Assembly (NCBI RefSeq): GCF_022758145.1 | Contig: NZ_JAJVDH010000003.1 | Span: 682,001 to 746,000, forward strand | Reading direction: 5' to 3' | DNA length: 64,000 nucleotides | DNA from: Pontibacter vulgaris | GTDB taxonomy: Bacteria; Bacteroidota; Bacteroidia; Cytophagales; Hymenobacteraceae | Shown: positions 1-64,000 of the stretch, in pieces | How the letters are laid out: every line of letters begins with the position of its first letter | Numbering within the stretch: the stretch's first letter is position 1 | Translations under genes and position numbers: made by a program | Notes under the pieces: generated by a model | What the model was told of the DNA's origin: nothing | Databases searched by the model: none | What the model saw: only the letters and a program-made list of their open reading frames with translations

Positions 1-713
1 GCTGGCAAGATCAAAACTTCAGCAAGATTAACGTGGGCTGGCCTAGTAACCATAAATACAATCAGGTCTGCCAGGTCTTCGGCTTGCAAGGGCTGGTAGC
101 CTTGGTAAACAGTAGCAGCGCGGGCTGTATCTCCTTTAAAGCGAACTTCAGAGAACTCTGTCTCTACCAATCCAGGGTTAACTTCCGATACTTTTATACC
201 TTCCTGTAGCAGGTCTATGCGCATGGCTTTGGAAATAGCATCTACTGCAAACTTAGAACCGCAATAGACGTTGCCGTTAGCATATACTTCTTTGCCGGCA
301 ATGGAGCCAATGTTTACAATGTGTCCTTTTTTACGCTCGATCATGTAAGGCAGTATAGTATGCGTTACATACAGCAAACCCTTCACATTAATATCCAGCA
401 TGGCATCCCAATCATCCAGAGAGCCGCTTTGTATAGATGCTAAACCATGGGCATTGCCGGCATTGTTTACCAGCACATCTATACTTTGCCATTCTTCCGG
501 CAACGAGCCCAAAGCCTGCTGCACCGCTTCTTTATCGCGCACATCAAACTCTAATGTTAATACAGGCACGTTTGTAATCTGAGCTTTAAGTTCTTCCAGG
601 CGCTCAGTGCGTCGGCCGGCGGCAATTATACTATAACCTTGTGCGGCAAGCGCAAGGGCTGTGGCTTTGCCTATACCGGAAGTAGCTCCGGTAACCAGTG
701 CAATTTTAGACAT
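1..713 (-). CDS. Short-chain dehydrogenase/reductase, C-terminus cut by window edge
   Basis: The minus-strand frame starting at ATG 713 stays open to the window edge and gives about 237 residues of a classical short-chain dehydrogenase, a family usually near 250 residues. It has the N-terminal nucleotide-binding motif TGATSGIG (about residues 8-15), the NNAG motif, a catalytic serine in NIGSIAG, and the YxxxK pair as YCGSK. The closest group I recognise is the YdfG-like NADP-dependent 3-hydroxy acid/serine dehydrogenases; the exact substrate cannot be read from the sequence. It begins 4 bases after the stop of the PorT-like gene, so it is probably the last gene of a ubiE-porT-SDR transcript. 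Only the last dozen or so residues are missing. The family call is firm, the substrate is inference. Confidence 0.9.
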   Translation of the reverse strand, partial: MSKIALVTGATSGIGKATALALAAQGYSIIAAGRRTERLEELKAQITNVPVLTLEFDVRDKEAVQQALGSLPEEWQSIDVLVNNAGNAHGLASIQSGSLDDWDAMLDINVKGLLYVTHTILPYMIERKKGHIVNIGSIAGKEVYANGNVYCGSKFAVDAISKAMRIDLLQEGIKVSEVNPGLVETEFSEVRFKGDTARAATVYQGYQPLQAEDLADLIVFMVTRPAHVNLAEVLILP

Positions 714-717
714 CTGC

Positions 718-1476
718 TTATTCAAAGAAAAGTATAAACGATATGTTGTGGTTGGTCATGCGCTGCAGGCTGCTGCTGTAAATGTTATCGTCTGGTATAT
801 GCTGGTTAAGCAAACCATGCGAAAAGCGCACTTCCGGGGCAAATTTAAAGAACGGGTAAAAAATATCAAGGCCTACGCCATACTCTAAAGCAAGATCAAA
901 TTTTTCGGTTCGCAGCTCAGAGCCGGGCTGGTCGGTTTTGCGGCTGCTCAGGTCAATACCGGGCTTTACGCCACCCACCATGTACATGCGGTAATTGGTG
1001 CGGCGCTTGGCTTTATACTTTAAAAGTACGGGCAGTTCCACTACAGTAGAGCTTAATGTAACATTTACATCTTTACGCTCGCCGCCTTCCTGCACTACGT
1101 TGGCATACTCTATGGTACGGCCATAAAATCCTACACCAGGCACAAAACGTGCATCCAGGTACTCGGCAAGGCCTACATTTAGTACAAGACCGGTATAAAA
1201 GCCGGGCGTTGTTTTAGCGTTCACGGTCATGTGCGAGCTAAAACTTAGTTGATCGGCATACTCCTGCGAGTGCTCCAGGTTATACTTTGTGAGCGGCAAC
1301 GCCAGGTAAAAGCCATAGTGTACGGTTTTAAAGTCGTAGTCCGGTTTGTTTTTCTGGCTCAGCTTTTTTTGCGCTACTGCCGCGTTTCCGCAAAGCAGCA
1401 GTAAAGCCAGCAAAGGTAAAAGGGTTATTTTTTTCCGGTGTAAATAGAGCTGATGCCGAATGTAAGTGAATGCCAT
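718..1476 (-). CDS. porT: PorT-like outer-membrane beta-barrel protein (type IX secretion)
   Basis: A 252-residue protein with a long basic N-terminus, a hydrophobic signal segment (about residues 17-35, ending near VAQ) and alternating beta-strand sequence typical of small outer-membrane barrels. The length and the position directly after ubiE match PorT of gliding and oral Bacteroidota, where PorT is needed for the type IX secretion system. The start lies inside the last 52 bases of ubiE; no in-frame ATG follows before the hydrophobic core, so the overlapping ATG is kept although the 16-residue n-region is long. It is probably co-transcribed with ubiE and the following dehydrogenase. The assignment rests on family shape and gene order, not on a catalytic motif; a generic porin-family barrel is the alternative. 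Confidence 0.72.
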
Positions 1477-2147
1477 TTCGTTGATTTAAATCCAACTTCT
1501 TGAAAGATGTTTAGAAAAGCTTCCCCGTCGGGGAACGCCTGCACCGACTCGGGCAGGTAAGTATAAGCCGCCTGGTCCTTAGAAACGAATCTACCTACCA
1601 CTGGTAGTATATTCTTAAAATAAAATTGATAGAGTTGTTTCATCGGGAAGCTACGCGGCATCGAAAACTCCAGTACGACAGCTGTTCCGCCAGGTTTCAG
1701 GACACGGTTCATCTCAGACAATCCTTTTTTAAGGTTCTCGAAATTGCGCACCCCAAAAGCTACTGTAATGGCATCAAACGTATTGTCTTCGAATGGCAGG
1801 TTCTCTGAATCGCCGTACAAAAGCTCTATTTTATGAGAAAGGCCTTTGCGCGCCAGCTTCTCGCGGCCAACTGCCAGCATACCTTCCGAAATGTCTACGC
1901 CAACAATTTTGTCTGGTTGTAAACGCAGGGTTTCGATGGCAAAGTCGGCGGTACCGGTAGCAATATCCAGTACCAGTTTTGGTTTTTCGGGAGCCAGCAG
2001 GCTTACTGCTTTTTTACGCCAGATAATATCTATGCCGGCACTAAGGAAATGGTTAAGAAAATCATACTTGCCGGCAATGTTGTTAAACATCGTGGCCACC
2101 TGCGATTTCTTATTATCGTTCTGGTCTTTATAAGGTATTACTGCCAT
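1425..2147 (-). CDS. ubiE: Demethylmenaquinone C-methyltransferase UbiE/MenG
   Basis: A 240-residue SAM-dependent methyltransferase that performs the last step of menaquinone synthesis, methylating demethylmenaquinone at the membrane. The family N-terminal signature [12 protein letters not shown] is at residues 21-32, the SAM-binding motif [10 protein letters not shown] at 59-68, and the downstream signature AFGVRNFEN in the middle of the protein. Length agrees with the family. A -7 box (TATTTTTG on the minus strand, 2173-2180) lies about 25 bases upstream of the start, so the gene probably leads the ubiE-porT-SDR transcript. Menaquinone rather than ubiquinone is inferred from the Bacteroidota setting. 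Confidence 0.95.
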
Positions 2148-2172
2148 TCGCTTCTTTAACGTGTAATCCTTG

Positions 2173-2180
2173 CAAAAATA
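2173..2180 (-). promoter_or_regulatory. Candidate -7 box for ubiE operon
   Basis: The minus strand reads TATTTTTG, which fits the Bacteroidota -7 consensus TAnnTTTG. It sits 26 bases before the ubiE start codon. I see no good TTTG element 19-21 bases further upstream, so the promoter is a partial match. Confidence 0.5.
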
Positions 2181-2222
2181 CTGTTCCTAAAACTATAAAG
2201 CATGGTTTATGTACCGAAATAT

Positions 2223-2264
2223 AAAAAGAAACAGGCTGAGCGTTTGCCCAGCCTGTTTCTTTTT
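2223..2264 (-). terminator. Intrinsic terminator after the PorE-like gene
   Basis: A perfect 16-bp inverted repeat (arms 2223-2238 and 2249-2264, core AACAGGCTG/CAGCCTGTT) with a 10-base loop and A/T runs at its outer ends. It begins 16 bases past the stop of the minus-strand PorE-like gene. Confidence 0.88.
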
Positions 2265-2279
2265 AGAGGTATGCCTATA

Positions 2280-4232
2280 CTATTTTTTAGCTGGCTCGTC
2301 TCTTCTTGGTATAATTCTGAATTCAGTTCTGCGGTTAAGCTGCATGTTTTCAGCAGATGTGTTCGGTACTGCCGGACGACGCTCGCCGTAGGTAACTGTT
2401 ACCATACGCTTAGGCGAAATGCCTTGCTTAACTAGGTAATCGTAAGCAGCATCGGCACGGTTGTTACCCAATGTCATGTTGTAGGCATCGCTTGCACGGG
2501 AGTCGCAATGGCCTTCTATGCTGATGTTTACAGTTGGGTTAGCTTTCAGGTAACGTGCTACGTTATCCAGTTCACGCACCGACTCAGCACGCAGGTTATA
2601 CTTGTCTGTATCGTAGTAGATGTTCTTCATGCCGGCAATACGGGCAGCAGTAGTATCTACAAAATCAATATAGAAATCCTGGTAAATGGTAGTGGTATCG
2701 TTCAGTACAACCGGTACGTCCAGCTCCTGTGTGGCAACTATTCTTCCGTCTTTACCAAGCTCTACCTGGAATTTACGACCAGAAAGAATATTTACTTCGT
2801 AGGTGGCAGAATCAGGCTTTGTTACATCGCGGTAAGCTATCGGGCGTTTATCAGCCTGCTGGCCACTGAATGTAATTTCTATACCTGGTATGGCTGTACT
2901 ATCAACAGAAGAATATACATGGCCTTTAACCTGCACAGTGCGTAGGTAGTTGATGGTGTAGATATCCTTTTCGCCGTAGCCACCAATGCGGTAAGACGAC
3001 AGGTAAGCATAGCTTCCATCAGGGCTTAAACGATAGTAGGTATCATCATCGGGCGTATTTACCGGCGAACCTAAGTTAACAGGGCGGCTCCATCTTCTGG
3101 CTACCGAGTCATACTTGGCAGAGAAGATATCGTAACCACCCATGCTGTTGTGGCCTCTTGATGCAAAGTATAAAGTACCGTTTTTAGCCAGGTACGGGCT
3201 GTCATCATCAAAAGGAGTGTTAATGGTTGTGCCTATACTTCTTGGCTTATCCCAGCCGCCGCTTGCATTGCGCTTTGATACATAAATATCCAGGTCGCCG
3301 TTTTCTGAGTAGTGGCTTGTTGAGAAGAATAATGTCTGGCCATCTGGCGTGATGTATGCATCCGATTCAAAATCTTTTGTGTTGATGTTGCTGCTGATGC
3401 TCTTTGGTTCACCCCAGCTACCATCTGCCTGGCGCTCCGATACAAGTATATCGCCGTTGTCGCTTTTGCCACCACGGTACATAAGCATTTTGGTGTCGTT
3501 GTCGAATAGCTGGATAGAGGCATCGTGGCCGGAGCTGCGAAGTGCCGCTGCTACTGAGCGTGGGTTTTCCCACTCACCAGCTTCGTTACGGGTAGCTTCG
3601 TAAATTTCTTCAAAATATTCACCGTCGGCTGCTTTTCTGCCGCTGGCAATATCGCCACGCGAAGTATAAAGCAGGTAATTATCCTGAGATGAAATAACCG
3701 GGCTATGCTCAGAGAAAGCTGTGTTTACAGTACCACCCAGGTTTTTAACGAATACATCCTTCGGGTTAGCTACTTCGCGCTTGGCGTTGCGGGCATGCTG
3801 GATCAGCTGTGCAACCTCTTCGCGGCGCTCTTCATCACGCTTACGGATACCTGTTTTCTGATACGCCTGAAAATGCTTGATTGCATCGTCGAAACGATAG
3901 TTAATATGATCTACACGGCCCAGCCAGTATTCCAGGTCACGGTCTACTTTTGGGTCAATTTTCTGGGCGCGGTAAATATAATCGGCTGCCTTTTCCTTAT
4001 CAAACGTCATATAACTGATACCCGCAAAGTATAAAGCCTTTGCATCGTTAGGGTTATTGGTTACCGCTTGCTCATAAAAAGGAATAGCTGCCCTATAGTT
4101 TTCCCGGTCAAAAAACTTGTTTCCACTACGTATCAGTTTCCGGTTGCTTTGTGCAGAGGCTGAGGCTGCCAGAAGGCAAACCACTGCAAGCAGCAGAGAA
4201 AATCGTGAAAACGATTTGGCTAAATTGCTCAT
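2280..4232 (-). CDS. porE: PorE-like TPR / beta-propeller / OmpA-C envelope protein
   Basis: A 650-residue exported protein. After a signal sequence (cleavage near SASAQ) come TPR-like helices (about 30-165), a PD40/WD40-like beta-propeller with repeated strand signatures such as DGQTLFFST and NGTLYFASRG (about 175-430), a carboxypeptidase-regulatory-like beta domain (about 435-530), and a C-terminal OmpA-type peptidoglycan-binding domain with EGHCDSRASDAYN (about 540-645). This order matches PorE of Porphyromonas gingivalis, a periplasmic type IX secretion protein that binds peptidoglycan. PorE there is a lipoprotein; no convincing lipobox is visible here. The PorT-like gene lies about 800 bases downstream. 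Related OmpA/TPR proteins exist in several copies per Bacteroidota genome, so orthology with PorE is inferred from architecture. Confidence 0.75.
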   Translation of the reverse strand: MSNLAKSFSRFSLLLAVVCLLAASASAQSNRKLIRSGNKFFDRENYRAAIPFYEQAVTNNPNDAKALYFAGISYMTFDKEKAADYIYRAQKIDPKVDRDLEYWLGRVDHINYRFDDAIKHFQAYQKTGIRKRDEERREEVAQLIQHARNAKREVANPKDVFVKNLGGTVNTAFSEHSPVISSQDNYLLYTSRGDIASGRKAADGEYFEEIYEATRNEAGEWENPRSVAAALRSSGHDASIQLFDNDTKMLMYRGGKSDNGDILVSERQADGSWGEPKSISSNINTKDFESDAYITPDGQTLFFSTSHYSENGDLDIYVSKRNASGGWDKPRSIGTTINTPFDDDSPYLAKNGTLYFASRGHNSMGGYDIFSAKYDSVARRWSRPVNLGSPVNTPDDDTYYRLSPDGSYAYLSSYRIGGYGEKDIYTINYLRTVQVKGHVYSSVDSTAIPGIEITFSGQQADKRPIAYRDVTKPDSATYEVNILSGRKFQVELGKDGRIVATQELDVPVVLNDTTTIYQDFYIDFVDTTAARIAGMKNIYYDTDKYNLRAESVRELDNVARYLKANPTVNISIEGHCDSRASDAYNMTLGNNRADAAYDYLVKQGISPKRMVTVTYGERRPAVPNTSAENMQLNRRTEFRIIPRRDEPAKK

Positions 4233-4638
4233 GTTGTAAAAGGTTTGTTATATGTACTTAAGGTTTGGTTGAACATACAATAATAGAGAGACCACTGCAG
4301 AAGCTAGTCTGCGCCTTCCCAAAAGAAACTTCGGGTGTATACGTTAATTAAAAATTAAAGTATATCTGAATAGGTATACTTGCATGAAACTCCCCTGCCC
4401 CTGGCCGTATCTGATTCAGGCTTTTTGCTATAAATGTACGTTTCCGCAGTATAAAGTATAAAATTTTCTGCAAAATATTAAATCAATCTGCTAATATATA
4501 TAAAATTTAATATTTATATACTTTTTAAATACTTCTTTGTGCGTAAAACAGTGTGATTTAGCCGCTTGCAAGTTCAAGAGCTTTTTCTTATGAAGTTTTA
4601 TTACAGAAAAAGGTGAATGTTAGAATGCAAGTATGAAG
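4233..4638. other. Non-coding gap, AT-rich
   Basis: About 400 bases between two minus-strand genes. I see no plausible gene. The right part is strongly AT-rich with runs of TA, and it contains an AAGTATA copy near 4453. It presumably holds the promoter of the PorE-like gene, but no consensus TAnnTTTG box stands out, and I see no strong hairpin terminator for the upstream paralogue. Confidence 0.5.
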
Positions 4639-5880
4639 TTACCAAACCACCTGATAAATATCTTTGGCTCCGTGTCCGCCGGGCCTGTCGGAAGAGAAAT
4701 AAGCGCTGTTTTTTAGAGGTGAAAGTATAAAGTAGATATCGTCGTATGGGGAATTAATGGGTATGCCCAGGCTTTGCGCTTTGCTCCAGGAAGAACCCTT
4801 AATATGAGATTTAAAAATATCATAACCGCCTATGCTGTTATGGCCTGTAGAACTGAAGTATAACGTATTTGTAGTTGTATCTACAAAAGGGGCATCTTCA
4901 TCATAAACAGTATTAACGGTTGGTCCCATGTTAAGGGCTTCGCTCCAGGTGCCATCCGGTTTCTTGTAACTGATGTATAGATCCAGGCCGCCGAAACCAC
5001 CGGAACGGTCGCTCGAAAAAAATGCGAAGCGGCCATCTTCGGTAACAAATATTGATAGCTCTGTGCTTCCCTGGTTAAAGGGCGAGCTGAGGCGCTCTGG
5101 TTTTGCCCAGCCTGTCTCGGTTTGTCGGGTACAGTAAAGTCCTTTCCCGGTTAAATAAGTATACATTACCCGATCTTGTTGCGCTACCGAAACAACAGCA
5201 TGGTTTGCCAACCCATTTGTTTCATTTAAAAACGGCAAAGCCGCTTGCCATTCCTTATTTTTAAGTACCGAACGATAGATCTGTTCCATACCTTTATTTT
5301 TAGCTGTAGAAGGCTGGCGGACAGAATAAAGCATTACAGAATCGCCCGACAAAAGAACGGGTACATAATCTGAGAAGCTGGTGTTTACTGCCGGCCCCAG
5401 GTTATGGATACTGGCTATTTGTGATTGCTCCAGCATGGCCATACCAGCTTTACATTCGTCTATACATTTTTGCAGAAACTCAATGTATAACCCGTCGCGG
5501 CGCGAAGATGCAGAAAGCTCCTGCTTATAAATTATAACAGCCTGCTCGAAGTCAGCATTGAGATGGTAAGCCCTGGCCAGCATTAGCAGTATTTGGCTAG
5601 AGATAGAAGCATTTTCTTTATAAGCTTTGTTCAGGTACAGTTTTGCATTTCCGGGCTCATTGAGTTCCAGGTAGCACAAGCCCGCTTTATAATTGGCGTA
5701 GGCATCATTTGGTGCCGATTTCAGGTAGCTGTTGTACAAGTTGCCAGCTAACCGGAAATGCTCTTGTTCAAAAGCTTTGTCTGCTTTTTTAAGTATAGCC
5801 TTATTACCCGGGCCAGCTAACCCGGTACTTACCATTACCAAACACGCCAGTGCTATCAGCTTAATCCAAATCTGCTTCAC
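4639..5880 (-). CDS. TPR plus PD40 beta-propeller protein, PorE-like paralogue without OmpA domain
   Basis: A 413-residue protein with a hydrophobic leader (about residues 5-22), TPR-like helices (about 28-150) and a PD40-type propeller (about 165-413) with repeats such as RFAFFSSDRSGG and NTLYFSSTGHNS. It resembles the first two thirds of the neighbouring 650-residue PorE-like protein, including shared phrases such as TGHNSIGGYDIF against RGHNSMGGYDIF, but it stops right after the propeller and has neither the regulatory-like beta domain nor the peptidoglycan-binding domain. The natural stop, with no remnant after it, suggests a stable shorter paralogue, not a decayed copy. It may act in the periplasm as a PorE-like scaffold lacking a cell-wall anchor; this is inference. 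Whether residues near ALAC form a lipobox is unclear. Confidence 0.8.
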   Translation of the reverse strand: MKQIWIKLIALACLVMVSTGLAGPGNKAILKKADKAFEQEHFRLAGNLYNSYLKSAPNDAYANYKAGLCYLELNEPGNAKLYLNKAYKENASISSQILLMLARAYHLNADFEQAVIIYKQELSASSRRDGLYIEFLQKCIDECKAGMAMLEQSQIASIHNLGPAVNTSFSDYVPVLLSGDSVMLYSVRQPSTAKNKGMEQIYRSVLKNKEWQAALPFLNETNGLANHAVVSVAQQDRVMYTYLTGKGLYCTRQTETGWAKPERLSSPFNQGSTELSIFVTEDGRFAFFSSDRSGGFGGLDLYISYKKPDGTWSEALNMGPTVNTVYDEDAPFVDTTTNTLYFSSTGHNSIGGYDIFKSHIKGSSWSKAQSLGIPINSPYDDIYFILSPLKNSAYFSSDRPGGHGAKDIYQVVW

Positions 5881-6101
5881 CTTATCACTTGTTTATAATG
5901 TTTAGGGGTTGCCTGCGTTTACTTACCCAAAGTATAGCCCAAGTAAAAGCATATACTTCATGATTATAAAATTATGTGGTAACTTTACAGGCTAAAAACT
6001 TTTTACCGCCTGCTCCGGCATAAGCGGAAAGAGTACTAATTACATGGCGCTGCATTACTTCCGGGTAAAATTAAGGTTGTAGCGCCTTTAAACAATACAA
6101 C

Positions 6102-6716
6102 ATGGTTATTAAGGAAGCAAAATTTTTGATGAGCAACACGCGTGTGGATCAGTGCCCCGTGGCGGATAAGCCGGAGTACGCCTTCATCGGGCGCTCCAAC
6201 GTTGGCAAGTCTTCGCTCATCAATATGCTTACGGAACAAAAGGGACTTGCCAAAACATCATCATCGCCAGGCAAAACCCAGCTTATCAACCACTTCCTTA
6301 TCAATAACGAATGGTACCTGGTTGACTTACCCGGTTACGGATATGCTAAAGTAAGTAAAGGCTCGCGCGACGACTGGCGCAAGATGATCAATTTCTATTT
6401 CCAGAAGCGTGAGAACCTGACCTGTGTATTTGTGCTGATAGATTCGCGCCACGACCCGATGAAAACCGACCTGGATTTCATAAACCTGCTGGGTAATATT
6501 GGCGTGCCTTTTGTGATCGTGTTTACTAAAACAGACAAGCAGTCGGGTACAAAAACCGACTCAACTATAGCCGCTTATGCCCGTAAACTTCGTGAAAGCT
6601 GGGACGAGTTGCCACGTATGTTTAAAACATCGGCTGTAGACAGGGAGGGCCGTGCCGATATACTTAATTTTATAGAGGAAGTAAACGAACAACTTAAGAA
6701 CCAGCCGGAAGAATAA
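6102..6716 (+). CDS. ysxC: Ribosome biogenesis GTPase EngB/YsxC
   Basis: A 204-residue TrmE-Era-EngA-EngB-family GTPase involved in 50S ribosomal subunit assembly. The G1 loop GRSNVGKSS is at residues 30-38, the G3 motif DLPGYG at 75-80 and the G4 motif TKTD at 142-145, followed by a TSA-type G5. The spacing and length match EngB/YsxC. It is the first gene on the plus strand of this region and is followed 53 bases later by a TonB-C protein gene. The ATG at 6102 places the family N-terminal segment correctly. Confidence 0.96.
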   Translation: MVIKEAKFLMSNTRVDQCPVADKPEYAFIGRSNVGKSSLINMLTEQKGLAKTSSSPGKTQLINHFLINNEWYLVDLPGYGYAKVSKGSRDDWRKMINFYFQKRENLTCVFVLIDSRHDPMKTDLDFINLLGNIGVPFVIVFTKTDKQSGTKTDSTIAAYARKLRESWDELPRMFKTSAVDREGRADILNFIEEVNEQLKNQPEE

Positions 6717-6769
6717 GCTTGCAGAAGTCCCTCTCGCTCCGTTAATTAGAATTTTTAATTTTTACCCTT

Positions 6770-7174
6770 ATGAAAACCAAATTATCATTTTTGTTTATTT
6801 TGTTTGCCTTTGCAGCTATAACTGCATCAGCGCAAACCCAGGAGACTAAAGCTCAGGCCCCTCAGGAAGAGAAAGTATGGATGCCTGACAAAGTTATTCC
6901 GATTGCTGAGTACTACGAAGGTGGAAAAGAAGCTATGTATAAGTTTATAGCCAAAGAGCAGAAGTATCCGCTGCTGGCTAAGCGTAACCGCGTACAGGGC
7001 GATTGCATTATCAGCTTTACCCTGAACGAAGATGGCTCTACATCTGGCTTTAAAATTTTAAGCAATGCTGGCGCCGGCACGGGCGAAGAGGCACTGCGAG
7101 TAGCTAAGTTGCTGAAGTTTAAGGCGCCTGGCTTTAGCGTAGTGGGCAGCCTCCCGATTAAGTTTAAACTATAA
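6770..7174 (+). CDS. Secreted protein with a TonB C-terminal domain
   Basis: A 134-residue protein: signal peptide of about 21 residues ending TASAQ, a short charged linker, then a TonB C-terminal-like fold (about residues 55-134) with the usual pattern of a KYP segment, a GDCIISFTLNEDG strand and a terminal FKL strand. It lacks the membrane anchor and proline-rich spacer of a true TonB, so it is likely a periplasmic or surface-exposed stand-alone domain. Such short proteins are common in Bacteroidota and their role is not known. It sits between ysxC and a DUF5606 gene, all on the plus strand with short gaps. Confidence 0.8.
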   Translation: MKTKLSFLFILFAFAAITASAQTQETKAQAPQEEKVWMPDKVIPIAEYYEGGKEAMYKFIAKEQKYPLLAKRNRVQGDCIISFTLNEDGSTSGFKILSNAGAGTGEEALRVAKLLKFKAPGFSVVGSLPIKFKL

Positions 7175-7195
7175 CCAACAGAATTATACCTGATT

Positions 7196-7648
7196 ATGCC
7201 TATTGATTTAAGACAAGTTGCTGCCATTTCTGGCATGAGCGGCCTTTACCGCGTTGTAAAGCCTACACGTACTGGTGTAATTGTAGAAAACCTTGCCGAT
7301 AACTCTCGCCTGGTAGCACAAGCCCGCCACCGTATGTCGCTGCTTGATGAGATTTCGATCTATACAACCGACGAAGAAACTACTGTGCCACTTGCCGAAG
7401 TATTTGACCGTATTCACCAGAAGTATGGCAACGACCTGCCACTAAGCGAGAAGCCAACTGATGCAGAATATAAGTCCTTTATAGAAAGCGTACTGCCTGA
7501 CTACGACGAGGACCGCGTATATGTATCGGATATGAAAAAACTTGCCAACTGGTACAGCATTGTTAGTAAGCACATAGAGTTTACTAAAGAAGACGCAAAA
7601 GAAGAAGCAAAGGCAGAGAAAGCTGCCAAAGCAGAAAAAAAAGCATAA
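7196..7648 (+). CDS. DUF5606-family conserved protein
   Basis: A 150-residue cytoplasmic protein with no signal peptide. The first 60 residues (beginning MPIDLRQVAAISGMSGLYRV and containing GVIVENLADNSR) match what I recognise as the Bacteroidota DUF5606 family, usually a single conserved gene of unknown function. The C-terminus is a lysine/alanine/glutamate-rich tail, a low-complexity helix. A strong terminator follows 4 bases after the stop, so the gene probably ends the ysxC-tonB-like transcript or is transcribed alone. No function is proposed. Confidence 0.85.
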   Translation: MPIDLRQVAAISGMSGLYRVVKPTRTGVIVENLADNSRLVAQARHRMSLLDEISIYTTDEETTVPLAEVFDRIHQKYGNDLPLSEKPTDAEYKSFIESVLPDYDEDRVYVSDMKKLANWYSIVSKHIEFTKEDAKEEAKAEKAAKAEKKA

Positions 7649-7652
7649 CAGA

Positions 7653-7677
7653 AAGGCCCTTCTAACCGGAGGGCCTT
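7653..7677 (+). terminator. Intrinsic terminator after DUF5606 gene
   Basis: Arms AAGGCCCT (7653-7660) and AGGGCCTT (7670-7677) with a 9-base loop, followed by a CTTCATTT tail. It lies 4 bases past the stop codon. Confidence 0.8.
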
Positions 7678-7710
7678 CTTCATTTATCTGTACTTATACG
7701 TTACCTGCTG

Positions 7711-8022
7711 ATGTCAGAATCACCAGTTATACTTACCAGTGCTGCCAACCAGCTGCAAAAGCTTTTTGACACGAACGAACTGCAGGCACCCGACCGCGAC
7801 CAGCTGTTACGTAAACTTACCCACGCCGTAGCCTACCTGCTCCGCACCGATCTTAACCGCCTGATGCATATCCTGTACCGTATTGATGTGGAAGAGCGCC
7901 TGGTTAAGCAAGCTATGGCACCCGCATCTGTAGACGAAGATATAGCTCACAACATCGCCCTGCTTATACTGCAGCGCGAGCTTCAGAAAGCCCATACCCG
8001 CCAGAAGTATAGTCAGCTGTAA
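7711..8022 (+). CDS. Conserved hypothetical small helical protein
   Basis: A 103-residue, mostly helical, soluble protein with no signal peptide or membrane segment. I do not recognise the family. The sequence is leucine- and charge-rich with a central segment RTDLNRLMHILYRIDVEE, and it ends with a basic tail. Codon use is like the neighbours and AAGTATA occurs in the last codons (AAG TAT AGT), which supports a resident gene. It has its own start 62 bases after the preceding stop, beyond the DUF5606 terminator, and a bidirectional terminator follows. Confidence 0.7.
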   Translation: MSESPVILTSAANQLQKLFDTNELQAPDRDQLLRKLTHAVAYLLRTDLNRLMHILYRIDVEERLVKQAMAPASVDEDIAHNIALLILQRELQKAHTRQKYSQL

Positions 8023-8078
8023 ATTTTATACTTTAATACTCCAGCCTGGTTTAAAGTATACTTTGCTACAAAATGCAA

Positions 8079-8104
8079 AAGGCAGAAAGTCTCCTCTCTG
8101 CCTT
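8079..8104. terminator. Bidirectional terminator between convergent genes
   Basis: Arms AAGGCAGA (8079-8086) and TCTGCCTT (8097-8104) with a 10-base loop, flanked by A-rich and T-rich sequence. It lies between the plus-strand small gene and the minus-strand fbp gene. A full palindrome AAGTATACTT (8054-8063) lies just to its left. Confidence 0.75.
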
Positions 8105-8127
8105 CTTTATAAGTATAAACAGTAACC

Positions 8128-9132
8128 TTATACAGCTACTTCTGCTTTCATAAACTCTTCTACTTTATCTACCATATCGGCAGATCCGATTATAAGCGGG
8201 CAACGCTGGTGCAGCTCTGTTGGCTCAATTTCCATAATGCGGCGTATGCCATCAGTGGCCTTACCACCGGCTTGCTCTACTATGTAGGCCAGCGAGTTAC
8301 ACTCATACATCAGGCGCAATTTACCATTAGGTGCTTTTGCTGTAGACGGATAAATATAAATACCACCCTTCAGCAGGTTACGGTGGAAATCTGCCACCAA
8401 TGAGCCAATGTAACGGGCCGAATAGTTATTGTCTTTGCAATAAGACAGGTAATTTTTGATGCTCTCCGGGAAGCCATTTACGCCACCTTCGTTGCAGGAG
8501 TAAATGGTGCCGGTTTTAGGCGTTGTAATGTTAGGGTGAGACAAGAAAAACTCGCCCAGCGATGGCTCATAGGTAAAGCCATTTACGCCATGCCCTGTGG
8601 TATACACCAGCATTGTAGACGAGCCATACACAATATAACCTGCTGCTACCTGGCGTGTTCCTTCCTGCAGGCAATCTTCCAAAGTGCCATTACAGCCTGC
8701 ATCGGATGTTCTTCTGTAAATAGAAAATATCGTCCCGATGGAAACGTTCACATCTATGTTAGACGAACCATCCAGCGGGTCCATGGCCACAATGTAGCTG
8801 CCTTTGGTATTGCCTGTATGTATTACTTCATCCTCTTCTTCAGAGATAATAGCACATACCTCGCCGCCGTTGCGCAATGCTCTTATAAAACGAATGTTGG
8901 CAATTACATCCAGTTTCTGTTGCTCCTCGCCCTGCACGTTTTGCTGGCCGTAAGTACCGGTAACATCCAGGAGGCCGGCCCGGTTAATTTCGCGGTTCAC
9001 GATCTTTGCTGCTAAAGCAATATCGCGCAACAACTGAGATAATTCTCCGGTTGCAAAAGGGAAATCCTCCTGCTTTCTCATAATAAACCTGTCTAGCGTG
9101 GTGCCAACAGGAAGGGCAAGTCTGTCATTCAT
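8128..9132 (-). CDS. fbp: Class 1 fructose-1,6-bisphosphatase
   Basis: A 334-residue enzyme of gluconeogenesis hydrolysing fructose 1,6-bisphosphate to fructose 6-phosphate. The metal-binding and catalytic motif DPLDGSSN is at residues 118-125, preceded by the EEE/D acidic cluster (about 98-101). The C-terminal half carries the sugar-phosphate-binding sequence [14 protein letters not shown] and the KLRLMYECN segment typical of class 1 enzymes. Length matches the family. It is divergent from the aspartate kinase gene across a 95-base shared promoter region, with a -7 box at 9159-9166. Confidence 0.97.
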
Positions 9133-9158
9133 AAGGGTAAGGGTTTAGGCTATTGCTA

Positions 9159-9166
9159 CAAAAATA
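9159..9166 (-). promoter_or_regulatory. Candidate -7 box for fbp
   Basis: The minus strand reads TATTTTTG, matching TAnnTTTG, 27 bases upstream of the fbp start. The -33 position holds no clear TTTG. On the plus strand a weaker TAATTTTA near 9197 could serve the divergent aspartate kinase gene. Confidence 0.5.
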
Positions 9167-9227
9167 TCAATTTTTATAAAATATATACGAAGGATACATA
9201 ATTTTACGCACTAAGACGCAAAATCGG

Positions 9228-10490
9228 ATGAAAGTTTACAAGTTTGGAGGTGCCTCTGTAAAGAGCGCCGAGGCATTTAAAAACCTGGCCCACATTGTAC
9301 AGACCCAAGGCGCTGGCAGTCAGCTACTGCTTGTGGTATCTGCTATGGGTAAAACTACCAATGCACTGGAGTTAGTATTTAACCTGGCCTATGCTGGCAA
9401 ACCATACACCCAGGAACTACAGCAGTGCTTTAGTTACCATACAGAAATAGTAAAAGAGCTGTTTACAAATGCGGGGCACCCTGTATACGAACGACTGGAA
9501 CACTTGTTTTCAGGTTTAGAGCATGAATTACAAAGTATAAAGTTGCCAGATAGTTACGATAAACTATATGACCAGACGGTTAGCTACGGCGAGCTGTTTT
9601 CTTCTACTATAGTGCAGCATTTTCTGGAACAGCAAGGTATGAAGGCGACCTGGATAGACAGCCGCAAGTATATACAAACCGACAACACCTGGCGCGAGGC
9701 AAAAGTAGACTGGGCATGGAGCGAGCGCGTTATAAAACGAGACTTGCCTGCCCTGCTTGCGCAGCAAATAATAGTAACACAGGGCTTTATAGGTGGTACT
9801 AACAACAGGCTAACCACTACACTTGGCCGCGAAGGCTCTGACTTTAGCGCCGCCATTTTTGCTTATTGCCTTGATGCAGAGGCCATGTATATCTGGAAAG
9901 ATGTGGAAGGTTTGTTAAATGCTGACCCCAAGTACTTTTCCGACACAGTGCGTTATCCCGAAATTTCGTACCAGGAAACGATAGAAATGGCCTATTACGG
10001 CGCTTCGGTTATACACCCCAAAACCATAAAGCCATTAGCCAATAAAAAAATACCGCTCTATGTAAAATCATTTCTGAACCCAACTGGCGCAGGAACACGC
10101 ATCTGCGATTGCAGGTTTGAGAAAATAGCGCCTGCTTTCATTATCAAAGAAAACCAGTGCCTGATCTCGTTTAGTGTTAAAGACTTTACTTTTATAACCG
10201 AGCAAAACCTGGGTACTATTTTTAATGCTCTGTCAGAGTTACGCATTAAAATAAACCTGATGCAGAACTCGGCTATCTCCTTTTCTATCTGCACAGATTA
10301 TAACGAAGAGCGCCTGCAAAAACTACTGAAAACACTTCAGCAAGATCAGTTCACGATTCAATACAACACTGGTTTACAGCTATTTACAATCAAAAATTAT
10401 GATAATGAGTGCCTGCAACGAACCATGCAGGGCAAAGAAATATTACTGGAGCAACGTACCAGAACAACTTTCCAGTTTGTCAGTAAATAA
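9228..10490 (+). CDS. lysC: Aspartate kinase
   Basis: A 420-residue monofunctional aspartokinase, phosphorylating aspartate as the first step to lysine, threonine and methionine. The amino acid kinase motif KFGGASV is at residues 5-11, followed later by FIGG (about 188) and the TTLGREGSDFSAA motif (about 197-209) that marks aspartokinases, then EISYQETIEMAYYGASVIHPK. The C-terminal third has the two ACT-like regulatory segments. Size is typical. It is probably feedback-regulated, but no leader peptide or lysine riboswitch is visible in the 95-base upstream region. Confidence 0.95.
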   Translation: MKVYKFGGASVKSAEAFKNLAHIVQTQGAGSQLLLVVSAMGKTTNALELVFNLAYAGKPYTQELQQCFSYHTEIVKELFTNAGHPVYERLEHLFSGLEHELQSIKLPDSYDKLYDQTVSYGELFSSTIVQHFLEQQGMKATWIDSRKYIQTDNTWREAKVDWAWSERVIKRDLPALLAQQIIVTQGFIGGTNNRLTTTLGREGSDFSAAIFAYCLDAEAMYIWKDVEGLLNADPKYFSDTVRYPEISYQETIEMAYYGASVIHPKTIKPLANKKIPLYVKSFLNPTGAGTRICDCRFEKIAPAFIIKENQCLISFSVKDFTFITEQNLGTIFNALSELRIKINLMQNSAISFSICTDYNEERLQKLLKTLQQDQFTIQYNTGLQLFTIKNYDNECLQRTMQGKEILLEQRTRTTFQFVSK

Positions 10491-10615
10491 TTAGTAACAT
10501 TTAAATATTTTTTACAATTATTTAAGCAATATATGTAAATTTTATCTATTTTAGATCCATAATACGCTTTATGCCGTATCTGTGTCTTTAGATCCATTAT
10601 TCACCCCGAAAAAGT

Positions 10616-10786
10616 ATGCAGGCAACTGAAAAAGTAAACCGCCAGTTTATCTTTAAACTTCTCTTGCTTTTTGCCCTGTTGATCACGGGGTTTGTTCTAA
10701 GGGTTTCTAAAGGAAATGAGAAAGCCTTGGCCAAAGAAGTCAGAAAACCTTCTGTTTCTTTGGTTAGCACACAGTTGCATCGCTAA
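10616..10786 (+). CDS. Small single-pass membrane protein candidate, 56 residues
   Basis: An ATG-initiated frame of 56 residues in the 400-base gap between lysC and the enoyl-CoA hydratase gene. It begins MQATEKVNRQ, carries one hydrophobic helix (about residues 11-28, FIFKLLLLFALLITGFVL) and a basic tail ending STQLHR. The topology (short charged N-terminus, one membrane span, basic C-terminus) is that of a small inner-membrane protein. I do not recognise a family. The rest of the gap (10491-10615 and 10787-10894) is AT-rich and shows no other gene. Coding status is likely but unproven. Confidence 0.5.
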   Translation: MQATEKVNRQFIFKLLLLFALLITGFVLRVSKGNEKALAKEVRKPSVSLVSTQLHR

Positions 10787-10894
10787 TACTTTTACTCCCA
10801 GTTCGGGCCTGCATTATAATTAGCCCCTACCCTATTTTTTCCTGTATTACTAAAAACCGTATCTTGAGGCTTAAATAAAAGATACAGGCAAACT

Positions 10895-11668
10895 ATGGAA
10901 TTTATACTTGTTACCCCCCAGGCACAACCTCATGTTGCGCTGATTCAATTAAATCGTCCCAAAGAATTAAACGCTCTGAACCTGCAACTGATGGGCGAAT
11001 TGCGCGATGCCCTGAAACAACTTGACGAAGACGAAAATGTACGCGCCATTATTATAACCGGAAACGAGCGTGCCTTTGCTGCCGGGGCCGATATTAAGCA
11101 AATGGCTGGCAAAACCGCTATCGATATGCTGAATGTTGACCAGTTCTCGACCTGGGACCAGATCCGCAAAACTAAAAAACCGATTATAGCAGCAGTTTCT
11201 GGTTTTGCCTTAGGTGGTGGCTGCGAACTGGCCATGACCTGCGACATGATCATAGCATCAGAAACAGCCATGTTCGGTCAGCCGGAAATTAAAATTGGTG
11301 TTATGCCGGGCGCAGGCGGAACGCAACGCCTTACTAAAGCTATAGGCAAAGCCAAAGCCATGGAAATGGTACTTACCGGCAAATTCATGACAGCCGACGA
11401 AGCCGAAAAGCATGGTCTGATCAATCGTGTAGTTCCGGTAGAGCTATACTTAGACGAGGCTTTTAAACTGGCTTCCGAAATTGCACAAATGTCGCCGGTG
11501 GCAGCCAAGTTAGCCAAAGAAGCCGTAAACCGCTCTTTCGATACCAGCCTGGACGAAGGTTTATACTTCGAGCGCAAGAACTTCTACTTGTGTTTCGCCT
11601 CTGAAGACCAGACCGAAGGTATGAATGCCTTTGTAGAAAAGCGCAAACCCGAGTTTAAAGGAAGATAG
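10895..11668 (+). CDS. Enoyl-CoA hydratase/isomerase (crotonase family)
   Basis: A 257-residue crotonase-fold enzyme. The oxyanion-hole segment [11 protein letters not shown] is at residues 60-70 and GGGCELAM at 107-114. Both catalytic glutamates of true enoyl-CoA hydratases are present, Glu111 in GCELA and Glu131 in GQPEIKIG, so it most likely hydrates short-chain trans-2-enoyl-CoA in fatty acid or amino acid degradation. The [16 protein letters not shown] block and overall length are classic. It is a single gene with its own upstream region; no partner beta-oxidation genes are adjacent. Confidence 0.93.
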
Positions 11669-11842
11669 AACATCTATTGCTCAATAACTTATACTTTATT
11701 TATTGCATTTCAAAAGTCATTCTGCGCATCAACAGAAATTTATCAGGCTTTCTTAAAGCTTATATAAAACCCTTGTATGATGCCAGGAATGACTTTTTTA
11801 TTTCAACCAGTATCTACCACACAGGTAAATATTTTGCACTGG

Positions 11843-11874
11843 TTTGCATGTTAAATCCTTTCGCCTTACCTTTG
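11843..11874 (+). promoter_or_regulatory. Consensus Bacteroidota promoter of the PerR-like gene
   Basis: TTTG at 11843-11846 and TACCTTTG at 11867-11874, separated by exactly 20 bases, match the Bacteroidota primary sigma consensus (TTTG-N19/20-TAnnTTTG). Transcription would start around 11880, inside the inverted repeat described next, about 33 bases before the ATG. Confidence 0.8.
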
Positions 11875-11876
11875 CA

Positions 11877-11900
11877 AAAAATTCTTAGTTAGGAATTTTT
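11877..11900 (+). promoter_or_regulatory. Inverted repeat overlapping the transcription start, probable PerR operator
   Basis: A perfect 8-bp inverted repeat, AAAAATTC (11877-11884) and GAATTTTT (11893-11900), with an 8-base centre TTAGTTAG. The AT-rich dyad sits immediately downstream of the -7 box where a repressor would block transcription. Fur-family proteins bind AT-rich dyads of this size, so autoregulation is the likely role. The binding itself is inference. Confidence 0.6.
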
Positions 11901-11912
11901 CTTAATTAGAAA

Positions 11913-12374
11913 ATGCAGCAAAGTATAACTCTTCACAATTTACGGCAACAACTGGTAGATAGCGGCCTGAAGGCTACGCACCAGCGCATTGTTGTGCTTG
12001 AAGCGGTAACGGCGCTGCACGGTTTGCACCCGATGGCAGAGGAAGTATACCAGCGGCTTAAACCAGCTAACCCCAGCATTTCGCTTGGCACGGTTTACAA
12101 AACCCTCGACACTTTTGCAGATACCGGCTTAGTACGCAGGGTATTATCGCAGGATGGAGGTAAACGCTACGACGCTAACACCGATGCCCACAGCCACATT
12201 TATTGCAGCAATACCAAAGAGATCGTGGATTTTGAGGACGCCGAACTAGATGAATTACTGACAGCTTTCTTCAAGAAACGAAACATCGAAAACTTCGACC
12301 TGAAGGGCTTTTCGGTGCAGCTGACGGGCACAAAAGTGGAACCGGATAAACAAATAAGGATTTCAAAAGCATAA
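11913..12374 (+). CDS. perR: Fur-family transcriptional repressor, PerR-like
   Basis: A 153-residue Fur-family regulator: an N-terminal winged helix (about residues 8-85, with THQRIVVLEAV and the recognition region SISLGTVYKTLD) and a C-terminal dimerisation/metal domain. The metal-ligand stretch DANTDAHSHIYC fits the PerR/Fur regulatory site. The structural zinc CxxC pair found in most family members is absent: the segment reads YCSNTKEIVDF and only one cysteine is present in the whole protein. The gene is followed 31 bases later by a 2-Cys peroxiredoxin and preceded by a consensus promoter and dyad, which supports peroxide sensing over iron sensing. The PerR assignment rests on context. Confidence 0.78.
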   Translation: MQQSITLHNLRQQLVDSGLKATHQRIVVLEAVTALHGLHPMAEEVYQRLKPANPSISLGTVYKTLDTFADTGLVRRVLSQDGGKRYDANTDAHSHIYCSNTKEIVDFEDAELDELLTAFFKKRNIENFDLKGFSVQLTGTKVEPDKQIRISKA

Positions 12375-12405
12375 CAATAGATTTTTAACTTTAAAACAAC
12401 ACATA

Positions 12406-13035
12406 ATGGCAGTATTAGTAGGTAAAAAAGCGCCAGCTTTCAAAGCTACAGCAGTAGTTGACGGCGAGTTCGTAGAAAACTTCTCTCTGGATCAGTACAT
12501 CGGTAAAAAACATGTGATTTTCTATTTCTACCCAATGGACTTCACTTTCGTTTGCCCTACCGAGATCATTGCTTTCCAGGACAGAATGGAGGAGTTTGAG
12601 CGCAAGAACGTAGCTGTGGTTGGTTGCTCTACCGACACGCATTTCTCTCACTTCGCATGGTTAAACACGCCACGCGAGCAGGGTGGTATTGAGGGTGTAA
12701 ACTACCCGCTTGTAGCTGACGCCGCTAAAACTATCGCTCAGAATTTCGATGTTTTAGCTGGACACTATGACTATAACGAAGAAGGCGAAGCAGTTTTTGT
12801 AGGCGAGCCGGTTGCTTACCGTGGTCTTTTCCTGATCGACAAAGAAGGTATCGTACGCCACCAGGTTGTTAACGACCTTCCGCTTGGCCGTTCAATCGAC
12901 GAGGCTATCCGTATGGTAGATGCGCTTCAGTATTTCGAAGTAAAAGGCGAAGTATGCCCTGCTAACTGGGAAGAAGGTAAAGAGGCTATGCTAGCTACAA
13001 AAGAAGGTGTATCTAACTACCTTGCTCGTCACTAA
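12406..13035 (+). CDS. 2-Cys peroxiredoxin (AhpC/Prx1 class)
   Basis: A 209-residue thiol peroxidase reducing hydrogen peroxide and organic peroxides. The peroxidatic cysteine is Cys50 in FYPMDFTFVCPTEI and the resolving cysteine is Cys184 in GEVCPANW, as in typical 2-Cys enzymes of the AhpC/Prx1 class. Length and the GLFLIDKEG strand agree with the family. The gene has no clear promoter of its own in the 31-base gap to the PerR-like repressor and ends in a strong terminator, so the two genes are probably one peroxide-responsive transcript. Coding sequence uses many C-ending codons, as is common for highly expressed genes. Confidence 0.96.
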   Translation: MAVLVGKKAPAFKATAVVDGEFVENFSLDQYIGKKHVIFYFYPMDFTFVCPTEIIAFQDRMEEFERKNVAVVGCSTDTHFSHFAWLNTPREQGGIEGVNYPLVADAAKTIAQNFDVLAGHYDYNEEGEAVFVGEPVAYRGLFLIDKEGIVRHQVVNDLPLGRSIDEAIRMVDALQYFEVKGEVCPANWEEGKEAMLATKEGVSNYLARH

Positions 13036-13055
13036 GCATAACAGCTCAAGTATAT

Positions 13056-13087
13056 AAAAAAGCCCCGGCATAGGTCGGGGCTTTTTT
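13056..13087. terminator. Bidirectional intrinsic terminator after the peroxiredoxin gene
   Basis: A perfect 12-bp stem, AAAAAAGCCCCG (13056-13067) and CGGGGCTTTTTT (13076-13087), loop of 8 bases. It serves the peroxiredoxin gene on the plus strand and, in reverse, the VOC gene. Confidence 0.92.
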
Positions 13088-13120
13088 ATTTTGTGTGTAA
13101 ATGAATACGCTGTTTCCGGA

Positions 13121-13552
13121 TTAGTGCTTTTGCTCGTAATCGTAGTTCACCATCCAGTTAATACCGAACTTATCGGTAAACATACCGAACAGCGCACCCC
13201 AGAAAGTTTTGTTCAAGGCCATAGTTATGTTACCACCAGCCGATAGTCCTTCGAAGAGTCGTTTTGCTTCTTCCTCGTTTTCAGCGTTAATAGATATTGA
13301 AAAGTTATTGCCTACTGTTGTTACCTGTCCAAATGCCTCAGATGAATCGCTACCCATTAGAACAGTTTCTTTGCTGATAGGCAGTGAAATGTGCATGATC
13401 TTGTTCGCTTCAGATTCCGGGATCGAGCGTTCGGAAGGCATGTCTTTAAAGCGCCCTACATACGGAAACTCGCCTCCAAAAACAGATTTGTAAAAATTGA
13501 ATGCCTCTTCGCAGTTGCCGGCAAAGGTTAAATAAGGGTTAATAGCTGCCAT
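13121..13552 (-). CDS. VOC-fold protein, PhnB-like
   Basis: A 143-residue glyoxalase/bleomycin-resistance-superfamily (VOC) protein of the PhnB/3-demethylubiquinone-methyltransferase-like group. It opens with the family pattern NPYLTFAGNCEEAFNFYKSVFGG and ends with KFGINWMVNYD, both characteristic of PhnB-like proteins. These are small dimeric proteins of mostly unknown function. No metal-ligand set for a true glyoxalase I is evident. It is a single minus-strand gene convergent with the peroxiredoxin gene. Confidence 0.88.
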   Translation of the reverse strand: MAAINPYLTFAGNCEEAFNFYKSVFGGEFPYVGRFKDMPSERSIPESEANKIMHISLPISKETVLMGSDSSEAFGQVTTVGNNFSISINAENEEEAKRLFEGLSAGGNITMALNKTFWGALFGMFTDKFGINWMVNYDYEQKH

Positions 13553-13719
13553 TTTAATAAAGGTTATAGTTAGATTTTTAAATCAGTAAGGTTGTGGTTT
13601 GAAGTATAAAGTTTACGATTTTCAAATATAGAATATTTAAAATGTATCTCAATTGCTGCAACTTAAATTGGTCCTTATACTTTCAGGTATTGTAAAGATC
13701 TATCTTCTAACCTCAACAG

Positions 13720-14166
13720 CTATACTTCCCCGTCTCCTCTTTTCAACTCCATATGCAATATCGGGAAAGGCTTACCCATACTATCTAACTCCGAACGGCT
13801 TTTTATCTCAAAGCCCATGTGCTTGTAAAAATCCACAGCCTGCGTGTTCTGCTCGTTTACATCTACCAGCGTTGCATGCAGGTTATTTATAGCAAACTGT
13901 AACAGCATTTTGCCGATACCTGTGCCCCGTCTGTCCGGATGAATAAACAACATCTCGATCTTACCATCGGCTACCCCCAGGAAACCGGTTATGCTCCCGG
14001 CTTTATCGCGCTCACAATATAAATCTACAGCCTTCAGAAATTCATTTAGAATAAGCGGCTTGAAGTATAAAATATCTTCCTCTTTCAGAAAGTGATGCGT
14101 TGCTCTTACTGAGGCTTCCCATACTTCCACTATTTCGGGATAGTCGGCTGCGTGTGCTTTTTCCAT
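13720..14166 (-). CDS. GNAT-family N-acetyltransferase
   Basis: A 148-residue GNAT protein. The acetyl-CoA-binding motif A is IHPDRRGTGIGKMLL (about residues 75-89) and the NEQNTQAVDFYKHMGF motif near the C-terminus is the usual B-motif helix. The N-terminal HHFL segment resembles the YafP/PhnO-like subgroup, but the acceptor cannot be deduced. It has its own -7 box (14214-14221) about 48 bases upstream. The downstream 167-base gap to the VOC gene is AT-rich and has no gene. Confidence 0.88.
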   Translation of the reverse strand: MEKAHAADYPEIVEVWEASVRATHHFLKEEDILYFKPLILNEFLKAVDLYCERDKAGSITGFLGVADGKIEMLFIHPDRRGTGIGKMLLQFAINNLHATLVDVNEQNTQAVDFYKHMGFEIKSRSELDSMGKPFPILHMELKRGDGEV

Positions 14167-14213
14167 AGCTTAAAAGTTGGTTAGAGCTCAGGTATTTTAC
14201 AATCCTGCTCAAA

Positions 14214-14221
14214 CAAATATA
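14214..14221 (-). promoter_or_regulatory. Candidate -7 box of the GNAT gene
   Basis: The minus strand reads TATATTTG, matching TAnnTTTG, 48 bases before the start codon at 14166. Confidence 0.5.
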
Positions 14222-14283
14222 AGTGGCAGCGGTACATTATCCTTCTCCTGAAACTATACTGTGCTAAGCAAGTAGCAATACCT

Positions 14284-14291
14284 TATATTTG
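14284..14291 (+). promoter_or_regulatory. -7 box of waaA that decides its start codon
   Basis: TATATTTG matches TAnnTTTG. A TTG frame open from 14289 would begin inside this box, so translation must start further on, most likely at TTG 14337. The -33 position holds only a weak TGTG (14260-14263, about 20 bases upstream). Confidence 0.55.
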
Positions 14292-14336
14292 CAGCGCAGA
14301 AGGCTGTTTCTCCGGCCAAGTATAAAGAGTATAAAT

Positions 14337-15587
14337 TTGAAGTTACTATACGATATTGGCTTAAAAGCCTACCAGGGTGCTATTGCATTGGCTGCTCCTT
14401 TTAACAAAAAAGCGAAGCTTATGCAAACAGGACGCGAACAGCAGTTTGAGCGTATGCAGCAGGCTTTTGCAGGCAATCAGGCACCGGTGGTTTGGTTTCA
14501 TTGCGCATCGCTGGGTGAGTTTGAGCAGGGCCGGCCGGTAATGGAAGCTTTTCGCGAGACTTTCCCAAAGTATAAAATTATACTTACCTTCTTCTCCCCT
14601 TCCGGCTACGAGGTGCGCAAAAACTACGCAGGTGCAGACCTTATCTTTTACCTGCCACTCGACAGCGCCAGCAATGCCCGTACTTTCCTGAAAATAGTGC
14701 AGCCAAAACTGGCCGTGTTCGTGAAGTATGAGTTCTGGCATTACTATCTGCAGGAGCTGCACCAGCACGGGATTCCAGTGCTCTCCATATCGGCTATTTT
14801 CCGTGAAGGACAGGTTTTCTTTAAACCTTATGGTGGTTTTTACCGGAACATCCTGCAGCACTTCACTCACATTTATACTCAGAATAAAACATCGCTGGAG
14901 CTGCTTAAAAGTATAGGTATAACCCGTGCAAGTATAGCCGGCGACACCCGCTTCGACAGGGTGTTACAGACAGCTGCAAGTATAAAACCTATACCTTTGG
15001 TAGAAGCATTTACGGCAGGCCAGGAAGTATTTATGGTTGGCAGCAGCTGGCCTGCAGATATGAAGGTGTTGTTGCCGCTCATCCAGAAGTATAAACCAGA
15101 TATAAAATTCATTATCGCGCCACACGAGATACACGAAAGCGGTATTAATACCATGCTCCAGCAGATAGGCGAAGGCGCTATCCGTTTCTCTGAAGCCAAA
15201 GCAGCTGATGTAGCAAAGTATAGAGTGCTGATAATTGATAACATTGGCATGCTCTCGGCGCTGTACAGTTATGGCACTTATGCTTACATTGGCGGTGCTT
15301 TTGGCAAAGGTTTGCATAACACGCTGGAGGCAGCTGTGTTTGGTTTGCCATTATTCTTCGGACCAAAGTATGGCAAGTTTCAGGAGGCAATGGAGCTAGT
15401 GGAGTTGGGTTGTGCATTTCCGGTACAAACATCGGAAGAGCTTTTAGAGAAGTTTGAGCAGGTACACGAGCACAAAACAGAACACCAACGTATAACCGAC
15501 ACCGAAAAACAATACGTAAAACAGCAGGCAGGCGCTACTGCGCAAATTATGTCTGATATTACACAGTTGCTTAAACAAAACGCATGA
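14337..15587 (+). CDS. waaA: 3-deoxy-D-manno-octulosonic acid (Kdo) transferase WaaA
   Basis: The enzyme transfers Kdo from CMP-Kdo to lipid A precursor at the inner membrane. The protein is about 416 residues from TTG 14337 (MKLLYDIGLKAYQGAIALAA), which gives the short N-terminal membrane anchor expected of the family; earlier in-frame codons overlap the -7 box. Characteristic segments are WFHCASLGEFEQG (acceptor-site glutamate), LILTFFSPSGYE-like and the C-terminal nucleotide-binding region YIGGAFGKGLHNTLEA. The stop overlaps the rsgA start by 4 bases (ATGA), so the two are co-translated. The coding sequence is unusually rich in AAGTATA copies. Confidence 0.95.
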   Translation: MKLLYDIGLKAYQGAIALAAPFNKKAKLMQTGREQQFERMQQAFAGNQAPVVWFHCASLGEFEQGRPVMEAFRETFPKYKIILTFFSPSGYEVRKNYAGADLIFYLPLDSASNARTFLKIVQPKLAVFVKYEFWHYYLQELHQHGIPVLSISAIFREGQVFFKPYGGFYRNILQHFTHIYTQNKTSLELLKSIGITRASIAGDTRFDRVLQTAASIKPIPLVEAFTAGQEVFMVGSSWPADMKVLLPLIQKYKPDIKFIIAPHEIHESGINTMLQQIGEGAIRFSEAKAADVAKYRVLIIDNIGMLSALYSYGTYAYIGGAFGKGLHNTLEAAVFGLPLFFGPKYGKFQEAMELVELGCAFPVQTSEELLEKFEQVHEHKTEHQRITDTEKQYVKQQAGATAQIMSDITQLLKQNA

Positions 15588-16507
15588 AAGGAGTTGTAGT
15601 AAAATCTACGGGGTCGTGGTACCTGGTTCGCGATGAAAAAGGACAATTGCACCGCGCCCGCCTGCGTGGCAAATTCAAGCTGAAAGGCCTGAAGGTGAGC
15701 AACCCGCTGGCTGTTGGCGACCGTGTAGAGTTTGATGTAGAAACTACCGGCGAAGACACCGCCGTAATTCATAAAATAGAAGACCGCGAGAACTATATCA
15801 TCCGCCAGAGCACGCATAAATCAGCACACGCCCACATTATCGCAGCCAACCTTGACCAGGCACTGCTTATAGTTACGCTGGTATCGCCGCGCACTTCGTT
15901 TGGGTTTATAGACCGATTTCTGGTAACTGCCGAGGCCTACGATATTCCAACTGTACTTGTCTTCAATAAAACCGATTTGTACGATGATGACATCCGCGAA
16001 TACCAGCGCCAGATAAGTTACATGTATGAGCAGATCGGGTATAAAAGTCTGGCTGTTTCGGCACAGAATAATGAAGGTATAGAAAGTATAAATGCGCTGC
16101 TGCACGGTAAAACCACGCTCCTGTCAGGGCACTCGGGTGTTGGCAAATCATCGCTCATCAACCTTATTGTTCCTGATCTGGATTTGAAGACTTCCGAGAT
16201 CTCTAACTTTTCCGACAAAGGCGTGCACACCACCACATTTGCCGAAATGTTTGAAATTGATCCCGAAACGTTCGTGATTGATACGCCAGGTATAAAGGAA
16301 CTGGGCATTGTGGATATTCCTAAAAACCAGTTGGGGCATTATTTCCCGGAGATGCGCCAGCTTATGAACAAATGCCGTTTTAATAACTGCACACACTTTA
16401 ACGAGCCTGGCTGCGCTGTAATACAAGCCGTGCGCAACAGCGAAATTTCACTGAGCCGCTACGAAAGTTACCTGAGCATGCTGCACGGCGATGATAACCG
16501 GAAGTAA
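15584..16507 (+). CDS. rsgA: Small-subunit ribosome maturation GTPase RsgA
   Basis: A 307-residue circularly permuted GTPase acting late in 30S subunit assembly. An N-terminal OB-fold (about 1-75) is followed by the permuted motif order: G4 FNKTD, then G1 GHSGVGKSSLIN, then G3 DTPGIKE. The C-terminal zinc-binding segment has the C-x4-C-x-H-x5-C pattern in CRFNNCTHFNEPGC. All features match RsgA. The start overlaps the waaA stop by 4 bases. A long perfect terminator follows at 16565. Confidence 0.97.
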   Translation: MKGVVVKSTGSWYLVRDEKGQLHRARLRGKFKLKGLKVSNPLAVGDRVEFDVETTGEDTAVIHKIEDRENYIIRQSTHKSAHAHIIAANLDQALLIVTLVSPRTSFGFIDRFLVTAEAYDIPTVLVFNKTDLYDDDIREYQRQISYMYEQIGYKSLAVSAQNNEGIESINALLHGKTTLLSGHSGVGKSSLINLIVPDLDLKTSEISNFSDKGVHTTTFAEMFEIDPETFVIDTPGIKELGIVDIPKNQLGHYFPEMRQLMNKCRFNNCTHFNEPGCAVIQAVRNSEISLSRYESYLSMLHGDDNRK

Positions 16508-16564
16508 AGAGTAAATTCAAATACTCAACTATCATCCGGTTTCAGGAAAAATGACTTTATATAA

Positions 16565-16611
16565 AAGCAAAACAGCCTCAGCTTATACTTTAAGCTGAGG
16601 CTGTTTTGCTT
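16565..16611. terminator. Bidirectional terminator with TATACTT at the loop
   Basis: A perfect 21-bp inverted repeat (arms 16565-16585 and 16591-16611, core CAGCCTCAGC) with a 5-base loop TACTT, placed between convergent rsgA and the fasciclin gene. The loop and stem tip together read TTATACTTTA, so a copy of the recurrent TATACTT word forms the hairpin tip. Confidence 0.92.
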
Positions 16612-16640
16612 TAAGTTGTTCAGTTTAAAAATTCCTGATT

Positions 16641-17270
16641 CTACAACAAATCCTTTTCTTCCGGCATCAGCACTTTGTCCACCACATGAATTACACCGTT
16701 GCTGCTAATGCCATCTGCGGCTTCCACAGAGGCGCCATTTATCATGATCTTACCTTCGCGGTTGCTAACCTCCAGCTGTTTGCCGCCGGCAGTTTTAAGT
16801 ATCGTTCCGTTTTTCAGGTCTGCAGAGCTTAGCTTCCCGGCTACTACGTGGTTGTTAAGTATTTCGGTCAGGCGCTGCTTGTTTTCAGGTTTCATCAGGT
16901 CTTCAATGGCACCGCCTGGTAAGTTTTCAAATGCCTCTTCGGTTGGGGCAAATAAAGTATAAGGCCCCGAAGCATTAAGCGTTTCAACCAGGCCAGATTT
17001 GTTGAGCAAAGCGCCCAACGTAGCAAGTTTTTCGCCTGCTGTTATATTCTGAATAATGTTACGTGAGGGCGTCATTACCGTACCCCCCACATTGGAACTG
17101 GGAACTTCAGCTTTTTCGCTGGTTCTAGATTCCGTCTGAGTCGCATCCAGGTTTGCGCTTTTGTTTATACTTTCTTCTGATGTCGGGCTCTCACGGCGCG
17201 TATCGCAACTGGTTAAAGCAACGCTTAGCAGCAGCAGCATTCCCAGTGCTTTTTCTATTATTTTATTCAT
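16641..17270 (-). CDS. Fasciclin-domain lipoprotein
   Basis: A 209-residue exported lipoprotein. The leader ends in the lipobox-like ALTSC with the cysteine near residue 22, followed by a Ser/Thr/Glu-rich linker to about residue 70. The rest is one fasciclin (FAS1) domain with the usual H1 segment LGALLNKSGLVETLNASGPYT, FAPTEEAFENL, and the closing H2-like GVIHVVDKVLMP. FAS1 domains mediate surface adhesion or ligand binding; the bacterial role here is unknown. It is a single gene convergent with rsgA. Confidence 0.9.
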   Translation of the reverse strand: MNKIIEKALGMLLLLSVALTSCDTRRESPTSEESINKSANLDATQTESRTSEKAEVPSSNVGGTVMTPSRNIIQNITAGEKLATLGALLNKSGLVETLNASGPYTLFAPTEEAFENLPGGAIEDLMKPENKQRLTEILNNHVVAGKLSSADLKNGTILKTAGGKQLEVSNREGKIMINGASVEAADGISSNGVIHVVDKVLMPEEKDLL

Positions 17271-17427
17271 AAGTTCAGTGTTAAGCTGGCAGATTAATGG
17301 GCAATCGCCAAATTCTATACTTGGTTTTAAGTCTTAATTGTTTTGATTTCAGCGTGTCAGGCACACTGCATACGCATCTGTTCAGATACAAAAGACCTTA
17401 TATAGGCCTCTTAAACTATAAATTACG

Positions 17428-17435
17428 TACTTTTG
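17428..17435 (+). promoter_or_regulatory. -7 box of the cyclophilin gene
   Basis: TACTTTTG fits TAnnTTTG and lies 37 bases before the ATG at 17473. No clear TTTG is found 20 bases upstream. Confidence 0.5.
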
Positions 17436-17472
17436 TTTATGATTATGTTTCACAGTAATTAGTATAAAAAGA

Positions 17473-17931
17473 ATGAAGACAGCAGAAATCCATACCGGCA
17501 AAGGCGTAATGAAAGTTGAGTTTTACGAAAAAGACGCTCCTAACACTGTTCAGAACTTTGTAGACCTTGCCAAAAAAGGCTATTACGACGGACTTACTTT
17601 TCACCGTGTTATTCCTGATTTCGTAATTCAGGGTGGTTGCCCTAACAGCCGCGAAGGCGCTAAAGGTGTACCAGGTACAGGTGGCCCGGGCTATAAAATT
17701 GATTGCGAACTGACTGGCGATAACCAGTTCCACGATCGTGGTGTGCTTTCTATGGCGCATGCTGGCCGCAACACAGGTGGCTCGCAGTTCTTTATCTGCC
17801 ACAGCCGCAAAAACACCGCACACTTAGACCGTAACCATACTTGCTTTGGCAAAGTGGTGGAAGGCCTGGATGTGATCGATCAGATCAAAGCCAACGATAA
17901 GATCGAGAAAATTGTAGTGAACGAGGAATAA
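17473..17931 (+). CDS. Cytoplasmic cyclophilin-type peptidyl-prolyl isomerase
   Basis: A 152-residue cyclophilin catalysing cis-trans isomerisation of prolyl bonds. No signal peptide is present, so it acts in the cytoplasm. The catalytic signature [13 protein letters not shown] is at about residues 44-56, and [19 protein letters not shown] carries the conserved active-site Gln and Phe. The family's usual tryptophan is not evident in the last third, as in many short bacterial forms. Length is typical for the PpiB type. It has its own promoter and a terminator at 17953. Confidence 0.95.
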
Positions 17932-17952
17932 TCCTCCTGCATCATACTTCAG

Positions 17953-17978
17953 AAAGGCTGCCTGTTCGGGCAGCCTTT
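17953..17978 (+). terminator. Intrinsic terminator after the cyclophilin gene
   Basis: Arms AAAGGCTGCC (17953-17962) and GGCAGCCTTT (17969-17978), 6-base loop, followed by a T run (TTTATTTT). Confidence 0.9.
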
Positions 17979-18142
17979 TTTATTTTGAGCTGTAACTGGT
18001 AAACACCAGATTTGTAAACAATCATTCCCTGAAGTATAAATCAGCCGGATAAATTCGCCAACATCTTACTTTTTCGTTATCTTAAAACATAAATCGTAAA
18101 CAACTTACCACCCAACGTATAAAACCTGAGAGCTCCCCGGAC

Positions 18143-18877
18143 ATGAAACAAAAGGACATGCGCTTTTTACAGTTCTATCCGCTTGGAGACTCAGCTATTG
18201 TACTTCAGTTTGGCGCTATTATCAGCCCCGAAATTCACCATAAAGTCAGGGCATTTGCCAACTACCTGCAGAAGCACCCGTTCCCGGGCCTGGTTGAGTT
18301 TGTGCCTGCCTTTACAACGGTTACTGTTTACTATAATCCCTGGCTGGTAAGCGAAAAAGGCAACGTTGACCCTTACGAGAAAGTGCTGGGCATTATGAAG
18401 AGCATGCTCATCAAAACAAAAGAAAACACGGAAACCTATAAAGCTGATACCATAAAAATACCCGTGTGCTATGGCGGCAGTTTTGGACCCGATCTGGAGT
18501 TTGTAGCTGCCTACACCAAACTCACCCCCGAGAAAGTAATTTATTACCATAGCAAGGTTACTTACCTGGTTTACATGATTGGCTTTGCACCGGGTTTCCC
18601 ATACCTGGGAGGCATGAACAAAAAAATTGCCGCTCCCCGGAAAGAAACGCCAAGGTCCGTTATACCTGCAGGCTCCGTAGGCATTGCCGGCAACCAGACG
18701 GGTATTTATTCTATCGAAACGCCCGGTGGCTGGCAGCTTATTGGCCGCACACCTATCTCGGTTTTTAATCCGCAACAGGAAAACCCAAGTTTACTACGAG
18801 CCGGCGACACCATCCGGTTTATACCTATTACAGAGCAGGAATACAACCTCAGAAAGGAGCAGCAACATGCCTCTTGA
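18143..18877 (+). CDS. pxpB: 5-oxoprolinase subunit PxpB (KipI)
   Basis: A 244-residue subunit of the ATP-dependent 5-oxoprolinase PxpABC, which opens 5-oxoproline (pyroglutamate) to glutamate. The KipI/AHS1 family signature GFAPGFPYLGGM is at about residues 152-163, with RKETPRSVIPAGSVGIAGNQ just after. The in-frame ATG at 18161 would remove only six residues and is a possible alternative start. The last 11 bases overlap the pxpC start. First gene of a four-gene operon with pxpC, pxpA and a transporter. Confidence 0.94.
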   Translation: MKQKDMRFLQFYPLGDSAIVLQFGAIISPEIHHKVRAFANYLQKHPFPGLVEFVPAFTTVTVYYNPWLVSEKGNVDPYEKVLGIMKSMLIKTKENTETYKADTIKIPVCYGGSFGPDLEFVAAYTKLTPEKVIYYHSKVTYLVYMIGFAPGFPYLGGMNKKIAAPRKETPRSVIPAGSVGIAGNQTGIYSIETPGGWQLIGRTPISVFNPQQENPSLLRAGDTIRFIPITEQEYNLRKEQQHAS

Positions 18878-19871
18878 GATCCTGAAACCCGGCCTGCTTT
18901 CTACCATTCAGGACTTGGGCCGCTACGGTTATCAGAAAGATGGCATTATCGTTAGCGGCGCCATGGATGTCGTGGCGCACCGGATAGCCAATATACTTGT
19001 GGGTAGCCCTGAAGATGCAGCAACTATAGAAGCAACCCTTATCGGGCCAACCCTACGCTTTACTACCCCTGCGCTCATCGCCATTACAGGCGGTAATCTA
19101 TCGCCGGAAATAAACGGGGAAGCGATGGGTATGTGGCGGCCCGTGTATGCAGCAGCAGGAAGTATACTCTCGTTTCAAAAGCCTGTTACAGGTTGCCGTA
19201 CTTACGTGGCCGTTGCAGGAGGCTTCGCAATACCTGAAGTGCTCAAAAGCCAGTCTACTTACCTTAGGGCCGGGCTTGGTGGGTACCAGGGCAGGGCGCT
19301 GCAAACCGGCGACCTTATACCTCTAAATGAACCTGCAGATACTATACCCGAAGAGCTTAAACTACAGCAAAATCATACTTCATTTACCCAAACTACCTGG
19401 GCACTGGCTCCGCAGCTTTATTACACTTCCGAAGAGCAGCCAACTATACGTGCAGTGCACGGGCCAGAGTATGATCTGTTCTCGGAAACAAGTAAAACGG
19501 ATATCTGGGAAAAGGAATTCCAGGTAACGATGCAGTCAGATAGAATGGGTTACCGTTTGAGCGGCGCGACTTTAGCCTTGTCAGAGCCTGCAGAGCTTAT
19601 TTCGAGTGCTGTAACTTTTGGTACCATACAGGTTCCCGCCGAGGGCAACCCGATTATATTGATGGCAGACCACCAGACCACCGGAGGTTATCCGCGCATT
19701 GCGCAGGTTATAACAGCCGACCTCCCGAAACTGGCACAGGTACAACCGGGCAAAATAATACGCTTTCAGGAAGTAACCCTGGAGCAGGCACAACAGCTGT
19801 ATATTCAGCAGGAACTCAACATCCAGAAAATTAAATGGGCAGTACACAACAAAACGCACCACACCAGCTAA
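18867..19871 (+). CDS. pxpC: 5-oxoprolinase subunit PxpC (KipA)
   Basis: A 334-residue AHS2/KipA-family protein, partner of PxpB in the 5-oxoprolinase. The family start [19 protein letters not shown] is at about residues 15-33 and the later [15 protein letters not shown] segment is also present. The frame is open further upstream inside pxpB, but ATG 18867 gives the usual family N-terminus and is preceded by AAAGGAGC, an SD-like sequence 7-9 bases away that is rare in this genome. The 3' end overlaps pxpA by 37 bases. Confidence 0.94.
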
Positions 19872-20641
19872 GCAATAGCTTTTCAGTAGACCTTAACTGC
19901 GATATGGGCGAAAGCTTTGGTGCTTATACTATCGGTAACGACGAAGCTATTTTACCTTTTGTAACTTCGGCTAACATTGCCTGCGGTTTCCATGGCGGCG
20001 ATCCTGCTGTCATGAAAAAAACAGTACTGCTTGCGCTGCAACACAAAGTAGCCATTGGCGCCCACCCAGGCCTGCCCGACCTGGCTGGTTTTGGCCGCCG
20101 CGAAATGGCAATTACGCCGGAAGAAGCATATGATATGGTGGTGTACCAGGTTGGTGCTTTACTGGCTTTTGTGAAGGCCGAAGGTGGCAAGCTGCATCAT
20201 GTTAAACCTCATGGAGCACTTTATAACATGGCTGCTGTTAATAATGCCCTGGCCGAAGCCATTGCGGAAGCTGTTTATAAAGTATACCCCGAAGCTGTTT
20301 TGTATGGCCTGGCCGGAAGTGAACTGATTAACGCAGGACATAAAATCGGTTTAGCCACAGCCAATGAAGTCTTTGCAGACCGAACTTATCAGCAGAACGG
20401 CACTCTTACCTCCAGGCGTTTACCCGATGCACTTATTACAGATCATGATAAGGCAGTACAACAGGTAATACGCATGGTAAAAGAAGGGAAAGTACTTTCG
20501 CAGCAAGGCGTTGATATTGCCATAAAAGCAGATACGGTATGCATACACGGCGACGGGCCTCACGCACTTTCTTTTGCCACTCGCATAAGGGAAGCGCTAT
20601 TGAATGAAGGTATAACCCTGGAGGCTACAACGGGCAAATGA
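19835..20641 (+). CDS. pxpA: 5-oxoprolinase subunit PxpA (LamB/YcsF family)
   Basis: A 268-residue LamB/YcsF-family protein, the third component of PxpABC. The family N-terminal signature [12 protein letters not shown] is at about residues 18-29, then [12 protein letters not shown] (about 46-57), GAHPGLPDL, and KPHGALYN (about 124-131) with the conserved histidines. The first 15 residues are an extension overlapping pxpC and may not be conserved, but no later ATG precedes the signature. Its stop overlaps the start of the transporter gene by 4 bases. Confidence 0.95.
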
Positions 20642-21828
20642 AGCAGAAGAAAAACTGGAGCGTGCTATTAGGCGCTGCTTTCCTGATGGCTACCTCAGCT
20701 GTTGGCCCCGGCTTCCTGACCCAAACTACAGTATTTACACAATCGTTGCTGGCTAGTTTCGGCTTTGTTATACTTACCTCCATTATTATAGATATTGGCG
20801 TGCAGCTGAATGTGTGGCGCGTAATTGCGGTGTCGGAGAAGCGGGCGCAGGATATTGCCAATGCTGTTTTACCGGGGCTTGGTTTATTTATAGCTATACT
20901 TATTGTGCTGGGCGGGCTGGCTTTTAATATTGGCAACGTGGGCGGAGCCGGGCTTGGTTTTAATGTGCTGTTTGGCATATCTGCCGAGGCAGGCGCTATA
21001 CTTGCAGCTGCCATGTCTGTAGGGGTGTTCCTGGTAAAAGAGGCCGGTAAAGCTATGGATAGATTTGCCCAGGTTATGGGCCTGCTCATGATCCTGCTTA
21101 TTGTGTATGTGGCGGTTACTTCAAATCCTCCTGTTGGCGAAGCGGTAGTAAAAACTTTTGCTCCTGATAAAATAGATTTTATTGCCATTATTACCCTGGT
21201 TGGCGGTACAGTAGGCGGCTATATTACTTTTGCCGGTGGCCACCGTTTGCTCGATGCAGGTATAAAAGGCCGCGATGCGTTGCCGGAAGTAACTACAAGT
21301 GCCGTGTCGGGTATTACTATTGCATCTGTTATTCGCGTTTTCCTCTTCCTGGCTGCGTTGGGCGTTATCAGCAAAGGGCTTGCAATAGATCCGGCTAACC
21401 CGCCTGCTTCTGTTTTTCAGCAGGCTGTTGGTGCGGTTGGGTATAAACTCTTTGGCATTGTGATGCTGTCTGCTGCTATTACGTCGGTTATCGGGTCGGC
21501 TTATACTTCGGTATCCTTCATAAAATCATTTAACAGAAGTATAGCTCGTTATGAAAACTGGGTGATCATCGCTTTTATCACGCTTTCAACCATCATATTT
21601 GTTACCATTGGCAAACCCGTGAAGCTGCTTGTGCTGGCCGGTGCATTAAACGGCCTTATATTGCCTGTTACGCTCGGCACTATACTTATAGCTGCCCATA
21701 AAAAGAAAATCATCGGAAATTATAAACACCCGCTGTGGCTAACGATCTTTGGGTTTATAGTTGTGCTGGTAATGGCCTGGCTGGGCGGTTATACTTTAAT
21801 AAACCAGTTGCCTACTTTGTTTGAGTAA
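20638..21828 (+). CDS. NRAMP-family transporter of the 5-oxoproline operon
   Basis: A 396-residue integral membrane protein with about eleven hydrophobic segments, related to the NRAMP family ([14 protein letters not shown] at the start of the first span) and to B. subtilis YcsG, which also lies next to pxp genes. The canonical metal-binding DPGN of span 1 reads GPGFLTQ here, so ordinary Mn/Fe transport is doubtful. Translationally coupled to pxpA by a 4-base overlap, it probably imports 5-oxoproline or a related compound; this is inference from context. AAGTATA words are frequent in its codons. Confidence 0.85.
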
Positions 21829-21835
21829 GTATAAA

Positions 21836-22564
21836 CTACAGTGCCAGCAAAAGTATGGCGTATAATCCTGCACCCACCACAAAGGCCCAATAGCGGCTTT
21901 CGCGGTCTTCTGGTAATTCTTCTTTTAGCACGTTCAGTATAATGCCGCCTCCTACAAAAGCCATCACAAGTACAATAAGCGTTTCGCTGAGCTCCACTAC
22001 AAAACCGGTACCCCAGCCCAGCAGCAATGCTATTACCAGTATCCAACGGCCTACTTTTAAGTAGCTTTTGTGGTGGTGCTCCTGCAGGCCGAAATCGTTA
22101 ACTATAAAGTGCAGCGCCATGGCCACAGAGAAAAGCAACATGCCCTGCAACTCGCCCTCTTCGCGCTGAAAAAGTATATACCCGATTAAGGCATTGTAAA
22201 TAGCAAACGACCCGATATGTACCCAGAAAATGCCGCTATGCGTTACCATTTGCTCCTCGTTTTTCTGTCGCCTGCGCTCCGTTACAACTGCCCGCTCTAA
22301 ACCATAAAATATAGCCAGGCCTAACAATGCCATCAGGTATACATGGTGCTTCAGAAAATCTTCTGCCCAGTTTGTTTTCTCTACATGCGCCTGCCCTGCG
22401 CCCAGCTCCGGAAACAAATGCAGAAACACATACGCCACCGAAACGCCACCAGCCGCCGACAGCCAGATGCTACGTGGCACGCCACCTAAAAAGCGAAGCC
22501 TGCTTCCTAAAAGATGTATAACTCCAAGCGCCAGTATTGGCCACACAGATATATGTTGCTCCAT
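21836..22564 (-). CDS. ZIP-like integral membrane protein
   Basis: A 242-residue protein with about eight hydrophobic segments and polar motifs placed as in ZIP metal transporters: HLFPELG in an early span, HFIVNDFGLQEHHHK in the central region, and GGIILNVLKEELPED near the end. The histidines in HFIVND and the HHH loop would fit divalent metal binding. The match to the ZIP consensus (HEIPEG-type motif) is partial, so a transporter role is suggested only. It converges with the pxp operon; the 7-base gap contains AGTATAAA. Confidence 0.6.
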   Translation of the reverse strand: MEQHISVWPILALGVIHLLGSRLRFLGGVPRSIWLSAAGGVSVAYVFLHLFPELGAGQAHVEKTNWAEDFLKHHVYLMALLGLAIFYGLERAVVTERRRQKNEEQMVTHSGIFWVHIGSFAIYNALIGYILFQREEGELQGMLLFSVAMALHFIVNDFGLQEHHHKSYLKVGRWILVIALLLGWGTGFVVELSETLIVLVMAFVGGGIILNVLKEELPEDRESRYWAFVVGAGLYAILLLAL

Positions 22565-22743
22565 AAGTATAGGCTACCGAAATATAGCAACTTGAGTTAT
22601 CCGGCAGGTATAATTTTGTGAGTTTATACTTTGAAGTAGCAACTATACTTATTTCTGAACAAATGGTTTATTGCAGATTTTGACAGATAAGCGTATGTTT
22701 ATGTGTGCTATACAATAGTTGGGCAGAATTTGAATTAAGGAAA

Positions 22744-23130
22744 ATGGTAAAGTCCCAATTCATAAAGGATATTCTCACTTTGCTTCTTGATGGCGATAAA
22801 GAAGGAGTTGAAGCAAAGAAACAAATTGACTTTTTAACAGAAAGTAAAATCGATTATACAGGTGTTGGAGTGTTTATTTCATTTAAATATGAGAAAGGAA
22901 TTGAAAAATTTAAAGCAACAAAAAGCGATTTAATTCTAAACGGAGTGACAATCAAATCACCTATCTTGAAAAGAGGTGCTGATACAACTTTATTCTTTAA
23001 GGACGGGCTTATTGACAACCTAGAAATATGGTCATTTGATGGAGAATATCCTCAAAAGGAATTGAATGAATACGAACTAAAACAGGAATGGGAAGGCTCC
23101 CCAAGACGAGATATCAAAAAGAAAAACTAA
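22744..23130 (+). CDS. Hypothetical protein in an AT-rich cassette-like island
   Basis: A 128-residue soluble protein; the ATG at 22744 is preferred over an upstream in-frame GTG at 22705. I do not recognise the family. The sequence is rich in Lys, Ile, Asp and Glu, with a central beta-rich region (GVGVFISFKYEKG, GVTIKSPILKRG) and a Trp-containing C-terminus. The gene is clearly more AT-rich than its neighbours and holds no AAGTATA copy. It starts 20 bases after GTTGGGC (22718-22724), which fits the GTTRRRY right-end consensus of integron attC sites, and it is followed by a hairpin element (23141-23191). Signs of transfer are fair; function unknown. Confidence 0.65.
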   Translation: MVKSQFIKDILTLLLDGDKEGVEAKKQIDFLTESKIDYTGVGVFISFKYEKGIEKFKATKSDLILNGVTIKSPILKRGADTTLFFKDGLIDNLEIWSFDGEYPQKELNEYELKQEWEGSPRRDIKKKN

Positions 23131-23140
23131 AAAAACCTTT

Positions 23141-23191
23141 GCACAACAAAAGTTATAGTGCATAAACGCACCATAGCCTAACCGTTATAGG
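23141..23191 (+). repeat. attC-like hairpin element between two AT-rich genes
   Basis: The sequence runs GCACAAC, then GTTATAGTGC (23152-23161), a 6-base loop, then GCAC with CATAGCCTAAC (23168-23182), then CGTTATAGG. The two arms pair with a 2-base and a 3-base bulge, and GCCTAAC is a good match to the RYYYAAC half of an attC site. The right half GTTATAG fits GTTRRRY only partly. Bulged hairpins of this size between short hypothetical genes resemble gene-cassette recombination sites. No integron integrase lies in the window. Confidence 0.45.
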
Positions 23192-23203
23192 TAAACTAAA
23201 AGT

Positions 23204-23734
23204 ATGAAAACAATATTATTGACAGGTCTTTTATGTTTTGCCTTTGGAATAGTAAGTCAAACTCTAATAATTGGCAATTTCATATATTTTGTTCCCGTTC
23301 TCTTCTCGTTAGGTGTAAGCATTGGCAATTACAATAAATTTAGAATTAACAGATTAAAAGGGTTGATTCTAAACGCTATTTTTTCCTTGGCTATATTTTT
23401 TCTCGCGATTCTCTTCGGGTTAGGAATCTCATATGTGATAGGCTTCGTCGCAATTCTTGTTTCAGGTGTCGTAGCAGCTTTAGGGCTATTCTTACTGAAC
23501 AGCCTGATATTTAAAGTTGAAAGAAAAGGATTGGGGCTAATAGTTATACTTGCTTCTAGCATAATATTTTTGCTGATGTTACAAGGAATAAGAATGCTTT
23601 ATAAAAACGAAAGTTATCTTCTAAATGAAGCTCAGCTATATGTGTTAATTTGGATGACGCTTATAGGTATAGGGTTCGGAATAGCATTGAATTTGAAAGA
23701 AGTAAGCCATCCCACAAAAAAACCCATAAGTTAG
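23204..23734 (+). CDS. Hypothetical multi-pass membrane protein in AT-rich island
   Basis: A 176-residue protein with about five hydrophobic segments (roughly residues 5-22, 25-40, 55-78, 80-102, 110-128 and a last one near 148-165) and a short hydrophilic tail. I do not recognise a family. Base composition is AT-rich like the preceding gene and unlike the flanks; one TATACTT copy is present (23545-23551). It starts 13 bases after the attC-like hairpin, so it may be the second cassette of the pair. The following sequence to 23796 contains GTTAGCTACGTTACC, only a poor match to an attC end. Confidence 0.65.
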   Translation: MKTILLTGLLCFAFGIVSQTLIIGNFIYFVPVLFSLGVSIGNYNKFRINRLKGLILNAIFSLAIFFLAILFGLGISYVIGFVAILVSGVVAALGLFLLNSLIFKVERKGLGLIVILASSIIFLLMLQGIRMLYKNESYLLNEAQLYVLIWMTLIGIGFGIALNLKEVSHPTKKPIS

Positions 23735-23796
23735 CTACGTTACCTTTAGAACTGTTACCCACAACTTACCTCAGCAGAACTTCAGTAAACCAACCA

Positions 23797-24321
23797 ATGA
23801 CCACCCAAGCATACACAATCAGAAATGCTAATCCTACCGAGCATGAGGAAATAGGCAAGTTAATGGTGCGGGTTTACTCACAGCTGGATGGTTTTCCGAA
23901 GGAGACTGAGCAGCCGGCTTATTATTCTATGCTGGCTAATGTTGGTGATTTTACACAAAAGCCCGGTACAGAAATTTTAGTCGCTGTTTCGCCTGCAGGC
24001 AACATAGCGGGAGCAGTTGTTTTCTTCAGCGATATGCAATACTATGGCTCTGGCGGAACAGCCACGCAGGAAAAGAATGCCGCTGGCTTCAGGTTACTGG
24101 CTGTTGATCCTGCTGCCAGAGGCTTAGGTATAGGCAAACTGTTAACAAATGCCTGCATACAGAAAGCAAAAGAAAAAGAACTTTCTCAGGTCATAATCCA
24201 TACCACAAAGGCCATGCAGCAAGCCTGGAAAATGTATGAGAGCCTTGGCTTTAAAAGGTTTGAGGAGCTGGACTTTATGCAAGGCGAGCTTCCGGTTTTC
24301 GGATTCAGATTATACCTTTAA
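23797..24321 (+). CDS. GNAT-family N-acetyltransferase
   Basis: A 174-residue GNAT protein starting at ATG 23797 (MTTQAYTIRNANPTEHEEIG). The acetyl-CoA loop is DPAARGLGIGKLL (about residues 108-120) and the B-motif helix is AMQQAWKMYESLGFKRF. The frame is open upstream into the membrane protein gene, but that part shows no GNAT sequence. Base composition returns to the local average here, so the AT-rich island ends before it. Acceptor unknown. It is followed 17 bases later by a second, unrelated GNAT gene. Confidence 0.85.
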   Translation: MTTQAYTIRNANPTEHEEIGKLMVRVYSQLDGFPKETEQPAYYSMLANVGDFTQKPGTEILVAVSPAGNIAGAVVFFSDMQYYGSGGTATQEKNAAGFRLLAVDPAARGLGIGKLLTNACIQKAKEKELSQVIIHTTKAMQQAWKMYESLGFKRFEELDFMQGELPVFGFRLYL

Positions 24322-24338
24322 CCTGAAGTATAAACACC

Positions 24339-24791
24339 ATGATACAGCTGATCAGAACTGATTCTGAAAACCCGGACTTCCGGCACCTTGTCGTTTTCCT
24401 TGACCAGGAACTTAAAGTTAGAGACGGAGAAGAGCACGCCTTTTATGATCAGTTCAACAAAATTGATAAGATCCGGAACGTGGTGGTAGCTTACCAGAAT
24501 AACGAACCTGTAGGCTGCGGCGCTTTCAAAGAATATGAGAAAGGGGTTGCTGAGATTAAAAGGATGTTTGTTTATACTTCGGTACGCGGCCAGGGAATTG
24601 CAAAAAGCATTTTAACAGAATTGGAGCATTGGGCTAAAGAACTGGGTTATGAAAAGTGCCTGCTGGAAACCGGTAAAAAGCAACCCGAAGCTATAGCCCT
24701 GTACCAGAAATCAGGTTATACTTTAATACCTAACTACGGGCAATATGCCGGTGTAGAAAACAGCGTTTGCATGCAGAAATATCTGCTCTGA
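24339..24791 (+). CDS. GNAT-family N-acetyltransferase
   Basis: A 150-residue GNAT protein. The acetyl-CoA-binding motif is YTSVRGQGIAKSIL (about residues 81-94), with CLLETGKKQPEAIALYQKSGY (about 110-130) as the C-terminal motif, a pattern often seen in MarR-linked or YsnE-type acetyltransferases. It shares little sequence with the preceding GNAT beyond the fold, so the pair is not a recent duplication. It ends in a terminator made partly of AAGTATAA words. Confidence 0.87.
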   Translation: MIQLIRTDSENPDFRHLVVFLDQELKVRDGEEHAFYDQFNKIDKIRNVVVAYQNNEPVGCGAFKEYEKGVAEIKRMFVYTSVRGQGIAKSILTELEHWAKELGYEKCLLETGKKQPEAIALYQKSGYTLIPNYGQYAGVENSVCMQKYLL

Positions 24792-24799
24792 CTGCTTAT

Positions 24800-24841
24800 A
24801 AAGTATAAAGGCAGAAACATGGGTTTCTGCCTTTATACTTT
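24800..24841. terminator. Bidirectional terminator with AAGTATAAA in the stem
   Basis: A perfect 19-bp stem: left arm 24800-24818 begins AAAGTATAAAGGC, right arm 24823-24841 ends GCCTTTATACTTT, loop ATGG. It lies between the convergent GNAT and MoxR-type genes. Confidence 0.85.
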
Positions 24842-24861
24842 CAGGTTACTTATACTTTCTG

Positions 24862-26382
24862 TTAATAATCTTCGTCTTCTTCCTCGCCAAAGTTTGGCAT
24901 GGTAAACATACCGCTAAGTATGTCTTTAAACTGAAGCCCGGTGCTGAGGCGGTTTTTACTAATTTGGCTGTGCTCGGCAAGGCCATGCAGGGCAAACTCC
25001 ATCAGGAAAAGCTTTTCTTTTGCGTCAACTTTTGGCTGGTGTTTCTCTACCAGATCCTCCAGTCCGGGTATGTTCTGCAATGCTTTTTTATACTTGGCAG
25101 CATCGGCATCATTCAGAATATCAACTGTATTGCCATCTCCAAACCAATCGGTTATACTTTTATAGGGGTTAGCAACGGCCTTGTTTTTCTTGGCCTTGTC
25201 AGGGTCAGGGAAGTATTTCAGGAATTGCGTCCGAATGGCCTTGCCCATCAGTACCTGCGCCACATGGCCGGCCCCCTCCTGCTCGCCCTCGTACACCAGC
25301 TCTACCTTACCAGTTACAGAAGGTATGGTGTTCAGGAAATCAGATACCCGGATATAAGTCGATTTTTCGCCATTCAGCAAAGCGCGGCGCTCGGCAGCAC
25401 TCAGTAAATTTTCGAAAGCAGAAATAGTTAAACGTGCCGAAACACCGCTTTTAGGATCTACATACTCACTTTCACGGGCTTCAAAAGCAACCTGTTCAAT
25501 CAGGTCGCTGATGATCTCGTTTGTTTGTACAATCTTGCTCTGCTCCTCTTTTACATGCGCTTCCTGCAAAGTAATTTTCTTACCGGTTTCAATAGTTTTT
25601 GGATAGTGCGTGATGATCTGGGAATCAATACGGTCTTTAAGCGGCGTTACAATAGAGCCACGGTTGGTATAATCTTCGGGGTTGGCCGTGAACACAAACT
25701 GGATATCCAAAGGCAAACGTACTTTAAAGCCACGTATCTGTATATCGCCTTCCTGCAGAATATTGAACAGTGCTACCTGTATGCGCGCCTGCAGATCGGG
25801 CAGCTCGTTTATCACAAAAATGCCACGGTGCGAGCGCGGAATCAAGCCAAAATGGATAACGCGTTCATCAGAGTATGGCAACTTCATGGTGGCAGCCTTT
25901 ATCGGGTCGGCATCGCCAATAAGGTCAGCAACGGATACATCGGGTGTAGCCAGCTTTTCGGTGTAGCGATCTGAGCGGTGCAGCCAGCTGATGGGTGTAT
26001 CGTCGCCATGCTCGTGCACCAGGTCTTTGGCGTAGCGCGAGAGTGGTTGCAGCGGGTCGTCGTTCAGTTCTGAGCCCTGCACTACCGGTATATACTCGTC
26101 CAGCAAGTCTATCATCTGGCGGGCAATACGTGTTTTGGCCTGCCCGCGCAAACCCAGCAGGTTAATGTGGTGCATCGAAAGTATAGCCCGTTGCATATCC
26201 GGAATTACCGTTTCTTCATAGCCCCAAATGCCCGGAAAAACCTCCTCCTTGTTCTGCAGTTTTTTGATCAGGTTATGTCTCAATTCCTGCTTTACCGTCT
26301 GCGGCTCGTAACCGGCCGCTTTAAGTTGGCCCAGTGTCTTTATCTTCAGTAAATTCTCTGCTGGAATGTCTTTATATTGCAT
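24862..26382 (-). CDS. MoxR/magnesium-chelatase-like AAA+ ATPase
   Basis: A 506-residue AAA+ protein of the MoxR/ChlI-like helix-2-insert group. Walker A is GLRGQAKT (residues 77-84). The Walker B position reads GIFVINELPD (about 187-196), with Asn before the catalytic Glu193 where most members have Asp. The sensor-1 region is VFTANPEDYTNRG, and an arginine-rich region follows. The C-terminal 150 residues are a lid plus an extension ending in an acidic EEEDEDY tail. Such ATPases work with VWA-domain proteins to remodel or insert metal into target complexes; the VWA partner (26844-27944) lies upstream on the same strand. Target unknown. Confidence 0.82.
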   Translation of the reverse strand: MQYKDIPAENLLKIKTLGQLKAAGYEPQTVKQELRHNLIKKLQNKEEVFPGIWGYEETVIPDMQRAILSMHHINLLGLRGQAKTRIARQMIDLLDEYIPVVQGSELNDDPLQPLSRYAKDLVHEHGDDTPISWLHRSDRYTEKLATPDVSVADLIGDADPIKAATMKLPYSDERVIHFGLIPRSHRGIFVINELPDLQARIQVALFNILQEGDIQIRGFKVRLPLDIQFVFTANPEDYTNRGSIVTPLKDRIDSQIITHYPKTIETGKKITLQEAHVKEEQSKIVQTNEIISDLIEQVAFEARESEYVDPKSGVSARLTISAFENLLSAAERRALLNGEKSTYIRVSDFLNTIPSVTGKVELVYEGEQEGAGHVAQVLMGKAIRTQFLKYFPDPDKAKKNKAVANPYKSITDWFGDGNTVDILNDADAAKYKKALQNIPGLEDLVEKHQPKVDAKEKLFLMEFALHGLAEHSQISKNRLSTGLQFKDILSGMFTMPNFGEEEDEDY

Positions 26383-26387
26383 GTTTT

Positions 26388-26412
26388 CAGTTATCAGTGA
26401 ACAGTTATCAGT
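26388..26412. repeat. Short tandem repeat CAGTTATCAGT
   Basis: Two exact copies of CAGTTATCAGT (26388-26398 and 26402-26412), 14 bases apart, directly upstream of the MoxR-type gene start. Similar AGTTATCAGT strings occur as small dispersed repeats in many Bacteroidota genomes; no function is known to me. Confidence 0.6.
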
Positions 26413-26522
26413 AACCTTTTCATAGGGCTACCAAGCAACGATTGCATTTATACCTATCGTTTGCTGTTTAATTTTTCTCCTAGTTAAATCATATGGAGCA
26501 TTTTAATCTTATATTTATCCAT

Positions 26523-26708
26523 ATGAAAAAGCCTTCTCTTTATACTTCGTTAATAATTCTTTCATTTCTTATTGCTGTTGGTACGCTTATCTTAAGAATT
26601 TCTCATGAGATCAGCTCTACCTTGTCGCAACTGCTGTTTGCCCTGGCGCTTTTGCTTCAGTTTATAGCAAGACGCTTTAAGGTTAAAAACGAAGATCAGA
26701 ACGCATAA
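26523..26708 (+). CDS. Small membrane protein candidate, 61 residues
   Basis: A plus-strand frame of 61 residues from ATG 26523 (MKKPSLYTSLIILSFLIAVG), or 71 from an upstream ATG at 26493. It contains two hydrophobic segments (about residues 6-22 and 31-47) separated by a short RISHEISS loop, and a basic tail RRFKVKNEDQNA. The positive-inside pattern is that of a real two-pass membrane protein. It stands alone between two minus-strand genes of a MoxR-VWA pair. I do not recognise a family and coding is likely but not certain. Confidence 0.5.
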   Translation: MKKPSLYTSLIILSFLIAVGTLILRISHEISSTLSQLLFALALLLQFIARRFKVKNEDQNA

Positions 26709-26843
26709 TCAATAACTTGCTGCCTTATATCATTTGCTCTTTGGATTTCCTGATCCAAACAAACCATAATCATAAGACCTACAACTATTTACAACTCCAC
26801 ACTCTCAAAAACCCGCGGGATGCTGTGAGGTTTTATCAGTACA

Positions 26844-27944
26844 TCAGAAGCTCTTTTTACGGTTCTGCCCGTAATCCCGGAACACTAAATGGCCTAAACC
26901 TTTCAGGCTGCTATAGTAGGCTTGTCCGTTATTTACCTTCGTGAACTCATCTACGAATTGCTGCAGGTATGGGTCTGTGGCAATCATAAAGGTGGTGATC
27001 GGAATTTTAAGCCGACGACACTGTGCAGCCAGGTTAAGGGTTTTGTTTACTACCTTCCTATCCAGGCCAAAGCTGTTTTTATAGTAACGAAGCCCCTCTT
27101 TCAGGCAGGTTGGTTTGCCATCGGTAATCATAAAGATCTGCTTGTTCGGCGTTTTGCGTTTTCGCAGGATATCCATGGCAAGTTCAAGCCCGGCAACCGT
27201 ATTGGTATGGTAAGGACCTACTTCCAGGTATGGTAAGTCTTTTATCTCGATCTGCCAGGCATCGTTACCAAACACAATCACATCCAGGGTATCTTTTGGG
27301 TACTTCTGTTTCACAAGCTCGGCAAGCGCCATGGCTACTTTTTTGGCTGGGGTAATGCGGTCTTCGCCATACAGGATCATGGAATGCGAAATATCAATCA
27401 TCAGCACCGTAGACGATTGCGTTTTGTGCTCTGTTTCGGTTACTTCCAGGTCCTGCTCCGTAAGCCGCAGGTCGCCGATGCCATGATTAATCTGGGCATT
27501 CCGGATAGAGTCTGTCATGGATATCTGTTCCAGCGCATCGCCGAAGCGGTATTCGCGCTGGTCGGTACTGGCTTCGTCGCCGGTGCCGGTATGCGGCGTG
27601 GCGTGGTTGCCCCTGCCGCCTTTCTTCAACTTCCCGAAAATCTCTTCCAAAGCACTTCGCCTGATGCCCTGCTCGCTTTTAGCGGTGAGCGAAAAAGCGC
27701 CACGCTCCTGAGGGTTTTCATCCAGGTAGCCTTTCTTTTTCAGGTCTTCTATAAAATCTCCTATACCATACTCGTCTGAGGTAAGGTTGTATTGTTTATC
27801 CAGAGAGCTAAGCCAGGCAAGCGCCTCAGCCACATCGCCGGAACTTATGGTTACCAACTGCAGAAAGATCTTGAGCAATGTTTCAAAGCTGGGCTTATCG
27901 TCCTGCGGCGGCACATATTCTGTAAATCGGAATCCTATAGCCAT
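26844..27944 (-). CDS. VWA-domain protein, partner of the MoxR-type ATPase
   Basis: A 366-residue cytoplasmic protein. The N-terminal half is helical with a charged, Gly-rich linker (about residues 105-130); the C-terminal half is a von Willebrand factor A domain with the MIDAS motif DISHS at residues 184-188 and the conserved TDGKP downstream. This is the usual ChlD/CoxE-like partner of MoxR ATPases. The pair is separated by about 460 bases containing a plus-strand small gene candidate, looser than the usual adjacent arrangement. The complex may insert metal or mature an unidentified enzyme. Confidence 0.85.
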   Translation of the reverse strand: MAIGFRFTEYVPPQDDKPSFETLLKIFLQLVTISSGDVAEALAWLSSLDKQYNLTSDEYGIGDFIEDLKKKGYLDENPQERGAFSLTAKSEQGIRRSALEEIFGKLKKGGRGNHATPHTGTGDEASTDQREYRFGDALEQISMTDSIRNAQINHGIGDLRLTEQDLEVTETEHKTQSSTVLMIDISHSMILYGEDRITPAKKVAMALAELVKQKYPKDTLDVIVFGNDAWQIEIKDLPYLEVGPYHTNTVAGLELAMDILRKRKTPNKQIFMITDGKPTCLKEGLRYYKNSFGLDRKVVNKTLNLAAQCRRLKIPITTFMIATDPYLQQFVDEFTKVNNGQAYYSSLKGLGHLVFRDYGQNRKKSF

Positions 27945-28088
27945 ACTTTTGTAATTTATACTTTAACAACGTTGCAACACCTTATGTTCGTGCAGCGGTA
28001 AATAACCTTCCCTGTGTTTACGGCAACGGGCTATACTTTATACTTGCTTCAGAAAATTTATACCTACCAAAGCTGAAAAGTGCCGGTA

Positions 28089-28126
28089 AAAACAAAAGGC
28101 CTGAATTGCTTCAGGCCTTTTGTTTT
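28089..28126 (-). terminator. Intrinsic terminator after the acyl-ACP desaturase gene
   Basis: A perfect 16-bp stem (arms 28089-28104 and 28111-28126, core AAAGGCCTGA) with a 6-base loop, 21 bases past the minus-strand stop; the outer A/T runs give a T tract on the minus strand. Confidence 0.9.
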
Positions 28127-28146
28127 ATGGTTATAACGCTGCTTGC

Positions 28147-29124
28147 TTAGGCAATCCAGCGGAATTTGTATTCTAAAGATGGAGCTTTCATGCGGCTGGC
28201 CACACGCTTTAAGCGATCCGGCAGGGCAACTACATAATCGCGGGCACGCTCTCCGGCATCGTTCAGGCCGGTAAGTGCTTCAATTTTCCACTCCTGTATA
28301 AGGCCTTCCAGAATATCGGTGTAATCGTTGGCGGTATATACATTTATGCGTTGTGCGGCATCGGTAAAATGGCCGAAAGTTTTGCCCAGTTCCACACCCA
28401 TTTCGCGCATATAGTGAGCCGGCATAACGATCTTTTTACGCATCATGTCTTCAAATGCCAGCATCATCTCGTTCGGGTCTGCTTCAAATATTTTGCTTAC
28501 AAACGATTTATAGGCTTTCGCGTGGCGGGCCTCATCTGCAGCAACGTGGCCGCAAAGTTTAGCCAGCAGGTTATCGCCTTGTTTTTTAGCGATCTGGGCT
28601 ACACGTCTGTGCGAAATATTAGTTGCCGTTTCCTGGAAAGAAGTATAAACAAACGCACGATACGGGTCATTATCTGTCTGAAGGTCAAAACCATCGGCGA
28701 TCAGGTATTGCGTAGAAGCTTCCATCTCGCGCATGTTAATGCGGCCCGATAAGTAAAGATAGCGGTTCAGCACATCGCCATGGCGGTTTTCTTCGGCAGT
28801 CCAGCTGCGCACCCATTTCATCCACGGGTTATGTTCGTTTTGCGGCAGGCCTTCAATGCTCATCAGCCAGCTTTCGTATGTTGGCAGTGCCTCCTCAGTA
28901 ATGGTATCACCTACCAGTACGGCAAGCAGGTCGTAAGAAAGGTCGCGGGCGCGCTCACGCAGTTGTTTTACTTCATCAAAAAAGTTATCCAGTGTCGAAT
29001 CAGGCAAAAGGTCTGCAGGCTGCCAGCTCTCTTCAACAGTTTTAAGAAACTCGGAGTATTTTTCGCTCACAAAGTCTTCCATCCATCTTATAACTTCACT
29101 TCGGGAGGCAACTGTTGTAATCAT
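28147..29124 (-). CDS. Acyl-[acyl-carrier-protein] desaturase
   Basis: A 325-residue soluble diiron desaturase of the plant stearoyl-ACP/DesA type, making monounsaturated fatty acids on ACP. The two iron-ligand motifs are EENRH (residues 111-115) and DEARH (197-201), separated by the expected 82-residue spacing, with the conserved FQETATNISHR region between them. No membrane segments. A -7 box lies 23 bases upstream. It is a single gene with its own terminator, and presumably controls membrane fluidity. Confidence 0.93.
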   Translation of the reverse strand: MITTVASRSEVIRWMEDFVSEKYSEFLKTVEESWQPADLLPDSTLDNFFDEVKQLRERARDLSYDLLAVLVGDTITEEALPTYESWLMSIEGLPQNEHNPWMKWVRSWTAEENRHGDVLNRYLYLSGRINMREMEASTQYLIADGFDLQTDNDPYRAFVYTSFQETATNISHRRVAQIAKKQGDNLLAKLCGHVAADEARHAKAYKSFVSKIFEADPNEMMLAFEDMMRKKIVMPAHYMREMGVELGKTFGHFTDAAQRINVYTANDYTDILEGLIQEWKIEALTGLNDAGERARDYVVALPDRLKRVASRMKAPSLEYKFRWIA

Positions 29125-29146
29125 GTCGGTTGTTATAGTTTAAAAT

Positions 29147-29154
29147 TCAAATAT
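29147..29154 (-). promoter_or_regulatory. -7 box of the desaturase gene
   Basis: The minus strand reads TATATTTG, matching TAnnTTTG, 23 bases before the start codon at 29124. The region further upstream is AT-rich without a clear TTTG at 20 bases. Confidence 0.5.
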
Positions 29155-29307
29155 ACTTATAATAGCTCAGATAGAAGCGTTGTTGCAAAATATTTTGTTA
29201 ACATCCTGCGTTTTAATCACTTCAGAAAGAGAGTTATGCAATTAAGTACGTAAAAAAAGCGGACAAAAGATACACAAAACGGTTTTAATCTAAAGTTGGG
29301 GAGCATC

Positions 29308-30261
29308 TTAGTGCAATAACCACCTATACTTCAAACTATAATACAATTTGCGTATGCTGCTTAAGTCAATTTTATACTTGTTAAGCAGATAAAGTCCTTT
29401 ATAGCTTAATGATAAATCAGTTACCTGCTTTAGTAAAGCAAGAAAACTTTCTGCTTCTGTATAGTTTCCGGTCAGGTACGCATGGCGGGCTTCGTATTTA
29501 AGCCGTTTTGCCAGTGCGGCGCGTTCGGCCGGAGTTCGTACAAGCTTTAGTGCCTTCTCGCATACCCTAACAGTAGAATTTAAAAGTAAGTTGCCTTTGC
29601 GGTAAATACCCTGCGAAAGCGAGTTATCGTGAATGCGCCTTTTCGTTGTAACTTCAGGCAGGTATTGGTATTTATACCTGCGCGCCGACCGTACCCAGAA
29701 ATCAAAGTCTTCGTAAGCCAGGCTTTCATCGTAACCGCCCAGATACTCCAATACTTCACGCCGCATAAGCATGGTAGGCGGGCAGATAAAATAGCGGCTG
29801 ATAACATCGGCAAAAACATCACCGCAGGCAGTATAGGTATACTTCTGGCTATGGAAGCTAATGTGTTGTGAGCTATCGCTGATGTATTCGGCATCGGAAT
29901 AAATTACACCATAGTTTATATCTAAAGCTGCAAATGCCGCTACCTGTTTCTCCACTCTGTCAGGAAGCAAGACATCATCGGTAGCAAAATCTATTATAAA
30001 ATCACCGGTAGCCGCATGCCAGCCCATATTAAAAGCTGCACAATTGCCCCTGTTTTGCCCGGTGCTTATAAAACGTATCTGAGGATGTTGCTGCAGGTAA
30101 GTTTGAATGATGCTGACGCTATTATCAGTACTGCAATCGTCTACTACCAGAATTTCGAGGTTAGGGTATGTTTGCGCAAGCACCGAGTCAAGGGCTTCGC
30201 GGATAAACCTCTCGTGGTTATAACACAGGCAGATAACAGAAACCAGCGGCAGCTTATCCAT
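29308..30261 (-). CDS. Family 2 glycosyltransferase
   Basis: A 317-residue inverting glycosyltransferase of the GT-A fold. The opening motif VSVICLCYNHERFIREALDSVLAQ (quoted in part: CYNHERFIREALDSVL) is typical of GT2, followed by VDDCSTDNS (about residues 40-48) and the metal-binding region FATDDVLLPD (about 90-99). The C-terminal third is helical. The start overlaps the stop of the upstream aminotransferase gene by 8 bases, so it is the last gene of a three-gene deoxy-aminosugar operon and probably transfers that sugar, or a related one, to a surface polymer. Confidence 0.9.
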   Translation of the reverse strand: MDKLPLVSVICLCYNHERFIREALDSVLAQTYPNLEILVVDDCSTDNSVSIIQTYLQQHPQIRFISTGQNRGNCAAFNMGWHAATGDFIIDFATDDVLLPDRVEKQVAAFAALDINYGVIYSDAEYISDSSQHISFHSQKYTYTACGDVFADVISRYFICPPTMLMRREVLEYLGGYDESLAYEDFDFWVRSARRYKYQYLPEVTTKRRIHDNSLSQGIYRKGNLLLNSTVRVCEKALKLVRTPAERAALAKRLKYEARHAYLTGNYTEAESFLALLKQVTDLSLSYKGLYLLNKYKIDLSSIRKLYYSLKYRWLLH

Positions 30262-31378
30262 GCAGGTGAGCGAAAAACGATTTTATACTTCGGATTACAG
30301 CCTGCTGCTCCGCTTCCTGCATTCCGGGGAATAAAGGCAAACTCAGGCTGGTTTGTGCCAGCTCTTCCACCACCGGAAAATCGCCGGGCTTGTGCCCCAG
30401 GTAAGTATAGGCCTGCTGCAAATGCACCGGCACCGGGTAATGTATGGCTGTTGCAATTCCTTTTTCAGTGAGCCAGGCCTGCAACTCGTTTCTATACTTT
30501 GTCCGGATACTGAAAATATGGTATACGTGGGTGCAGCTTTCAGCAGTATAGGGCAAAACAAGCGCATTTATACTTTGCAACTCCTGTAAGTATACTTTAG
30601 CCAGACGCTGCCGTTCAGAATTTAACTGATCCAGGTATTTTAACTTTACCTGAAGTATAGCGGCCTGCAGTTCATCGAGCCGTGAGTTCACGCCAATTAT
30701 TTTGTTGTGATATTTTTGCTGCTGCCCGTAGTTACGGTATATACTTACAAACTCAGCCAAGGCAGCATCAGAGGTCACTACGGCACCGGCATCGCCAAAG
30801 GCTCCCAGGTTTTTGGTGGGGTAAAAACTGGTGGCATTTATACTTCCGAAACTACCAACCGTTTGCCCGGCATACGTGGCACCATGCGCCTGCGCGAAAT
30901 CTTCTACAAGCTGTAATTTATACTTTGTGGCCAGCGTCATCAGGGGTTCCATTTCGCAGGCCTGCCCATACAAGTGCACGGCTATAATGGCTTTGGTTTT
31001 TGTGCTGATTACAGCTTCTGCAGTTGCGGCTGTCAGGTTGTAAGTATGCTTATCTACATCAGCAAAAACAGGCCTTGCACCCACCTGAACAACAGCATTA
31101 GCAGTGGCAATAAATGTATTGGCTGGAAGTATAACTTCATCGCCAGCGCCTATTCCTAATGCTTTCAGCGACAGCACCAAGGCATCGTATCCATTGCCAA
31201 CACCTATGCTATACCTGGTGCCTGTAGCTTTGGCAAACTCATGCTCGAAAGCAGCAATTGCATCGCCTAAAATATAGTTGTTGCTGCGTACAGCTGCCAA
31301 AAGCGCCTGCTCTGTTTCAACGGTCATTCCCTCCGGAAAATCCCGGAATGCAAAGTATGGCACCACCTGCTCCATCAT
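30254..31378 (-). CDS. DegT/DnrJ/EryC1 PLP-dependent sugar aminotransferase (FdtB-like)
   Basis: A 374-residue aminotransferase of the DegT/DnrJ/EryC1/StrS family that makes amino sugars from nucleotide-linked keto-sugars. The PLP lysine is in the motif TSFYPTKNLGAFGDAGA (about residues 180-196), and GNGYDALVLSLKALGIG and DEVILPANTFIATA are the usual N-terminal blocks. Size and motifs fit the 3-amino subgroup (FdtB/QdtB). The upstream cupin gene overlaps by 4 bases, and the glycosyltransferase follows with an 8-base overlap. The likely product is a dTDP-3-amino-3,6-dideoxyhexose. Confidence 0.88.
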   Translation of the reverse strand: MMEQVVPYFAFRDFPEGMTVETEQALLAAVRSNNYILGDAIAAFEHEFAKATGTRYSIGVGNGYDALVLSLKALGIGAGDEVILPANTFIATANAVVQVGARPVFADVDKHTYNLTAATAEAVISTKTKAIIAVHLYGQACEMEPLMTLATKYKLQLVEDFAQAHGATYAGQTVGSFGSINATSFYPTKNLGAFGDAGAVVTSDAALAEFVSIYRNYGQQQKYHNKIIGVNSRLDELQAAILQVKLKYLDQLNSERQRLAKVYLQELQSINALVLPYTAESCTHVYHIFSIRTKYRNELQAWLTEKGIATAIHYPVPVHLQQAYTYLGHKPGDFPVVEELAQTSLSLPLFPGMQEAEQQAVIRSIKSFFAHLHG

Positions 31379-31788
31379 ACGCTGGCCTTAGCAACTATGC
31401 TTCTGAAGTCCTGGTAATCCCGGATGTAATCACTTTCTTCGAAATCTGTAGAGGCCAGGCACACGGCCACCGTTCCTTCAGAAAAGTGCAGGTTGGTCCA
31501 GCAGAGGGCCGGAATGTATAAGCCAACAGACGGGCTATCTAACACAAATTCTATACTTCCCTGGCCCGAATCAGCAGTTACAGTTATACTTCCGGTTATG
31601 GCTATCAGCACTTCCTGCGTGGTTTTGTTGGCATGGTTACCTCTTATTACGCCGGCTGGAGTGGCATAGGTCCAGAACACACGCTTCACGGCAAAAGGCA
31701 AGTTACTGGCCTGCTGCGTAGACGCGATAAAACCGAAGTCCTGTTCCCCGATCTGGTCGAAATGTAAAAGGTAAGGTGGTGCTGGCAA
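31375..31788 (-). CDS. FdtA/QdtA-type cupin (dTDP-6-deoxy-3,4-ketohexulose isomerase-like)
   Basis: A 137-residue single cupin domain of the FdtA/QdtA/WxcM-C family. Related enzymes shift the keto group of dTDP-4-keto-6-deoxyglucose from C4 to C3. The family block RVFWTYATPAGVIRGNHANK is at residues 36-55. The characterised enzymes have HAHK with two active-site histidines; here the second is Asn54 (HANK), so His52 stands alone. The rest of the fold (SPSVGLYIPALCWTN, FEESDYIRDYQDF) is intact. It is the first gene of the operon with the aminotransferase and glycosyltransferase. Confidence 0.85.
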   Translation of the reverse strand: MPAPPYLLHFDQIGEQDFGFIASTQQASNLPFAVKRVFWTYATPAGVIRGNHANKTTQEVLIAITGSITVTADSGQGSIEFVLDSPSVGLYIPALCWTNLHFSEGTVAVCLASTDFEESDYIRDYQDFRSIVAKASV

Positions 31789-31850
31789 AGCTTAATGAGT
31801 TAATGCAGGCACAATTTAACTATATTTTAAGATAATCATACATCCTGATT

Positions 31851-31953
31851 TATACTTGGTTTTGTGCTTGCTTATACTTTAAACTACCTTTGTTGCGGTT
31901 ATAACCAGGGCTAAAAGCCTATACTTTATACTTGCTTCTTACATGTTATACTT
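31851..31953. repeat. Cluster of five TATACTT copies
   Basis: TATACTT occurs at 31851-31857, 31873-31879, 31920-31926, 31927-31933 and 31947-31953, all in the same orientation, spanning the promoter, leader and first codons (ATG TTA TAC TTG) of the EamA transporter gene. Five copies of a given 7-mer in 103 bases is far above chance. Confidence 0.85.
31861..31892 (+). promoter_or_regulatory. Consensus promoter of the EamA-yigZ transcript
   Basis: TTTG (31861-31864) and TACCTTTG (31885-31892) separated by 20 bases match the Bacteroidota consensus exactly. The EamA start codon lies 51 bases further on. Confidence 0.8.
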
Positions 31954-32854
31954 GCTTTTAAGCGTTGCGTCCACCACCTTACTTTTCTTTATTTTCAAGC
32001 TTTTTCAGAAGTACAACATACCTACTTTTCAGGCGATTGTAGTAAATTATGTTACCTGCATACTCGTCGGGCTGGCCTTTCCGGGCGGCACTGCTGTACT
32101 CCATCCGCAGGTTTTCACGCAATCGTGGGCAATTTTTGCTTTTGCCCTGGGTATTATATTTATCGGTACTTTTTATTTGATGGCACTTACTACCCATAAA
32201 GTAGGCGTAACAGCCACATCGGTAGCCACTAAAATCTCACTCATTATTCCGGTGCTTTTTAGCTTGCTCGTACTCAAATCCAGCCTGAAAGAGTATACCT
32301 GGGTAAATTATGCGGGCATGGCAGCGGCAATTGCAGCCATTATACTTTCATCCATACGCCTAAGTAATAGTAACTCCAGCATCCGCACTCCTGCAGCAGC
32401 AGCCATGGCCTTGCCCTTTATTATTTTCCTTACCAGTGGCATCGCCGATTCGCTTATTAACTATACAAACCAATACCATTTACAGGCCGGTGAGGCCAGC
32501 CAGTTTACCATGCTCACTTTTACAACCTCCGCTACTGTGGGTTTACTGGTGCTGGCATACTTTATACTTGCAGGCAAAACGCGTTTTATACCCCGCAGTA
32601 TAATTGCCGGTGTGCTGCTGGGCGTGCCTAACTATTTCTCTATTTTCTTCCTGATAAAGGCACTTTCTGCGTTCAACAACGATGGCGCTTTTCTGTACCC
32701 GATCAATAATATCGGCATTATACTGGCTGGCGCGGCTGGGGCAGTCATCTTTTTCCGGGAGAAGCTGAGCACCGTGAATTTGGTTGGTATTGGCATGGCC
32801 GTACTGGCACTTATCCTGATCTCGTACCAGGAAATAACAGCAAACCTGTTTTAA
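31943..32854 (+). CDS. EamA/DMT-family transporter
   Basis: A 303-residue membrane protein with ten hydrophobic segments in two repeats of five, the EamA (drug/metabolite transporter) layout. The second repeat begins near residue 150. Conserved glycine-rich turns (GVLLGVPNYFSIFFL, GIILAGAAGAVIFFREKL) match the family. The substrate cannot be inferred. It is read from a consensus promoter and followed 4 bases later by yigZ. Confidence 0.88.
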   Translation: MLYLLLSVASTTLLFFIFKLFQKYNIPTFQAIVVNYVTCILVGLAFPGGTAVLHPQVFTQSWAIFAFALGIIFIGTFYLMALTTHKVGVTATSVATKISLIIPVLFSLLVLKSSLKEYTWVNYAGMAAAIAAIILSSIRLSNSNSSIRTPAAAAMALPFIIFLTSGIADSLINYTNQYHLQAGEASQFTMLTFTTSATVGLLVLAYFILAGKTRFIPRSIIAGVLLGVPNYFSIFFLIKALSAFNNDGAFLYPINNIGIILAGAAGAVIFFREKLSTVNLVGIGMAVLALILISYQEITANLF

Positions 32855-32858
32855 ACCT

Positions 32859-33461
32859 ATGGAAGATACCTACCGCACCATCGCTGCCCCATCCGAAGGT
32901 CTTTACAAAGAAAAAGGCAGCAAATTTATTGCGCTGGCTTACCCGGTTTACTCCGAAGAGGATGTGAAAGAGCACCTGACCGAGCTGCGTAAAAAGTACT
33001 TCGATGCCCGCCACCATTGCTATGCTTATAGTTTAGGAGCCGATAAAAGCCGCTACCGCGCCAACGACGACGGCGAGCCCAACCATTCAGCCGGCGACCC
33101 TATACTTGGCCAGATCCGTTCTGCCGACCTGAGCAATGTACTGGTTGTAGTAGTACGTTATTTCGGTGGCACAAAACTGGGTGTCAGCGGCCTGATACAT
33201 GCCTACAAAACCGCTACTGCCGAAGCCATTGCTAACGCTACTATTATTGAAAAGCACGAAACTGCGCTGCTGCAGGTACATTTTACTTATCCGCAGATGA
33301 ACGATGTAATGGGTTTGGTAAAAGAGTATGAACTGGCTGTGCGCGACCAACAGTTTGAGCTGGAGTGCCAGATGACACTGGAAGTACGCAAAAAACTACA
33401 GGCTGAGCTTACAACCAGACTCGAAGACCTTGATGCTGTTACTGTTGCCGTTGTAGCTTAA
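32859..33461 (+). CDS. yigZ: YigZ/IMPACT-family protein
   Basis: A 200-residue protein of the YigZ/IMPACT family. The N-terminal domain carries the family core GSKFIALAYPV, the DARHHCYAYSLG segment and GEPNHSAGDPILGQI, then VVVVRYFGGTKLGVSGLIHAY (in part VRYFGGTKLGVSGLI). The C-terminal domain is the ferredoxin-like fold. Eukaryotic IMPACT modulates Gcn2; bacterial function is poorly defined, with links to ribosome or RNA binding. Downstream of EamA by 4 bases, so co-transcribed. Confidence 0.93.
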   Translation: MEDTYRTIAAPSEGLYKEKGSKFIALAYPVYSEEDVKEHLTELRKKYFDARHHCYAYSLGADKSRYRANDDGEPNHSAGDPILGQIRSADLSNVLVVVVRYFGGTKLGVSGLIHAYKTATAEAIANATIIEKHETALLQVHFTYPQMNDVMGLVKEYELAVRDQQFELECQMTLEVRKKLQAELTTRLEDLDAVTVAVVA

Positions 33462-33464
33462 TTC

Positions 33465-33490
33465 AAAGTATAAATCTACGTTTATACTTT
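33465..33490 (+). terminator. Inverted pair of AAGTATAAA words after yigZ, terminator-like
   Basis: A perfect 10-bp inverted repeat composed entirely of the recurrent word: AAAGTATAAA (33465-33474) and TTTATACTTT (33481-33490), loop TCTACG. It starts 4 bases after the yigZ stop. The stem is AT-only apart from two G-C pairs, so its strength as a terminator is doubtful; the position fits one. Confidence 0.55.
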
Positions 33491-33582
33491 CTCGCGGTAC
33501 TCTAAATTAGCCCGCAATGCGTTGCAGCAAGTATAGCAGCATGTATATTTATTAAGTACCTTGTTACTTTCCTTAAGCTGCC

Positions 33583-34710
33583 ATGTCGAAACACCAACGC
33601 CCACATACCCGGAGCAAAATTTTAGAACGCAAAGCAGGCAAACGCCCTGGTTATTTATTTGTTCCTTCTGATGCCATCGCGCCCCGTTTTTTCCTGATGT
33701 CGTTTAACGAGCAGGGTTTTGAGCAACAGGAATACACCTCCTATGATAAATTGCTGAAGCAAGTCAACACGCACCCGGATCAAAAGCACTGGATCGATAT
33801 TCGTGGCTATGGCGAATTAAATTTACTTGAGCGGCTGGTTGATGATTTTGGTATTCACCCGCTGCAGATGGAGGATGTGATAAACGATTACCAGCGCCCA
33901 AAAGTAGAAGAGCACAATGGCAACCTGTTTATTATTACGCGCATGCTGCGCTGGTCGGCCACGCAACGTACCCTGGACGATGTGCAGCTTTCTGTTTTCT
34001 CAGGCCCCAACTATGTGCTTACCCTGCAAAGCGATTATGATGATTGTTTGGACCCGCTTCGCGAACGCATCAGAACCGGCAGAGGTGTTATCAGGCAGCG
34101 GCCTGTGGCTTATCTACTTTATGCCGTGCTCGATGTGGTGCTGGACTTTTATTTCCCGGTAATTAGCGAAATCAGCAATTACATCGAAGAGCTGGAGCAA
34201 CGCATTTTAGACAAACCATCCAGGCAAACCTTGCAGGAAGTTCTTGCCCTTAAAAGCGAGCTTGTAAAACTGCGCCGCATTACCTGGCCACAGCGCGATA
34301 TACTGAACGAATTGCTTCGCATGGAAGACGACATGATACCGGAAAACATTAAAGTATACTTCCGCGACGCTTACGACCATACCATACAACTCATCGACCT
34401 GATCGAAAGTCAGAAAGAAATGGCCTCCAGCCAGGCTGAGCTTTATATGTCCACGGTTAGCAACCGCATGAACGAGATCATGAAAGTGCTCACCATCATC
34501 TCCAGTATCTTTATTCCGCTAAGTTTTATTGTAGGATTGTACGGGATGAACTTCGCACATGTAAACCCTGAGACCGGTAGGGTCTACCCGCTCAGCATGC
34601 CCGAGCTATACCAGCCTTATGCATACCCCATATTACTTACAGTTATGGTTATACTTATACTGGTGCAGCTATACTTTTTCTATAAGCGGGGCTGGTTCCG
34701 GAGCTTCTGA
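33583..34710 (+). CDS. corA: CorA-family magnesium/cobalt transporter
   Basis: A 375-residue CorA-type divalent cation channel. A large N-terminal cytoplasmic domain (about 1-300) is followed by two C-terminal membrane helices and the selectivity motif GMN in LYGMNFAHVNP (about residues 322-332). Helix periodicity in the middle (long charged helices ending VSNRMNEIMKVL) matches the funnel stalk of CorA. The last residues FYKRGWFRSF form the basic tail. It is a single gene. Confidence 0.95.
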   Translation: MSKHQRPHTRSKILERKAGKRPGYLFVPSDAIAPRFFLMSFNEQGFEQQEYTSYDKLLKQVNTHPDQKHWIDIRGYGELNLLERLVDDFGIHPLQMEDVINDYQRPKVEEHNGNLFIITRMLRWSATQRTLDDVQLSVFSGPNYVLTLQSDYDDCLDPLRERIRTGRGVIRQRPVAYLLYAVLDVVLDFYFPVISEISNYIEELEQRILDKPSRQTLQEVLALKSELVKLRRITWPQRDILNELLRMEDDMIPENIKVYFRDAYDHTIQLIDLIESQKEMASSQAELYMSTVSNRMNEIMKVLTIISSIFIPLSFIVGLYGMNFAHVNPETGRVYPLSMPELYQPYAYPILLTVMVILILVQLYFFYKRGWFRSF

Positions 34711-34735
34711 ACAGGGCAGTTACTATAGTTTATAC

Positions 34736-37453
34736 TTACTTATTAGGCAGTTTAAAACTCAGCTTCTTAAGCTCGTTGCGGTATACTTTGTATAAGGTAT
34801 AGCTGTTTGCCACGTCGTTATAGAAAATGGTAACCGGCTGGTTATTATCTAAAGTATGGTTGCCGATGAGCGTGCCTTTGGCGTCGTAGAGGTAGGTTTT
34901 CTGAGGGCCGGTTTCTGTAATGGCGTATACTTTCCTGTCGCCTCCAAAATGGAAATACTGCACAATTTTAGGCGCTGAAGTTACATACCGTTTTTCAAAA
35001 AGCTCTTTCAGATCCTGGTCAAACACTGTTACGCGGCCTTCGTCCTGGCGCACGATCACAAACGATTTGCCAGCATTTTCTGCTACCATTTCAAACATGG
35101 CGCGTTTGGTTGGCCGCAGCAATTGCTCTCTTTTTAAGACTCTGCCCAGCAGGTTAAAGACCACCACTTCGCCGTACTTGGTTACAGTAGTTATTTCTGA
35201 CTTTTTAAAATCTGCCCCAGGCTTAACCAGCACACCAGAAGTTACCGGCGATCGTAAACTGAACGGAAAACCCGGATAGGTTTCGCCCTGTTTGTCGAGC
35301 GCGTATACATAGCCATTCTCCAGTAAAACCAGAATCACATCGCGGCCACCAACACGCAGGTGCTGCGGGGCAGCTGCAAGGCGGTAATCCATGCGGCGCG
35401 GCGACCAGCCATCTATAGCATTGCCCCGGATATCATACATATACAGGTTGCCCAGGTAATCATCTACCAGCAAGCGGTAGTTGCCGTTCTTCTCATAATC
35501 AAAAACAGACAGCTGCTGGATATTCAGGGAATCGCCCACGTTGAATGGGAAATTTTCGGCATCCTGCCCCTGGTTATCAATAGCATGAATACGGTTAGCA
35601 GTAGCAAAAACGTAACGAAGCTTTTTATCCGGACCAAATTCTATCTGCTGAATGCCTCCCCGGATGCTGCTGCTGAGCGTATCGGTCCAGCCGGGTTTGC
35701 CTACTGCAGAAATGTTGTGAAGTATATTAGCCGAATCCTGCACCACCACTTCGCTGCTTCTGTCTACAGCACTTTGCACCGGATAAGGTTTCGAATCAAG
35801 GCGCGAAGAAAATGGTAAAGCTACCTCTACCGCAAATTCATCTTTTGTAGTATTCGACCGGTCCTGGCTGCGGAATACAAAGCTTGTATAGTATTGCTCA
35901 TCTGCCCTGGCAAACTGAAAGCTGATCTGGTTAAAGCGCTTTATAAGTGTGGCGTGTTGCAGCAAATCTTCACGGCTTTCGTCGGTCATGTAACGGCTGA
36001 GGATATACCAGGCATTTACCGTATTCAGGTATAAGCTGAAATTACTTTCATGCAGCGTTTCATCCAGAAAAGCTTTTTGCTGCACCGATTTCCCCCATAC
36101 ATTATCTGTTGCAATATCATCCAGTAACGAGCGCAGGGTGGCTACTTCCGAAGCGAACAACAGATAATCATCAATCTGCACCACGTAGCTTTGCTCAAAC
36201 CCTGTAAATAATTCCCCGAAAAGCTGGGAGGGCAACTCTGTTACATTTACCTGCTGCAAAGTATAACTGCCGTAGCGTTCGCTATGCGGCCTTATCTTAT
36301 TGGCGTTGCTTACCTGCTTGTTTAACTGGGCTAACAGGCTTGCCGTGCGTGCTGGCTTAGCCATACGCGCAAATACGATTTTTTCCGGCTTGCTTTTGAT
36401 GTTATAAGCCTCTAGGTAGGCAATGGCAACTTCCTGCTTTATACTTGCCGCCAGCGAATCTAAGGTTGCAGCGTAAACAGTGCCTGCCGCCTTAGCCGGG
36501 TTGTGCAGCCTGGCAACCTGGTTCACACCAAAATGCAGCAGGGCTGCAGTACGAGCCGGGAGGTAATTTTTTACCAGTAACGGCTTTGGTGCAGCAGGCT
36601 GCATACGGTTATGTAAAGAGCTTTTTAATTCCTCCGGGTTAGAGAATCCGTTCAGGAAGATCTTGTTACTCTCGAGCTTCAGCTCCAGCATGGCATTCCG
36701 GCACAAGCTGCTCAGGTAACGCACCTGCGGCATAATATCATCCTGCAGAAAAAGCGCCAGCACACTGGGCAGCTCCCTGTAGTTTACATAAATGTTGGCG
36801 TATACGTCGGGCTGGCTCAGGTAATTGGTATGCTTAAACTCGGCTGCTATCGAAACCGGTTCGCCACGTTTTATGCGCCTCACAATCGCCTCTATCAGCA
36901 CTGGCGAAGCACTAAGTATAATATTGTTATGGTGGGTAAAATAAGTAAAGCTGGTACCCAGGCTGGCGTTGGTAATATCTGTCAGCAGTACTCCCTCGTA
37001 ATTCCGCGACTCTTCTTTAAAGAATTCGCTTTTAGATAAGTTTTCGGTGAGGGTACGCAGGAAACGATGTTCGCCAACAGTATTTACAGGCACATAGTAT
37101 ACAAACTCCAGGTCTGTTTTGCCAACTACGTGTACCGATGTCAGGATTTCTTTTTTGTTCAGGAAACGCTCCAGGCGCTGGTTACCCGGGGCTATACTAT
37201 CGAGCCACAGTATATTTTCTTCGAAGCGCTGCACAACCGGCAACGTAGAAAAACTATCCCAGAGGCCTGTGCCACGCAGGTGCTTTACAAGTGCTGAATG
37301 ATTGTTTGTTTCGATCACGAAGGCAGCATCCTCAGGCACAAGCGTCCAGAGGTCTACTTTTTCGCGCGCGCTCTGCCACCTGCTATAGCCGTAATAGGCC
37401 AGCGATGCAAGCACAACAAATCCAAGAAGGTATAACAGGATGCGTTTAGGCAT
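34736..37453 (-). CDS. Large membrane-anchored protein with C-terminal beta-propeller, function unknown
   Basis: A 905-residue protein. An N-terminal hydrophobic helix (about residues 4-22) anchors it in the inner membrane with the rest in the periplasm. The segment to about 560 is an alpha/beta region with VPEDAAFVIETNN near the start, resembling DUF3352-type proteins, which I recognise only loosely. From about 590 to the end it is rich in beta strands with repeats such as HAIDNQGQDAENFPF and YALDKQGETYPGFPF, suggesting a WD40/PQQ-like propeller. No enzymatic motif is visible. It stands alone between corA and a universal stress protein gene; -7 box candidate TAATTTTG at 37473-37480 on the minus strand. 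Confidence 0.75.
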   Translation of the reverse strand: MPKRILLYLLGFVVLASLAYYGYSRWQSAREKVDLWTLVPEDAAFVIETNNHSALVKHLRGTGLWDSFSTLPVVQRFEENILWLDSIAPGNQRLERFLNKKEILTSVHVVGKTDLEFVYYVPVNTVGEHRFLRTLTENLSKSEFFKEESRNYEGVLLTDITNASLGTSFTYFTHHNNIILSASPVLIEAIVRRIKRGEPVSIAAEFKHTNYLSQPDVYANIYVNYRELPSVLALFLQDDIMPQVRYLSSLCRNAMLELKLESNKIFLNGFSNPEELKSSLHNRMQPAAPKPLLVKNYLPARTAALLHFGVNQVARLHNPAKAAGTVYAATLDSLAASIKQEVAIAYLEAYNIKSKPEKIVFARMAKPARTASLLAQLNKQVSNANKIRPHSERYGSYTLQQVNVTELPSQLFGELFTGFEQSYVVQIDDYLLFASEVATLRSLLDDIATDNVWGKSVQQKAFLDETLHESNFSLYLNTVNAWYILSRYMTDESREDLLQHATLIKRFNQISFQFARADEQYYTSFVFRSQDRSNTTKDEFAVEVALPFSSRLDSKPYPVQSAVDRSSEVVVQDSANILHNISAVGKPGWTDTLSSSIRGGIQQIEFGPDKKLRYVFATANRIHAIDNQGQDAENFPFNVGDSLNIQQLSVFDYEKNGNYRLLVDDYLGNLYMYDIRGNAIDGWSPRRMDYRLAAAPQHLRVGGRDVILVLLENGYVYALDKQGETYPGFPFSLRSPVTSGVLVKPGADFKKSEITTVTKYGEVVVFNLLGRVLKREQLLRPTKRAMFEMVAENAGKSFVIVRQDEGRVTVFDQDLKELFEKRYVTSAPKIVQYFHFGGDRKVYAITETGPQKTYLYDAKGTLIGNHTLDNNQPVTIFYNDVANSYTLYKVYRNELKKLSFKLPNK

Positions 37454-37637
37454 GGCAAGCGTTCTCAGGCTGCAAAATTAACTTAAAAATCAGAAATACA
37501 CTGACAGAAAGCATTAGGCGCTGCAATTACAAATACAAATATACATATAAGCGCCCTGAAAGCATTTTTATATCTGAATATTCAAACTTTAAAGACGCCC
37601 CGGCACGTATAAACCAGCCTATACTCAAGCTAAAACT

Positions 37638-38525
37638 ATGTTTAAAATATTACTACCTGTAGATTTTTCCGATAGCACCGCTACCGCAAGCCAATATGCC
37701 CTGGCCCTGGCAGCCGTTGTGCCAGACTCCCAAATACTCCTCCTGCATTGCTCACAGGATTACCTGGCCGAAGGCGACATGACCATTACCCCGATAGATG
37801 AGCTTACAGCCTCAGAAATTGTAGCCGAACGCGTGCTCCACCGCAACGAAGAAGAAGCACAAAACCAGTTGGAAGAGCTTTACCTGGAGATGCAGAATCA
37901 AAACACAAAGTATGTATACCCGGTACTGATAGAGCGAACTTTCGTACATGGCCTGCCCGGAGACAAAATTCCGGAGCAGTTGCAACGCTACAAAGCCAAT
38001 CTGTTGGTAATGGGTACAAAAGGAGAAGCCGGCCTGATGCGCAGTCTTTTTGGTACAGTAGCTACCGAAATAGCCCGAAATGTAGCCATACCTGTACTTA
38101 CCGTACCTGAAAACTATACTTCTACTCAGCTTCAGAAAGTACTTTTCGCCACCGATTTTGACTCAGAAGATGTTAGTAGCCTGGCAACTTTACAACAGTT
38201 CCTCCACCCTTTCGGCGCATCTGTTGTAGTTGCGCATATTTCGGATAAGGGTGATAAACAGGAAGATAACCAAAAATTAGAGGTACTAAAGCAAAACCTG
38301 GAGCAAACCAGCAACAACAGTAACATAAGCTATACCTTACTAAAAGGCGATAACGTAGCAGAAGCACTGCAGGAATTTGTGCAGCAGCAAAACATAGATA
38401 TGATTGCTGTAACTGCCCGCAAACACGAAGGTTTAAATGCCCTGCTCCGGACCAACACCGTTAAAAACCTGATACTGCATGCGCCTGTACCCTTACTGGT
38501 TTTTCATAGCCCGGAAGTAAGCTAA
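37638..38525 (+). CDS. Tandem universal stress protein
   Basis: A 295-residue protein made of two Usp domains (about 1-147 and 150-295). The first ends with the ATP-binding signature G-x2-G-x9-G-T in GTKGEAGLMRSLFGT and runs on into VAIPVLTVP. The second ends VTARKHEGLNALLRTNTVKN and lacks the full glycine motif, so only the first domain is expected to bind ATP. Tandem Usp proteins with this asymmetry are common in Bacteroidota. The stop codon is followed directly by the palindrome AAGTATACTT. Confidence 0.92.
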   Translation: MFKILLPVDFSDSTATASQYALALAAVVPDSQILLLHCSQDYLAEGDMTITPIDELTASEIVAERVLHRNEEEAQNQLEELYLEMQNQNTKYVYPVLIERTFVHGLPGDKIPEQLQRYKANLLVMGTKGEAGLMRSLFGTVATEIARNVAIPVLTVPENYTSTQLQKVLFATDFDSEDVSSLATLQQFLHPFGASVVVAHISDKGDKQEDNQKLEVLKQNLEQTSNNSNISYTLLKGDNVAEALQEFVQQQNIDMIAVTARKHEGLNALLRTNTVKNLILHAPVPLLVFHSPEVS

Positions 38526-38533
38526 GTATACTT
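38524..38533. repeat. AAGTATACTT palindrome filling the gap between convergent genes
   Basis: The 8-base space between the Usp stop (38525) and the end of the opposite ATP-grasp gene (38534) is occupied by the full palindrome AAGTATACTT, whose left two bases belong to the Usp stop codon. Confidence 0.85.
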
Positions 38534-39415
38534 CTACCTGAGCTGTGCTGACAGTGCCTCGTAATAGTTTTCCAAAGCGTGCTCGTTGGTAGCCAGGAAC
38601 AGGAATGGCTCGATCAGTTCCAGTTCCATCAGCACGAGTTCGCCATTCAGCTCAACGCCATCCACGCGGGCATACAGGCAATCAGAAGCAACGCTATTAA
38701 TTATTTGCTGAGCAGTTGCCAGTAGTTCCTGCTGTGGAGTTGGTGTATGTATGGTACCTCCAAAAAAGTGCTGTACCCTGAAATCGCCGGGCTTGGCAGT
38801 TTTAAGCACCGTATGGCTATACTTGCCGTTAAAGAAAAGAAACGACCACTCGCCCTGCGTTTTTATTTCTTCCAAGAATGGCTGCGCCAGGAAAGGCTCT
38901 TCCTGCAGCAACTCGTTAATTCTGGAAGTATAAGCAGTTGCATCGGCTCGCTCTATGGCCAGCGTATTTTTAGCGCCGCCACTTACACGGGGCTTCACTA
39001 TTATTTTATCGCATTGTAGGGCATCGAAGGCAGCTTCGGCATTAAAGGTGCTGCCTTGCTCCAGCCAAACGGTTGGCACAACCTGTATACCTTGCTGCTG
39101 CAGGTCTTTAAAGTATAATTTATCGGCATTCCAGCGCAGGGTACGCACAGGGTTTAGCACACGGCAGCCTAAATGCTCCAACTTATCTAGCCAGGTATAA
39201 AAAGCAGCAATTTTATCAAAATAATCCCAAGGCGACTTTATGATAATGGCATCAAAAGCGGCCCAGTTTACAGCTTCATCATCCCAGACCTGAAAAGAAA
39301 TTTGCAGGCCTTTTGCCTGTAAAAAGTGGAAAAGGCGTTCGTCTTCGCTATCGGCATTGTTGGTGTAACTCCCCAGGCTCTGGCAAGTTACCAGCGCTAT
39401 TTGCAGTGTTTGCAT
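38534..39415 (-). CDS. ATP-grasp domain protein (DcsG/glutathione-synthetase-like)
   Basis: A 293-residue protein with an ATP-grasp fold. An N-terminal substrate domain (about 1-100, IALVTCQSLG and IIIKSPWDYF) is followed by the ATP-grasp lid and base: KIIVKPRVSGGAKNT (about 140-154), EEIKTQGEWSFLFF, and the metal-binding end YARVDGVELNGELVLMELELIEP (in part VLMELELIEP). The pattern matches RimK/glutathione-synthetase relatives such as DcsG of cycloserine synthesis, which ligate a carboxylate to an amine. No pathway genes are adjacent, so substrate is unknown. Confidence 0.82.
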   Translation of the reverse strand: MQTLQIALVTCQSLGSYTNNADSEDERLFHFLQAKGLQISFQVWDDEAVNWAAFDAIIIKSPWDYFDKIAAFYTWLDKLEHLGCRVLNPVRTLRWNADKLYFKDLQQQGIQVVPTVWLEQGSTFNAEAAFDALQCDKIIVKPRVSGGAKNTLAIERADATAYTSRINELLQEEPFLAQPFLEEIKTQGEWSFLFFNGKYSHTVLKTAKPGDFRVQHFFGGTIHTPTPQQELLATAQQIINSVASDCLYARVDGVELNGELVLMELELIEPFLFLATNEHALENYYEALSAQLR

Positions 39416-39555
39416 AATTGTTGATATTTGCTGCGAATTTATGCTTTATACCACGCAGATTATACTTCCGGAATAACATTTTTAACTAAAACTTTTTCTT
39501 GGTCAGCTCTCGTATGTCAGGTATAAATCTCACTCCTCTTTTATAAAGCGTTCAC

Positions 39556-40194
39556 ATGTTTTACACCTTCCACAACGGCATTTGCTGCAGGTACAGCTTA
39601 ACTGTACGCTTGCTGCTTTTGGTGCTGCTTTTATGTCCGCTAACCGGCGCCTGCTCTGGCACCAGCGAACAGCACGACATGCCGGAAGAGCGAACGAACG
39701 AGGCTACCATTTCCGATACAATGGGCACAAAGCGCAACTCCACCTCGCCTGCTACTGTAGCCCTGCTGGAGAACCCATTCCTGAGCGACCGCAACCAGAC
39801 AAGGAAACTGGAATCATACATAGCCCGCATTAACACAGACTTTACCGTAGAGGCAGCCCCTATAGAAAACATACACGAAGCCGGCCTTTCAGATACTATT
39901 TATACTATAAATTTTGGCAGTTCTTCGCTGGAGCTATACGCCCCTACCCAAACCGGCGAGCTTTTGCTGCAGGTAGCCGATATTAGAAGCAACGCCCTTA
40001 CGTTGCGCAACAACATGCGCGTAGGCATGAGCCAGGCTGAGCTGATGACCAAATTAAAGAACTACGACGTACGCATACTGCAAACTAACACAGAAATAGT
40101 TGCTACCAACCGCGAAGGTGCCCCTACCTCGCTCCGCTTCTTCCTTAAGAATGGCAAAGTAAGCCGCATTCGCTACGAAGGGTATGTAGATTAA
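39556..40194 (+). CDS. Putative lipoprotein, function unknown
   Basis: A 212-residue exported protein. The start MFYTFHNGICCRYSLTVR gives a long n-region before the hydrophobic core (about 18-32), which ends in LTGAC, a plausible lipobox with Cys33. A linker of charged and Thr-rich sequence follows, then a compact C-terminal region (about 85-212) with alternating strands and VGMSQAELMTKLKNYDVRIL, resembling SmpA/BamE-type repeats in shape only. I do not recognise a family. It is a single gene after a 140-base gap. Confidence 0.65.
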   Translation: MFYTFHNGICCRYSLTVRLLLLVLLLCPLTGACSGTSEQHDMPEERTNEATISDTMGTKRNSTSPATVALLENPFLSDRNQTRKLESYIARINTDFTVEAAPIENIHEAGLSDTIYTINFGSSSLELYAPTQTGELLLQVADIRSNALTLRNNMRVGMSQAELMTKLKNYDVRILQTNTEIVATNREGAPTSLRFFLKNGKVSRIRYEGYVD

Positions 40195-40361
40195 AGATTG
40201 GGAAATTTAAAGATGTAAGGATTTGAAAATAAGGTTATTTAGTAGCAAATCCAGATGATGAGATTATAGAATATCACTATAGAGGCGCATTCCATTTTCA
40301 AATTTCTAAATTTCCAAATCTCCAAATCAATACCTTTGCCACACACAAAGTATAAATTACT
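40195..40361. repeat. Intergenic gap with AT-rich repeated AAATTTCC/AAATCTCC tracts and a dtd -7 box
   Basis: The gap holds near-repeats around 40294-40328 (TTTCAAATTTCTAAATTTCC followed by AAATCTCCAAATC) and an imperfect inverse copy around 40196-40230 (GGGAAATTTAAAGATG, GGATTTGAAAAT), so the two halves can pair loosely. TACCTTTG at 40331-40338 fits the -7 consensus for dtd, 24 bases before its ATG. Confidence 0.5.
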
Positions 40362-40814
40362 ATGCGCATAGTTGTACAGCGGGTAACGCAGGCATCTGTA
40401 ACAATTGATGGAAGTATAAAAGGGCAGATTGGTTTAGGCCTCTTGCTACTGGCTGGTTTTACACCCGACGATACCGACGAAGACCTTAAATGGATTGCTG
40501 GCAAAGTAGCCCAACTCCGTATATTTGGCGATAGCGAAGGCAAAATGAACCTGAGCGTACAGGATGTGCAGGGCGATATGCTTGTTATAAGCCAGTTTAC
40601 GTTGTTTGCCAATACCAAAAAGGGCAACCGGCCTTCTTACATCGGGGCTGCCCCGCCGCCAATTGCCATTCCGCTTTACGAGAAATTCATTGTATACTTA
40701 GAAGAAGCTTTCGGCAAAAAAGTACAGACCGGCGAGTTTGGGGCAGACATGAAAGTTGCCTTGCTTAATGACGGCCCGGTTACGATTGTTATCGATTCTA
40801 AAAATAAAGAATAG
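40362..40814 (+). CDS. dtd: D-aminoacyl-tRNA deacylase
   Basis: A 150-residue proofreading enzyme that removes D-amino acids from tRNA. The catalytic motif SQFTLFA is at about residues 77-83 and the chirality-checking Gly-cis-Pro motif NDGPVT at about 137-142, both intact. MRIVVQRVTQASV is the standard N-terminus. Length is exactly the family's. The start is preceded by an AAAGTATAAA copy (40348-40357). Confidence 0.96.
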   Translation: MRIVVQRVTQASVTIDGSIKGQIGLGLLLLAGFTPDDTDEDLKWIAGKVAQLRIFGDSEGKMNLSVQDVQGDMLVISQFTLFANTKKGNRPSYIGAAPPPIAIPLYEKFIVYLEEAFGKKVQTGEFGADMKVALLNDGPVTIVIDSKNKE

Positions 40815-40887
40815 GCCAGCTTTCCCAATCAATAACAATGTATTAGATATTGCTTATATTTAATAGCAATATCCATACTTCTGTTAT

Positions 40888-41814
40888 ATGCGCCACCTTA
40901 CACTTCTGAAATTCCCGGTATTAGCCTTGGCTATACTTTGCCTGTTGTTACTTTCTGTTGCTGCAAAAGCACAAACCGATTCCACTTCTGCTCAGACCGA
41001 CACTACTGCCCAAACCGGGGTTGGCAAACGTTGGGTAATCGAAACAAAAGACGGCTCAGTTATACAAGGCAGGTTTATGGGGCAAACAGAGGCAGGTATA
41101 AAGTTAATGACCGAAAGTGCAGGCGAAGTGCTCATCCCCAACAACCAGATCAGGAGTGCGAAAGTACTGGATGAGGCAAAGTTTAGAAAAGGTGTGTATT
41201 GGTTCGAGAACCCCAACTCCAGCCGTTATCTTTTCGGGCCATCTGCATTCAGTCTGCGCAAAGGCGAAGCCTATTACCAGAACACGTACCTGGTGCTTAA
41301 CTCTTTCAGTTATGGCGTTACCAACAATTTTACCATAGGTGGCGGTTTCGAGCTTATTTCCACTTTTACAGGCAACCCGATTGTCTTTCTCACGCCCAAG
41401 TATAGCTTCCCGATAACTGAAAAATTACGTGCCGGCGCCGGTGTTTTTTACGCCAATGCCATCGGCACTTCCGATAACTTTTCAGGGCTTGGCATTGGCT
41501 ATGGCCTGGTAACCTATGGTAACACAGATGACAATGCTACTGTAGGCCTGGGCTACGGTTTTGTAGATGAAGAATTCTCGAGCCAGCCCGTTATAACTAT
41601 AAGTGGCATGAAGCGGGTAAGCCGGAAAGTAGGGCTTGTAACTGAAAACTGGATTGTGCCGGCTGATGGCAGTTATGGCATTTTCTCTTATGGTATGCGC
41701 TTTATGGGCGAGAAAATAACCGTAGACCTGGCCTTCCTCAACAATGCCGATATCGCTTCTGAAATTCCCATTGGTGTGCCTTATGTGGATTTTGTCATTA
41801 AATTTGGAAAGTAA
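40888..41814 (+). CDS. Putative outer-membrane beta-barrel protein
   Basis: A 308-residue exported protein. The signal peptide ends near AAKAQ (residue 28), followed by a DST/QT-rich linker, a small beta domain (about 48-95, WVIETKDGSVIQGRFMG through IPNNQIRSAKV, reminiscent of an Sm/PRC-like strand set), and then amphipathic strands to the terminal aromatic-like sequence YVDFVIKFGK. The glycine-rich strands (GLGIGYGLVTYG, VGLGYGFVDEE) suggest a barrel. I recognise no named family and do not propose a substrate. Confidence 0.7.
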   Translation: MRHLTLLKFPVLALAILCLLLLSVAAKAQTDSTSAQTDTTAQTGVGKRWVIETKDGSVIQGRFMGQTEAGIKLMTESAGEVLIPNNQIRSAKVLDEAKFRKGVYWFENPNSSRYLFGPSAFSLRKGEAYYQNTYLVLNSFSYGVTNNFTIGGGFELISTFTGNPIVFLTPKYSFPITEKLRAGAGVFYANAIGTSDNFSGLGIGYGLVTYGNTDDNATVGLGYGFVDEEFSSQPVITISGMKRVSRKVGLVTENWIVPADGSYGIFSYGMRFMGEKITVDLAFLNNADIASEIPIGVPYVDFVIKFGK

Positions 41815-41832
41815 ACCAAACACAAAACTTAC

Positions 41833-42159
41833 ATGACCATTGCAGAGGCACAGCAGATTGTAGACGACTGGATAAAAGAAAACGGCGTTCGTTATTTTAA
41901 TGAGCTTACCAACATGGCCATACTTACCGAAGAGGTAGGCGAAGTAGCCAGAATAATTTCGCGCCAATACGGGGAGCAATCGTTTAAGAAAAGCGACGAA
42001 GGCAAACAGCTTTCTGATGAACTGGCTGATGTACTCTTTGTTTTGATTTGCCTGGCCAACCAGACAGGTATAAACCTGACCGATGCGCTTCAAAAAAACC
42101 TGGAAAAGAAAACCAGCCGCGACAGCGAACGCCACAAGCAAAACGAAAAACTGAAGTAA
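41833..42159 (+). CDS. MazG-like nucleotide pyrophosphohydrolase
   Basis: A 108-residue all-helical NTP-PPase of the MazG superfamily that hydrolyses nucleoside triphosphates to monophosphates. The metal-binding motifs are EEVGEVAR (ExxE, about residues 34-41) and DELADVLF (ExxD, about 62-69). Single-domain length. It follows the barrel protein by 18 bases and is probably on the same transcript. It ends in an AAGTATAA-containing terminator. Confidence 0.92.
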   Translation: MTIAEAQQIVDDWIKENGVRYFNELTNMAILTEEVGEVARIISRQYGEQSFKKSDEGKQLSDELADVLFVLICLANQTGINLTDALQKNLEKKTSRDSERHKQNEKLK

Positions 42160-42195
42160 GTTCAACGTATAAATCGCGGTTTAAACAGAACACAT

Positions 42196-42237
42196 AAAAG
42201 TATAAAGGCCGGTTTATGAACCGGCCTTTATACTTTT
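42196..42237. terminator. Bidirectional terminator with AAAGTATAAAGGCC stem
   Basis: A perfect 19-bp stem (42196-42214 and 42219-42237) starting AAAAGTATAAAGGCC and closing with its complement GGCCTTTATACTTTT; loop TATG. Placed between the convergent MazG-like and comB genes. Confidence 0.92.
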
Positions 42238-42244
42238 TTATAGT

Positions 42245-42970
42245 TTACACTAAGCTATGTTTGGCATTTAAATCTACCAGGCGATCGTGCTTCCAGACTG
42301 GCAATACATTGAAAACATTGTGCTGCAAACAGAATTCGATATCCTTATGAATTTCCAGGTTTTCGAGGCGCTGCACATGCGACGACTGCCTCAGAAAAGA
42401 AACCATATCCGATTTGGCGGCATGATATAAGTATAAAGAAGCCAGTGTAGCGTCGTTTTCAAACTCAAACTGGCTTTGTAAACGCTCTGCCAATGCCCCT
42501 GCATACAGGGTATCTTCCAGGTTAAATTTACCTTTCCAGCCGGCACAAACAACAAGCACATCCAACTGCAGCTCTGCCAGGTGTTCTGCCACTGTCTGCA
42601 GGTTCAGGAAAGAACCTACCACAATCTCCTCAGCTGCTTCCGACATGCGAATGGCACGTGTACCGTTGGTTGTTGTGATAGCAATGGTACGGCCTTTTAT
42701 ACTTTCGCTCATGTAGGCAAACGGCGAGTTGCCCAGGTCAAACCCTTCAGCTTTCACGCCATCGCGCTCGGCAGCTGTCAGGCAGCCCTGCTCGGCATAA
42801 ACCAAACATTCTTCCAGCTTCATTACCGGTATAATATCGGCAACGCCATTTGCGAAAGCCGTAACCATAGTAGAGGTGGCACGCAGAATATCTACAGCAA
42901 CTACTGCCTTTCCCTTCAGATCATACAAATGCAACAGCTCCGGGCTGTAGCAAACATCTATACTTGGCAT
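42245..42970 (-). CDS. comB: 2-phosphosulfolactate phosphatase family protein ComB
   Basis: A 241-residue ComB-family protein. In archaea ComB removes phosphate from 2-phosphosulfolactate in coenzyme M synthesis; in bacteria the substrate is uncertain. The family motifs are VAVDILRATSTMVTA (about residues 23-37), TTTNGTRAI (about 98-106) and VVCAGWKGKFNLEDTLYAG (in part CAGWKGKFNLEDTLYAG). Length is typical. It is downstream of gcvT on the same strand, with a repeat-rich 97-base gap between them. Confidence 0.9.
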   Translation of the reverse strand: MPSIDVCYSPELLHLYDLKGKAVVAVDILRATSTMVTAFANGVADIIPVMKLEECLVYAEQGCLTAAERDGVKAEGFDLGNSPFAYMSESIKGRTIAITTTNGTRAIRMSEAAEEIVVGSFLNLQTVAEHLAELQLDVLVVCAGWKGKFNLEDTLYAGALAERLQSQFEFENDATLASLYLYHAAKSDMVSFLRQSSHVQRLENLEIHKDIEFCLQHNVFNVLPVWKHDRLVDLNAKHSLV

Positions 42971-42988
42971 TACTTTTTATACTTTAGA

Positions 42989-43058
42989 AGACGCAAGACA
43001 CAGAACTTTTCGAGCAAAACATTTCTGTCTTGTGTCTAACGTCCTGTGTCTTGCGTCT
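42989..43058. repeat. Inverted repeat AGACGCAAGACACAG with nested partial copy
   Basis: A perfect 15-bp inverted repeat (42989-43003 and 43044-43058) with a 40-base loop. The loop also contains CTGTCTTGTGTCTAACGTC, a partial direct copy of the right arm, so the element is made of several related units. It lies between gcvT and comB, and strings of this kind are familiar as dispersed intergenic repeats in Cytophagales. Confidence 0.75.
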
Positions 43059-43067
43059 ATTATAAAA

Positions 43068-44156
43068 TTACTTCTTTACAAACGGTAGCTTCACCACCTG
43101 CGCTTTCATGTCTTTGTTACGTACGCGTACAAACACTTCGCTGCCCGGCTTGCTGAACTCGTTCTGTACATAACCCATACCTATACCTTTGCCCAGCGTT
43201 GGCGACATAGTACCAGAAGTTACTTCACCAATTTGCTCTCCTGCTGCATTCACGATCTCGTAATGCGATCTTGGAATAGCTTTATCAACCATCTCAAAAC
43301 CAACCAGCTTTTTAGTAACGCCGGCAGCTTTCTGCTCTTTCAGGTTTTCTGAGTTTGTAAATTCTTTATCAAACTTCGTGATCCAGCCAAGGCCAGCCTC
43401 CAGCGGGGATGTTTTATCATCGATGTCGTTGCCGTAGAGGCAGAAACCCATTTCAAGACGCAACGTATCGCGGGCACCTAAACCGATTGGCTTAATTCCG
43501 AATTCTTTGCCAGCTTCCATAATGGCCTCGAATACTTTCTTGGCATCCTGGTTCTTCACATAGATCTCGAAACCACCCGCACCGGTATAACCTGTAGCAG
43601 AAATGATCACATCCTGGGCGCCAGCAAATTCGCCTTTCTCAAAAGTATAATATACCATGCTGGCCAGGTCTACACTTGTAAGCGATTGTAGCGCCTCAAC
43701 TGCTTTTGGCCCCTGCACTGCAAACAAAGAAATCTCGTCAGAGATGTTCTCCATTTCGGCACCTTCTGTGTTATACTTGCTTATCCAGTTCCAGTCCTTT
43801 TCGATGTTGGAGGCGTTTACAACCAGCATGTATTCTTCTTCGCCTAAGCGATAAACCAGCAGGTCATCCACAATACCGCCGTCTTCGTTTGGCAGGCACG
43901 AGTACTGAATTTTATTATCTGATAATTTAGAGGCATCGTTAGATGTTACACGCTGGATCAGATCCAGAGCCTTTGGGCCGCGTACCATAAACTCACCCAT
44001 GTGCGATACATCGAAAATACCTACAGCATTACGCACCGTATTGTGCTCATCTAGGTCTGATGAATAGCGCACAGGCATGTTATAGCCGGCAAAAGGCACC
44101 ATTTTAGCGCCAAGCGCTTCGTGCACATCATTTAAAGCAATTTTTTTAAGGTCCAT
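43068..44156 (-). CDS. gcvT: Glycine cleavage system aminomethyltransferase (T protein)
   Basis: A 362-residue tetrahydrofolate-dependent T protein of the glycine cleavage system. The N-terminal [29 protein letters not shown] (in part [16 protein letters not shown]) is the family signature, and [15 protein letters not shown] is the central motif. The start at ATG 44156 ([16 protein letters not shown]) is preferred over one 33 bases upstream, because the upstream one overlaps the -7 box. No glycine riboswitch is evident in the leader. The P and H genes are not adjacent. Confidence 0.95.
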
Positions 44157-44186
44157 TTCTTTCTGCTTGTTCAAGTGGTTGCGTGG

Positions 44187-44194
44187 CAAAAATA
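44187..44194 (-). promoter_or_regulatory. -7 box of gcvT that decides its start
   Basis: The minus strand reads TATTTTTG, matching TAnnTTTG. It lies 30 bases before ATG 44156 and overlaps an earlier in-frame ATG (44189), which therefore cannot be the start. Confidence 0.55.
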
Positions 44195-44385
44195 ACTAAA
44201 ATTAAACCGCTTCCGAAATTTTATACTTCCGGCTTTTGCGCCATGCCTTACCGCCTTATTTATACTTACTTACAGCCGCTCTAGCCAAATATTCTTCTAA
44301 TAATGCAGCACTATATTATAAATTAACCATAACTATACTTCTAACATGTGCGTAAGTTGTAGTTCATTCTTTTAGCCAAAAAACC

Positions 44386-44499
44386 ATGAAATCAGATTTT
44401 ACTCCTGCAATGGTTCAAACCAGCACAACCATAAGTTTACCCAGGGCATTTCATCTTCAAATTTGTTCTATTCAGCTGCTTCGCTTTATTTTGATGTAA
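44386..44499 (+). CDS. Possible leader peptide/small ORF upstream of the histidine kinase
   Basis: A 37-residue ATG-initiated frame (MKSDFTPAMVQTSTT, ending LLRFILM) in the otherwise non-coding 430-base gap before the histidine kinase gene, ending 87 bases before its start. The middle is polar and the end hydrophobic. It has no recognised family, and codon use is not informative at this length. It might be a leader peptide or chance. The rest of the gap (44195-44385 and 44500-44585) holds AAGTATA-type words and no gene. Confidence 0.25.
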   Translation: MKSDFTPAMVQTSTTISLPRAFHLQICSIQLLRFILM

Positions 44500-44585
44500 A
44501 TGCTAAACCCACAGTCAGTAATTTTTTAACCGGCTACTCTAACGAGAGCATTCTGCACTGTTTTATTCTCTGGTAATACTTTCTA

Positions 44586-46067
44586 ATGAAATTATCCGTT
44601 AAGTTATTTGCCGGGTTCGTTATGATCTCGGTTCTGTTCACGGCGGTTGCCATCGTAAACTTCAGGCTTTCCGAAGATGTGATCGCAAACTCCCAATGGG
44701 TATCGCGTTCTCAGATTGTGGTACGAAACTCTGCTGCGCTGCAACGTAACATTATTGATATGGAAACCGGTTTGCGCGGTTACTTGCTTAATGGCGACGT
44801 GAAATTTTTATTACCATACGCCCAGGCTAAACAGCAGCTTCCAAACCTCTTCCGTGAGACAAAATCTTTTACAGAAAACTCTCCGGAACAGATAAAAAAT
44901 ATTGATAAAATGATGCGCCTCCACGATCAATGGGAACGCCAATACGCGGAGCCTCTTATCGAACTCAAGCGCATTGATTCTATTGATTTTATGGTTACCA
45001 GGTACGACCTGTCACGCGATAGTTTGCTGAATGGTGAAAAAGCCTTGATTGATACGCTTCGTGAAGGCTTTCGTAAATTTAATGCTTACGAGTATAAGAT
45101 TCGCGAATACCGCCGTGAGCGCCTGAGCCAAAGTATAAACAATACACGCCAGATATCTACTGTTTTAACCATTATATCTGTATTGCTGGGCCTTAGCTGG
45201 GCATACTATATCACGCGCCTCATTACCAACAGAATCATGAAAATGGTAACGCTGGCCGATAAAATATCAAAAGGCGACTATAAAACGCAGATAATAGATA
45301 CAGCGAACGACGAACTGACGCAGCTCTCTAACTCGCTTAACCTGATGTCGTCTACTATTGATACTACATTTACCGAATTGGACCGCAAGAACAAAGAACT
45401 GGACCAGTTTGCTTATGTAGTTTCGCATGACTTAAAAGCGCCATTGCGTGGAATAGAAGTAGCATCGCGCTGGGTAGAAGAAGACATGGGCCGCGACTTG
45501 CCGCCCAATGTGCAGGAATACCTGATGATGATGCGCGTACGGGTACACCGCATGGAAAACCTTATTAATGGTATACTTGCGCTTGCCCGCATCGGGCGAA
45601 CTAATCAGGTAAAAGAAGAAGTAAATGTGCAGCAACTCCTGGCAGAGATCGTAGATATGATTTCCCCTCCAAAGGGATTCACAATAAAACTACAGGATAA
45701 TATGCCAACTTTATTAACAGTACGTGTGCAACTGGAGCAGGTATTTTCAAACCTTATCAGCAATGCCCTTAAATACCACGATAAAAAAGCCGGCCTGATT
45801 ACTATTATGCACCACGAAACCGAAACAGCGCACGTATTCTCTGTTTCAGATAACGGCCCCGGCATAGACCCGGAATATCATAAGCGTATTTTTGTGATCT
45901 TCCAGACCTTACAGGAGCGTGATGCCGTAGAAAGTACCGGCGTAGGTTTGGCCATTGTTAAGAAGATAGTGGAGCACCAGGGAGGCACAATTTGGGTAGA
46001 TTCAAAGTTAGGGCAGGGAGCCACCTTTACATTTACCTGGCCAAAAAACAGGGCCTTAAAAGTATAA
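44586..46067 (+). CDS. Sensor histidine kinase with CHASE3 domain
   Basis: A 493-residue membrane sensor kinase. A first membrane helix (about 5-25), an extracytoplasmic CHASE3-like domain (about 35-180, ending EYKIREYRRERLSQSINN), a second membrane helix (about 188-208), a HAMP domain (about 209-262), a HisKA domain with the phosphorylated histidine in VVSHDLKAPLRG (about residue 280), and an HATPase domain with the N box FSNLISNALKYHDKK and G boxes DNGPGID and GVGLAIVKKIVEHQGG. It is followed 49 bases later by a response regulator, probably its partner. The signal sensed is unknown. Confidence 0.94.
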   Translation: MKLSVKLFAGFVMISVLFTAVAIVNFRLSEDVIANSQWVSRSQIVVRNSAALQRNIIDMETGLRGYLLNGDVKFLLPYAQAKQQLPNLFRETKSFTENSPEQIKNIDKMMRLHDQWERQYAEPLIELKRIDSIDFMVTRYDLSRDSLLNGEKALIDTLREGFRKFNAYEYKIREYRRERLSQSINNTRQISTVLTIISVLLGLSWAYYITRLITNRIMKMVTLADKISKGDYKTQIIDTANDELTQLSNSLNLMSSTIDTTFTELDRKNKELDQFAYVVSHDLKAPLRGIEVASRWVEEDMGRDLPPNVQEYLMMMRVRVHRMENLINGILALARIGRTNQVKEEVNVQQLLAEIVDMISPPKGFTIKLQDNMPTLLTVRVQLEQVFSNLISNALKYHDKKAGLITIMHHETETAHVFSVSDNGPGIDPEYHKRIFVIFQTLQERDAVESTGVGLAIVKKIVEHQGGTIWVDSKLGQGATFTFTWPKNRALKV

Positions 46068-46116
46068 TTTTTCAGTTAAATTTATTCAAAAGCAGTTTTA
46101 TACAATTTACGATAGC

Positions 46117-46551
46117 ATGAGCGAGAAAATAGTAAATATCCTTTTAGTAGAAGATGACTACCTGGATATTATGAATGTAGAGCGGGAGCTAAAGAAAATA
46201 AGTATCACTCACCCTATACACGTTGCCCGTAACGGACGCGAAGCTTTAAGTATGCTTCGGGGCGATGGTGTAGCCAAAATATCGCCGGCACCCAGCGTTA
46301 TACTTCTCGATATTAACATGCCTAAAATGAATGGCCTGGAGTTTCTTGCAGAACTGCGTACTGAGCCGGAATTCAGCCATATCCCGGTGTTTATCATGAC
46401 TACATCTAACGAAGACACTGACCGCCTGGAGGCCCAGCGCCTGAACGTGACCGGCTATATCGTGAAGCCCTTAAGCTTTGACAACTTCGAGAACAGCCAT
46501 TCTTCTCTGGATAGTTTCAGCCTGTTCCTGGACCTGATCAAGCTAAAGTAA
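46117..46551 (+). CDS. Single-domain response regulator
   Basis: A 144-residue CheY-like receiver with no output domain, of the Rcp1-like subgroup. The acidic pocket is VEDDYLD (Asp13, Asp14), the phosphate-accepting aspartate is Asp65 in VILLDINMPKMNG, the switch Thr is in MTTSN and the conserved lysine is in IVKPLS. It follows the CHASE3 histidine kinase, so it likely passes its phosphate on to another protein or acts by binding it. Confidence 0.94.
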   Translation: MSEKIVNILLVEDDYLDIMNVERELKKISITHPIHVARNGREALSMLRGDGVAKISPAPSVILLDINMPKMNGLEFLAELRTEPEFSHIPVFIMTTSNEDTDRLEAQRLNVTGYIVKPLSFDNFENSHSSLDSFSLFLDLIKLK

Positions 46552-46584
46552 TAGCCTCAGGCAACGTAGTAAAAACACCCGGTT

Positions 46585-47187
46585 TTATACTTCGAATAAA
46601 GTAGGTTGCTGCGGCAGTAAGGCAAATGAATGACGGTGATGCGGCGTTGTGCCATAAAGCGCAATGGCTTTGCGGTGCGCTGCAGTTGGGTAACCTGCGT
46701 TTTGTTCCCAACCATATAGGTTATGTTCTTCAGCCAACCTGCTCATCACATCATCGCGGTGGGTTTTGGCCAGCACCGATGCCGCCGCTATAGACAGGTA
46801 TTTTCCATCACCTTTCACAATACAGGCATGCGGCAAAGCCTGATAAGGCTTAAAACGGTTGCCATCGATCAGCAGATATTCAGGCACGGTTACTAAACCG
46901 CTTATTGCCCGGTGCATGGCCAGGTAAGTAGCCTGCAAAATATTAATAGCGTCTATTTCCTGGTTTGTTGCCTCTCCTATTGCCCACGCCACAGCATCCC
47001 GGTAAATTTCTTCGCGCAGTTGTTCGCGCTGCTTCTTATTCAGCTTTTTAGAATCGGTCAGCAAGCCGTGTTTATAGTCTGCCGGAAGTATAACTGCAGC
47101 CGCCACTACCGGCCCGGCCAAACAACCCCTGCCAGCTTCATCTATGCCAGCTTCAAGTATAAATCCGCTATGGTTAGGTAAAAGCAT
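46585..47187 (-). CDS. rnhB: Ribonuclease HII
   Basis: A 200-residue RNase HII, removing misincorporated ribonucleotides from DNA. The catalytic motif [15 protein letters not shown] (about residues 14-28) contains the two metal-binding acids (Asp and Glu of DEAGRG), and the further acid is in YLLIDGNRF. The length agrees with the family. A -7 box lies 31 bases upstream. It converges with the response regulator gene. Confidence 0.96.
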
Positions 47188-47217
47188 GTTCGTATAGTTT
47201 TACAAGCCAAATATAAG

Positions 47218-47225
47218 CTAATTGT
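47218..47225 (-). promoter_or_regulatory. -7 box of rnhB
   Basis: The minus strand reads TATATTTG, matching TAnnTTTG, 31 bases before the rnhB start. No clear -33 TTTG. Confidence 0.5.
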
Positions 47226-47331
47226 AAACTGTTATCAGGCTAACTTGAGTTTCCTTCTGACTAATTTAAATATCAGAAATGTACTTCAGGGCTCTTATAC
47301 AAGTATAAACTCTCTGCAACCATGTATAAAC

Positions 47332-47363
47332 AAAAAAGCCTCTTCATTTGAAGAGGCTTTTTT
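47332..47363 (-). terminator. Intrinsic terminator after the first SusD gene
   Basis: Arms AAAAAAGCCTCTTCA (47332-47346) and TGAAGAGGCTTTTTT (47349-47363) form a perfect 15-bp stem around a 2-base centre, which in practice opens to a small loop. It lies 29 bases past the minus-strand SusD stop. Confidence 0.9.
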
Positions 47364-47391
47364 TAACAGCTAAATCAATATTAGGTTTTGC

Positions 47392-48876
47392 TTAAAGACC
47401 AGGGTTTGTTGTGGTCTCTGAAGTAGGAATTGGCAATACATAACGAGAATCTGTAGCGTCTATTGAAGCCCCAGCACCTCTCGAGTTAATTGGCAAACCT
47501 TTTCTGAACAAATCGTTTGTTCTAAAGCCTTCTCCTAATAACTCTATTCTTCTCTCGGTTAAAATTGCGTTAACAAGATCCTGCTTTGTAACACCTGTGT
47601 ATAGCCAGGTAGCATCTGAACGGTTATGAACGGCTTGCAGTAAAGCAATAGCTCGAACCTGATCACCAACTTCAGCCTCTGCTTCTGCAATGTTCAACAG
47701 AACTTCTGCATATCTGATAAGCGGAACCCAGTCCGTATATGGAGAAACAGCAGAATATTTAAGTGAAATTACCGGCTTAGAAGACAAGCCTGTGTAAACA
47801 GCTGTTAAGTCTGTTTTACGTTTGTCATCAGCCTCGAACTGAGGATTATTGTAAATACCTTGGATACCTGTAGTATTAGTATTGAAGTAATACTCAATAT
47901 TACCAGCATTGTAGTAATAACCAAGCTGATTCTGTGTACCAGGAGCATCTGTTTCAGTAAACGGTGCAGCAAAGATTATTTCCTGATTTACATCTGTTGC
48001 AAACACAGAAGCAGGATCAGGCAATAACTGGTATTTAACGCCTTCAGCTATACTGGTATTAGGTGCCGTTGAAGATACCAACTTGTTGCCTTCAGTAATT
48101 ACATCAGCATAACGACCCATTACAAGATAAACTCTTGTTTTAAGTGCTATAACTGTGTTCTTCTGTGCGCGGGTAACATTAAGTGCATTGTTTGCAGTAC
48201 CTGTACCATAGCGAGCAGGTAAATCAACTTCAGCCTCATTCAAATCCTTAAGAATCTGAGCATAGACTTCTGCTACAGTACTTCTTTTCAGGCTATTATT
48301 TTCTGTATTAGACTCTGCATTTAATCTTAGCGGCAGGCCTGGAGAAGCACCATTATCAAGTACATATGGTTTAGCAAACATCTGTACAAGTGATAAGTAC
48401 GACATTGCTCTGATAAACTTAGCTTCTGCTCTATATTGAGCTTCTAAAGCATCATCTACTTTATCTGAATTCTCTTCAAGACCTTTCAGGAATGTGTTTA
48501 CCCTGTTAATAGTCAGGTAAGCTCTTGACCAAAGATCAGTAGTATAATTCTCATCTGCACCTGCAGTCTGGTTCCAGATGCTGTAGCCCGTTACGTTGTT
48601 TGCAGTACGGTTAATAAACTCCTCTGCTCTTATATCATTATAAGCCTGATAACGACCACCTAAAAAGCGGCCATGCTTCATAGATGCATACAAACCATTA
48701 ACCTGAGCCAGTACCAAATCTGGTGTATCAAAGTTCTTACCCTCTAACAAAGTCAGTTCAGGCTGTGCATCAAGAAACTCTTTTTCACAAGAGGTAAGCA
48801 TTGGAGCGAAAGGTATGGAGAGTAAAGCAAGCCTTACTACATACTTCTTCTTTGAATGTATATCAAATATTTTCAT
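47392..48876 (-). CDS. SusD/RagB-family nutrient-binding lipoprotein (first pair)
   Basis: A 494-residue outer-membrane lipoprotein that caps a SusC-type transporter and binds its substrate. The leader ends LTSCEKEFLDAQPE, with the lipobox cysteine at about residue 30. The SusD-like helical region with TPR-type units follows, with a typical EAKFIRAMSYLSLVQMF segment, and the C-terminus ends in the standard PIPTSETTTNPGL. It lies 17 bases downstream of its SusC partner. I found no AAGTATA or TATACTT in this gene or its partner, unlike the rest of the window. The substrate is not deducible. Confidence 0.94.
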   Translation of the reverse strand: MKIFDIHSKKKYVVRLALLSIPFAPMLTSCEKEFLDAQPELTLLEGKNFDTPDLVLAQVNGLYASMKHGRFLGGRYQAYNDIRAEEFINRTANNVTGYSIWNQTAGADENYTTDLWSRAYLTINRVNTFLKGLEENSDKVDDALEAQYRAEAKFIRAMSYLSLVQMFAKPYVLDNGASPGLPLRLNAESNTENNSLKRSTVAEVYAQILKDLNEAEVDLPARYGTGTANNALNVTRAQKNTVIALKTRVYLVMGRYADVITEGNKLVSSTAPNTSIAEGVKYQLLPDPASVFATDVNQEIIFAAPFTETDAPGTQNQLGYYYNAGNIEYYFNTNTTGIQGIYNNPQFEADDKRKTDLTAVYTGLSSKPVISLKYSAVSPYTDWVPLIRYAEVLLNIAEAEAEVGDQVRAIALLQAVHNRSDATWLYTGVTKQDLVNAILTERRIELLGEGFRTNDLFRKGLPINSRGAGASIDATDSRYVLPIPTSETTTNPGL

Positions 48877-48893
48877 TTCTAAAGTAATTTTAA

Positions 48894-51800
48894 TTAAAAG
48901 CCTAAGTTAACACCGAAGGTAAATGCTTTACCTTGAGGAACTGTGTTACGCTCTACACCAGGCGCTATGTTTGAGCTACCATTTGAAGAAATTTCCGGGT
49001 CAACACCTTTGTAGTTTGTAAGCAGGAATGCATTATCAACCTGGCCGTAAACTCTCAGAGAGCTGATACCTGTTTTTCCGAAGAAGCGCTGTGGCAATTT
49101 GTAACCTAAAACAGCATTCTGCAGACGTACAAAGTCGCCTTTCTGAACGTTGGCATCAATTGGGAAAGCAGAACCGTTAGATACGTTATCGCCATAAACC
49201 GGGCGAGGAATATCAGTGTTTCTGTTTGCTTCAGTCCAGTGGTTAAGAACATCTGTATGGTTGTTCCAGATACGCTGATCTCTTAAGCCAGCTTGTGTAC
49301 CGTTGTAGATGTAGTTACCGCCAGAGTAAGAAAGCAGGAAGCTTAAATCGATGTTGCCATAAGAGAAGTTATTAGTGAAACCACCATACCATTTTGGAAG
49401 CGTGTTACCACCTATAGCAGCATCAGCACCAGAAATTGGATTAGCTTTTGTTCCATCTAAATAAGTCCATGCATTAGCACCACCACCGTGCAGATATTGC
49501 ACTTTCTCGCCTGCTTTGTTGATAAAAATTCTGCGGCCATTTTCAGGGTTCACGCCAGCTGTTCTAACTACAAAAAGGCTACCAACAGGCTGTCCTACAG
49601 TAGTAATGTTACTTGTTTCCAAACCACTGGTAACACCAAATATAGGAGCATCACCAACCAGTTCTGTAACTTCGTTTTTGTTCAGCGTAACGTTAAAGTT
49701 AGTAGACCATCTGAATTTACCATTGTCAATTGGGGTAGCATTCAGCGCGAACTCGTAACCTTTATTATACATTGAACCTACGTTTTGCAGGATTGAGTTA
49801 CCAGGGATACCTTTAGAAGGCGCCTGCGGAACACCAAGAATCAAACCATCAACATCATTGTTGTAGTAGTTAGCTTCTAAATTGATTTTGCCGTTCAGTA
49901 AACCTAAGTCGATACCAATGTTAGTTTGCTTACTTGTTTCCCAAGAAAGGTCGTTGTTACCAGCCTGAGCATAAACTAAGCTAGGAACTGAAGCATAAAC
50001 GCCATCAGAGTATTGTGTATAGGCACCGTAATTATCGCCTAAGTTACCATTACCTACACGGCCCCAGCTTGCTTTTAATCTTAAGTTAGATATCGCACTG
50101 CTGAAAGAGGCATTCTTAAAGAAATCTTCTTCAGAAATTGCCCAACCAACTGAAGCACCTCCAAAGTTACCCCAACGTTTAGCAGAAGCTAAAGCAGAGT
50201 TACCATCTCTTCTGAAGTTACCGCTTACAAAGTATTTACCGCCATAGTTATAGCTTAAGCTTGTAATATAGGCTTCATAAACTCGCTTACCGATAGAGCC
50301 ACCTGCAGTTTGGATACCGTAAGTAGCCTGGAAGTCGTTAAATGTAGGGATTGACAAGCCCTGACGTGATGCCCACCAGTAGTTAGAGTTAGTTTCCTGC
50401 ACATCTGAACCTACTAATAAAGATACATTATGCTTATCAGCGAAAGTTTTCTGATACTGAAGTGTATTTACCCAGTTCCAGTTTTCTCTTCTGCCATTTG
50501 AGTTTGTTGCTACACCCTTTTGGTTGAAACCGTCACCATTGATTGGATTATAGAACAATTTGTTCTCGGCATTGCTCAGGTCAAAAGAGTATGTAGTCTT
50601 AAAAGTAAGACCTTTTAAGATATTGAAATCAGCACCTAGGTTAGATAATAATCTGTTTGTTTCAGAGGTACTGTTATCATGATCTAAAAGAACAACCGGG
50701 TTATAATATGTCTGAGGGAAAAGGTTAGCCCCTGGTGCTAAAGCATTACCACTCAAGTTATAGCCACCTGTTGCGTTGTAAGGTGAAATATTTGGTGCAA
50801 GTACAAGACCAAGGCGGCCAAGACCTGCTACACCGTAAGCCTGACCTGGAAGTGAGCCACTGTTAGGAGATGAGTTTAAACCGTTTGTGTAAGTGATGTT
50901 ACCTCTTAGGCTAAACCAGTCAGTTACCTGGTGTGTTAGGTTTAAACGTGCATTTTTACGCGTAAAGTCATTCTTTTTAATGAATCCTTGCTGGTCAGAC
51001 AAACCGGTAGAGAAAAAGTAAGTAGTTTTTTCTGTACCACCAGATACTGATAAAGCATGGTTGTGAGACAGCGCTCTACGATAAACCAGGTCTTGCCAGT
51101 CAGTATCTACCATAGATCCGTCTGGGTTAGTGCTTGGGAAGAAACTCTTGTTTTCTGCATTGCGGTTAGCAGCAGGAACAAGTGCAGGGTTAACAGCAAT
51201 GGCATTAGCTACAGCTAAGTTTTTGAAATCCATGTACTGTTGTGCGTTAAGCATTTCCGGTAATCTGGTAGCTTTGCTAGTACCAACCCAACCATCATAA
51301 GTTACTTTCGCTCTACCTTGCTTACCTTTTTTAGTAGTGATGATTAATACACCAGAAGCTGCTCTTGAACCATAAATAGAGGTAGAAGCAGCATCTTTCA
51401 GTATGTCGATAGACTCTATATCAGATGGATTAATATCTGAAAGCGGGTTATTCGCAGAGTTATTATCAGAAACATCGCCTGTAGAAATCGGAATACCATC
51501 TACTACAATCAGAGGAGAAGAGCTCAATGAAATTGAGTTAATACCACGGATACGAATTACAGGCGCATTGTTTAGCACTCCATTTGGCTGCACAATATTT
51601 ACACCCGAAGCTTTACCAGTTAGCGCCTGAGCAAAGCTTTGCACCGGACGATCTTTAATTGCTTCAGCGTTTACAGTTGCTGCTGCTCCTGTAAATTCTT
51701 CACGGCTTTTAGTAGCATAACCTGTAACAACTACCTCACTCAGCTGCTTGTTATCAACTGCCAGTGTAACGTTAACATTGCTTGCATTACCGATAGCTCG

Positions 51801-52049
51801 TTCTACTGTTTGGTAACCAATAAAACGGAATACAAGTGTATTGCCATTTTCCGGAACATTCAGTGTATAAGAACCATCAACCCCGGTAGCAGTACCTACA
51901 GTGGTACCTTTTACTAATACGGCCACTCCGGGAAGCCCCTGACCTGTTGCCTGGTCGGATACCTTACCAGATACGGTCTTGCTCTGGGCCATTGCCTGCT
52001 GCAGCAAGGCGAACACCAGAACAAAACTCATTAGTAGTAGTTTTTTCAT
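48894..52049 (-). CDS. SusC/RagA-family TonB-dependent transporter (first pair)
   Basis: A 1051-residue outer-membrane transporter. The start at ATG 52049 (MKKLLLMSFVLVFALLQQ) gives a standard signal peptide ending AMAQ; the frame is open 25 codons further upstream but that part is hydrophilic and unlikely to be translated. After the signal come a carboxypeptidase-regulatory-like domain (about 25-110), the plug with SEVVVTGYATKSREEFTGA and VVDGIPISTGD, and the beta-barrel to the terminal aromatic GKAFTFGVNLGF. It shares its signal peptide and first 110 residues closely with the second SusC. The coding DNA is more AT-rich than average. Confidence 0.94.
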   Translation of the reverse strand: MKKLLLMSFVLVFALLQQAMAQSKTVSGKVSDQATGQGLPGVAVLVKGTTVGTATGVDGSYTLNVPENGNTLVFRFIGYQTVERAIGNASNVNVTLAVDNKQLSEVVVTGYATKSREEFTGAAATVNAEAIKDRPVQSFAQALTGKASGVNIVQPNGVLNNAPVIRIRGINSISLSSSPLIVVDGIPISTGDVSDNNSANNPLSDINPSDIESIDILKDAASTSIYGSRAASGVLIITTKKGKQGRAKVTYDGWVGTSKATRLPEMLNAQQYMDFKNLAVANAIAVNPALVPAANRNAENKSFFPSTNPDGSMVDTDWQDLVYRRALSHNHALSVSGGTEKTTYFFSTGLSDQQGFIKKNDFTRKNARLNLTHQVTDWFSLRGNITYTNGLNSSPNSGSLPGQAYGVAGLGRLGLVLAPNISPYNATGGYNLSGNALAPGANLFPQTYYNPVVLLDHDNSTSETNRLLSNLGADFNILKGLTFKTTYSFDLSNAENKLFYNPINGDGFNQKGVATNSNGRRENWNWVNTLQYQKTFADKHNVSLLVGSDVQETNSNYWWASRQGLSIPTFNDFQATYGIQTAGGSIGKRVYEAYITSLSYNYGGKYFVSGNFRRDGNSALASAKRWGNFGGASVGWAISEEDFFKNASFSSAISNLRLKASWGRVGNGNLGDNYGAYTQYSDGVYASVPSLVYAQAGNNDLSWETSKQTNIGIDLGLLNGKINLEANYYNNDVDGLILGVPQAPSKGIPGNSILQNVGSMYNKGYEFALNATPIDNGKFRWSTNFNVTLNKNEVTELVGDAPIFGVTSGLETSNITTVGQPVGSLFVVRTAGVNPENGRRIFINKAGEKVQYLHGGGANAWTYLDGTKANPISGADAAIGGNTLPKWYGGFTNNFSYGNIDLSFLLSYSGGNYIYNGTQAGLRDQRIWNNHTDVLNHWTEANRNTDIPRPVYGDNVSNGSAFPIDANVQKGDFVRLQNAVLGYKLPQRFFGKTGISSLRVYGQVDNAFLLTNYKGVDPEISSNGSSNIAPGVERNTVPQGKAFTFGVNLGF

Positions 52050-52804
52050 TGTGTTGTAATTAAAGTGAATAAATTGTTTAAGGTGTAAGTTGAGATAATT
52101 TAGAGCAAAAAATTCCCTGTCCACCTCGAAGGAGGCGGGTTAAACTATAAGCAAAGGCCACCGTTTATGGCCTATCAAAAACAGATACAGGGGAGAATAT
52201 AAAATTTACTTCCTTGTTGTTAAAAACACTTAGTTGTATCCATACAAGGTTAAGGATTCAGGCTTATTTATGTCCAATTATGAGCCAGCACAATCTGCTA
52301 AACTCTAAAGCTCTTTTTCCTAAGCCAATAATATCAATATATTCAAATAAACGCAAGAGATTCACGAAATTTAATCAACAATCAAAACACTCTACATACC
52401 AATCACTTACAATACAAAACATCCTTAACAGGCCTAACCGAAGACTTTATTCAATAGCTTACAACCGTTTAACACAGGATACACTTAACACAACCACTCG
52501 CTTTCAACAACAATGTTTAAACACAATTAAACCAAAGCAAGCAGCCTTGCTCAAGCAAATATCAAATTCGGAAGAATTCCAAAAAGAGAAGTTCCCGAAT
52601 GAAAACTATAGCTTAAAGAGCTTACCATAACGAACCCGATGAAAATCAGCGTTATAACATAAACCACTTTTGTTTGCTTACCCTTGCATGGCCCGGATGA
52701 TAGTTGCAGCCTCGTGCTGTAAGCTTTGCCAATTTATATTTAGCTAAAGTGTCATTTAAAGAAACTACTTACAGCACAACATTGCTCAGATTCACTTTAA
52801 ACAG
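52050..52804. other. Non-coding region upstream of the first SusC gene
   Basis: About 750 bases with no gene I can support. Close to the SusC start are two small hairpins, CCTC-N4-GAGG (around 52123-52134) and AGGCCA/TGGCCT (52155-52160 and 52168-52173, 7-base loop), which could be operators or leader structures. The middle (52214-52630) is AT-rich; a 138-codon open frame there has the composition of non-coding DNA and is rejected. No consensus TAnnTTTG box was found. Confidence 0.55.
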
Positions 52805-52836
52805 AAAATGCCCGGCGATTGCTTGCCGGGCATTTT
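52805..52836 (-). terminator. Intrinsic terminator after the second SusD gene
   Basis: Arms AAAATGCCCGGC (52805-52816) and GCCGGGCATTTT (52825-52836), 8-base loop. It lies 26 bases past the stop of the minus-strand SusD gene at 52862. Confidence 0.88.
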
Positions 52837-52861
52837 TAAGTGTTATATTTTATACTTGCAC

Positions 52862-54298
52862 TTAATCTTCTGTGCCATCATCCCACCAAACACCATTTGT
52901 AATCTGCGTACTGGGTACGTTGGCAGCATTGGCATCTAGCTCTGATTGTGGGTACGGGAACCTGAGCGGCGCAGGGCCTATCGGGTGCGTGAGCGCAGGA
53001 AAACCTGTACGCCTGTAATCATTGAAAGCTTCGATTGGCTGAAAAAGCCAGAATGAGATCCATTTCTGGCGGATTATACTTTCCAGGTTAAGCCCGCCGC
53101 TTGCTATAGAAGCTACATAGGTTGTAATGGCAGCGTTAGAAAGCTCCGGAGCCTGGCGTTGCATGGCAGCCGTTACAGCTTCTGTAAAGGCAGTAACAGC
53201 TCCGGCTGCATTTCCAAGTCTTAGGTTTGCCTCTGCTTCAATAAACTTTAACTCATCGTAAGTCATTAACGGCATCGGCGAAGTAGCATTCAGTACAGCC
53301 TCTGTTGGGTCTGAAAATAACTGGCTGGCCTGGTCGTTTGTTTGCGTGCCATTAGGGGCTCCGGTAATTTCGCCAGTCTCGGGCGCAGGCGCTACCATTA
53401 CTGCAAGCCGCGGATCATTGAGGTTATCCAAGGTATTCACAAAAGTCTGGCTTACGGCATGGTGGGCCCGGTCATTAGACTCCTGATACCACGGATGCTC
53501 CCCTGCTGACTGGGTCGTAAACTTATTGAACACGAAATTATCCGCTGAACTTTGGAAACCGTTTGCAGCAGCTGCCAGCGCCTGTGTTGCCGAGCCGGTA
53601 GCATCAATGTTACTTAACCTGTTATAATAACGTGCTTTTAATGACCAGGCGGCTTTTGTCCAGCTATCTGCATCACCACCATAAATCAGATCTGCCTGGC
53701 CAGGGCTGGGGCCACCTTTTGCCAAGTCGGCGATGGCCTCGTCTAACAGGGTTTGTATATTAGTATAAATCTCCTGCTGGTTATCAAACTTCGGCGTACG
53801 CAGCTCAGCGCCTCGCCCTATTTCTGCATAAGGTACACGCCCCCAGGCATCGGTTGCGATGGCAATAGTATAAGCTTTCAGAATTTTGGCAATACCTACT
53901 TCTATAAACTTACCTTCTTCATCGCCTCCTGCAGAGCCTTTTGTGATAATTGCATTCAGATCGGGCATGGTGGTGGCGTAAATGGTACCCCAGGTATTGT
54001 TCACCAACGTATTATTGGTGTTACCTGAACGAAGATCTGCTGCTTGTAGCTGGGCATGTACGCCTGCTGTATGTTGCACAAACACCGAGGAGTACCAGGC
54101 AAGGTCAGTGCCTGAAATGGCAAAAGACACATCGGTAATTACCTGGGGCAATAAGAGGCTAATGGGTACATCCAGCGGGTTGTTTGGGTTGGTGTCAATT
54201 TCATCCAGTTTGTCCTCACTGCAGGAGCCGGCAAAGAAAAGCAGCAACGTTACGGCTACAATCCGGCTTATATATTTATTCGTTTTCATGATTTTCAA
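52862..54298 (-). CDS. SusD/RagB-family nutrient-binding lipoprotein (second pair)
   Basis: A 478-residue SusD-like lipoprotein of the SusD-like_2 subgroup. The leader ends FFAGSCSEDKLDEIDTNPN with the lipobox cysteine at about residue 26; the DTNPNNP motif after it is typical of the subgroup. Start at ATG 54298, or possibly ATG 54289 three codons on (MKTNKYISR). It contains at least one TATACTT (about 53072). It lies 9 bases downstream of the SusC partner. The sequence differs substantially from the first SusD, so the two pairs likely take different substrates. Confidence 0.92.
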   Translation of the reverse strand: MKIMKTNKYISRIVAVTLLLFFAGSCSEDKLDEIDTNPNNPLDVPISLLLPQVITDVSFAISGTDLAWYSSVFVQHTAGVHAQLQAADLRSGNTNNTLVNNTWGTIYATTMPDLNAIITKGSAGGDEEGKFIEVGIAKILKAYTIAIATDAWGRVPYAEIGRGAELRTPKFDNQQEIYTNIQTLLDEAIADLAKGGPSPGQADLIYGGDADSWTKAAWSLKARYYNRLSNIDATGSATQALAAAANGFQSSADNFVFNKFTTQSAGEHPWYQESNDRAHHAVSQTFVNTLDNLNDPRLAVMVAPAPETGEITGAPNGTQTNDQASQLFSDPTEAVLNATSPMPLMTYDELKFIEAEANLRLGNAAGAVTAFTEAVTAAMQRQAPELSNAAITTYVASIASGGLNLESIIRQKWISFWLFQPIEAFNDYRRTGFPALTHPIGPAPLRFPYPQSELDANAANVPSTQITNGVWWDDGTED

Positions 54299-54307
54299 CT
54301 TATAAGG

Positions 54308-57300
54308 TTAAAACGTTACTCTGATACCGGCGCCATAGCTCCTGGTTTGCGGCAGCGATACATACTCAAGCCCCTGGAAGTTACCAGCTCCACCCACACT
54401 TGTTTCAGGGTCGAAGTTCGGGTAATCGGTTATGAGGAACAGGTTGCGGCCGGTCAGGTAGAGTGAAGCTCCCTGGAAAGGAGTTTTCTTAACCAGGTTT
54501 TCAGGTATAGTATAACCGAGGGTTACCTCGCGCAGGCGCACAAACGTAGTGGAGTATACATTCGACTCATCTATAACATCCATGGCGGTTTGCCAGAAAG
54601 TCTGCCCCTGTTCAACAGCTATATCGTTAGGACCTTCCACTACCAGGTTGCCATCTTCATCAATAAATCCTTTAGAGCCTTCGAATACTTTCGGTGTTTC
54701 ACGATCCTCGGTTATTTCTGCCATACCATATAGTTTGAGCAATCGGGTATTACCTGCATAAGCATTTCCTCCTTTTCGCCAGTCTAGCTGAGCTGTCAGG
54801 TTAAAGCCTAAGAAGTTGAAACTATTCTGAAAACTCAGCTCAAAATCAGGCTGCACGTTAGCAATAGCTTTTGCCGGGCCTGCAAGTGGCATACCATAGT
54901 ATGGGTTTGGCTCTCCTTCTATTGTTTCACGGCTGTCTACTACAATATTTCCACCGTCATCGCGCACAAACGAGGCACCGAAAATAACAGGGTAAGCGTC
55001 GCCTGCCTGCGCCCGCACGTTTGGTATCACAAAACCGCCCAGGAAGATATTTTCTACTCCGGGTGCCAGCTCTTTAACCTCGTTATCATAGGTAGAGAAG
55101 TTTGTAGTAAGCTCCCACTGGAAATTTGTGGACCTGACAGGAGTTATACCTACCACCAGTTCATGGCCCTTGGTTTGCAGTTTACCGGCATTGCGTAACT
55201 CGGCTGTAAAACCACTGGTTGGGGCTAATGGTACCGGGAAGATCTGATCTTCCGTGGTTTGGACGTAATAAGTATAATCTACTGTGAACCGGTTATCCAG
55301 AAATCTCAGGTCACCGCCAAACTCTGTTGTTTTGGTATTCTGAGGGCGTAACTGATCGGAACGTAACAGATCTGACAGTGAGTAACCGTTTAAGTCGTTA
55401 AAAGGAAACTGGATATTATCTGCAAGAAAGCCGGAACCCGAGCCCCCTACCAGGTAAAAGTTCCTAGTCTGGAATGCATCATCCGGTGCCTGGCCTACCT
55501 CTGCAAACGAAGCTCTTATTTTGGCAAAGCTCAACCAGTTGTTCTCGATCTCGAAAGCATCTGTTACTACAAAACCCAACCCAATAGATGGGTAGAAGAA
55601 GGATCGGTTATCGCGTGGCAGGTTAGAAACATAATCCTGGCGGGCACTGGCATTCAGGAAGAGATAATCTTTATACCCCGCTTCCAGGTTGGCATAAAAA
55701 CCAGCTACACGCCTTCTACTTATAAAATCTGTGGCCCGCTGCGTATTTGTACTACCAATGTTACGGAAGCCTCCTATGGCTATACCTGTACCAAAGTTAC
55801 TGATCAGCCTGCTACGTATATCATACACCTCATTACCCAATAGTAGGTTCAGGTTGATATCTTCTGTTACATCCCGGTTAAAATTCAGCGAAATGTTAGA
55901 GTTAATCTGGTTCTGATTATTGGTGTAGTCGTTTATCTGGCCGGCTCCGCCTGTATTACCTGAGCCTAACTCGTATACTTCCTTACCATCTGTTGTAAAA
56001 TAATCTACACCAAGCCTATAGTTCAGCGATACCCAGTCGAGGGGTTTATAGGTTAAATTAGCATTACCTATAACCCGGCGTGTTTGCTCCGTAAATGAGT
56101 TATTGGCCAGCGACCATCTTGGGTTATCAATGGCACTTCGGTAATTATACTGGCGGTAAGGTTCTCCAGGAAAAGAGAAAGGAGATCCCCACAGATCAAA
56201 TGTGCGGGGTGCGGCATATAATGTAAACAGTGGGTTAGATAAGTTACTACCTCCCGGTATCTTGTCCACATTTACATCCGAATAATTTACAGATGCTCCT
56301 AAGGTCACTTTCTCATTAAGGTTAAAATCGCCGGCAACTTTACCAGTATAGCGTTTCATACCTGTAGTTGGCACTATACCTTGCTGATCGGTAAAACCAA
56401 AACCGAAAGCATAGTTACCTAACTGCCCGCTGTTACCTACCGTAATGTTGTTGTTCCAGGTATGGCCGGTTTCGAAGAAGGGGTCAACGTTGTCGAAAAC
56501 CCTGTTACCGGGCCGTGTATTGCCCAAGCGGTCGGTAATATCGCCGAGTTCGCTTATGCGCGGACCCCATGAAAGTGAAGTAAAATTGGAATAATTTCCG
56601 GCGCTACCTTGCGCATAAGTGCTCTGCAAATCTGGCAAGCGGGAGACTTTATCAAACGTATAATCGGAGTTAAAAGTAACGGTAGCTCCTTTTTTAGCAG
56701 TCAGGCCCTTTCCTTTTTTAGTGGTGATGATCACAACCCCGTTTGAGGCACGCAAACCATAAAGCGCAGCAGCAGCACCACCTTTAAGCACCGAAATTGA
56801 TTCGATGTCGTTCGGGTTAATATCGAGTGCTCTGGAAGAAGCGTCTGCCCCACTTACACCACCTGTACCAGGGCCATTGCCGGATGCATCCTGGATTAAG
56901 GCGTTACTTTCAATAGGCATACCATCTACCACATATAGCGGCTGGTTGTTACCTATAAGCGCCCTGCTGCCACGTACCGTAATAGTAGAAGAAGAGCCAG
57001 GCAAACCGCTCGACTGCCGCACAATCACACCGGCTACTTTACCTTGTATGGCATTGGTAACGTTTGGCTGCCCTGCTTTGGAAACCGTTTCGCCTCCGAG
57101 CTGTTGCACCGAGTAACTCAGCGCCTTTTCTTCCCGCTCAATACCAAATGCCGTTACCACCACCTCGCTTAGTTGCTTTGTATCAACACCCATGGCCACA
57201 TTTATAGTTGTAGCGTTGCCAATAGGGCGTGTAACTGTAGTATAGCCAATAAACCTGAACTCCAGCGCAGTACCAGTTGCCGGAACGTTTATAGTATAGG

Positions 57301-57478
57301 ATCCATCGGCACCAGTGGTTGTGCCCACCGTTGTGCCTTTTACCAGAACAGCCACCCCCGGTAACGGCTGACCAGTAGCCTGGTCTGTAACCGTACCTGT
57401 AACCGTTCCGCCTTGCGCCATGGCTTGTTGCAATATGCCAAACACAAGGATGAAGCTTATTAGTAATAGTCTTTTCAT
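54308..57478 (-). CDS. SusC/RagA-family TonB-dependent transporter (second pair)
   Basis: A 1056-residue outer-membrane transporter. A signal peptide ending AMAQ, a carboxypeptidase-regulatory-like domain (about 25-105) with TDQATGQPLPGVAVLVKGTT, the plug with SEVVVTAFGIEREEKALS and YVVDGMPIESNAL, then a beta-barrel. The FGIEREEKALSYSVQ plug variant is a common SusC subgroup. Start at ATG 57478 is well supported. It contains three or more AAGTATA/TATACTT copies, unlike the first SusC. Nearest family members transport oligosaccharides or peptides; the substrate here is unknown. Confidence 0.94.
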   Translation of the reverse strand: MKRLLLISFILVFGILQQAMAQGGTVTGTVTDQATGQPLPGVAVLVKGTTVGTTTGADGSYTINVPATGTALEFRFIGYTTVTRPIGNATTINVAMGVDTKQLSEVVVTAFGIEREEKALSYSVQQLGGETVSKAGQPNVTNAIQGKVAGVIVRQSSGLPGSSSTITVRGSRALIGNNQPLYVVDGMPIESNALIQDASGNGPGTGGVSGADASSRALDINPNDIESISVLKGGAAAALYGLRASNGVVIITTKKGKGLTAKKGATVTFNSDYTFDKVSRLPDLQSTYAQGSAGNYSNFTSLSWGPRISELGDITDRLGNTRPGNRVFDNVDPFFETGHTWNNNITVGNSGQLGNYAFGFGFTDQQGIVPTTGMKRYTGKVAGDFNLNEKVTLGASVNYSDVNVDKIPGGSNLSNPLFTLYAAPRTFDLWGSPFSFPGEPYRQYNYRSAIDNPRWSLANNSFTEQTRRVIGNANLTYKPLDWVSLNYRLGVDYFTTDGKEVYELGSGNTGGAGQINDYTNNQNQINSNISLNFNRDVTEDINLNLLLGNEVYDIRSRLISNFGTGIAIGGFRNIGSTNTQRATDFISRRRVAGFYANLEAGYKDYLFLNASARQDYVSNLPRDNRSFFYPSIGLGFVVTDAFEIENNWLSFAKIRASFAEVGQAPDDAFQTRNFYLVGGSGSGFLADNIQFPFNDLNGYSLSDLLRSDQLRPQNTKTTEFGGDLRFLDNRFTVDYTYYVQTTEDQIFPVPLAPTSGFTAELRNAGKLQTKGHELVVGITPVRSTNFQWELTTNFSTYDNEVKELAPGVENIFLGGFVIPNVRAQAGDAYPVIFGASFVRDDGGNIVVDSRETIEGEPNPYYGMPLAGPAKAIANVQPDFELSFQNSFNFLGFNLTAQLDWRKGGNAYAGNTRLLKLYGMAEITEDRETPKVFEGSKGFIDEDGNLVVEGPNDIAVEQGQTFWQTAMDVIDESNVYSTTFVRLREVTLGYTIPENLVKKTPFQGASLYLTGRNLFLITDYPNFDPETSVGGAGNFQGLEYVSLPQTRSYGAGIRVTF

Positions 57479-58072
57479 TGTGGTATAGTTATAGTTAACA
57501 AAATTGAAGGAGTGTTGATTTTACTCGCTTCTAAGTAGCTTAAGAGCTAATAATGCCAGTTAATTTGTTCTTAACTGGTAATCAGGGTAGCAAATATGTT
57601 AGTGTGCATGTAAAGCAATTACCAGATTGCACAGGGGCGGTAACACCACGTGTTGTGGTGGCTGGAAGGGGTAAACTTATATTTCAATGGATTTAAAATA
57701 TGCATTCCAAGCTTTTCAACTTGAATCAAGGATTTTTGTAGCCATAAAAGAATTAGTAAAAGTGTTATACCATCTATTTATACTTGGTTATTCAGATTAA
57801 TTAAACAAAGCCCATATATACATACTACAATTTAATCTTTGTTTATTTTTAATATATACGCATCTCTTACTTTAAAGTATAGCCAGAAATTGCATTAACA
57901 CACAACTTAAGACACAATTCAATCAGGTATAAAAAACTATAAATCAATATATTAAAATACATTTATTATACTTCGCTTATACTTTACACTACAACTCAAG
58001 CATAACTTAACTCTGCTATTTCAATTGAGAATTATAGTTAAGTGTAAAGCAATTAGTCCTTAAACCTGCCAA
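57479..58072. other. Non-coding region upstream of the second SusC gene
   Basis: About 590 bases without a supportable gene. The 57556-57578 inverted repeat and a hairpin CACCAC/GTGGTG (57644-57649 and 57655-57660) lie near the SusC start. The rest (57680-58070) is very AT-rich with several TATACTT copies. I found no consensus -7 box. Confidence 0.55.
57556..57578. promoter_or_regulatory. Inverted repeat CCAGTTAA/TTAACTGG, candidate operator of susC
   Basis: A perfect 8-bp dyad (57556-57563 and 57571-57578) with a 7-base loop TTTGTTC, centred about 89 bases upstream of the susC start. A repressor or anti-sigma-type regulator could bind it. No match to a known box is claimed. Confidence 0.45.
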
Positions 58073-58106
58073 CAAAAAAGGGCACCATTGCTGGTGCCCT
58101 TTTTTG
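58073..58106 (-). terminator. Intrinsic terminator after prfB
   Basis: Perfect stem, CAAAAAAGGGCACCA (58073-58087) and its complement (58092-58106), 4-base loop TTGC, with T-rich tail. It lies 23 bases past the prfB stop. Confidence 0.92.
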
Positions 58107-58128
58107 TTCTAAACTTATACTTTATACT

Positions 58129-59206
58129 TTATGCCTGCATCAGGTAAGCTTTGATATATTCATCCAGGTCGCCGTCCAGTACGTTTTGTACATCTGTTCG
58201 CTCCACTCCGGTACGAATGTCTTTTATCAGTTTATATGGATGTAAAACATAGTTCCGGATCTGAGAACCGAAATCGATACGTTTTTTGGTGCTTTCGATG
58301 CGGTCACGTTCCTCGTTGCGTTTTTCCATCTCTATCTGGTAGAGGCGCGATTTCAGCATGCGCAGAGCATGTTCCTTGTTCATCAGCTGCGAGCGCTCTA
58401 TCTGGCATTCTATTACAATACCAGATGGCTTATGCTTCAGGCGCACGGCTGTTTCTACTTTGTTCACGTTCTGGCCACCTGCACCACCCGACCGGAAAGT
58501 ATCCCATTCGATATCGCTTGGGTTAACCTCAATGTTAATGGTATCGTCCACCACAGGATAGGCAAACACGGAGGCAAACGAAGTATGGCGCCGCCCACCC
58601 GAATCGAAAGGCGAAATACGCACTAAACGATGCACGCCGATCTCCGATTTGAGGTAACCATAGGCAAAGTCGCCGGTAATTTCCAGGGTAGCCGATTTTA
58701 TACCTGCCCCATCGCCAGCGTTATAGTTAATCTGTTTTACACCGAACTTATGCGATTCTGCCCACATAATGTACATGCGCATCAGCATTTCGGCCCAGTC
58801 CTGGCTTTCGGTACCGCCCGCACCGGGGTTTATTTCAAGTATGGCACTGAGCTGGTCTTCTTCACCGCTGAGCATGCGCTTAAACTCCAGCCCCTCTACA
58901 GCATCAACTGCTTTTTTATACTCCTGCAGAATCTCTTCTTCGCTTACGTCGCCCTCTTTGTAAAAGTCAAACAGCACTTCAAAATCAGCAACTGCTTTCT
59001 CTACCAACTCGTAATGGTCGGTCCATACTTTTACTGATTTTACTTCTTTCAGCACCTTTTCGGCAGCTTTCGGTTCATCCCAGAAATCGGCGGCCAGGGT
59101 CTGTTTTTCGGTTTCAGCTATCTGCTCTTTCTTGGCATCGTAGTCAAAGATACCTCCTCAAAGCCTCTACTCTGGCCTTTAACTCTTTAAGTTGTTCTGT
59201 TGTCAT
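58129..59206 (-). CDS. prfB: Peptide chain release factor 2 with programmed +1 frameshift
   Basis: RF2 releases nascent peptides at UGA and UAA stop codons. Translation starts at ATG 59206 ([20 protein letters not shown], 20 codons), meets an in-frame TGA (59146-59144), and must shift +1 at CTT to continue as [15 protein letters not shown] through to 58129; the joined protein is about 358 residues, the usual RF2 size. The GGQ loop segment is [17 protein letters not shown], and the SPF-like codon-recognition region reads [15 protein letters not shown]. The longer 3' frame alone has no proper start. Ends in a strong terminator. Confidence 0.96.
59143..59158 (-). promoter_or_regulatory. prfB programmed frameshift site
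   Basis: On the minus strand the site reads AGG AGG TAT CTT TGA C, the canonical RF2 autoregulatory slippage site: an SD-like AGGAGG 3 bases before CTT, then the TGA stop and C. When RF2 is scarce the ribosome slips +1 at CTT. This is one of few SD-like sequences in the window. Confidence 0.93.
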
Positions 59207-59241
59207 GTTATAGTTTTATACTTGCCTGTACTAAAAAAACA

Positions 59242-59280
59242 GATGCTGAAGTATAAACGTGCAGCTTATACTTCAGCATC
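59242..59280 (-). terminator. Terminator after ilvE with AAGTATAA in the stem
   Basis: Arms GATGCTGAAGTATAA (59242-59256) and TTATACTTCAGCATC (59266-59280), perfect 15 bp, 9-base loop. On the minus strand the hairpin is followed by TGTTTTTTTAG. It separates ilvE from prfB. Confidence 0.9.
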
Positions 59281-59298
59281 CGGTACATAGGTTATACT

Positions 59299-60372
59299 TT
59301 ATAAGTTGATTTTGTATACCCAGTTATGAATATCGGGATCCTGGCCGGTCTTAATTCTGTCCAGCGCCTGCGCTATGGTATTGGAAATGGTTCTGCTCTC
59401 TACCGGCGGCAGCTCAAACTCTTCATCTTTATAAGCGATGGTCGCGATCTGGGCAATGGTGGCAGCCGTACCTGTACCGAAAGCTTCCTGCAGCTTACCC
59501 GCTCTGTGTGCCGTTACTATTTCATCTACGGCCACTTTGCGTTCTTCCACTTTATATCCCAGGTCTCTGGCTAATTGCAGTACGCTTTTGCGCGTGATAC
59601 CATCCAGAATGGTTGTACTTACGGCAGGGGTTACCAGCACATCATCGATCACGAACATCACGTTCATTGTACCAGATTCTTCGATATACTTATGCTCTTT
59701 GGCATCGGTCCAGATAAGCTGGTGATAGCCGCGCTCCTGCATTTTTTTGGCCGGCAACAAAGCCGCGCCATAGTTACCGGCAGCTTTGGCAAAACCGGCG
59801 CCGCCCTCTACAGAGCGAACATAGTTTGGCTCAATAGCTACCTTTACCGGCTGGCCATAGTATGCGCCTACCGGGCAGGAGAAAATAGTGAAACGGTAAT
59901 TTGAAGAAGGACGAACCCCTATAAAATCATCGGTAGCGAACATAAACGGACGGATGTACAGCGCCGAACCGGCAGTTGGCGGTACCCAGGCTGCATCCAG
60001 GCGCAGCAGCTGCTCCAGGCCCTGCATAAAAATATCCTCCGGTATTTCTGGCATGCACATACGCTCAGCCGATAGATTCAGGCGCTTCAAGTTATCGTAT
60101 GGCCTGAAAAGCAGAATTTCTCCTTCAGCACTGCGGTAAGCTTTCATGCCTTCGAAAATAGCTTGCCCGTAATGTATGGCTGAGGTTGCCGGGCTCAACG
60201 ACATATTACCATAAGGCAATATCTCGGGCGCTTGCCAGGCACCGTCTTTATAATCGGAAACCAGCATGTGGTCCGAAAATATCTTACCAAATTCAATGTT
60301 ATTTACATCCAGGTCGGTAATACGCGATTGCGCCACCTGCTGTGTTTGTATAGTTAGGGTATCAACTGACAT
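59299..60372 (-). CDS. ilvE: Branched-chain amino acid aminotransferase
   Basis: A 357-residue class IV PLP aminotransferase that makes or degrades valine, leucine and isoleucine. The PLP lysine is in GGAGFAKAAGNYGAAL (about residues 192-207), and the C-terminal motif is FGTGTAATIAQI. The EESGTMNVMFV segment matches the long, eukaryote-like BCAT group found in Bacteroidota. Length agrees with that group. It begins 26 bases downstream of the cobalamin adenosyltransferase and ends in a motif-containing terminator. Confidence 0.95.
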   Translation of the reverse strand: MSVDTLTIQTQQVAQSRITDLDVNNIEFGKIFSDHMLVSDYKDGAWQAPEILPYGNMSLSPATSAIHYGQAIFEGMKAYRSAEGEILLFRPYDNLKRLNLSAERMCMPEIPEDIFMQGLEQLLRLDAAWVPPTAGSALYIRPFMFATDDFIGVRPSSNYRFTIFSCPVGAYYGQPVKVAIEPNYVRSVEGGAGFAKAAGNYGAALLPAKKMQERGYHQLIWTDAKEHKYIEESGTMNVMFVIDDVLVTPAVSTTILDGITRKSVLQLARDLGYKVEERKVAVDEIVTAHRAGKLQEAFGTGTAATIAQIATIAYKDEEFELPPVESRTISNTIAQALDRIKTGQDPDIHNWVYKINL

Positions 60373-60397
60373 AAGTATAGGTTTTGTTGATGTATAG

Positions 60398-60949
60398 TTA
60401 TAGGCGCGGCTTCCAGGCCACTTCTTCTGCCTTTAGCTCATGCGTCATCAGGCGGCAGAGTGCAAACAGGTAATCGGATAATCTGTTTAAATAAATTACC
60501 ACCAGGTCATCTACCTGAGATTCTTCCTGTAACCGGATAACGAGCCTTTCGGCGCGGCGGCAAACGCAGCGGGCTACGTGGCAAAACGAAACCGACTGAT
60601 GCCCACCAGGCAACACAAAAGAGCGGAGCGGCGGCACTTCCGCCGTATACTTGTCTATTTCCTGTTCAAGCAGTTCTATGTCCTCGGCGTGCAAGTCCGG
60701 GGTTGCCATTTTTACAGCTTTTTCGGGGTCTGTAGCCAACGTAGAGCCAATCGTAAACAACCTGTCCTGGATCTCTTTTAATATATCGGCCCGGTTTTTA
60801 TTTACTTCCTGATCGCGCACCAGCCCTATGTACGAATTAAGCTCATCTACGGTGCCGTAAGACTCTATACGGAGATGCGATTTAGCCACGCGGGTACCGC
60901 CAATAAGCGCGGTAGTGCCTTTGTCGCCTGTTTTAGTATATATTTTCAT
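60398..60949 (-). CDS. PduO-type cob(I)alamin adenosyltransferase
   Basis: A 183-residue adenosyltransferase that makes adenosylcobalamin from ATP and cob(I)alamin. The ATP-binding N-terminus is TKTGDKGTTALIGGTRVAK, the signature SYGTVDELNSYIGLVRD is at about residues 30-46, and the C-terminal helix has the conserved LNRLSDYLFALCR. This marks the PduO family, as opposed to CobA. Downstream of the ABC ATPase gene with no gap (start at 60949), so probably co-transcribed. Confidence 0.93.
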   Translation of the reverse strand: MKIYTKTGDKGTTALIGGTRVAKSHLRIESYGTVDELNSYIGLVRDQEVNKNRADILKEIQDRLFTIGSTLATDPEKAVKMATPDLHAEDIELLEQEIDKYTAEVPPLRSFVLPGGHQSVSFCHVARCVCRRAERLVIRLQEESQVDDLVVIYLNRLSDYLFALCRLMTHELKAEEVAWKPRL

Positions 60950-61675
60950 TTAATTATGTGCTGCCTGTAATTTTGCGGCTGTTACCACATCTTCGTTCAC
61001 CGTATCCGACTCTATCAGGCCATCGCGCAGGCGTACGATGCGGTGTGCATACTTGGCAATATCTTCTTCGTGCGTTACCATAATAATGGTATTGCCTTTG
61101 GCATGCAGGTTCTCGAACAGCTCCATTATCTCGTAAGATGTTTTAGAGTCGAGGTTACCGGTTGGCTCATCGGCCAGAATTATACTTGGGTTATTGATAA
61201 GCGCCCTTGCAATGGCAACACGCTGCCGCTGGCCACCTGAAAGTTCGTTTGGTTTATGCTTGCCACGGTTACCCAAGCCCACACTTTCCAGGGCAAGCTG
61301 TGCCCGCTCCTCGCGCTCGCTTTTATTGTAGCCGGCATATATAAGGGGTAATGCTACATTCTCCAAAGAAGTCTGGCGGGGCAACAGGTTAAAGGTCTGG
61401 AACACGAAACCTATCTCTTTGTTTCGGATCTCGGCCAGCTCGTTATCCGTCATGTTGCTCACATCATTGCCATTCAGGATATACTGCCCGCCGGATGGTG
61501 TATCGAGGCAGCCAATGATATTCATCAGCGTAGATTTACCAGAGCCTGATGGGCCCATAAATGCCACATACTCTCCTTTCTGAATGTTGATGGATACCGA
61601 CTTAAGCGCGTTTATAGTTTCGCTGCCCATGTGGTATACCCTGGAGATATTGTGTGTTTCGATGATGGTGCTCAT
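60950..61675 (-). CDS. ABC transporter ATP-binding protein (LolD/MacB-like)
   Basis: A 241-residue ABC ATPase. Walker A is GPSGSGKST (about residues 41-49), the signature is [10 protein letters not shown] (about 145-154), Walker B is [11 protein letters not shown] (about 165-175), and the [15 protein letters not shown]-loop is present. Sequence and length match the LolD/MacB/FtsE branch, which works with FtsX-like permeases. No permease gene lies within the window. It begins 12 bases after the end of the TPR membrane protein gene, which is upstream on this strand. Confidence 0.94.
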
Positions 61676-61686
61676 ACAGCCGGATT

Positions 61687-64000
61687 TTATAGTTGCCAGT
61701 CGTCGGCGCGGGTCGCTGCAGCCTGGCGCTGTTTCTCAAATTCAAGAATAAATGTACTATATTCCGATTCAGTAAGCAAATTTCGAAGTTCCTCTAATGC
61801 CTGATCTGCATAGCTTACCAATCCCTGATTTATACTTTCCAGGGCATACGCTTTGTATAACCTTGTCGAGTACGGATTATAGGTGATGCCATCCAGCAGA
61901 ATATTATAGGCTTTCATACCTTTTGGTGCTTGTTTTGCAAAAAAAGCAGCAGCTTTCTCTACTACTTCCTCATCATATAACAGCATTTTAACAGCCTGAG
62001 TATATTGCTCGGAGGCTTCGCGTGTACGACCTTTTGATTCGGCAATTCTGGCCCTGAAGTATACTAACTGACGTTTGTCTTTCGGAGTGAGGTAAAGCTT
62101 CTCCATACGCCCGAGCAGGGTATTATAGTTTTTGGTATACAACCATAACTTCATCTGTTTCAGGTTAAGCTCAGAGCGCAGGCTGCCTTCTGGCGGCAAT
62201 TGGTTAGCAGTTTCTTTTACGGCATCGTTAGCGGCTTTCCAGTTCTTTTGCTGCATCAGGTAATCTATGCGGGCCAGCAAGGCTTGGCGGCGCAGCTCTT
62301 TCTCCTGAACGCTGTTAACAATAGCATCTACCTGACCTAGGCTAAGCTGTGGCAAATAGGCCAGCAGGTACTGCACTTTATCTTTGTCGGGTGCCTGGTT
62401 AACAATAGCCTGTGTATGCTGGTCCAGCACAGTAAGCAGCGATTGCGCTACTTCGATAGCAGGCTCGTATTCTGTAAAACCTACTTCCTTCAGGGCTTCT
62501 TTGGCGGCACCAGGCTGGTGGGCCAGCGCCAAAGCGTAACTATGCGCCAGGAAAGCATTGTTATAGCCTCTGTCTTTTGCCAGCTTAAAGTATGCGGCCG
62601 CAGCACCATAGTTGTTTTCCTCCATCATCCAGAGGCCCAAGGCATTGTAATAATACCCGCTTCTGCCCGAAGATGCCAGCGCCAGGTTCTCCACCACGCT
62701 TCGCGCCTCTTTCGGTCTACCGTTATAGTGTTGTATCAGGCCTTTCAGGTATAACAGGTCTTCCATAAAGAGCTGATTCCCTTTCTGGTTGAGGTATTTA
62801 TTAAGAGGTTCAAGTTTGCTGGTATCGCCGTTACTAAGTGTGCTAAGCGTACTATTATAGAAAAGTGTAAAATCCTCCACCTGTTCCAAAGAATCAGGCG
62901 TAAAGCCATCCTCATTTGCAGGCTGTTGCCCTAATAATTGGCGCAGGGTAGTCAGGTTGGTTCTCAGCGGTTTATACTTGCCGCCATTACTTTCCAGCAA
63001 TAGTTCTTCGGCCTGCTTCAGCATTGCCTGGCGTGTATAAAAGGCCAGCCGGTTGCTTCTTACAAAATCCTCATCCGAAGTATACTTCTGGGCAAGGTTA
63101 AAATAATAATCGGTGCTGTCGTTAACGCTGGTCTGGGAATAAAGCAGGGCCAGGTTGTTATAGATCTCCCCTGATTCCGGGAAAACTTCTGCACCTTGCT
63201 GCAGTACGTAAAGCTTCTCAAAGAAATATTCTTTCTCGTCGTAGAGGTTGGCCAGTCGAATATAAAGCTTTGGGTCAGGGCGCTTCTCCAACGATTCTTT
63301 CATGCGAAGTATCTCGTTGTTACGCTGATTTTTTTCGCGGTAAATACCGGCCAGGCTATAGTTGGCCTTCACGTTGTTGTTGTCGTAAAGGGCACTCTCC
63401 TGGTAAAAACGCTCCGCAAGTATGGTGTTATCAGTGGCTTTGTACAGATCGCCAAGGTAATTGTAGTAACCGGCGTAAACATAAAAGTAAGCCCTGTACT
63501 GCGTGCGCATCACAAGTATGGCCAGCAATATGGCACCCATCGTGAAGACAGTATAAAATGGCAATCGTTTAGCCTGGTACACCACTTTGTAAACCTGCAG
63601 GCGCTGGTCTATCAAACGCCCGAAGTTAAACATCACATACACAAAGAACATGAAGCCGAAAGCCAGGTGCGTATATACGATCAGGTCGTGGTAAACTACA
63701 GTGAGCGAGTCGTTGGCGGTAGCAAAAGCATAGCCTATACTTAAAACGGTAATGGTGGCAAATACCAGGTAAAGTATTGCTCCGGCTGGTTTAAACGCCA
63801 TAAAACGGCCATAGTACTGCTCTCGCTGGCGCATGCCCCAGAAGCCCGAAATAATCGAAAGCAGCAGAATAACATAACCATTGATATAGAACAGATCTAG
63901 CTTTACATACCCGACATGGCGCAGGTATAACAGCAGCAGGTTAAGCAAGTATAAGATACTTACCAGCATAAACTGCCATAAACTAAAACGGCGTTCCGGC
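61687..64000 (-). CDS. Membrane protein with N-terminal helices and TPR repeats, 5' end beyond the window
   Basis: At least 770 residues; the frame stays open to the window edge upstream of the ATG at 63969 (reading RRFSLWQF before it), so the true start lies outside. Four or five hydrophobic segments occupy the first 150 residues ([41 protein letters not shown] and others), after which the protein is a long array of TPR-like helices (about 170-740) ending in the cytoplasm or periplasm. No enzymatic motif. It precedes the ABC ATPase gene by 12 bases and is probably co-transcribed, hinting at a shared envelope role. I do not recognise a named family. Confidence 0.8.

Follow-up and report, generated by a model that had tools for sequence, protein, structure and literature searches.

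HIP1 is a palindromic octamer, GCGATCGC, which is very dense both within and between genes and is confined to some cyanobacterial lineages. To our knowledge, the uptake words that have been tested for function come from two families of Proteobacteria and depend on the type IV pilus (in part according to sections of PMC3630211 and PMC1626085). The DUS of the Neisseriaceae are 10-12 bases long and share the core CTG; their reader is the pilin ComP (PMC3868556). The USS of the Pasteurellaceae are 9-base words with AT-rich flanks, and the sites of H. influenzae are reported to arise by substitution (PMC1626085, in part); the receptor proposed for the USS is a minor pilin (PMC12616744). Among the Bacteroidota, a preference for own DNA was seen when Riemerella columbina was offered competing DNA (PMC7965970), and no pilus homologues are reported for Riemerella (PMC8459023). 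Transformation in this genus needs ComEC, DprA and an HHH protein, and R. anatipestifer also requires a DUF5689 surface protein; as to words, the authors list only A/T-rich top k-mers and call for more work (PMC7965970, PMC8459023).

The stretch of DNA analyzed here, called the window in what follows, comprises 64 kb of the genome of Pontibacter vulgaris. The heptamer AAGTATA is the top over-represented 7-mer of the window, where it occurs 181 times (74 on the forward and 107 on the reverse strand, one copy per 354 bases) against 12.5 (sd 3.5) expected from dinucleotide shuffles, and none of 100 shuffles reached this number. Longer forms presented a still higher excess (AAGTATAA, 107 vs 6.2; AAGTATAAA, 64 vs 2.2), which places the word nearer to 8-10 bases, with the form (C/A)AAGTATAAA. 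Past about 10 bases the flanks are not shared between copies, which makes AAGTATA a word rather than a repeated element. The initial annotation had reported eight copies around a waaA-like gene and a cluster of five further on. All of them are present, seven of the eight on the forward strand (the copy at 14579 is on the reverse strand) and the five of the cluster on the reverse strand. The features of the window are as follows:

1-64000, 74 copies on the forward and 107 on the reverse strand: 181 dispersed copies of AAGTATA, within and between genes, with the extended form (C/A)AAGTATAAA
14318-14324, forward strand: AAGTATA copy in the waaA-like gene (14289-15587)
14568-14574, forward strand: AAGTATA copy, read as AGGTATA in at least one species of the AGG dialect
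14579-14585, reverse strand: AAGTATA copy
14909-14915, forward strand: AAGTATA copy, read as AGGTATA in at least one species of the AGG dialect
14930-14936, forward strand: AAGTATA copy
14978-14984, forward strand: AAGTATA copy
15087-15093, forward strand: AAGTATA copy
15216-15222, forward strand: AAGTATA copy, read as AGGTATA in at least one species of the AGG dialect
31851-31953, reverse strand: cluster of five AAGTATA copies
47392-52124, reverse strand: stretch without AAGTATA, with SusD-like and SusC/TonB-receptor-like genes

Over the whole genome, AAGTATAAA was found 3463 times against 72 for the reversed word. In 464 kb of this genome, AAGTATA occurred 1221 times, as compared with 145 expected under an order-2 model, and was 12.0-fold enriched over the word-masked background. 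The excess is real and strong. Among the 105 7-mers of the same composition, whose median ratio was 1.09, AAGTATA ranked first, and ranks 2-6 were taken by shifted or partly overlapping forms of the word itself; thus, the equal enrichment of many such 7-mers, named at the outset as the outcome that would speak against a special word, was not observed. The order-5 Markov comparison proposed at the same time gave only a small excess (AAGTATA, 1221 vs 1056; AAGTATAA, 716 vs 498), since such a model holds the 6-mers AAGTAT and AGTATA, which carry the signal, and so absorbs it. The reversed word is free of this flaw and is the fairer control. The palindrome AAGTATACTT was found at 183 places in the genome, its reversed control at none; it was rejected as the unit, and because it accounts for a minority of the words, the asymmetric word is taken as the unit.

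A similar density on both strands and in coding and non-coding DNA had also been claimed for most other regions. The enrichment stood, with 835 copies in coding (7.9-fold) and 360 in non-coding DNA (8.6-fold) within the 464 kb, whereas the density turned out to be uneven, with word-free stretches. The spacing of the copies is slightly clustered and their density over-dispersed (variance/mean 2.1). Along genes there is a mild rise toward the 3' end, from 70 copies in the first tenth to 100 in the last. Two SusD/SusC-like pairs lie in the window, the one at 47392-52124 with no copy of AAGTATA and the one at 52862-57478 with three; these pairs are perhaps recent arrivals. No AAGTATA was found over about 9.5 kb of genes for ribosomal proteins and EF-G of the same genome. 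This stretch, with the S7, EF-G, L3, L4, L2 and S3 genes (L099:10441-20000; 510-520 kb of contig C2), has 0 copies, and 4-kb bins elsewhere average 10.5. The adjoining rpoB has 3 copies in 3.9 kb, and rpoC (8 copies over 4.3 kb) comes close to the gene average.

It could be argued that composition, codon usage or mutational bias makes the word and that nothing reads it. The order-5 model, which predicts 1056 of the 1221 copies, would agree with this, as would the clustering and the uneven distribution over the reading frames, which hold from 70 to 251 copies each. Nevertheless, all six frames and the non-coding DNA are raised, the word tops its composition class followed by its own shifted forms, and sister clades of similar make-up differ by word. 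The single-base neighbours are also informative. In the 464 kb, the commonest neighbour of AAGTATA is expected about 181 times and none falls below 0.73 of its expectation; hence, the 1076 excess copies cannot have come from the conversion of one neighbour. Pooled, 18 of the 21 neighbours are at expectation (1830 vs 1836), and the three raised ones are AACTATA, AAGTATG and AGGTATA. Something favours the whole word, and mutation alone does not account for it, so that we consider bias a highly improbable explanation. If mutation is roughly reversible, an 8-12 fold excess would correspond to a scaled drive of about 2-2.5.

The nearest named loci belong to Pontibacter, and the SusC/D-like genes are likewise indicative of Bacteroidota. 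The relatives comprised 80 loci in addition to the window's genome. Within Pontibacter, three largely exclusive dialects were recognized, one or two bases apart from each other: AAGTATAAA (AAG), AACTATAG (AAC) and AGGTATAGC (AGG). The first of these exceeded 1000 copies in 18 of 36 genomes of the genus, the other genomes having 93 to 572; many of the latter bear another word instead. The scans for AACTATAG and AGGTATAGC took in 24 of the 37 Pontibacter genomes, eight of which carry the AGG dialect (1365-2768 copies) and one the AAC dialect (8208 copies); G002 and G007 were weak in all three words. It should be noted that AAG genomes, too, have several-fold more copies of AGGTATAGC than of the reversed control (167 vs 25 in the window's genome), so a dialect was called only from large counts. 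The window's genome has, in addition, 907 copies of AACTATAG vs 179, and its AACTATA is raised 4.6-fold. Pooling of the loci of named species, whose dialects rest on 14-21 kb each, assigned 12 loci and the window to (C/A)AAGTATAAA, three loci to AACTATAG and eleven to CAGGTATAGC; six loci from five species had no word.

As a whole-genome check, the dialect words were summed as ARSTATAR and compared with the reversed control in 34 genomes. The ratio was 4.9-15.8 in 25 genomes, and 1.1 in P. beigongshangensis, 2.0 in P. ummariensis, 2.0 in P. silvestris, 0.95 in Botryobacter ruber and 1.5 in P. qinzhouensis; one Adhaeribacter and three Rufibacter gave 0.8-1.2. The word is therefore lost or nearly lost in five of 30 genomes. 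The genome sets leave out Pontibacter L022 and L045 (AGG dialect) and most Hymenobacter. In P. beigongshangensis (L017, L103-L107), CTCCGGA was found 58 times vs 13.4 in 121 kb, often as the palindrome CTCCGGAG; it may have arisen recently to take the place of the family word, which this species has lost.

With Hymenobacter as the root, a protein tree grouped all AGG species in one clade and all AAC species in another (100* each). The number of changes on this tree was four for the AAG label, two for the word-less label and four for all labels together; L020 and L026, with too few aligned columns, are absent from the tree and contributed no orthologous sites. The simplest reading, on a tree of a quick kind whose deepest Pontibacter fork is unsettled, is that AAG is ancestral and that two re-spellings and two losses followed. 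An uncultured species of the AAC clade, L004, bears two words (AAC, 213 vs 21; AAG, 193 vs 34). It is a transitional genome and, among DUS genomes, resembles that of Simonsiella muelleri (PMC3630211, in part).

Other words were flagged by eye in eight of 40 Hymenobacter and Solirubrum loci (six named species plus L046 and L078), the remaining loci having weaker ones. CTACCCC reached 95 vs 11.3 in Hymenobacter latericoloratus and 93 vs 12.7 in H. sediminis, and ACCTAGG 116 vs 8.0 in Solirubrum puertoriconensis and 121 vs 8.8 in H. cavernae (81 kb each); CTAGGCC reached 79 vs 13.9 in H. wooponensis and 67 vs 12.0 in H. fodinae (61 kb each). These words may represent the same phenomenon as those of Pontibacter. 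The form AAAAGCCCCC of H. roseosalivarius and H. qilianensis was excluded on visual inspection, since it probably stems from terminator hairpins. Rufibacter immobilis (L072, L151-L153) has a longer word resembling CCCCTAAACGCA, with CCCCTAAAC found 19 times vs 0.4 in 81 kb; this is perhaps an intergenic repeat rather than a dialect. As for other families of the order, 19 stretches of 8-20 kb each were scored, a further one of 1.5 kb being dropped, and none of the 19 matched most AAG loci in strength except the repeat arrays of G038 and G039. The 20-kb stretch from the latter (L157, C1:1-20000) is filled by one repeat, AGTACTCC, with 217 copies. Borderline words were seen in two other stretches of 20 kb: CAGGAAC in L159 (G041; 17 vs 1.9) and CACCAAC in L160 (G042; 19 vs 2.5).

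A short, asymmetric, lineage-specific word across the core genome is also what would be expected of a Chi-type recombination hot spot, in which the recognition by RecBCD or AddAB had been changed by single bases. We regard this as improbable. On the G-rich strand, taken as leading from the GC skew of the 464 kb, there were 666 copies vs 550 (54.8%), and 101 same-composition 7-mers gave 53.0% (Fisher p 0.26), which argues against a strand polarity specific to the word. Moreover, some of the Hymenobacter words are palindromic (ACCTAGGT).

The orthologous positions of the window's sites were then considered in the relatives. At 70-76% DNA identity, the AAGTATA sites were intact in 23-46% of the aligned cases in twelve AAG species, as against 8-23% for words of the same composition. 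In the other species they were at or below the control, except for L004 (29% vs 13%) and, barely, L023 (12% vs 10%). The 262 aligned cells of AGG species read AGGTATA in 42 cases and AAGTATA in 14; the 121 of word-less species, in 2 and 4; and the 344 of AAG species, in 14 and 107. The 96 cells of AAC species gave AACTATA 8 times, AAGTATA 18 times and AGGTATA 4 times. Counted as distinct sites, which are few and whose cells from related species are not independent, AGGTATA was read at 9 of 31 in AGG, 6 of 41 in AAG, 4 of 34 in AAC and 2 of 39 in word-less species. Seven of the nine AGGTATA sites of the AGG species are AAGTATA in another AAG species, and three of the nine lie in the waaA-region stretch (14568, 14909 and 15216). 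Gaps were found at 23 of 823 aligned word sites (2.8%; the background, 1.2%, is about half of that). Since 800 of the 823 are gap-free, substitution accounts for the spelling and re-spelling of most sites.

To look for the reader, ComEC, DprA, the HHH protein, the type IV pilus motor and DUF5689 were searched for in 42 genomes. ComEC, DprA and a ComEA-like HHH protein (304-414 aa among the matches listed) were matched in all 42. The five word-less or word-poor genomes keep the frames of all three, so the word and these genes are not lost together. L023 (G079, Pontibacter sp. HSC-14F20) has internal stops in comEC (C76:160505-161305) and dprA (C13:17460-18072). It is the only such genome, still has a 6.9-fold excess of dialect words, and has either lost competence recently or been poorly assembled. 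The search with PF00437 found no type IV pilus motor in the 42 genomes; two passed the 24.9-bit cut-off (25.3 and 25.0) over only about 60 of 370 positions, with short P-loop matches. Accordingly, a type IV pilin is not expected as the reader. DUF5689 was matched in 18 of the 42 genomes; the surface protein was rejected as the common reader, being absent from the window's genome. The genes around comEC and the HHH gene were compared across 20 genomes, namely 14 Pontibacter with the word, five genomes without it or poor in it, and one Rufibacter; no gene cluster was shared by the 14 and missing from every one of the five. A sodium symporter gene adjoins the HHH gene.

Another possibility is that the word is the target of a lineage-specific methyltransferase or restriction-modification system whose modification is useful or protective. 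Type IIG and type III enzymes commonly have asymmetric targets of 7-8 bases, which differ from one another by single bases, and in the 30 genomes searched with PF01555 and PF02384 some N6_Mtase (PF02384) match was present in every one. These matches, however, are mixed in size and kind, and the word-bearing G065 has only a weak frame of 289 aa. N6_N4_Mtase (PF01555) had no match in seven of 25 word-bearing genomes, including that of P. chinhatensis (G068), which has one of the highest word densities. Restriction, besides, usually thins its own sites, and we judge this explanation very improbable. The co-occurring methyltransferase or receptor suggested as a check was thus not found with the families searched (PF01555, PF02384, PF00437 and DUF5689).

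The proposal that this is a dispersed word comparable to HIP1 or to uptake sequences, with function left as an inference, is borne out as far as a word at the DNA level is concerned by the whole-genome counts, the relatives and the parity between coding and non-coding DNA. Like HIP1, it is dense, dispersed within and between genes and limited to certain lineages. A structural word of that type would be kept by weak selection for an abundant protein that organizes or repairs the chromosome, with a preference drifting between lineages, and would be intracellular and unrelated to uptake. The density of the word and its similar enrichment in and between genes are nearer to HIP1 than to DUS; classic DUS and USS are longer, sparser and more enriched than the Pontibacter word. 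Species with and without the word are alike in having the competence core genes, and a putative new reader is required under either view. On the other side, AAGTATAAA, AGGTATAGC and most copies of AACTATAG are non-palindromic, unlike HIP1, and change by single bases between sister clades. Such dialects and the re-spelling in place are documented for uptake words (PMC3630211, in part). The absence from highly conserved genes fits a drive set against constraint, though weak selection would also produce it. Taken together, a HIP1-like role seems to us unlikely, yet a serious contender.

The comparison with uptake sequences fits better than that with HIP1, since the words are mainly non-palindromic and their one-base dialects follow phylogeny. 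In shape and evolution, the system appears to resemble the dialects of uptake sequences. It shares with the DUS of the Neisseriaceae the thousands of copies, the variants of a few bases that follow phylogeny, a genome with two dialects and word-less relatives (PMC3630211, in part), and differs in its 7-10 bases, its S-TA-TA core, its higher density and the type IV pilus motor, which was not found. With the USS it has in common two lineage-specific spellings in one family, sites that arise by substitution and conserved competence genes (sections of PMC1626085); the hosts here, however, are Bacteroidota in which no pilus motor was found. Riemerella belongs to the same phylum, and the ComEC, DprA and HHH proteins needed for its transformation are matched here (PMC7965970 and PMC8459023, in part).

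We therefore favour, with a probability of roughly 0.48, the reading that AAGTATA is a genome-wide word maintained by sequence-biased natural transformation, and as such a candidate DNA uptake sequence. The tag AAGTATA(AA) would be bound by a putative receptor during natural transformation, so that uptake and recombination would favour DNA of the cell's own dialect. Incoming fragments with the word would turn near-matches of the recipient genome into it, and purifying selection would exclude it from strongly constrained genes. A one-base shift in the preference of the reader could then lead to a slow re-spelling of the genome, in which relics such as the AACTATA of the window's genome would persist for a while. 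The receptor would be other than a type IV pilin, and hence a new kind of reader. The excess is, we infer, driven by biased uptake, as suggested by its occurrence on both strands, the dialects that follow phylogeny, the re-spelling in place, the absence of the word from conserved genes and the presence of the competence core genes. Against it stand the reader and the type IV pilus motor, neither of which was found, the word loss that does not track the competence genes, the gaps at word sites at about twice the background, and the AAG species that also read AGGTATA. Weak selection acting through a chromosomal reader would produce a very similar pattern. With the usual pilus missing and the loss of the word not following the competence genes, the word is only a candidate member of the DNA uptake sequences.

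Among the open-licence papers listed on uptake sequences in Hymenobacter, Bacteroidetes or Bacteroidota, and on repeats or palindromes in Pontibacter, no report of these words was found. Pontibacter and its relatives in the Hymenobacteraceae might, more tentatively still, represent a separate invention of uptake sequences outside the Proteobacteria, with fast-evolving words and a pilus-independent receptor that would re-spell genomes base by base. Three dialects in one genus, a genome with two words and word-less relatives amount to a natural experiment on the origin, replacement and extinction of such words. The gene of the reader should vary with the dialect, which would offer a handle on the receptor of Bacteroidota without pili. 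Even if the reading as an uptake sequence is wrong, something in these genomes has re-spelled thousands of sites.
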